From positions 1 to 31,811 of the forward strand of contig NW_003129291.1 in NCBI RefSeq assembly GCF_000003605.2: a stretch of 31,811 bases of DNA, given 5' to 3'. Below the pieces are notes generated by a model, which worked only from the letters and a program-made list of their open reading frames with translations, did not search any database and had not been told where the DNA came from. The position numbers and the translations under genes were made by a program. Source of the DNA: Saccoglossus kowalevskii. Lineage: Eukaryota > Hemichordata > Enteropneusta > Harrimaniidae. Shown here piece by piece: positions 1 through 31,811 of this stretch (positions are counted from its first letter, which is position 1; every line of letters starts with the position of its first letter).

Positions 1-392
1 TTAGTGTGTGGTAGTGTACAGTTTGATTAGTGTGTGGCAGTGTACAGTTTGATTAGTGTGTGGTAGTGAATAGTCGGATTAGTGTGTGGTAGTGTACAGT
101 CGGATTAGTGTGTGGTAGTGTACAGTCGGTTTAGTGTGTGGTAGTGTACAGTTTGTTTAGTGTGTGGTAGTGTACAGTCTGATTAGTGTGTGGTAGTGTA
201 CAGTTTGATTAGTGTGTGGTAGTGTACAGTCTGATTAGTGTGTGGTAGTGTACAGTCTGATTAGTGTGTGGTAGTGTACAGTCTGATTAGTGTGTGGTAG
301 TGTACAGTCGGATTAGTTTGTCGTAGTGTACATATTTATTAGTATGTGGTAATGAACAGTGGAAGTGTAGAGTGTGATTAGTGCGTGCTCAG
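1..392. repeat. 26-bp minisatellite array (left end outside window)
   Basis: About fourteen tandem copies of a 26-bp unit run head to tail. Each unit reads TTAGTGTGTGGTAGTGTACA followed by a variable GTTTGA / GTCTGA / GTCGGA ending. The first copy starts at base 1, so the array continues to the left. From about 310 onwards the units decay (GTTTGTCGTAG, then GTATGTGGTAATGAACAG) and the array fades near 390. The unit is not a multiple of three and has no open frame of note. It is GT-rich on this strand. Copies differ mainly in the last six bases, which suggests homogenisation of the GTGTGTGGTAG core. Confidence 0.95.
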
Positions 393-1179
393 ACAACTAA
401 TAAACAGATTTGCAACGCAATTGTTTAGAAGTGTTAATCGGCCTAATCCCCTGCGCACGTGTGTCTCGGCTACGCTGGTGGCTCACGCTTTGCCAAATTT
501 ACTGAATGACGAGAACACACATCGGGAATCTTCGGTCTCGCGTTCATTTTAGTCATTCTCTGTATAAATTCAGATCAGATCACCCGGAAACGAGAGAGTT
601 TTACTTCGATTTGCCGGATAATATATTTTTTAGCCAAAATTCGCCATATTTTAGTAAAGCAACGATTATTTGCATGTATGGAATGTATTTTCATTGTAAT
701 TTTCTTGAATGTGTAATTAAGAAAAAGTAACGACTTTTACTGGAACACGGTATTTTTCTCCGATATTGACTCGATTTTTCTGGGATAGTTCACGTCGCCA
801 TGTTTTCAACAAAGCTGGTCTTGTGTTATTAAATTTTGCCGATCATTTTTTAAGAAGCCTATGAAAATATGATACATCAGAGCAAGAAGTGTACCAGTCA
901 ACTAAATCAAGGCAAAATTATTATAACGGTCTCGAAATAGTACTGGCGCGATGTTTTGATTATGTACGTGTGTGTCGGAATGTCGCGTCGAGGGAACGCT
1001 TATTACTTACTTCCACCTGATTTATTTACATTGCTATTTAGATTGATCTGCAACTGAATTTTATATTTCTGTTTTATTGTTACCCGGGCCTGTTTTATGT
1101 ATGTCTGTGGGCCCACGGGAGCGGGGGAAATGTAAAACTTCGGTCTGACCTTTTGCGTCACTTCCTGTTGAAACACTCC
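393..1179. other. Unassigned stretch before the LINE
   Basis: No gene is recognised here. The part from about 440 to 550 is richer in CpG than its surroundings and contains a CACGTG hexamer. The rest is AT-rich. A 74-codon frame at 506-730 has no recognisable motif. If the minus-strand EGF gene continues leftwards, its next exon could lie here, but I see no cysteine-patterned exon. Confidence 0.4.
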
Positions 1180-1194
1180 AATATCTCACGAGTT
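1180..1194. repeat. Left target-site duplication of the LINE
   Basis: The 15-bp sequence AATATCTCACGAGTT occurs here and again, perfectly, at 4597-4611. The two copies bracket the LINE reading frames exactly. The preceding bases differ (C versus T), as do the following ones (T versus C). This is the expected signature of target-primed reverse transcription. Confidence 0.85.
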
Positions 1195-1286
1195 TAATTA
1201 ACAGTTTTGGCCTATAACCCCTGTTATTTACACCGACTAAAGCAGGGAAATAAATTATGCTAGAAGATAAGTAAATAAACCAGACT

Positions 1287-2061
1287 AGCCTTAACATTAG
1301 TAGCTGGATTATTCACGGATTAGGCACCAAATGTGGTGAGAATCATTTTATAACAATAGTAGATGGTTTTGATATCTTTTGTTTACAAGAAACCTGGTTA
1401 GATAGCAATAGCAGTAGCCCAGTTTTCGATGTTAGCAAATTTAGTTATCTTAGATCAGATAGAAAAAGAATATCAACAAGGAGTAGGCGAGATTCAAGAG
1501 GTGTTGCCTTGTTATTTAAAACAAAGCTCAAAAACGGTTTATGCAAAGTTGAATCTCGAACGAGCGATTTTTTATGATGCAAATTAGATAAGCATTTTTT
1601 TCTCTCTAAAACATGATATCTATTTAGGATGCATCTACATTCCTTATGGGACTCTGTTTACCATATAAACCATGATTACTTTTATAGTTTTGAAAATGAT
1701 ATCGCAAGGTTCTCCCAGCAGGGTGAGGTGGTAGTTAGCTTAATAGATTATATTGCATTTGGTAGCAATGATCACATTCCTACGCCCCAAACTATAATTC
1801 GGACAGCTTTACTAAATGGCAGACAAAAGATTTGCACATAAATAAATTTGGTAAGCAGTTAATAGAACTGTGTATTAGTAACAATATGATTTTTGTCAAT
1901 AGCAAAACACTTGGTGATCTGTTAGTAAATTTCACTAGCCACGATCCAGCTGGTGCTAGCTCAATTGATTATTTACAAACACATTCAATACTTCAAGGTC
2001 AATGATTTAAATTATTTTTCTGATCACTGCCCAATACAATTATCATTTTCAATTTATTGTA
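1287..2061 (+). pseudogene. LINE endonuclease domain, frameshifted
   Basis: The frame starting at 1287 reads SLNISSWIIHGLGTKCG and then the APE-endonuclease signature FCLQETWL near 1390. It continues with FSYLRSDRK and RGVALLF, and stops at TGA 1575-1577. Homology resumes in other frames. DIYLGCIYIP falls at about 1614-1645. The block ending GEVVVSLIDYI (about 1715-1755) seems to have lost part of a GDFN-type motif. ELCISNNM (near 1865-1890) and the terminal SDHCPI motif (2022-2040) follow. These are the usual landmarks, in order, of a LINE endonuclease that nicks the target DNA. At least two frameshifts and one stop make it non-functional. Confidence 0.85.
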
Positions 2062-2580
2062 AAATAGATATGCACATAAAAGAGCAATTATATTCCCTTC
2101 CCTCCAAGTACATATGGGAAGATGATTCTGCAACTAAATATGGAGGGACATTAAGAAATCTTGACACTGTAAAACAACTCCATAGTTACCTTAAATACAA
2201 TATAACAGATTTGGATGTTAATGAATCAGCAAAACAGTTTGATGAAATATTGATAAATACATCAGATAGTTGCTTGAAAAAATAAAGCAAATCAGAAAAA
2301 AAAATGTAAAAAACAAAAACACCCATGGTTTGACAAATCTTGCAGTGAAATAAGAAAAAAACTCATCAAACTTGCAAAGATTTTATCCCAACAGCCGAAC
2401 AATCCAATCGTCAAACAAAACTACATTATACAAAACTAATTAGAACAAAGAAAAACAAAAATTAAAAATTCAATGATAAATGATGAATGCAATGGGCAAT
2501 GCAAACCAAAATGCAAACATTACAAAAAAGGAAATAATGAGTGCAACAAAAAAGTTAAAGAAGAAACAATCAGCTTGAGA

Positions 2581-4417
2581 AGATGGCATAACAAATGAAT
2601 TGTTAAAAACAAATAATGAATTACTTAGTCAGCGTATCATAAAATTATTTAATCACATCATGAAAACTGGGAAATTTCCGGAAAAATGGAAATCAACAAT
2701 GTTGGTACCATTTCACAAAAAGGTGATAAAAGTAACCCAAATAATTACAGAGCTGTTGCACTGTCAAGCTGTCTGTCAAAATTGTTCACAAGTGTAATGA
2801 ATGAAAGACTGATTTCTTAAGTAATAATTTACTAACCCAAGTGCAGTTTTCGAAAGCAAAACAGAACAACTGATGCTATCTTTCTATTAAAAACAGCAAT
2901 TGATAAGTCACTTTACAGTCAGAATGTAGAAAACAATCCAAAACGCTTGTACAGTTGTTTCGTCGACAGAAAAGCATTTGACCTTGTTTGGCGAGATGCG
3001 CTATTTCTAAAATTACAAAATTTAGGTATAAATGGTAATTTCCATGATATTATCAAGTCAATGTACAAGGATACACAATATAAAGTAAAGTTGCCAGAAG
3101 GAATAACTGAGGGGTTTTCATCAACATGCGGAGTTAAACAGAGCTGCAATCTGTCACCAACTCTGTTCAATATGTTTCTGAATGACTTACCAGAGATTTT
3201 TGGGGAAAACACTGATAAACCTGTTTTTTATTGGCGACATACCACTAAACTCAATCCTGTATGCAGATGACCTTATATTGTTGTCAGAAACTCAAGATGG
3301 GTTACAAAATTGTTTGAACAAATTATCAAATTACTGTAACCAATGGAACCTTGTTGTAAACATAAATAAAACAAAAGTAATGGCTTTCAACACTGGTAAC
3401 AGAATAATAAAAAATCTTAAGTTCACACTAGATGACAAAAACATAACAGCAGTAACAGAATTTTGCTACTTGGGTATAATGATTACACCTAATGGGAAGT
3501 TTAAATTAGCACAATCAATGTTAAAGAATAAAGCAATGAAGGCGTTATGTAGTGTCCGATATTCAATTCTGAATCATAAAATGATATCAACTTCATTATT
3601 CTTGAAACTGTTTGACCAGTTGATGACACCAATCATAATGTATGGTGCTGAGTTATGGGCTGACGAGATATCTAATAACAATATGTTAGACCAAGTAGGT
3701 AGTCAGTTTTACTGCTTTTTACTTGGTTTATTGGTATAAGAGCAGAGCTAGGAAGATTTCCAATTAGAATAAAATAATTCTGGCAAAAATTAAATATTGG
3801 TTTGCTGACAATAATATTATAAAATGTGCATTAAATGAAAACAAAGCAATTAAATCAAAGTAGATAAAACATATTGAAAATAGTATTGGTCACGAGGAAC
3901 TGGAGGAAGCAAAAGAACAGCACAATGTAGATAATATTAGCCAGTTATCAATCATCATGAAAGTGAAATTAAGAGACCAATACAAACAGTCTTGGAAGAA
4001 GCAACTGAACTCATCCACTAGTAGTAGAGACAAAAATGAAGGCAATACACTTAGGACATATAAATAATTTAAAATATACTATGAACTTGAAAATTATCTA
4101 AATAAAATAAATAACTTTAGCTTACGTAGAATTCTATCAAAATTCAGGCTTAGTGATCACATTTTGGAAATTGAAATGGGGAGAAGAAGAAAACCAAAAC
4201 TACCAGCAGCAGAAAGAGTCTGTAAAAATGTGATCAAGGCGATATTGAAGATGAAAAACATTTTCATTTTGAAAATGAAAGAAAAATCCTTCTGAAAAAC
4301 AGTAAAATTACCTCAAGTGTAAAGAACAAAGACGTAATGTTCTTGAAAACTATGAAAAATAACATTGCTCTGTCTCTATATCTTAAACATACCATATACA
4401 AAGCACCGCCTGTGTAA
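2581..4417 (+). pseudogene. LINE reverse transcriptase and C-terminal region, frameshifted
   Basis: The RT begins with DGITNELLKTNNELLSQRI and FPEKWKSTMLVPFHKKG (2582-2725). After a frameshift come FVDRKAFDLVWRDALF (2959-3006) and GVKQSCNLSPTLFNMFLNDL (3130-3190). A further frameshift in a T-run near 3225 precedes ILYADDLILLSE, which holds the catalytic YADD box at about 3254-3265. The thumb-like region contains NINKTKVMAFN and FCYLGIMITPNGKF, and ends near MYGAELWADEI. The C-terminal part survives as fragments RAELGRFPIRIK (about 3740-3770) and IEDEKHFHFENERKILLKN (about 4240-4300). The last frame, NIALSLYLKHTIYKA, ends at TAA 4415-4417. This pol region would have copied the element's RNA at the nicked target. 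Multiple indels make it a pseudogene. Confidence 0.88.
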
Positions 4418-4596
4418 ACGCCTGGGTAGGGAGAACCTTTATTTTGATTTACTTACTGTATTTTTATTACGTTCTGATTTTCTTGTAGTTATTAGACTTT
4501 TTAAATTTAAATTTATGGTTATTTTAGTTATTTTACACTATTATTACCTTACTGTACCCACAACAGATTACAGTTGCGTAATAATACACTATATAT

Positions 4597-4611
4597 AATA
4601 TCTCACGAGTT
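4597..4611. repeat. Right target-site duplication of the LINE
   Basis: This is a perfect second copy of AATATCTCACGAGTT (first copy at 1180-1194). It directly follows the AT-rich end of the element. Joining the flanks across one copy gives the likely pre-insertion site, AACACTCCA before it and CGTGCGTTTTCCCG after it. Confidence 0.85.
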
Positions 4612-4924
4612 CGTGCGTTTTCCCGTGATTTCGTGAATAATTTCTCATCTTCCCCGGTTGTTTATAAGTTGAAACGTTATCGTTAAAGTAAACACGAGAC
4701 ACACGTTAGACCAAAAGTAATACCCGCGTTATTATTGGTTGTCTGGGGTGTGGGGTAGTGTGGTAATCTTGGGGGAAACTCATGCAATCGTATATAATAA
4801 TTCTAGTTAAAATAAATTAAATTCACCAAAAAAACATAACTAAATAATTTAAAATTAATACAAGTCATTGAAAATGACACAGACCCCGTTAAATGTTTGA
4901 AAGGTCTCTTTATGCTCGTCATAT
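4612..4924. other. Short AT-rich spacer between mobile elements
   Basis: No gene, repeat array or conserved motif is visible between the LINE's right target-site duplication and the fold-back at 4925. The sequence is AT-rich apart from a GGGGTGTGGGGTAG tract near 4745. Confidence 0.5.
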
Positions 4925-5043
4925 TAAAGCGGAGGGGTTGTCACGAGCGTGTCCTTGAAACTTGAGTCCCAAGTGGCGAATACAAAAGATTGTATATTCA
5001 CATCAAATTCGAACATGTGTTGCGTGACGACCCCTCCGGTTTA
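4925..5043. repeat. Imperfect 119-bp palindrome (fold-back)
   Basis: The left arm TAAAGCGGAGGGGTTGTCAC (4925-4944) matches the reverse complement of the right arm (5023-5043) with two mismatches over 21 bp. Complementarity continues inwards in gapped form: TTGAAACTTGA pairs with the region around TCAAATTCGAA, and GAATACAA pairs with TTGTATATTC at the tip. The whole segment could fold into one long hairpin. It may be the left flank of the adjacent pearl-like element or a separate fold-back or MITE remnant. No target-site duplication is obvious. Confidence 0.65.
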
Positions 5044-5099
5044 AGACACTGAAGAAAAACATAGATCAAAACTGAAAGCATGTCCAAGTTATCACATTT

Positions 5100-6070
5100 T
5101 AAAACAAACAACATGGCCGCCAGTTGGCCATATTTGATCAAATTGCAAATTGAATTGACATGTACATGATACATGTACATGTATCCATTTATGACATGCT
5201 AAATATCAATGAAAATGATACATGGGTGACATGTATGATGTATGTGCCAAATACGAATGAAAATGCTACATAAATTATGAAAATATATTAGTAAGGCCAA
5301 AAAGTCAGATGGCTGTCAATCAACCATCTTTGATCCGATTTTGCAACAAATTGTCCTTTACATGTATCCTAACATTTATAAAATATGTGCTAAATTTGAA
5401 TGAAAACTGACAAAGCTATTCCAAGATATCACATATAAAAAACAAAACAAGATGCCTGCCAGTCGGCATCTTTGATCCAATTGCGAAAGAAATTGTCATG
5501 GACATATATCCTAACATGTATAATTTATGTACCAAATTTCAATGAAAACTGACAAACATGTAAAAAATACGACATTTTCGAAAAACTAGATGGCTGCCAG
5601 TCGGCCATTTTGAATCGAATCGCTAAACCACTACATGTGCATATGTCCCACATAAAGTACTAGGTACATGCAAAGAATGAAAGTAATCGGTCCAAGGGAT
5701 TCTGAAATATGACTCTAGACGGACTGACGCACGGACGGACAGACGCACAGACGGACGGGCGGACCAACGGACAGTCGAAAGACATGTATCCTAACATGTA
5801 TAATCTACGTACCAAATTTGAATGAAAACTGACAAAGCATGTCGAAAATACAATATTTAAAAAAAAAGATAGCTGCCAGTCGGCCATTTTAAATCGAATC
5901 GCTAAACCACTGCATGTGCATATGTCCCACATAAAGTATTAGGGACGTGCAGAGAATGAACGGAATCGGTCTAAAGGATTTTGAGATATGACTCCGGACG
6001 GACGCACGGACGGACGGATACAAAATTATAAGTCCCCGTTTTCGAACTTCATCCGAACGGGGACTAATAA
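5100..6070 (+). mobile_element. Pearl-like (non-autonomous Helentron/Helitron-like) element
   Basis: Five degenerate cores carry the motif ATGGCYGCCAGTYGGCCAT followed by TTTGATC or TTTGAATCG, starting near 5111, 5308, 5450, 5588 and 5868. The last two cores sit in 279-bp units that share CCACATAAAGTA and GATATGACTC and end in ACGG/ACGC microsatellite tracts (5715-5776 and 5994-6019). The right end is a 10-bp-arm palindrome, AGTCCCCGTT ... AACGGGGACT (6031-6065), followed by AATAA. Tandem cores, an ACGG-type microsatellite and a flanking region are the described layout of bivalve pearl elements. A short 3' palindrome is typical of the Helentron-derived non-autonomous group. No protein is encoded. 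The left boundary is uncertain and could reach the fold-back at 4925. Confidence 0.75.
6031..6065. repeat. Terminal palindrome of the pearl-like element
   Basis: Perfect 10-bp arms AGTCCCCGTT (6031-6040) and AACGGGGACT (6056-6065) are separated by a 15-nt loop. The palindrome lies just after the last ACGG tract and just before AATAACG. In Helitron-like elements a hairpin near the 3' end marks the transposition terminus. That role here is inferred from position. Confidence 0.8.
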
Positions 6071-6127
6071 CGTGTCTCGGCATTACGATTAGAGTAAAGT
6101 AATAATGAGGTATACTTTGTTACTTAC

Positions 6128-6247
6128 CAATATCACAGTGTTTTCCATTGTATCCAGTTCCAGTACAGTTGCATGTATATGACCCGTCTGTATTAGTACA
6201 TATACCGCTGTGTTGGCATGGGCTAATAGTTGAACACTCGTCTATGT
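6128..6247 (-). CDS. Exon encoding a calcium-binding EGF domain (LamG-EGF gene)
   Basis: This 120-nt minus-strand exon is flanked by a good acceptor (TGTCTTGCAG before 6247) and the donor GTAAGT (after 6128). It is phase 1 at both ends. The translation starts DIDECSTISPCQHSGIC and continues TNTDGSYTCNCTGTGYNGKH, ending CDIG. All six EGF cysteines are present. The DIDEC start and C-x-N-x4-Y-x-C-x-C are the standard calcium-binding and Asn/Asp beta-hydroxylation signatures of EGF-CA domains. The previous visible exon of the gene is the EGF exon at 10830-10946. The donor implies at least one more exon to the left, not identified. The product would be extracellular. Confidence 0.9.
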
Positions 6248-6250
6248 CTG

Positions 6251-9129
6251 CAAGACAATTAAAACAATACATTTTCTTGAGATCATATTACTGAAAAGCC
6301 CAAGTAATGTATGTGATTTTTTGTTTAATGTTACAAGTAGGCTTTTGTTACGCATATATCTCGATCAACGTTTTGGCTATTGCATGATGTGACTGCATTT
6401 GAGCGATTGAAAATCCGCAAAAACGTGCCAAAATCACGGTTATAACTTTGTTATCGTTACCTCCTAAGATAACGGGTAAACAATAGTCACTTTTCTGGCC
6501 TCGCGCGGCGTCTACGACTTTTACAAGATTTCAATAGTTTATGAAACTTGAAGCCGGAACCGGAATCTTTGGAGCAACTCAAAGAAATCGCAATCCTATA
6601 TGGAAATGCAATATAATTACGCTTGTTTGTAAACAACGACACGCTATGACTCTCCCGCTTTAAAATGCGTGAATAAAGCTGGTAGATCGAGCCTACAATT
6701 AGTTAAAATGCTGCCAATATGTTTCTGTAACCATAAATACATTGATGGTTTCAAAAAATGGTTATTTGTCTTAACTGGCAACAACACTCGAGGAACGGCG
6801 TTATTGTATGCAAATGAATATGATGCGTTAAGGCGCTCATGGCGCGCGCAAACAAATAACGACTTTAATAATTAGTTTCTGCTGGTAAAACAGTTGAAAA
6901 TGCATACATGTGATAAATAGGATGTCAACATTCGTGACCGTATAATATCGTATTTATTAAGTCGTGTGGTAATTTCCATTTGTTCATCGCTAAATGCTTG
7001 CACTCATTTTATGAATATGATATTACACGGCCACACAGTGGATAATCTTTGTATTTTGATTTTGCTAAATTTGTGTTTTTTAAACTGAAGTCAAACGCAG
7101 CTGTGTACAGTGAAGCGCATTAAGCCGCTATAAACGTTTTATTAATGTGCATTTCTAGTCTCCGTTCAGGCGTAGCGTGACAGGCGACTATTAATTCTTA
7201 TTTCTGGTTTCCTTCCGTCCACCCCCCCCCCCTTTATGTCTCCAACATTTTCTCAGAAATTCTGCAACAGATATCAATGAAACTTGGCAGGTTGATGAAT
7301 ATGCACGTAATTTTTTGTCCAGATCTGAAAATCCTATGTTGGTCTTTTTCAAGATTTTCATCCAAAATTTCCTCTCGCTACTGCACTGACAGAGCAACTG
7401 AGCATGCTCAGAATAAATTGATTCGGTTAGATTGAGATTCAGAATCATGAATTATTGATTTCAGATTCACAAGTTTTACCAAATGTATTCGATCCTAGAT
7501 AAATGAAATAGAAACTCCTCGAAAATACATAGCTGTCACTAAGAAACCAAACAAGTTGATGCCAACTGAGACTAAGAATTTATGTTACAGAAAATATTCA
7601 GAAAGTCTATGTAGATACAGCATGCCTTATAATCATAATCATGTACTGTTTAAAATGATAAAAACTTTTTGTGTGCAGTTTTTAAGAAATGAAATCCTGG
7701 ATTTGCTGAACATTTTCTAAAAACAAAAGTGTAGAAGCTGTAAAGCAGAGAAACCTGTTAATGTGTATTATAGAAGTTTTTATAGTATAATGAAGACAAG
7801 CTCTCTAATCATGGATTTTCTACCAACAAAAACTTGTAAGAAAAATATTTGTAATATTCTCTATGAGATTGTTGTTTGTATATAAGCAAATTTTGTAGTG
7901 TTTTTTACTGCACATGATATTAACAAATTAGTTGTCACAATTATAGTTATTGTATTTTACAATAATGATTGAATAAGTTGTGCATTGAACGTAAATACAT
8001 GTAGTTTACGAATCCCAGAGTTAAATCATGATAATTGGGTACTGTATGAATTGAGCCTCGTTTTCAAATGTTGCCTGAATAATTGAATCCAAGCTAAATA
8101 CGAATCTGGAAGTCACGCTGGATTACCATGCTACGTTTTTAAGAGTACTGTTTCATTGCATCTACTAGGTTTTTTTCAGCAGGATTGGATTGCAGGAGCT
8201 TCAAAGCAGTCGTAAGTGTACAGAGGTATGTTCTTTATTTTGATTAAAATTGAATGTGTCGGGGATATACAGTGATGGATGTGTTTGGTGATGTGATTTG
8301 TAATGTTGATCGCCATTTTTATATTCACGTGAACAGCCAGAAAATAAAAATATAAACGCTAGTTTGTAAAGAGACTCACATGCTTTTAAATTATTTTAGA
8401 GGTCGAAGTTTGGCGTTTTATCGTCTTTGCAATAAACAGTCAATAAAATCGATCAACATAAATTTTAGGATTGACCGACATAAACTTCTAGTTTACCGTT
8501 TAAATAACTATTCTGTGTTGTATTTTCCACACTACTTCAAAAATGGCGGGCGTACGTCCCGGCGTTGTGAATAAAGTTATTCATTTTTTTAACTTAGCGG
8601 CACCCAATATAGTGATCAAATGATACCGTTAAATATCTATTGTCATATAATTGAACAAGGTATTTTAGAGCGATGGCCTTGAATGTCTCAAAAACAGTGG
8701 TGTTCCAATTCAAGATCGCTATTATTACTAGTTGTCCCGATCGAATAAAAAACTACTGTGATTGCATAGCGATGCATGTAGGTCTATTAACGGATTCTGC
8801 CGTAAATTCGCACTGGGTCGTTAAACGGCGATTTTTAAAGTTTTTTTTTTTACTTTTTGGCGTTATTTTTTCAGACATTTCAATCTTTCCTGATGCCTGA
8901 AATAGTCTTTTTTTATTTCAAGCTTCGTTTCGACAATGAGCTGTTATCACTGTAAACAATGTTAAATTATTCTTCTAATGCTCCGTTTATCATTTGAAAA
9001 CATCTATTATTTCCATCAAAGTCCAAGCTAAAAGATCTTAAGTACAATATCGATCTCTTCCGCGTTGCGTTCAATAACATTAACATATTTAAATGAGCCA
9101 TGGTAATTTGAACACGTTGGTATAATCCA
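6251..9129. other. Long intronic stretch, no exon recognised
   Basis: This lies between two EGF exons of the minus-strand gene. It is AT-rich and contains a C-tract at about 7220-7233. It also has a TCAATGAAACTTGG motif near 7274 that resembles sequences near 22674 and 24338. A pyrimidine-AG / GTAAGT pair at about 8170-8213 on the plus strand could bound a small untranslated exon of the candidate plus-strand gene, but nothing codes there. Confidence 0.4.
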
Positions 9130-9200
9130 GCAATTTGATTGGTTAATTAGCGATTTGACCTATTAGGTCAACTCATGCAAGACGATACTTATGGCGGATA
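9130..9200 (+). promoter_or_regulatory. Promoter-like cluster: CCAAT, everted AGGTCA palindrome, ATGGCGG
   Basis: Within 70 bp there is an inverted CCAAT box (ATTGGTT, 9138-9144). There is also a palindrome, TGACCTATTAGGTCA (9156-9170), consisting of two everted AGGTCA half-sites spaced by 3. An ATGGCGGAT (9191-9199) resembles YY1 sites common at animal start regions. The short frame opened by that ATG closes after 25 codons. The cluster lies about 350 bp before the candidate plus-strand exon at 9518-9580. Nuclear-receptor or YY1 binding is inferred from motif shape only. Confidence 0.3.
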
Positions 9201-9545
9201 CTCGACAGCATCGAGCGTTTACTAGTATATTCGACCGGAATCATTTGCTTACAATGCAACTAAGTTGATTTTTATTTGCATTTCATAACTATTTATAACG
9301 AATTTATATTTGATGACGATTATTCGGATTGGCGAATTTATAACAAAATCCGGTAGTTCGCCTGATCAACACAGCGTTATAAGTATGACTGATATTGAAT
9401 CACAGAGAGTAAAATCTTGTGATCCTAATCTCTAGAACCACTCAGATTGGTGCATATGTCTATGAACCCACATGTGTTCTTTCAATTATACTCATTTTAA
9501 ACTATCTTTATTCGCAGTGGTGCTGTGAACTGATTTAATTTCGCA

Positions 9546-10309
9546 ATGGCAATTTTTTCTGGGTTCCTACAACATGGAGGGTCAGTAATGAAATTATTGA
9601 AATGTATACAAATTCCATAAAATCCTGAATATTTCTAGCAGTGACAATTGTTTACAGTAATATATACCCATTAATAATTGTTGAAATGCAGTAATATCAC
9701 TGCACTAAGAAGACTTCAAACAATTATTGTTACTTCTCCATTGAAGGTTATGAGCAGACCAACCTTTATCGCTACTGGCTTCTTTAATTATTACATGTCC
9801 TTGCTCAGAAAACATAGCTTTTACAATTGTTTAAATTAACAGATGTTGTTCTATGTACAATAAATATATTTTAATCAATAAACCTTACTGTGTTAATAAC
9901 AAATTGTATTTGACAACATGAGAATGATTCTCATGCTCAGTTGTAGTGGTGTTGAAACAATGTCGAAACAAGGTCCTGGTAATATACTAAGACCTGAATT
10001 AACAAAGAAATCATGTACATCAAACTTTACTCAGATTTATGAATGCAGTTTCTTGAACAAGTATACATGTATGGCAAGTAGTTTTGTTATTCTGAACATG
10101 AGTCAGTGGAAGTTTTTAGTTGTCAGTACAAAACTAGATTATGGGAAATCACTTTATGATGAGTTGTACCCACATAGAGTACATATTCATTCACCTGTTT
10201 GCAGATGTTCATTGTATTACTTTATAATCAAATAACTGGAACTGTGACATTCATGTTTTATTATAGATCAAAATGGATGGTAGAATTCAAAAAGACCTAT
10301 CCAAAAATG
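9546..10309 (+). CDS. Candidate two-exon start of an unrecognised small protein (partial)
   Basis: Proposed join: 9546-9580 plus 10267-10309. The first exon follows an acceptor, TTTATTCGCAG (ending 9517). It carries a short 5' UTR and an ATG in good context (CGCAATGG), and ends GGAGG before GTCAGT. The second exon follows TTTATTATAG and ends AAAATG before GTATTG. Joined, they read MAIFSGFLQHGG followed by SKWMVEFKKTYPKM in one frame. That looks like the basic, amphipathic N-terminus of a small, possibly mitochondrial, protein. I do not recognise the family and found no later exon. It would be nested, on the opposite strand, in an intron of the LamG-EGF gene. The second donor is weak. It could be a chance pairing of splice-like sites. 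Confidence 0.27.
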
Positions 10310-10829
10310 GTATTGTGACGTCATCGTTAGTTTTAATTAATATTAATGAGATAGTTCAACATTGTCCAACCAGCAAGCGCCTCATTTTGATTATGTAGTC
10401 GGGCGCAGTTGCTATATCACGTGAAGGCAAGTGTGCTCATTATGGGCGTAGACAATGCTTAGCTCTTGAGACAATCACTATTTACAGTGGGCGCAGGATA
10501 TTTACATTTACTCCCGTACCAGGTCGACTAGTACCGGGATTCGCAACATCCCCTAACACTTTCACGGGCACTTGATTAACCGATATCAAAACACCGGACG
10601 AGGTATGCCTTTGATGTGTGGTCACAAGGGGATAGTGTTGTGGGACTATTCCATTGCTTTGCAGGTACAAAATTATTGATGTGTAACATTTAACTTTGAA
10701 TGAAAGCTGAAGAGTGACGTTTACAATTGTCTATAAACACGTTTACAATCAAAACCTCAGCTTTGTACCTATTACTGTATTGATTTTTTTAAAATTATTT
10801 TCATGTTTATTTTAATTATTGGTACACAC

Positions 10830-10946
10830 CTGCTTCACAATTTGCACCGTTGTATCCGGTTCCATCACAGTTACATGTATACATCCTAACTGCATGACTA
10901 CATACTCCATTATGTTGGCAAGGACTGTGGACACACTCATGTGACT
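10830..10946 (-). CDS. Exon encoding an EGF-like domain (LamG-EGF gene)
   Basis: This 117-nt minus-strand exon is phase 1 at both ends, with acceptor CTGTATTGCAG and donor GTGTGT. It translates as ESHECVHSPCQHNGVC, SHAVRMYTCNCDGTGYNG and ANCEAG. All six EGF cysteines and the usual G-Y-G turn are present. Unlike the downstream EGF exon it lacks the acidic D-x-D-E-C start. It also has His where the hydroxylated Asn/Asp would be, so it is probably a non-calcium-binding EGF. It is separated from the LamG exon by an intron of only about 160 bp, so both surely belong to the same transcript. Confidence 0.9.
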
Positions 10947-11108
10947 CTGCAATACAGATAAAGAAAATTCATATGTGAAATGGTATTTATGATGAATTGT
11001 GGAATAATACTTCCATCGCAGAATTTGTCAATCACTATTTTATCCGGCTGTGGTGCGCCATCTCGCGGTCAATCGAATAGATTGAGAATACTATTTCCAT
11101 GAACTAAC

Positions 11109-11855
11109 CTGTATATAGGGCAGTGATTTGCGATTCATTTAAGGCTGAGTAGTAAATCCTGAAATCCCAGAAAGAACCGTAGACAGCATAGTATGTCCAT
11201 AAATTCCCGAAACATGCAGAATTCAAGCAGTTGTTAGATGTCCCGAGTGTTAAACGTGAATACGTATCCGAATGAGTTTTCATCTCTGGATTCGAATCTG
11301 TTTCCACCATAACAGCATTGTAATACATACACACTCCTTCGTTAGGGTGAAATATGCACACAATATGAATCCAGCTATTAGATAAATTATAATCGGTATA
11401 TACCACCCTCCAATTCTTCTCTCCGCTTTTGGCTATAAAAATCAATTCAGACACTGTCCTATCATATAACAGAGATATTCCCGTAGAGGAGGTCTGGCCT
11501 CCAGATGACAGAATGTAGCGCTTGGTATTTCCAGTGTGTTGGTTTGCTGATAGCTTCATCCACAGGGACAATGTTAGTCCGTTTTCACACTTAGAAACAT
11601 CACTGACACATTTACCATTATAATCACCAAAATCTATATATTGGTTCCCTGTGAGTGTTATTGCACAGAAAGGAAACATTGTTTCATGTGCAACTGTCAA
11701 CGCTGGCTGTGTCTCTGTTGAGAATTCTATTCTTCCTGATTCTCCACCATCCACGTTTGATGCGATATCATCACATGACATTTGTTCTATACATTGATTG
11801 GCAAGAGATTCATTTTCATCACAGTATCCGCTCAGATCCCAGTGTTCATCTGGCT
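11109..11855 (-). CDS. Exon encoding a LamG-like jellyroll domain (LamG-EGF gene)
   Basis: A 747-nt minus-strand exon encodes 249 residues, bounded by acceptor TTGTATTCACAG and donor GTTAGT, phase 1 at both ends. The first 45 or so residues (EPDEHWDLSGYC, ESLANQCIEQ) form a cysteine-bearing linker. The rest is a concanavalin-A/laminin-G type beta-sandwich. Its landmarks are YIDFGDYNGKCV, ENGLTLSLWMKL, KRYILSSGGQ, GISLLYDR, ELIFIAKSG, NSWIHIVCIFHP, GVCMYYNAVMV, RLTLGT and the last strand GSFWDFRIYYSALNESQI. This matches the LamG-like (LamG_3) family seen in secreted and adhesion proteins. It would act outside the cell, binding glycans or proteins; the ligand is unknown. The open frame extends upstream past the acceptor without a signal peptide, so the acceptor sets the start. 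It is followed by EGF exons. Confidence 0.92.
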
Positions 11856-12287
11856 CTGTGAATACAATTACACATATCGAACAATACTCGATAACACTAA
11901 TGAGACAACGGTCTGCCGACCAAATAAATTTTAGGCAACTTTTCGAAAATGAAACACTTACTTTTATTCGTAAAAAATAATACCTATGATACAAAGCTTA
12001 TTTCCTAGCTGAATAGATAACAGCTGCGTTGTTAGGTATTTTAAATTATTTTAATTCATGCACAAAACTATTGTAAACATATGACAATTCGTCTGTTATG
12101 GTGCCGTGGCAAATACTTATATATGTTGGTGGTGATAAATGACGAGTGGTTGCATGTTTACCGTCAGTGCATCCCATAATTCTAACCTGTGTATATTTAT
12201 TTGCTGCCGCAGATTTCAATGTGTCTTAGTGTATACAAATCTACCACTATTGTTTGTTATCCCTTATGCAAATGTTCTCTCTGTCGC
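11856..12287. other. Intron sequence upstream of the LamG exon
   Basis: No exon or repeat is recognised. An open frame continues upstream from the LamG exon to 11994. The splice acceptor at the LamG boundary and the non-protein-like composition argue that this part is intronic. Confidence 0.5.
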
Positions 12288-12599
12288 TTATAGTATCCGC
12301 GTATATGCTACGTATCTCTTGATGACTTCTTGGGTATAGTTTCTTGCAGACTTATCGAGTATTTTGATATAGGAATAAGTTTTGCTGCACACACATCTAT
12401 CGAGTAGTAATTTGCATATCTCTACATTTCTTTCGTATAGGTCCCATGATATGTTGAGTGCATCGATAATTAGTTCAGAATCGTGGGGGGATTGGACCTG
12501 CACTTGATATTGATTTGACCTCGTTATTTCTTTCGAATTTTTAAACGTTGGTGCATATATCATACCCTCAGATAACGCAACATTTGAAAAGGTTTCCAT
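12288..12599 (-). other. Unrecognised 103-codon open frame
   Basis: A single open frame has protein-like composition, with stretches such as SPHDSELIIDALNISWDLY and RNVEICKLLLDRCVC. It has no family motif that I recognise. A possible acceptor (TATCAAGTGCAG) lies inside it at about 12501, and possible phase-0 donors lie near its end. It is in an intron of the LamG-EGF gene, in the same orientation. Its phases do not match the phase-1 exons of that gene, so it is probably not part of the main transcript. It may be an old retrogene fragment or chance. Confidence 0.2.
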
Positions 12600-12903
12600 A
12601 AGGAGTTATAAAACCGCTATGTATAATAAACATGCATTCAGCTCTTCTTTAGAAAAATTAGTAAATACAAGCAAACTGGAAACACTGATTTATGAAATAA
12701 GATGCCAAACGAAACAAGCATTAGACTTTTGAGTAGAATTTGAAGGTTTGAAATAGCAGAACAACACAGAAAATACATATATATTTGTCATGAATTTATT
12801 TCCATGTGTCTAGATACCGACTTGATAGCTGGTTTCTAGTGAAGTACTGGTTGATATCATTCAACACTCTCCCATAACATGTTATCATTTATGTTTATAC
12901 AAG

Positions 12904-12931
12904 CATGGAGGTAATAAGAATTACCTCCATG
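12904..12931. repeat. Perfect 12-bp hairpin
   Basis: CATGGAGGTAAT (12904-12915) and ATTACCTCCATG (12920-12931) are exact reverse complements around a 4-nt loop, AAGA. Another GGAGGTA follows at about 12946. It has no T-run or known RNA context. It may be a fold-back remnant. Confidence 0.8.
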
Positions 12932-14339
12932 ATACAAGTAACTAAACGGAGGTAGAGTAATTAATGTAATTATTACAGTGGTCTATACCATTTGCATGTG
13001 GGAAACAGCAATTACTTTTGCAAAAATCAAAATAATCGCAGCAACCAAATCACCGATCATCAATTCGTTTTAGAGCAGTGACTCCCAACTACATCCCATC
13101 ACTGACAATGCAAACTAATTGAAGTTGATTCCACTCAGTCGACAGCAGTCGACTCCCATTTACTAGATTTTATTATAACCAAACTCAATTACTGGTCTCG
13201 AATTGCAGTGTAAACTTACACTAGTACATAATGTGTACCCACGAACTTTATACATTTTCATAGAATAGAATATAATTGAATTTTCTCAGTGCTTTCTAAG
13301 ACAAGAATGTGTCTTTCTGGTTCAAGTTAACAAGCTAGATTGAGAGCCCTGCTATTTACTTTCAGCAAAGTTAGAGCTGCACAAATCCTTGGTATGTTTA
13401 ACGATGTCACTTGACCACATTTCTGCACAGTACAGTAGGACTAGTTTAAATATTACATCAAACATTTTTAAATGAATTCGCAATAGGATATATGTATCAA
13501 AAAAATATTTAGTTCATTTTGAAGCAGGTTTTTAAAGCCTTGTATTTCAGGGTTAGTTGTGCTTAATCTAATCTACCTGTTATATTCAAATTTATCCCAA
13601 TACAAGTGTAAAAAGTTTCTAACTCTATTTTTGTAATTATTTAACTAGAATTATATCTATGGCAACCACATACCTGTCCAAACACTGCTGAAATGTCAAA
13701 CCAAGCACAGCGTCATTTCTTACCAGCCGAGATGTTATGGAAAACATGTACTATACTTTATACTGCTTGGTGAGCTTTCGGCTGAGAGGATCGAACGTCC
13801 CGGGGGGGGGGGGTTACTCCAAGTCAGACCTTGTACCCTTGTTAAAGTAAAAAGCCTCTAAACACGTACTTATATTTGTATATTTCTTTGTATAATTATA
13901 TCCCTCTTCAAGTGCAGAAACTTAAAATAGATACCCAGATATTCAGAACCCTTCCCCTCGGGTCGAACGTACTAACAGCTACCCTGGTACAAGACGAATC
14001 TACAAGCGCGCAAAACGCTCTTTGTCAGCATAGGCGACACTCTCTAGACATAAGGTGTGTCAGAAAAAAGTATGACAATAATTTATCGCCAAAACGAGAA
14101 ATAAAAAAACTCTCCCTCACGCGGTTCAATTTGTAGGTAAAATACAATGTGCGTGTACTATTTTACGGTAAAATAACACCACCTTCAAGCGAAACGACAT
14201 CGGGCGTAAGACATACGTGTTCCACGAATCTTAAGGGCATTTTGGAATTAAATATTTTTACACAACGGGTTAGAGGTCAACTCAACTCAGACAGGTGAAA
14301 TACAGCAATCAATTAAATAGAAGACAACTACATGAAAAT
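12932..14339. other. Intronic stretch, no feature recognised
   Basis: AT-rich sequence with an 11-G homopolymer at about 13801-13813. No exon with good splice sites and no repeat array was found on either strand. Confidence 0.4.
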
Positions 14340-14354
14340 CCGTCCATTAACATT

Positions 14355-14415
14355 TTCGGCTACTTGAAAAAAGTCGGTCAGCTTTTTGAAAATCGATCGG
14401 CTACACTTTTAAAAG
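14355..14415 (-). repeat. Short inverted copy of a degenerate ~19-bp repeat
   Basis: On the minus strand this reads GTAGCCGATCGATTTTCAAA, then AGCTGACCGACTTTTTTC and AAGTAGCCGA. It has the same unit pattern (TAGCCGAYCGATTTT..CAA) as the longer array at 16062-16225 on the plus strand, so the two are inverted relatives. Confidence 0.5.
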
Positions 14416-14420
14416 TACAA

Positions 14421-15212
14421 AACGCTACTGTGTGTGAAGCTCGTATATACATTTACTAAAAGCGGGCGCACATTGAATTTGAGTGTTGTGACCGTGATGC
14501 ACGGTACAGTGGACAGAGGCAGAGGCACGACATTTTGCATGGTTGCGATATTTTGCATGGTCCTACATTTTGAGTGGTAAATTGTGCTGACATACGACTG
14601 TTTCAGCTTTCAGCAACGCCCCCCCCCCCTTCTGGATTGGTAACGAGTCGACAGTGGTAAATATATAACCACGTTTCGACTGTTTATTATTTAGCCGTAC
14701 TTTTATGTAGATGTATATACTGTAAAAGTTGTGGTTATATAGGATTATAATGAAACACTGACTTGTAACCCGTTTACCTACAAAGCCTACAGCCAGCATG
14801 CTAATACATTCCACGCTGATGCAAAGTAGGCAGCTTGGCATCGTCCGCCTTCATGGTGTTCGGACATTCCTTCCTCCCCAGCCCAATACGGTAACTCATT
14901 CATGACTATGTATGTCACGTGGTTGCGCGATAGAAGGTTTACCGGCCAGCTTTGTTGTAAATAACTGCCAAAAGCACTTGAAGCTTGGCATTTCTGATGT
15001 CTTCATCTTCGGCCTTATTTCTTCCGATATTTGTTGCAGTGACATCATGAGACCTGAGGTATAATACCTGCTCTTTCATCATAATACTTCACAGTGTTGA
15101 AAACACTATAAGCACGCTCGGTAAAGCATAATAACATAATAATTTATCATTTCCAGTGCGAACACAATCGACTCGGAACTAAGTATAACTTAATTTGCTT
15201 TAGTCTGAATAC
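14421..15212. other. Intronic stretch, no feature recognised
   Basis: Contains a C-tract at about 14620-14630 and otherwise ordinary AT-rich sequence. The minus-strand frame at 14563-14841 runs through the C-tract and shows no protein-like motif. Confidence 0.4.
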
Positions 15213-15389
15213 CTGAGAGTTGCATGATGTCTCGATATCGTCGCTGTATTGCCTCGACATCCGAGCCAACACCACTTCCACTGTGCGTTGCGATATTTAT
15301 TTTCGGGTCATGCATGTTCACCGTCCGGCAACCATCACGGTGAAAACAAAGGCCGAAAACGGTAATTTGGGATGGTTGTTGAGACTCCC
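15213..15389 (-). CDS. Second exon of the LamG-EGF gene, unrecognised mature N-terminus
   Basis: A 177-nt minus-strand exon lies between acceptor TTACACTGTTCAG and donor GTATTC, with CAG at the exon edge. It is phase 1 at both ends, so it joins in frame to both the signal-peptide exon and the LamG exon. It encodes 59 residues: ESQQPSQITVFGLCFHRDGC, RTVNMHDPKINIATHSGSG and VGSDVEAIQRRYRDIMQLS. Two cysteines lie five residues apart. The rest is polar and ends in a basic, helix-prone segment. I know no family for it. It would be the first part of the mature secreted protein. The frame stays open beyond both splice sites, so the borders rest on splice signals and phase. Confidence 0.55.
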
Positions 15390-16061
15390 CTGAACAGTGT
15401 AACAAGATTACTACTACTGTTAAACGCGGAAAATCGAATCCGTTCAAGCAAGAAATAGTATTGTAATATTCACCAGAATACAAGATGAACGGAAATGTTA
15501 TACAAATAAACCCTTTCAATGAAATTGGTGTTTAATATTTCTTTCCTAAATATATACCTTAAGAGAACGTTTTTATTCCCAGTTTTAGTGTATCACGTGC
15601 GCAATTTCTCTACAATAACATACCCTTGCAAAACATAGTTCGCGAGATTTACGTTTTTATTGAAGTCTGGCATTAATAAATAGTTCGGATGTCACATGCG
15701 TTTTTTTCAATTTTTCTAGTGCGTTTTCACATGTAACAACTACGCGGAAATGGCCCTGCGTAGTGAGGTGATTGACTACAAAATTGAAGGCTGCCAGTGA
15801 GAACACTGTCACATACACACAGTCCTAATGAAATACTTCAAGGTGATATTGGAGTGCTTTGCTGGAACATTCACCTTGACAATTCAAGATGTCCGGTTGG
15901 TTTACTGCATCAACGGTCTCGTCGACCTACAGAGGAAACACGGTTTACCAGACTTCATAAGCATACACACAAAAATCGTACATGGTGTACAGTGCATTCT
16001 GTACTTCCGGGTCATGTCTGCAGGTCGAAGGTTACCTCGTAAAATGCGACGCGATTTTCCA
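15390..16061. other. Intron between signal-peptide exon and exon 2 (left part)
   Basis: Two overlapping plus-strand frames (15797-16042 and 15828-16070) of about 80 codons are present. Neither has a recognisable motif or good splice sites. I treat them as chance frames in a locally GC-richer stretch. Confidence 0.35.
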
Positions 16062-16225
16062 GATAGCTGAGCAATATTCAAATAGCAGAACAATTTTCAA
16101 ATAGCCAACCATTTTCTTTTTAAGCAGCGGAGCGATTCTCGTGTTGCCGAACAATTTGCATGTAGCCGACCGATTTTTTGTTGTTCAAGTATCGGAGCAA
16201 TTTTCAAGCAGCGGACCAATTGTAT
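16062..16225 (+). repeat. Decayed ~19-bp tandem repeat
   Basis: Eight or so degenerate units of the form TAGCNGANCAATTTTCAAA occur in a row: TAGCTGAGCAATATTCAAA, TAGCAGAACAATTTTCAAA, TAGCCAACCATTTTC, and further copies to CAGCGGACCAATTGTA. The unit length drifts from 19 to about 27. An inverted relative lies at 14355-14415. Confidence 0.6.
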
Positions 16226-16689
16226 ATATGGACCACAGTTTTTTTGATTTTGAAGAACAAAAACAGTGTGTATCTCTTCGCTACGTGAAATCACTACATG
16301 ATTCAATGTCAAATAAAATATATTATACTATACTTGGTTATAAGGGGTGTTGTTTTCCTGCAACTTTGTTTCATGTGTGGGTTCTTTTCAATCTATTTCA
16401 CCGGCATTTCTGAGATTGGGTGGAGTTCGAACAGTAGTTTTTATATAAACAGAAACAGTGTTGTACTATTATAAACATCGCGCCTACTGCTTATCGGGGA
16501 AACAATATAATATTACTACTTTCCACTCACTAGCTGTAACCGTAATTGACGACTGAGCCAAATAGCCGTTTCGCTCCACTCAGGTGTTACCGGTAATACA
16601 TTACTTCAAATGCGTGTGTTAACACTAAATATGTTAATGTGAGTGCTTTCATGTAATACCCGCCAATAAAACAAAGGAAATGTGATTAC
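16226..16689. other. Intron between signal-peptide exon and exon 2 (right part)
   Basis: AT-rich, with no exon or repeat recognised on either strand. Confidence 0.4.
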
Positions 16690-16756
16690 CTTGTACATTG
16701 CATGAACTCCTACTAACAAGAACAAACACAACACACATACACGTGAGAAAGTTCAT
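16690..16756 (-). CDS. Signal-peptide exon of the LamG-EGF gene (copy A)
   Basis: The 67-nt coding part of a minus-strand first exon begins at ATG 16756-16754. The context CAGCAAAATGA has A at -3. It ends CAAG before the donor GTAATC. The translation is MNFLTCMCVVFVLVSRSSCN followed by VQ. This is a short n-region, a hydrophobic core and a small-residue cleavage zone, typical of a secretory signal peptide. It ends in phase 1, matching exon 2 at 15389. An exon of the same length and about three-quarters identity lies at 19744-19810. That conservation, including flanks and donor, supports this being a real exon. The transcription start is not defined. Confidence 0.65.
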
Positions 16757-18868
16757 TTTGCTGACATCGATTGAAACACAATTCTTGTAGCGTAACGTCA
16801 TCGACTTCATTCCTCTAGAATGAAAACATTCACAATATGAAACATGATTAAAACTGTATTATAAACATGTATTCATATCCAATGTAATTTATAGTTATAT
16901 TTTCACGAATGGTGTTTGTTAATTAAATTGCAACCATTTAATCACCGAAGCGACACAAAGTGCTTAAAAACTGATGAGTACTATTTTAAATTAAAAACTA
17001 ATTTAATTTACACAAACCAGCCCTTTTCAAAACACGACAGACCGACATGGGCCAATTATTCCTGGAGTTTTTAATTGGACACGCGCAATTTACTCAAATA
17101 TTTTCCTGCCAATGCGGGTTTTCTATGCACGTGGCATTCTCTCCGTTTACGTCAGCAACTTTTAATTATAAGCTAGCCTTTTAGCAAACAGACGAGCCAA
17201 ATTGTTGCAACCTTATCAGAATTTTGAAATATTTTAACTCAAACAATTACCCACAGTGGTATGATAAATGTTATTTTAGTGATTATTGCAGTACTGGCTA
17301 CGGGTGTATGCCATACTCGGACCAAAATAACACGTGATATTTAAAATGGCTAGTCCTCTTTTGACTTGGGTTATTTGCCGTTTACGGGAGGCCGTGATGT
17401 TCGAAGTTCCTGGGTATAATAACAAAAATAAACAACAATATACCAAACATGTAATCGTCACGTATTGTACATCAATAGTCCATCAGCAAGGGTATCACGA
17501 ATATCTATTATGTATACAACAAATCGTAAGAGAAATTCTAATTAATCCTGTTGGATATTTGCATGTAGAATTTCGGTATTAGTTGTCCAGCAATTAGTAG
17601 TTTTATATTATTTTATATCTTTGATCTACTTGTGTTTTTGAATATTATCTTTAAATGAATCGATTCCCGTACTCGGAACCGCAACTATAAATTTATCAAA
17701 CGCATTGTTCTATCTTATGTTATTCTAATCTGTTTTGAAGGATCAATGAACCTCAGAGGAAAACGAAAATTACTCTCATTATGTGACCTTGAACATTTTA
17801 TTTTGTTAGGAACTACTTATGTTTAAAAACTCGACAACAATGTGTTACTGCAGTGGTATTCCACTGTCGACTAAGACTCTACAATCGCACAGAAAGTTAG
17901 GTTGTTTGCGGAGGTAGAAAATTATGTTCAGACAGACGTGCGCACACACTTATTTTAGAAAATGTTAACACTTTCCAAATTCATGACTGAACACTATACT
18001 CAGTTCTGATCTACAAAACTGGAATTTTATTGAATAAATTGAGCATATAAATTATCACAGTTTCAGCCCTTCAGCTATGAAGATTTCCCAGAACGTCTGA
18101 TTAAAAGTGCGTGTGGCGGGGGTATTTAGTTCTGATGAAATGACGCAACCTGCTGAAAAATTATCTGTATTTGCCGTACAGCGCATATAGATAAGTGAAA
18201 CCATGTTTGAAAAGTATGTATGATTATACGTCATGAGTACCCATGCTAAAACCTGGCCTTTTTAAAAAAATAATAACACATTCTAAGTACGACAACATCA
18301 AAAACGAACCCTATTTGCGAAGGAATTCTCTGGAATTCTGAACACAATGTATGATTCACCCGGGAGGTTCATAAAAAAATAATACATGGAGATTGAAAAA
18401 CAACCCGTTATATTAAAAACATGCCCTTATTTTGTTTTGTTTTCCAGCTCTCAACATCGTACGTGCATAGAAATGATTATCTGTTTGAAATACGCGTGTT
18501 TGTCTTATAGTATGCGTACCGAGTTTCAATTCAGATGTCCTGCCGGGATATCGTAACAAATACCAAAATAATTCGCAGATACGACGCAATATCACGGGGA
18601 TTGTCGTATAATAACCTAGAGATACTCCGGTGATAGATTATTGATTTAGCTCTGAATAAAGAAAAAAAAGTCGGTCCGGATTCTCCATAGAGCAGAGACA
18701 CACAAGGAAAGCAGTTAATTATTTAAAGTAGGATATACAATATACATATTAAAAAATTCAACACCTTATTAGAGTAGCAACTGAGTATACTGTTTGCAGG
18801 ACAGATCTTAGAACTTTATTATCGCTTTTAATATGATGAATATAGAGTGAGAGAAAACATGTTTCGTT
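16757..18868. other. Stretch between the two signal-peptide exons (left part)
   Basis: No exon is recognised. I looked for a paralogue of the 177-nt second exon on the minus strand and did not find one. A tandem duplication follows at 18869. Confidence 0.35.
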
Positions 18869-18977
18869 AACGTAGGAATACTGCAGATACAAACATGCAC
18901 TGGCACCACTGTCCCAGGGAGATAACGTCAACGTAGGAATACTGCAGATACAAACATGCACTGGCACCACTGTCCCA
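18869..18977. repeat. 61-bp tandem duplication
   Basis: A 48-bp block starting AACGTAGGAATACTGCAG and ending CCACTGTCCCA occurs at 18869-18916. It recurs identically at 18930-18977, with a period of 61 bp. The lack of differences implies a recent event. Confidence 0.9.
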
Positions 18978-19128
18978 ATAAGAGAAACCGACGCATTAAT
19001 ACACGTAAAGCAAAGATTATGAATACTTTAAGAGGGTGTTGAAGCAATTCATATTAGCGCAAGTCGCTGCAGCAAATATAACATTTTCGAAAAATCATAT
19101 GGGCTCTACCCTAGAATTATCTAATCTG

Positions 19129-19557
19129 CTATTTTATATCCGCGTCATCCGTACAGCTATCAGTAACAACGTATCCCGGGTAAACGTGCTTAATATGCCT
19201 AACACTAAGCTTAGAGTCACCAAGATATACGCGCGGAAGGACACTGTTTCTTCCGATGAATGAATTGTATGCATTCCGACTTCTTAGGGCGCTAAATAAT
19301 AACTGCGTAAGCCGTGGTTGGCACCCTGCACAGAGTGTGCAGCACTCGAGATGACCGTGAATATCAACACACAACGATCGCACTAATAACTTGTCTACAG
19401 TCCCGTGCAGGTGTTGTGCAACGATAACGCTTGGGGGTTCTCGATTGCTGTTATAAACGCTAGCAAGATCGACGTTATTTGAATACGGGGTTGGAAATAA
19501 CTGTCGAGGGTAAACAGGGGAAAAATAATGAAATATGTGGGGAAAGTAAATTCCCAA
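19129..19557 (-). other. Unrecognised 142-codon open frame downstream of signal-peptide copy B
   Basis: An unusually long open frame for this DNA, cysteine-containing in the middle (LCVDIHGHLECCTLCAGC). The LC...G...C spacing loosely resembles LCFHRDGC in exon 2 of the neighbouring gene. The nucleotides near CCCCCAAGCGTTATCGTT also weakly resemble that exon. However, the only good acceptor (GTTTATAACAG) is phase 2 in this frame, whereas the upstream signal-peptide exon ends in phase 1. In the phase-1 frame a stop comes quickly. It could be a decayed copy of exon 2 or chance. I cannot assign a function. Confidence 0.25.
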
Positions 19558-19743
19558 GTGGTCCGATTTTAAGTCAATAAGCCTTAACGGCGAAAACGTT
19601 AATACCCAGTGTGTCTAAAGGAATGAGACATATCAAAGATAAACTCGTGCAACGAAACGGAGGCTGTCTGAACATAACATATGTCTCTCCACGTATTTTC
19701 TGTCGAAAATAATTTTGGGAAAGCAAAAAAAAAATGCGATTAC

Positions 19744-19810
19744 CTAGTGACTTGCACGAGCTCCACCTAACAAGTATATACACAACACATAGATATGTGA
19801 GAAACTTCAT
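19744..19810 (-). CDS. Paralogous signal-peptide exon (copy B)
   Basis: The 67-nt coding part starts at ATG 19810-19808 and ends CTAG before the donor GTAATC. The translation is MKFLTYLCVVYILVRWSSCK followed by SL, which aligns residue for residue with the exon at 16690-16756. The flanks match too: TCGATACCAGCAAG before the ATG, compared with TCGATGTCAGCAAA. The exon ends in the same phase 1. It may be an alternative first exon of the LamG-EGF gene, splicing to the same exon 2. Otherwise it is what remains of a tandemly duplicated gene; no other duplicated exon was recognised downstream of it. Confidence 0.6.
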
Positions 19811-19958
19811 CTTGCTGGTATCGATGAGAATACACTGTTTCACACTCTTCTTCACTCACTACACTCTTATGTGGCATTGCTACCAACTCCTGAATGAACG
19901 GTCTTGCGCGACTAGAAATGTCTGTTTCAAATTGCCTGTAGGATTGTAGCCATGGCAA

Positions 19959-20624
19959 CTGTTCAAATTAGCTACCAACAATAGTGTCATTATTTAAATT
20001 ACAAGCATCTTAATATATAATTATATTGAGGTAATATTAATGTGTTTTAAGCCAGGTATATATCCGGCAATGTAATTTACGAATTTCTCATAGAGTTGGT
20101 TGCTTAGGTTACTGCGCATACGCAGACTCGATTCCGCGTGGGACGAGATGGTTAATTTCATAACCGGTCTTTGGGACTCTTGTCTTGATGTCTTGTAATT
20201 TATTATACCGAGTTGTCATAATGTTTAGGTGTATGCATGAACACGTTTCTCATATTTTAAAAACATTTTGTAAACATTCACCGGCAACCAAATAAAAATC
20301 GACATGTTCACTACACCTGATTGTGCCAATAACCCTATGACTGTGTACAGTCCCAAACCCAAACCCCACCAAACCCCACCCTCTGCGCTTTACCCGCGTG
20401 ATCAAAATCTATACATACAAGTATGACCACAAAGACGATCGTACTGATCAGTACTATTTATTGTAATTGTGTTCCTACTGCTCAACCAAGGTATCAGTGA
20501 AAGTCGAAAATAATTTCTAATAAGAGATACCAATCTAATTGTTTTCAGCCTGAGGTGACTTTTTATCCTGGTGTATATCGTGTTTCGTTCTCAGCGAACT
20601 CTTTCTGCCTGAGTAACTGCGTTT
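19959..20624. other. Unassigned stretch upstream of signal-peptide copy B
   Basis: Possibly promoter-proximal for the minus-strand gene. An A/C-rich stretch CCCAAACCCAAACCCCACC lies near 20353. No exon or array is recognised. Confidence 0.35.
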
Positions 20625-21110
20625 TAATCTGAGGTGTCTGTGTTTTAACCTGTGGCAACTGTTGTTCCAGTCTGTGGTGTCTGTTGTTCAGTCTGTAGGG
20701 TCTGTTGTTCAGTCTGTAGTGTCTGTTTTCTGTCTGTAGTGACTGTTTTTTTTTACTGTAGTGTCTGTTTTTCAGTCTATGGTGTATGTTTTTTTAGTCT
20801 GTGGTGTCTGTTTTTCAGCCTGTCTTGGTGTCTTGTCTGTGTTTCAGCCTTTGGTGACTGTTGTTTCAGTCCGTGGTGTCTGTTATTCAGCCTGTGGTGT
20901 CTGTTTCTAAGTCAGTAGTCTGTTTTTCAGTCTTTTGTGTCTGTTTTTCAGCCTGTGGTGTATGTGTTTCTACCTGTGGCGTCTGTTTTCCAGTTTGTGG
21001 AGTATGTTTTACAACCTGTGGAGTCTGTTTTTTAGTCTGTGGTGCCTGTTTTTTCAGTCCGTGGTGCATTTGTTTCAGTCTGTGGTTTTGTCTGGGTTGT
21101 CTGTATTTTG
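20625..21110. repeat. 21-bp minisatellite, degenerate
   Basis: Repeated units of CTGTTTTTCAGTCTGTGGTG with variants (GTCTGTTGTTCAGTCTGTAG early, ATGTGTTTCTACCTGTGGCG later) run for almost 500 bp. The best part (about 20940-21060) keeps a strict 21-bp period, which is seven codons. Frames therefore stay open on both strands: the plus strand reads VCFSVCG-like heptads and the minus strand KQTPQTE-like heptads. Elsewhere the period slips to 20-30 bp and T-runs expand. I see no start context, splice sites or conserved flanks to make this a coding array. Confidence 0.85.
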
Positions 21111-21509
21111 GTGTTGGGTATTTGTTATGATTCATTCCCATTTTTTGACACACTACATAAAATAGTATAGTATTATATTGAATAGAATTTATCTCATTGT
21201 TTCAGTGTTACCAGGCAACAATAGAGACCGTCACGTGAAAGTTTGATAAATGTTCTCAAAATAAGGAAAACGTATATTGAATATTTACGAACCTAGTGAA
21301 AAACTACGTAGATTGCAATTCACCCCGAGGGGAACCTATTTAACTTAAAAACAAATAGGCATAAATTCAACTATGACCTTCTCCCGCGAATTGACACTTT
21401 CCATACCTAGTAACTTAAATAAAATATAATTATCATAACCAGATGTTTTGAATTAGTGAGGGATTTAAAAAAAACAATGAACACTTTTAAGAAGTGCTAC
21501 TGATGTTTT
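21111..21509. other. Unassigned stretch
   Basis: AT-rich sequence between the 21-bp array and the inverted dispersed repeat. It includes CACCCCGAGGGGAAC near 21321, a small palindrome around CCCCGAGGGG. No gene is recognised. Confidence 0.4.
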
Positions 21510-21745
21510 GGCTGTAATAAACCACATAGCACTGACTAAAAGTAGGAATAATTTTGAGATATTAGGTTGTAATATAATAATACTAGGAAGACATAAAATA
21601 TTCTCTCTTTCTCTCTCTATCTCTCTCTGAACTCGCCTCTGTGTCGTCGTCAGGGCAACATACTATCGATCATAGATCATTACAATTACGTGTACGCATT
21701 TTTATATTACCTTGTCATGTCTATGATAATATAATTTAACAAAAT
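21510..21745 (-). repeat. Dispersed repeat family, copy 1 (inverted relative to copies 2 and 3)
   Basis: It shares long diverged blocks with the reverse complement of 25600-25835. These include AAACCACATAG.ACTGACT, GTTGTAATATA, AGAC.TAAAATATT, CTGAACTCGCCTCTGTGTCG, TCAGGGCAACAT and ACGTGTAC, in the same order. A (CT)n run at 21601-21628 has expanded inside this copy. It has no coding potential. It may be a SINE- or MITE-like element. Confidence 0.75.
21601..21628. repeat. (CT)n microsatellite
   Basis: An interrupted CT/TC run. It is absent from the equivalent position of repeat copy 2 near 25728, so it arose after the copies separated. Confidence 0.9.
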
Positions 21746-21765
21746 TTAGTCAAATCGCAATTTTT

Positions 21766-21782
21766 AATATATATATATATAT
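21766..21782. repeat. (TA)n microsatellite
   Basis: A run of alternating TA dinucleotides at the edge of dispersed repeat copy 1. Confidence 0.9.
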
Positions 21783-22497
21783 TTCTTACGGCAGTTACAT
21801 AATCTGTTAATCTCGGTAGCGGTTGTATTGGTGTTGACCGCTGTAAGCTGTTGTTTGTTTTGATTGCAGATTATTTGCTTCACGTTATTCATACAACTGT
21901 AGCTCAATTTGATGGTGTTACGGCTGAAAATTTTCCTGAGTTTGTTTCCATGTTGGAAACACTTATCAACCAGGGTGAGGAATCTTCTCCCGACGCTGTT
22001 AGTGACATTTTTACGGGAGGGGGGTAAACCAGAGGATGTTTTTACGGGGTCTGTTTGCCCTTCTTCTTTCAGTGGAGGGTTCGAATTTGAAGTGATAATC
22101 ATATCCACTTTGATTTAGAGCTGTCTGGTAGGGTGGTGCGGCTAGATCAAAGTGTCATATGTATATATATATGAGATAATATACTCTACAGAGAATACAT
22201 GTAAAAGCATTGCTATCTATAGAATGCCTGAATTGTGAATAATTTACGTGTCAACCTATTTGCTGTCCCATATTTATTTGTACATATAATTACAAATATG
22301 TAATATAACGTATGTCACATGGTCTCCACAAAAAATGACATGTGTGTTGTGTGTATGGGTACTGGGCCAGTCACCCAGAATTAAACACATTCGCCACAAG
22401 ACGAAATACAGTTACTTCAGTTAATTGTTCTTTTATTTTATTTAGAATTCAGTAAGCTATTTTACATAGTATTACTACTGTTTGGCTGCCTATTTGT
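21783..22497. other. Unassigned stretch
   Basis: No gene is recognised. The overlapping opposite-strand frames at 21764-22108 and 21909-22118 have no motif. A short TATATATATA run lies near 22161. Confidence 0.4.
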
Positions 22498-22595
22498 TTT
22501 GTGTGTGTATGTGTGTCTTTCTCTGTGTCTGTCGGTGGGGTGTGTCTGTCTGTATGGGGTGTCTATGTGGGGGGCCGTGTCTGTGTGGGTGTACC
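22498..22595. repeat. GT/TG-rich low-complexity tract
   Basis: Imperfect TGTGTGTCTGTCTGT and GTGTCTGTGTGGG repeats, with G-runs up to seven long. Microsatellite-like; the open frame through it is an artefact of composition. Confidence 0.85.
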
Positions 22596-22639
22596 TCTAT
22601 GAAATCCGTCCATAACACTTACCTAATTTCAATATTATT

Positions 22640-22870
22640 AACCAATGTCAAACCCTTTCACTTGTTCAACAGATTTCCATGAAACATGCACAGACCCGAT
22701 TAGTTTTTAGTTGAAAACCATGCATATAAATACACTAATTTGCGTATTGATTAGTCAATTTTAAGCATTTAGGCCGGGGGTCTGAAGAGATCGGGGGTAC
22801 ATGAAATAAAGTTCAGTTGCTGAGGGGGACTTGAAATAAACTGTACTGTTCAGGGGGGAGGGGGCTTGAA
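22640..22870. repeat. Diverged interspersed repeat with GGGGGTCT motif
   Basis: The first half (CAACAGATTTCCATGAAAC, then CGATTAGTTTTTAG) resembles 24250-24350. The second half contains GGGGGTCTGAAGAGAT (22774-22789), inverted at 24131-24146 with one mismatch. G-rich GAGGGGGACTTGAAA repeats at about 22822-22870 recur as GGGGGGACTTAAA at 24068-24080. This is a decayed mobile-element family without coding. Confidence 0.5.
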
Positions 22871-23156
22871 AGATTGCTTAATATCAGAGGACGAGAAAAG
22901 GTACAAAGAAAATATTTATTCATGATACTTGCAATGTTAGTATCCACTGTAAAAACTAACAATACTTTATTATTAAAGTAGTACGCCATATCTTAATGCA
23001 TGGCCTACATGGGTTGGATTTAAATGTTTTACAATGGGTACAACAATTCTTAACATGTCAAAACTGTAACATACTTTGAGTGATATACTGTGTTCGTTAC
23101 ACACACCTGAGTAAAAAATCAATTCAAAAACATTAAATAGTATATGTACAGTCAAT
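22871..23156. other. Stretch 3' of the acidic-tail gene
   Basis: AT-rich; it would be downstream of the poly(A) site of the minus-strand gene ending at 23243. No feature is recognised. Confidence 0.4.
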
Positions 23157-23162
23157 TTTATT
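23157..23162 (-). terminator. Poly(A) signal AATAAA for the acidic-tail gene
   Basis: On the minus strand, AAAAATAAAATTG lies 81 bases after the TAG stop at 23245-23243. It is the first canonical hexamer after that stop. A cleavage site would be expected near 23130-23145. Confidence 0.5.
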
Positions 23163-23242
23163 TTTTAATGCACACAGCTTTGGCAATTTTCAAAGGTAAA
23201 CAAGTTGTTAGTTTTTTGGTAATTTTAATATTTTTAAATTGG

Positions 23243-23413
23243 CTAAACGTCATCATGATGATGATCAGACCCCATTTCATTATCATCCGAATCATCACTG
23301 GATTCATCACTTTCCGTATTATTTTGGGGGGTTTCACGAGCATCAAGGATTGCGAAGAAGTTTTCAATTTCTTCTTTGCTGTCACATTCCAGACAATATA
23401 TTAACAAAAGGTA
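23243..23413 (-). CDS. Last coding exon of an unrecognised protein with acidic C-terminus
   Basis: An acceptor ending GTGAAAG (after a weak pyrimidine tract) opens a phase-0 exon of 56 codons plus TAG. It reads YLLLIYCLECDSKEEIENFF, then AILDARETPQNN and TESDESSDDSDDNEMGSDHH, ending HDDV. The first half looks like a helical repeat end. The second is a Ser/Asp/Glu-rich, probably disordered tail with several SD/SE sites that could be casein kinase 2 targets. Such tails are common in nuclear or nucleolar proteins, but I do not recognise this one. The AATAAA downstream and the compatible phase of the previous exon support it. The frame has a stop just upstream of the acceptor, so it needs splicing. 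Confidence 0.55.
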   Translation of the reverse strand, partial: YLLLIYCLECDSKEEIENFFAILDARETPQNNTESDESSDDSDDNEMGSDHHHDDV

Positions 23414-23532
23414 CTTTCACAACAACATGTCTTGTTTCATCACCTTAGATAAATTCATTTCTCTTCCTGTGGGTCTAGTTGCATTTTATAAATATTTTTT
23501 TTATAAATATTACTTTTTTTCTAAAAAATTAC

Positions 23533-23579
23533 AGATTTGACAAATTTGCTGATATTTCCTAATTTTGATAAGCTATGTG
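23533..23579 (-). CDS. Candidate penultimate exon of the acidic-tail gene
   Basis: A 47-nt exon lies between acceptor CACAGGCATTAG and donor GTAATT, entering in phase 1 and leaving in phase 0. It encodes HSLSKLGNISKFVKS after a junction Ala. It joins in frame with the exons on both sides, giving ...MLRMIIA, HSLSKLG..., YLLLIYCLEC. The open frame extends further upstream to about 23637 (ELACNMFQCMDRTV), so the exon might be longer with a different acceptor. That version would not fit the phase of the preceding exon. The donor is weak. Confidence 0.4.
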
Positions 23580-23821
23580 CTAATGCCTGTGTATGGATCA
23601 CAGTTCTGTCCATACATTGAAACATATTACAGGCAAGCTCACAGAGTTTTCAACTCCTTTGTAATTATGACCAAGTTTATTATAATTACATGAACTTTTT
23701 TGTCTTGGCAGGTAAATTATTCTTTCACACATTAATTATTTTCATGTTCTAAGTTTAATTGGGATAAATTCCAAAAATGTTTTTGACAGTATGTGATGTT
23801 GTCAGGGGTATGACTATCTAC

Positions 23822-23959
23822 CAATAATCATTCGCAACATTTCATGGTAACACGCATGGCTGTGGTAAGGGATGTTTTTTTTATTCCATTTAGAGAACTG
23901 CCTGTGGTCTATAGTCAAATTATTAAAATCAGTGTTGGATAGTCTGTTATATGTTAACA
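23822..23959 (-). CDS. Internal exon of the acidic-tail gene
   Basis: A 138-nt exon is bounded by an acceptor ending AATGACAAG (or ATATAACAG at 23943) and the donor GTAGAT. It is phase 1 at both ends. It encodes LTYNRLSNTDFNNLTIDHRQ, then FSKWNKKNIPYHSHACYHE and MLRMII. The composition is clearly protein-like, with aromatic, charged and His/Cys residues rare in random AT-rich frames. The frame is closed by stops on both sides. I do not know the family. Joined with its neighbours it gives a continuous frame to the acidic tail. Confidence 0.55.
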
Positions 23960-24119
23960 CTTGTCATTCATTTTGGCAAGTCGTAATTAGCCCATATATA
24001 ATTTGTTGAGCCTGAGATAGCTGTGTGTGTTGAGGGGAGGGGTGCTGAATTTATTCTAAACATGTAAGGGGGGACTTAAAAAAATCTACATCTGGTTTTA
24101 GGAGGTATTAGGAATCATG

Positions 24120-24420
24120 AATTAAAATCCATCTCTTTAGACCCCCTAAACATTTTTAATGTGAGCAGCTTACACTTGTTTCTCAAGTACCATTTCACCG
24201 ATTGTAATTACACATGATATAGATTTTTTCTGGGATAATGGGCCAATATGATTAGTTTTTGGGTAATGACCTAAATGATTGCATATTAATTAGTAAATAT
24301 TTTAGCTTTTCCACCAAGAGCTCAACCACTCATCAGATTCAATGAAACGTTGTACAAAGATGCTCTGGAATAATGCACATATGTCAAAGTGTTCATTTCT
24401 TTGCATAGTTTACTTGGGTG
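24120..24420. repeat. Diverged interspersed repeat in an intron of the acidic-tail gene
   Basis: It contains the inverted counterpart (ATCTCTTTAGACCCCC, 24131-24146) of the motif at 22774-22789. It also has a block AACCACTCATCAGATTCAATG / AAACGTTGTACAAAGATGC whose core recurs near 22671 and 7270. No frame of interest is present. Confidence 0.45.
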
Positions 24421-24689
24421 GTGTAAACTTAAATAAACCCTATATAACTTAAACACACGCGTAATTAGTTCTTACTTTGAGTCAATTTTTTTTAGCTTAG
24501 TGTTAATTACCTACTTGGTATAAATTGTCACGTTTCTTGTGCCCCGAATAACATGCAAAACCGTATTATCGTAAGTGTTGTTGTAGATTGTTCAACTCGT
24601 GCTGTAATATATATTGTTGCCTGAAAAAATATATGAGCAATTATTTCATTAAATATTTAGAATTATTAAACCATAGCTACTTGAACCAC

Positions 24690-24729
24690 CCTGGTTATTG
24701 CTTGCAGTTATATTGTTTTTCAATTCAAT
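24690..24729 (-). CDS. Candidate short exon of the acidic-tail gene
   Basis: A 40-nt exon follows an acceptor ending GGCATAGCTCAG. It enters in phase 0 and leaves in phase 1 at CAGG before GTGGTT. It encodes IELKNNITASNNQ. Both phases agree with the proposed neighbours at 24896-24931 and 23822-23959. Other GT sites downstream (still phase 1) could extend it by up to about 20 bases. Confidence 0.35.
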
Positions 24730-24895
24730 CTGAGCTATGCCTCGCATGGAACTTTTTCAATTTTCCCCCACTTCAAAACGTACCATTTAATACGACATCA
24801 TTGCTAAAAGTAACACAGCCAATTCACACTGCCATATTCCCCGACAAAATCATCAATGTTACCATGATCAGAGGCCAAAACACACAGTACTTAAC

Positions 24896-24931
24896 TGATA
24901 TAATAACCAATAAAGTTATTGTTTCATAGAT
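24896..24931 (-). CDS. Candidate 12-codon exon of the acidic-tail gene
   Basis: A 36-nt microexon lies between acceptor TTTTTATGGAGAACAG and the good donor GTTAAGT, phase 0 at both ends. It encodes IYETITLLVIIS. The frame could read through the donor, so this rests on splice strength and phase agreement. Confidence 0.33.
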
Positions 24932-25026
24932 CTGTTCTCCATAAAAACTAACAATACAAATTCCTCTACAATAATAGCGGTACTGACACTTGTAAAATCC
25001 TACTTCTATTTTCAATAGGATAATAC

Positions 25027-25085
25027 ATTATCGACGGTGAAGGATTTTCTAAATGTACGCAACAAAGGATATCTTTCCGACAATT
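25027..25085 (-). CDS. Candidate internal exon of the acidic-tail gene
   Basis: A 59-nt exon follows acceptor TTAAACTTAGCAG, entering in phase 1. It leaves in phase 0 at GATAAT before GTATTA. It encodes LSERYPLLRTFRKSFTVDN, which looks protein-like. The phase on its right fits the next exon. On its left, at least one exon is missing between it and the phase-0 end of the exon at 25968. Confidence 0.4.
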
Positions 25086-25577
25086 CTGCTAAGTTTAATC
25101 ACAGTTCCCCCACACTTTGGTTGAATGGCCTGGAAATTCTCCAGACTTGCCCCGCCGCTTTTCAAGTATATTTCTAACTAGTTGCTAGGACTAAGAACAT
25201 ATGCGAAAGCGAAAGTGTAATAGAAGCGTGGTCAGTTCCGAGAAAACACGTTTCAAAAACTCGTCGCCAAAACGCCCCCGGAAATTGTCCAGCAAATGAC
25301 TAGACACATAAACATTCACAATACGCTTCATTACTCATAAATATTTATGGACTTGTTTTTACATGGTGTTCTCTCGGACGTATTTGTTCGATCTCGCATG
25401 ACCATTGAATTTGTTTTCTTTTTTATTTGTAGAAAACATCCCTACATTATTTTATAATGATATAAATATATTGTATAAAACGTCATTGGATTTTATTTTG
25501 TACATCGAATTCTTTCTGCCAAATGTTTCGTTTAGTCTACGTATCTCGATAAGATTAATAAGCCATACTTCGACAAT
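25086..25577. other. Intronic stretch with possible transposase remnant and missing exon(s)
   Basis: The phase gap in the acidic-tail gene implies an unseen exon here or nearby. On the plus strand 25126-25152 reads WPGNSPDLP, like the conserved WP..SPDLNP block of Tc1/mariner transposases, but stops flank it. A minus-strand frame at about 25278-25155 (SFAGQFPGAFWRRVFETCFL) is open for 41 codons without a clear donor. Confidence 0.3.
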
Positions 25578-25835
25578 AATAAACTGATGATGAGTCTATG
25601 TAATTTCACATTAACGTAATTAGACTAATGAAGCATTACTAAGTAATATTAAAAACTGTGTACACGTATTTATAACGATCGATGAAGGATACCATGTTGC
25701 CCTGACGACACAGAGGCGAGTTCAGGAGTAAATATTTTAAGTCTCCCATGTATTATTATAGGGGACTATATTACAACTTATGGCTCTAAATTATCTGACA
25801 TTGAGTCAGTACTATGTGGTTTACTACGATCAAAA
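25578..25835 (+). repeat. Dispersed repeat family, copy 2
   Basis: It starts AATAAACTGATGATGAGTC and includes GCCCTGACGACACAGAGGCG and GTCTCCCATGTATTATTATA. It ends around GTACTATGTGGTTTACTACG. It matches copy 1 in inverted orientation over most of its length, and copy 3 (28796-28948) directly at both ends but not in the GACGACACAGAGGCGAG core. It lies in an intron of the acidic-tail gene. Confidence 0.75.
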
Positions 25836-25967
25836 TAGGGGATGAATTTAGTTAAGCACTGACTTAATGGTTATAACAACATCTTGTTTCCGACTAATGT
25901 GTTTTCAGTGAGGTTACATGAAGGATCGATTCAAGTTCAGTAAAGCATATAAAACCGCGACTTTAAC

Positions 25968-26042
25968 CTCAAGTAGGAATTGCATAATCATATACAGTGA
26001 TAACATAGCAGCTGCATTGCTGTCATCGATATTCACAGCAAT
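25968..26042 (-). CDS. Internal exon of the acidic-tail gene
   Basis: A 75-nt exon lies between acceptor TTCGAACTTATAG and donor GTTAAA (CTTGAG at the edge), phase 0 at both ends. It encodes IAVNIDDSNAAAMLSLYMIM followed by QFLLE. It is helical, with an alternating hydrophobic pattern. An alternative acceptor, AGCAATGCAG, would shorten it and make it phase 1, which fits the preceding exon's only good donor better. The frame is stopped just upstream by the TAG of the acceptor. Confidence 0.45.
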
Positions 26043-26104
26043 CTATAAGTTCGAAAATGGTATGTAATTAGTTATTATTCAGAAATAATAGTAACATGTA
26101 TTAC

Positions 26105-26267
26105 TCTTTATTAGTGATCTAATTGTGTCCTCAAAAACATGATCTCCCGAATCACTAGGCCGTTTGAAAATATCTTGCCTGCTGTTCTCAAATACGCTGC
26201 TGATGGCTTTCTTAGTGTGAGACATAAATATTTTGTAATTCTGAGATTTGTCTGTGAAATTATTTTT
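26105..26267 (-). CDS. Second exon of the acidic-tail gene
   Basis: An exon follows acceptor TTTACAATGTCAG in phase 0 and runs to about 26105 before GTAATA (phase 1). It encodes NNFTDKSQNYKIFMSHTKKA, then ISSVFENSRQDIFKRPSDSG and DHVFEDTIRSLIK. It is hydrophilic and charged, very protein-like, and ends in a helix that continues sensibly into the next exon. A second acceptor (TAATTTCACAG, 26251) is possible. The donor is not ideal, so the right edge is uncertain. No family recognised. Confidence 0.5.
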
Positions 26268-26338
26268 CTGACATTGTAAAGTGCCCTTATGTTGTAGTTT
26301 TATTATTTTTTTAAAACTGCAATGTTTAGATTAAATAC

Positions 26339-26413
26339 CATTTTTTTATTGGGATAAATTTCTTCATTCACGTTCTCTTGATTGGTCAATGGCCGTCTTC
26401 CAGCATCCGCCAT
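26339..26413 (-). CDS. Candidate first coding exon of the acidic-tail gene
   Basis: It starts at ATG 26413-26411 in a strong context (TTCAAGATGGCGG). It reads MADAGRRPLTNQEN, then VNEEIYPNKKM, up to the donor GTATTT. An earlier GT after NQEN (26372) could be used instead. Both are phase 0, as the next exon requires. The MAD start, basic then polar, is unremarkable. CCAATCAAG occurs just inside the exon, so regulatory and coding signals overlap. The exon could instead be non-coding promoter sequence of a plus-strand transcript. Confidence 0.43.
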
Positions 26414-26425
26414 CTTGAATTTGTG
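26380..26425. promoter_or_regulatory. CCAAT box and YY1-like element
   Basis: GATTGGTCAATGG (26380-26392) holds an inverted CCAAT box. About 20 bp on, CCGCCATCTTG (26407-26417) matches the well-known YY1 core. YY1 sites overlapping the first ATG are typical of animal housekeeping promoters. In this direction the order also suits plus-strand transcription, so a bidirectional promoter is possible. Confidence 0.4.
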
Positions 26426-27489
26426 TTCTGCTCGGTTGGCTGAAGTTTTCTTTTTTATCGCTGTTAATCCTAGCCACCCATTATTGACGCAAATGTCACT
26501 GATACGCAATGTAGTTTATATTGCAATTTCTTCAGCATTGTATTTCATGTTTTCGATGAGAAATTCATATTTCAAGGTTGTTGTCAAATCATGGCGTCTA
26601 TGGACAGTCATATGTAGAGAGATTTATTGACAATTGTTATTGTTATTCATAATATAAAACTACAGACTTTTGCACTTCGGGTACACATTTAAGTGGTGCT
26701 TGATGCATTTTCTGTTCACGCACTTTATGATTTCATACCATATGACTGTTTTGATGTAAATTTGATTTAGTGTGTTATTTATGCATTACAATCTCGTGCC
26801 GAGACTGTTAGCTGAGACCGAACGAATAATGTAATATTGAAGCTGTGTATCAGTTGCGGTTCTACAGTCAAGGTAGGTTTGATCGGCTTCCATTTTTTTG
26901 TAGGATTATTTACAGATAAGTTTACTTGTTTACTTTGTTTACATTTTTATAGTTTTTGTTGTTGACCATTGTGAACCATGCACTATATTTTCAAGTAAGG
27001 CTAATTACTTATGTGTTATTCTGATGTCGTTGACAACATATAAACACCTTGTTTGTATTGTTGACAATCTTGGCGGCCTAAGTTTGTGTCATGATCATGT
27101 ATATAGAGCTACACTTTTAAGTAAATCAGGTCGCCCAGTGGTAAGCTCGTAGCCCGAAACGAATAGCTTTAATATTCCCAAACATCGTCTGTGTCATGAT
27201 TTAAGAACATGTATATCGAATAAATGTGCATGTTATGCATGTTTCAGAAGCCGAGAAACGTTTCCACTTCAAAACACTCAACGTCTGTCATATTAATCTA
27301 CTACGCATGCCAAGACAGTGTATCACGTGACTTTCTTGATACTGTCGCAGCGTGATTGCCCATGAATGAACATCTACTGACCGAAACTTTCAGCGTAGAC
27401 AGGATTCATTGTACTCACTCACGCTGTACATCAGTCCCGACTCAAACAAAACAAATAATGCTAACATAATTGCTGTGCTACTTTTCGAA
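26426..27489. other. Unassigned stretch upstream of the acidic-tail gene
   Basis: No exon is confirmed. A good plus-strand donor (CAAG before GTAGGT, at about 26871) might belong to a divergent transcript from the CCAAT/YY1 site. The rest is AT-rich. Confidence 0.35.
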
Positions 27490-27648
27490 GTAACATGTTC
27501 TTATCGATTAAAATGAAAATTTGAGTATGACAACATAAAAACTTTTGAAAGCTAGATATATAGATCGATGACCCAAAAACAGTAACATGTTCTTGTCGAT
27601 TGAAATAATAATTTGAATATGACAACATAAAACGTGTGAAAGCTAGGT
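27490..27648. repeat. 92-bp direct duplication
   Basis: GTAACATGTTCTTATCGATT with the following ATGACAACATAAAA and GAAAGCTAG occurs at 27490-27555. It recurs with a few substitutions at 27582-27645, offset 92 bp. The divergence shows it is older than the 61-bp duplication at 18.9 kb. Confidence 0.85.
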
Positions 27649-27851
27649 AGATGCGCAGAGTTCATTATGTAATATATTACTAGCACTTGTGTGAAAAATT
27701 TATGTGGCTTCATCAACAGACTACTAGTATGTTAAAATCGAAACAACGTGTTGTGGCACAGGAAGCCCAGGAACTATAATAAATGCCTGTGTGCCTATCC
27801 AGTATGGGATATCGATTGGTATCTAGTGTAAAAAATAAACAAGGAATAAAG

Positions 27852-28330
27852 GCTCCATCGATCTCACATTTTTCAAACTCGAAAAACAGACGAAAGAAAA
27901 GTCGAATATAATTTATAAAAAATACCAGTTTGGAAAATGTTAGTTGCTCCATCGATCCCACATTTTTCAAACTCGAAAAACAGACGAAAGAAAAGTCGAA
28001 TATAATTTATAAAAAATACCAGTTTGGAAAATGTTAGTTGCTCCATCGATCCCACATTTTTCAAACTCGAAAAACAGACGAAAGAAAAGTCGAATATAAT
28101 TTACTAGTATAAAAAATACCAGTTTGGAAAATGTTAGTTGCTCCATCGATCCCACATTTTTCAAACTCGAAAAACAGACGAAAGAAAAGTCGAATATAAT
28201 TTATAAAAAATACCAGTTTGAAAAATGTTAGTTGCTCCATCGATCCCACATTTTTCAATCTCGAAAAACAGACGAAAGAAAAGTCGAATATAATTTATAA
28301 AAAATACCAGTTTGGAAAATGTTAGTTGCT
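27852..28330. repeat. Five-copy 94-bp tandem array
   Basis: Each unit runs GCTCCATCGATCCCACATTT, TTCAAACTCGAAAAACAG, ACGAAAGAAAAGTCGAATAT, AATTTATAAAAAATACCAG, TTTGGAAAATGTTAGTT. Five copies are nearly identical. The first has TCTCAC for TCCCAC. The third carries a 6-bp ACTAGT-containing insertion (about 28103-28108), making it 100 bp. The last has CAATCTCG for CAAACTCG. Minus-strand frames across it repeat because the unit is repeated. 94 is not a multiple of three, so they are not coding. Confidence 0.97.
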
Positions 28331-28795
28331 CTTACAAATTTCGCCAACGCCCCACCTTCCCTTCAACGATATTTATTTTATTATAATAAATCGCGAAAGC
28401 TAAACGGTCTGACTCCATTCACAAATTCTGGGCTGTTTGTACAGTTTTACTAATCAGTCAGGCTACGCGTCCAACTGCGCCGGGCAGTAAAAGTTCACAG
28501 ATTTAATATCTGAGGTTAATGAAGTGACTTTCAGGTTTTTTTTCATGTCGGATATATCATGCTGTTTTTCTTTGACAAGTCTCTGACAATGTGTACCACG
28601 TTGCATTGTATCCTGCATAGTGCTCTATTGAAATACTAAACTTGACCAATTTTTCACAAAGGACGGCACCACGAATTGTAAAATTGTGATAATAACCTGT
28701 ATGGATAGTCAGTAGAATCTTGTTGCGTTTGGTTATACGAATGAAGATGATTGTGGTGGAATGACGAAAAATAAACTAGACATCGACACTAACAA
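28331..28795. other. Unassigned stretch
   Basis: AT-rich; no gene, array or conserved motif recognised. Confidence 0.4.
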
Positions 28796-28948
28796 ATAAA
28801 CTGATGATGACTCATTGCAATATCGAATTAAATTGGTTTACTCAAGCATTTCAAAGTATTAAAAAATGCATACATGATAGAACCATAATAACCGATATTA
28901 TTCCATGTCTCCTATGCATTAATATAAGGGATTATGTTACAACTTAAA
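28796..28948 (+). repeat. Dispersed repeat family, copy 3 (core missing)
   Basis: It begins AATAAACTGATGATGACTC, like copy 2, and ends GTCTCCTATGCATTAATATA, then GATTATGTTACAACTTA, like copy 2's GTCTCCCATGTATTATTATA and ACTATATTACAACTTA. The central block with GACGACACAGAGGCGAG is absent, so this is a deleted or older subfamily member. Confidence 0.6.
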
Positions 28949-30922
28949 TATATCATAAAACAGATCAAGAACCTGTTGCTTTATTTTGAATGACAATTGT
29001 TTTATTGTCTAGATTTAGAAAAAAATTACAGTATTTTCTGTCTATGATATCATCACAATTACCTTTAACATAGTTGAGAAAACATCGAGTTTGGAGAAAC
29101 ACCTGTGGTATATACGTATTGAAAAATTTCCCTCTTCACGGTGGTAGCATTTGTCATTATTTTATGTCAACCATCTGCAGAATAGTGATGAAACCTCATA
29201 ACGTGTAAGTTCTTTTGTTTTCCCTCGCCAATTATTTAAACTATGAGTGCAGATGTTTTTTATGTGTCCCTGTAGGTTCACTGTATCCTTGAAAACTGAT
29301 GGTTTCTGTTATTATTCTTTTCAGAGTGTTGTATATATTATAACAGAGAGTTTTGTAGATATATATGCCAGTATTTCTTTATTGTTGTTGATGATGATTT
29401 GTATTAGCTACATCCATTTAACACATTGTTGTGGTTCGCTGTAGTCTAGAATACCGTGTTCCCGATTGCAACGCTTTCCTAGACGTGTAGTCTTTTTCGT
29501 TTGAAGTAAAGTCCCTGGTTATCGTGTTTTTGTAAGTTGTGTTTTGAATGCTTCATTCTCATCACATAGGAGTTGAGTGAGTGATGTTTTGTGTATATCA
29601 ATTACATTTTTTATCTATTTTAATTGAAATTTAACATCTCTGTTGTGACTGAATGTTATTTCTGAATTAGTTACAACATGCTGTGAAGAGACATTGTTTT
29701 ATTGCAGTCGAATACAGTAGAGGAACTATATTTAGTAAATGTGAGATACACAGGATATGAGTTGTTGTGTTGATGGACGATGTGTCTTGTTTGTTTAATG
29801 TAGTCTGAGAAAAGCAGTTGGTTATGTGGTGATGTGTGCTCTCAGATTATAGCTATGTGGTCACGTAAATTTCTTGGCACATTCCTGTGTAAAAGGATTA
29901 GTGACATAGTGCACGACATAATAGGAGCTTTGAAGCTATGGTATGGTAAGGTGGAGAATTGCGACAACTTGTCGCAGGCAATTTATAAAGACAGCTGGCA
30001 GAGATGATATAAAGGGAAATTATTTTGGTTTGAGTCTGAAGTTCACATTGAATGTAGTCAGATATCATGGGTGGATCGTAGATGTTGAAAAAATAAGAGT
30101 CTGTGGTGCCATGGCTGTATGGTGTAAAATGAAATCCAACACAAGTTTGAAAACTCAAAGACATTTTATCAAAAACGGATGAACACACCATGGAATAAAT
30201 AGTAATGTCATAGAGAAGTACAAGTGGTCGCATAACTCAGTAGTTTGTTGGGAGACAATCGGTCAGCAGCAGGCAGTGGATGCATGAAAGTGAAATCAGT
30301 AGATACCCCGAGCTGTACAGACCCAGTCGTAGTCAACAACATCATTTTGTGTAAACTACACTCGTGGCTATCTCAATCCATCAAATCAAGAAGTGGGAGA
30401 AATGTATGACACGAGAGTAATGTGTTGTAACTATGAGGCAAATGTCATTATCAACAGCTACTTACTAACAATAAGTCTTACACGGCAAATCGAATAGGGT
30501 ACATCAAAATTGCATCAGTCCAGCAGCAGACAACGACTTAAAGCGTTAAACAACCTGTAATGTAGTCATTGTGGTTAAAAAACTCATTCCACGTCAGAAA
30601 ACCCATTCTAGGAGTAAGTAATAAGTAATGGAGAAGGTTAGTAGGACTGACACTGAAAGAAACAGTAATTATAAAAAGGTTAAAGTTTCCATGTTTGATT
30701 GATACAAGATCGCCAGTTTCGATGGCATTATATGAATACTATTAAGATATTGTGTGTTACTGGGAATAGTACTGTTAGATGAGTTCATTGTTACCGGTGC
30801 CAGAAGGGAAACACTTCCATACATGGGATACAAAGAAACAGTTATTTATTCCCTGTATTGTTGTTTGTGTCGTAAGTAGGTGAGTATGGCATACTTAATA
30901 GTAGCAGTCCAAAAGTGACATT
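28949..30922. other. Two-kilobase stretch with no recognised gene
   Basis: Several frames of 65-110 codons exist on both strands (for example 29898-30233 minus and 29943-30182 plus). None shows a family motif, splice support or consistent protein-like composition. No repeat array is visible until the satellite at 30923. Confidence 0.4.
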
Positions 30923-31811
30923 GTAGGCATCAACTAATTTCTTTTTGGACAGTGTTACATTCCTGCAATCCGTTATCAATCGCAATGCAGGCATCAACTA
31001 TTTTTTTCTGGACAGTGTTACCTTCCTGCAATCCTATTATCAATCGCAATGCAAGCATCAACTAATTTCTTTGTGGACAGTGTTACCCTCCTGAAATCTT
31101 TTAATCAATCGCAATGCAGGCATCAACTAATTTCTTTGAGGACAGTGTTATCTTCCTTCAATCCGTTTATCAATCGCAATGCAAGCATCAACTAATTTCT
31201 TTGAGGACAGTGTTACTTTCCTTCAATCCTTTTATCAATCGCAATGCAGGCATCAACTAATTTCTTTGAGGACAGTGTTACTTTCCTGCAATCCTTTTAT
31301 CAATCGCAATGCAGGCATCAACTAATTTCTTTGAGGACAGTGTTACTTTCCTGCAATCCTTTTATCAATCGCAATGCAGGCATCAACTAATTTCTTTGTG
31401 GACAGTGTTATCTTCCTGCAATCCTTTTACCAATCGCAATGCAAGCATCAACTAATTTCCTTGAGGACAGTGTTACTTTCCTGCAATCCTTTTATCAATC
31501 GAAATGCAGGCATCAACTAATTTCATTGAGGACAGTGTTACTTTCCTGCAATCCTTTTATCAATCGCAATGCAGGCATCAACTAATTTCTTTGTGGACAG
31601 TGTTATCTTCCTACAATCCTTTTACCAATCGCAATGCAAGCATCAACTAATTTTTTTGAGGACAGTGTTACTTTCCTGCAATCCTTTTATCAATCACAAT
31701 GCAGGCATCAACTAATTTCTTTGAGGACAGTGTTACTTTCCTGCAATCCATTTATCAATCGCAATGCAGGCATCAACCAATTTCTTTGTGGACAGTGTTA
31801 TCTTCCTGCAA
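30923..31811. repeat. 65-bp satellite array with higher-order structure (right end outside window)
   Basis: About 13.7 copies of a 65-bp monomer are present: GCAGGCATCAACTAATTTCT, TTGAGGACAGTGTTACTTTC, CTGCAATCCTTTTATCAATC, GCAAT. The first three copies are the most diverged, and two of them are one base shorter. From the eighth copy on, three monomer types recur in order. Type A has TTGTGG, TTATCTT and TTTTACC. Type B has GCAAGC with TTGAGG. Type C has GCAGGC with TTGAGG. This gives a 195-bp higher-order unit. The array is cut by the window edge inside the fourteenth copy. Confidence 0.97.

Follow-up and report, generated by a model that had tools for sequence, protein, structure and literature searches.

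Paired signal-peptide exons upstream of a LamG-EGF gene in Saccoglossus kowalevskii, candidate alternative first exons

Results

Two paralogous signal-peptide exons on one contig

The window analysed here is one whole contig, C2102 (31,811 bases), of a genome of 572 Mb in 4830 contigs. Two short exons are located on its minus strand, the proximal first exon A (16690–16756) and the distal first exon B (19744–19810), each carrying a signal peptide of 22 codons plus one nucleotide and ending in phase 1 at a GTAATC donor. The translation of exon A is MNFLTCMCVVFVLVSRSSCNVQ + 1 nt and that of exon B is MKFLTYLCVVYILVRWSSCKSL + 1 nt. The coordinates and lengths of the original prediction, which had placed paired minus-strand exons of 22 residues plus one base at these positions, were thereby confirmed, as was its description of a common SSC motif, a common donor and about a quarter of differing positions: the two exons agree at 51 of 67 bases (24% differ) and the donor reads AG/GTAATC in both. 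The ATG, the open frame, the SSC motif and the phase-1 GTAATC donor are intact in A and in B.

Comparison of the two regions by blastn (1.3 kb × 1.3 kb) gave a match of 74 identical positions out of 94 (79%, E = 9e-19), which spans from 15 nt 5′ of the ATG to 12 nt inside the intron. The second-best ungapped 67-nt match to A within the window reached just 36/67, and dinucleotide shuffling of the window, repeated 40 times, gave at best 37/67 to A; a resemblance by chance is thus excluded. The sequence match and the common phase bear out the proposal that the two are paralogous signal-peptide exons. When the 572-Mb genome was searched with a 35-place pattern, allowing up to three mismatches, three places were found, namely A, B and position 151370 of contig C4070, and the reversed control of this pattern gave 0 matches in the same genome. 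The search for further copies suggested in the original prediction therefore yielded one, the first exon of C4070 (151370–151304), which is located upstream of LamG-EGF exons.

The downstream gene body and the reading frame

Downstream of the paired exons, and likewise on the minus strand, are a LamG exon (11109–11855; Pfam Laminin_G_3, 7.4e-15), in phase 1 at both ends, an EGF exon (10830–10946; phase 1-1) and an EGF_CA exon (6128–6247; phase 1-1), the latter identical to an EGF exon of C4070 at 115 of 120 positions. Laminin_G_3 followed by EGF domains agrees with the LamG-EGF gene that had been predicted. A PDB search with the LamG exon returned nothing useful. Both A and B end in phase 1 and the LamG exon begins in phase 1 at 11855, which is the likely acceptor for both; A joined to this exon reads ...SSCNVQ-EPDEHWD, in frame.

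According to the original prediction, both first exons could be spliced onto an exon 2 at 15389. This is contradicted by the finding that 15389 lies within a dispersed repeat (examined as 15150–15420, minus strand), which holds the whole proposed exon (15213–15389). A search of the genome with the DNA of 15150–15420 gave 1674 candidates, of which 40 were scored, one being the window and the other 39 lying elsewhere with 77–82% identity; a search with the translation of the proposed exon gave 591 candidates, and 51 of the 150 scored, about a third, contain in-frame stops. The exon was initially kept in our gene model and was dropped once it was found in the repeat, as was a match upstream of the LamG gene on contig C2722 (84% over 108 nt) that had seemed to be a conserved exon and turned out to be one of the same 150 repeat matches. 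An open frame with AG/GT borders makes this repeat easily mistaken for an exon. No tRNA gene and no known RNA family was detected in the window, the repeat included. With the proposed exon 2 placed inside a dispersed repeat, direct splicing of A and B to the LamG exon (11855) is more likely.

The interval between B and A (16757–19743) contained no LamG or EGF exon (tblastn with the LamG and first EGF exons as queries, lowest E = 3.8) and no open frame in common with the DNA upstream of the LamG exons of five paralogues (E ≤ 0.001). Hence the sole candidate partner found is the LamG exon at 11855, and a separate gene behind the 19.7-kb copy, which the original prediction had considered as a contrary outcome, was not apparent by either measure. 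The possibility that A serves as an internal cassette after B, using a CTAG acceptor-like site 58 nt 5′ of its ATG, was ruled out because, on hand reading, read-through from B gives GAG GAA TGA, a stop.

Paralogous genes on other contigs

A genome search with the LamG exon produced eight other matches at E ≤ 0.001, five of which are clear LamG paralogues with 42–51% identity (three on C1594 and one each on C4070 and C2722). The six aligned LamG exons agree throughout in donor position and acceptor phase; five of them also agree in acceptor position, the sixth, a C1594 copy, beginning three codons later. A single first exon of the A/B type was found on C4070, 13 kb upstream of the LamG exon of that contig. 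This exon probably also joins LamG directly, since it is the sole frame upstream of LamG that C4070 has in common with the present contig (E ≤ 0.001), in a comparison that would miss any exons the two contigs do not share.

On C4070 the EGF exons are followed by pieces of EGF-Sushi, EGF_CA, HRM-like and GPS-like type as well as by hydrophobic segments. On C1594 we again found HRM-like, GPS-like and hydrophobic pieces, and on C2722 an HRM-like piece with neighbouring ones. None of these C4070-type downstream pieces (Sushi, HRM-like, GPS-like, hydrophobic) was found in the window, the contig ending before them. The GPS match of C4070 scored 19.5 bits against a Pfam cut-off of 22.5, and HRM was likewise below its cut-off. 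A genome search for 7tm_2, in which 112 of 112 candidates were scored, gave 76 matches, all of them outside C4070, C1594 and C2722; the joined membrane pieces of the relatives gave no 7tm_2 match and the C4070 pieces no PDB match. To judge by these pieces, the relatives resemble membrane receptors that carry a GPS-like site, for which we do not claim the name adhesion GPCR. The description of the gene as secreted in the original prediction is accordingly doubtful, as its C4070 relative runs on into Sushi, HRM-like, GPS-like and hydrophobic segments.

No A- or B-like first exon was found for the C1594 and C2722 paralogues in the DNA fetched, where such exons may hide in gaps (N over 185913–199666 in C2722 and several N stretches in C1594). 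Between 312 and 420 kb, C1594 holds three LamG-EGF genes, each preceded by C-type lectin exons (Lectin_C, 1.5e-14 with Pfam for pieces of one copy), and GPS-like and hydrophobic exons lie nearby; two of the three genes are closely similar and in inverted order.

Relationship and relative age of exons A and B

Over the 67 bases, B and the C4070 exon are identical at 59 positions, A and B at 51, and A and C4070 at 50. With A taken as the outgroup, two changes are unique to B, three to C4070 and 11 to A, while three sites differ in all three; B has thus decayed no faster than the C4070 exon. All three exons have kept the hydrophobic core, the ATG, the open frame and the donor intact.

Synonymous differences amounted to 1.0 per 15.2 sites between B and C4070, 6.5 per 14.3 between A and C4070, 4.5 per 13.8 between A and B, and 82.1 per 150.2 for the LamG exon. 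In Fisher tests against the LamG exon (rounded counts), the B–C4070 comparison differed (p = 0.0003), in contrast to A–C4070 (p = 0.42) and A–B (p = 0.15). As the synonymous divergence of A from C4070 is like that of the LamG exon and that of B is far less, A seems to have diverged in step with the LamG exon and B to be younger, in a comparison of few sites in which constraint on synonymous sites of the first exon could also act. Between B and C4070, 7.0 nonsynonymous changes stand against 1.0 synonymous change, so that no purifying selection on the B peptide is visible.

The EGF exon at 6128–6247 differs from its C4070 counterpart at 1.0 of 24.7 synonymous sites (p = 6e-7 against the LamG exon), and the introns around it align to C4070 solely near the exon. 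Together with the diverged LamG exons, this likeness suggests an exchange between the loci.

The DNA upstream of exon B

The DNA in common between B and C4070 extends upstream in blocks across 150–240 bp, and on the intron side for 17 nt alone. The first block (19811–19960, minus strand), on the 5′UTR and promoter side of B, is 87% identical to the C4070 upstream DNA over 144 ungapped columns and includes an Inr-like TTCATTC; the second, farther upstream (20004–20047, minus strand), comprises 44 nt with 86% identity to C4070 and an AT-rich, TATA-like stretch. TTCATTC occurs some 60–90 nt before the ATG in A, B and C4070, and we take it to resemble the initiator motif; its TCATTC core would place putative transcription starts near 19895 for B and 16821 for A. 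In a global alignment of B and C4070, identity was 64% over the first 50 nt upstream of the ATG, 88% and 84% in the next two stretches upstream, and fell to 12% at −200 to −150. A genome search with 19700–20000 matched B and C4070 alone and gave no match at A. The corresponding search with 16600–16850 matched A alone and missed B and C4070, and is thus of limited sensitivity.

The original prediction had offered a partial tandem duplication as one origin of the pair. Simple local copying of A fits badly, because B is closer to the C4070 exon (59/67) than to A (51/67) and has upstream DNA in common with C4070 that is without a match at A.

Other features of the contig

A broken LINE-like element in several frames lies at 1275–3739 on the plus strand, with RVT_1 pieces (4e-10 and 2.5e-11) together with an endonuclease-like piece that falls below its cut-off. 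Tandem arrays occupy both contig ends (26 bp at 1–360 and 65 bp at 30925–31811) and are perhaps the reason why the assembly stopped there; others are located at 27852–28331 (five copies of 94 bp) and at 20628–21086 (21 copies of about 21 bp). Two inverted arms about 4 kb apart (21506–21703 and 25652–25835), made up of three pieces of 35–58 nt with 82–83% complementarity, are perhaps the ends of a mobile element. Part of a minus-strand open frame at 21764–22114, namely 21846–21965, matches C2722 (223458–223577) with 72.5% DNA identity; this frame, which gave a weak DUF match alone in Pfam, presumably resembles a mobile-element protein.

Discussion

The arrangement described here may be read as a single LamG-EGF receptor-like gene with two alternative first exons that exclude each other, an interpretation that, on the sequence features set out above, we hold to have about an even chance of being correct. 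Exon A would be the native proximal first exon, which diverged along with the LamG exon, and exon B would be a distal module of promoter, 5′UTR and signal exon of the C4070 type, younger than the split of the LamG exons. Either exon would be spliced in phase 1 directly to 11855, across the repeat in intron 1; transcription from B, its splicing to 11855 and the activity of its promoter are what we infer in such a scheme. By the −3/−1 rule the signal may be cleaved after SSC, in which case the mature proteins would differ by three N-terminal residues alone, NVQ from A or KSL from B. Given so small a difference, alternative use would act on expression: the choice between A and B would set the place and time at which the receptor is made and not its binding. 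It is conceivable, although we regard it as doubtful, that the module of promoter, 5′UTR and signal exon moved between paralogous receptor loci after the LamG exons had diverged, which would represent the capture of a promoter and would provide a second control region.

Against the use of B stands the explanation that it is an unused relic, either the promoter and first exon of a duplicated C4070-type gene that has lost its body or a copied fragment, and we take this to be a serious possibility, albeit one of rather less than even probability. It would account for the greater similarity of B to a first exon elsewhere in the genome than to A, for the stretch from B to A holding no LamG or EGF exon, and for the low synonymous divergence of B from C4070, by which it looks younger than the gene body. 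B nevertheless retains its ATG, frame, donor and upstream blocks, it has changed no faster than the C4070 exon, and the conservation that ends 17 nt into the intron goes on in the upstream blocks. How much these points weigh is limited in several ways. When the eight B–C4070 changes were placed at random, 36% of the simulations retained the ATG, the open frame, the GT and the core, and 14% did so with the 16 A–B changes; the intactness of B is therefore weak proof of its use and could be explained by chance. The upstream conservation together with the short intron match would fit a retained promoter function, but a chance breakpoint just inside the intron would look identical, and the conservation is patchy.

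Two further explanations concern the history of the locus and the contig itself. B could be an original first exon of this gene, later gene-converted toward C4070, with A an older duplicate that was lost from C4070 or is hidden in a gap there. The EGF exon at 6128–6247, with one synonymous difference in about 25 sites and introns that align close to the exon alone, would be in line with such conversion, and an N gap of C4070 (139985–141848) could hide an A-like exon; on the other hand, no A-like exon was found in the readable part of C4070 between 130 and 160 kb, nor genome-wide within three mismatches of the pattern, which a more diverged exon would escape, and the sites are few. On balance we consider this history unlikely. 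That the order of B and A is an assembly error, or that B is part of another transcript with exons off this contig, appears very improbable: the contig is short, has tandem arrays at both ends and lacks the 3′ part known from C4070, yet the window contains 0 N, and B, A and, downstream, the LamG exon follow one another in gene order, with B and A on one strand.

The reading of A and B as alternative first exons finds likenesses in known systems. In UGT1A, tandem variable first exons precede common downstream exons, and the variable exons of both protocadherin-alpha and UGT1A encode large parts of the protein, unlike A and B, which would contribute just the signal peptide and roughly three residues of the mature protein. 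The protocadherin-alpha cluster likewise has tandem variable first exons before common exons (see PMC4151104). Mutually exclusive first exons before common downstream exons form a known class, type I, described in a plant study (PMC2174465), and A and B as candidate first exons would be like it in this arrangement, both carrying the start codon; the commonest type I case described there leaves the ORF unchanged, whereas A and B are paralogous and both encode a signal peptide. In mouse, adhesion GPCR genes possess several promoters and numerous 5′ start exons, with 23 of the latter in Adgrf5 (PMC6667449), and resemble the present gene and its relatives as multi-exon receptors with a modular extracellular part. 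They are unlike them in that the window has LamG and EGF exons alone and the GPS-like and HRM-like pieces of the relatives fall below the Pfam cut-offs. In Schistosoma japonicum, a segment comprising a signal sequence and a core promoter has been duplicated to several loci, in a family on 34 genome contigs with flanking repeats (PMC3434034), in contrast to A, B and the C4070 exon, which make up three genomic places, each followed by LamG-EGF exons.

For the model of this gene, the proposed exon 2 should be dropped, being a dispersed repeat. If B is used, transfer of a signal-exon module would have given the gene a second promoter and left its mature protein nearly unchanged, and exons of very different ages would stand side by side in one gene, B and one EGF exon being young and LamG old. 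Such mixed exon ages would mislead the dating of duplicates from a single exon.
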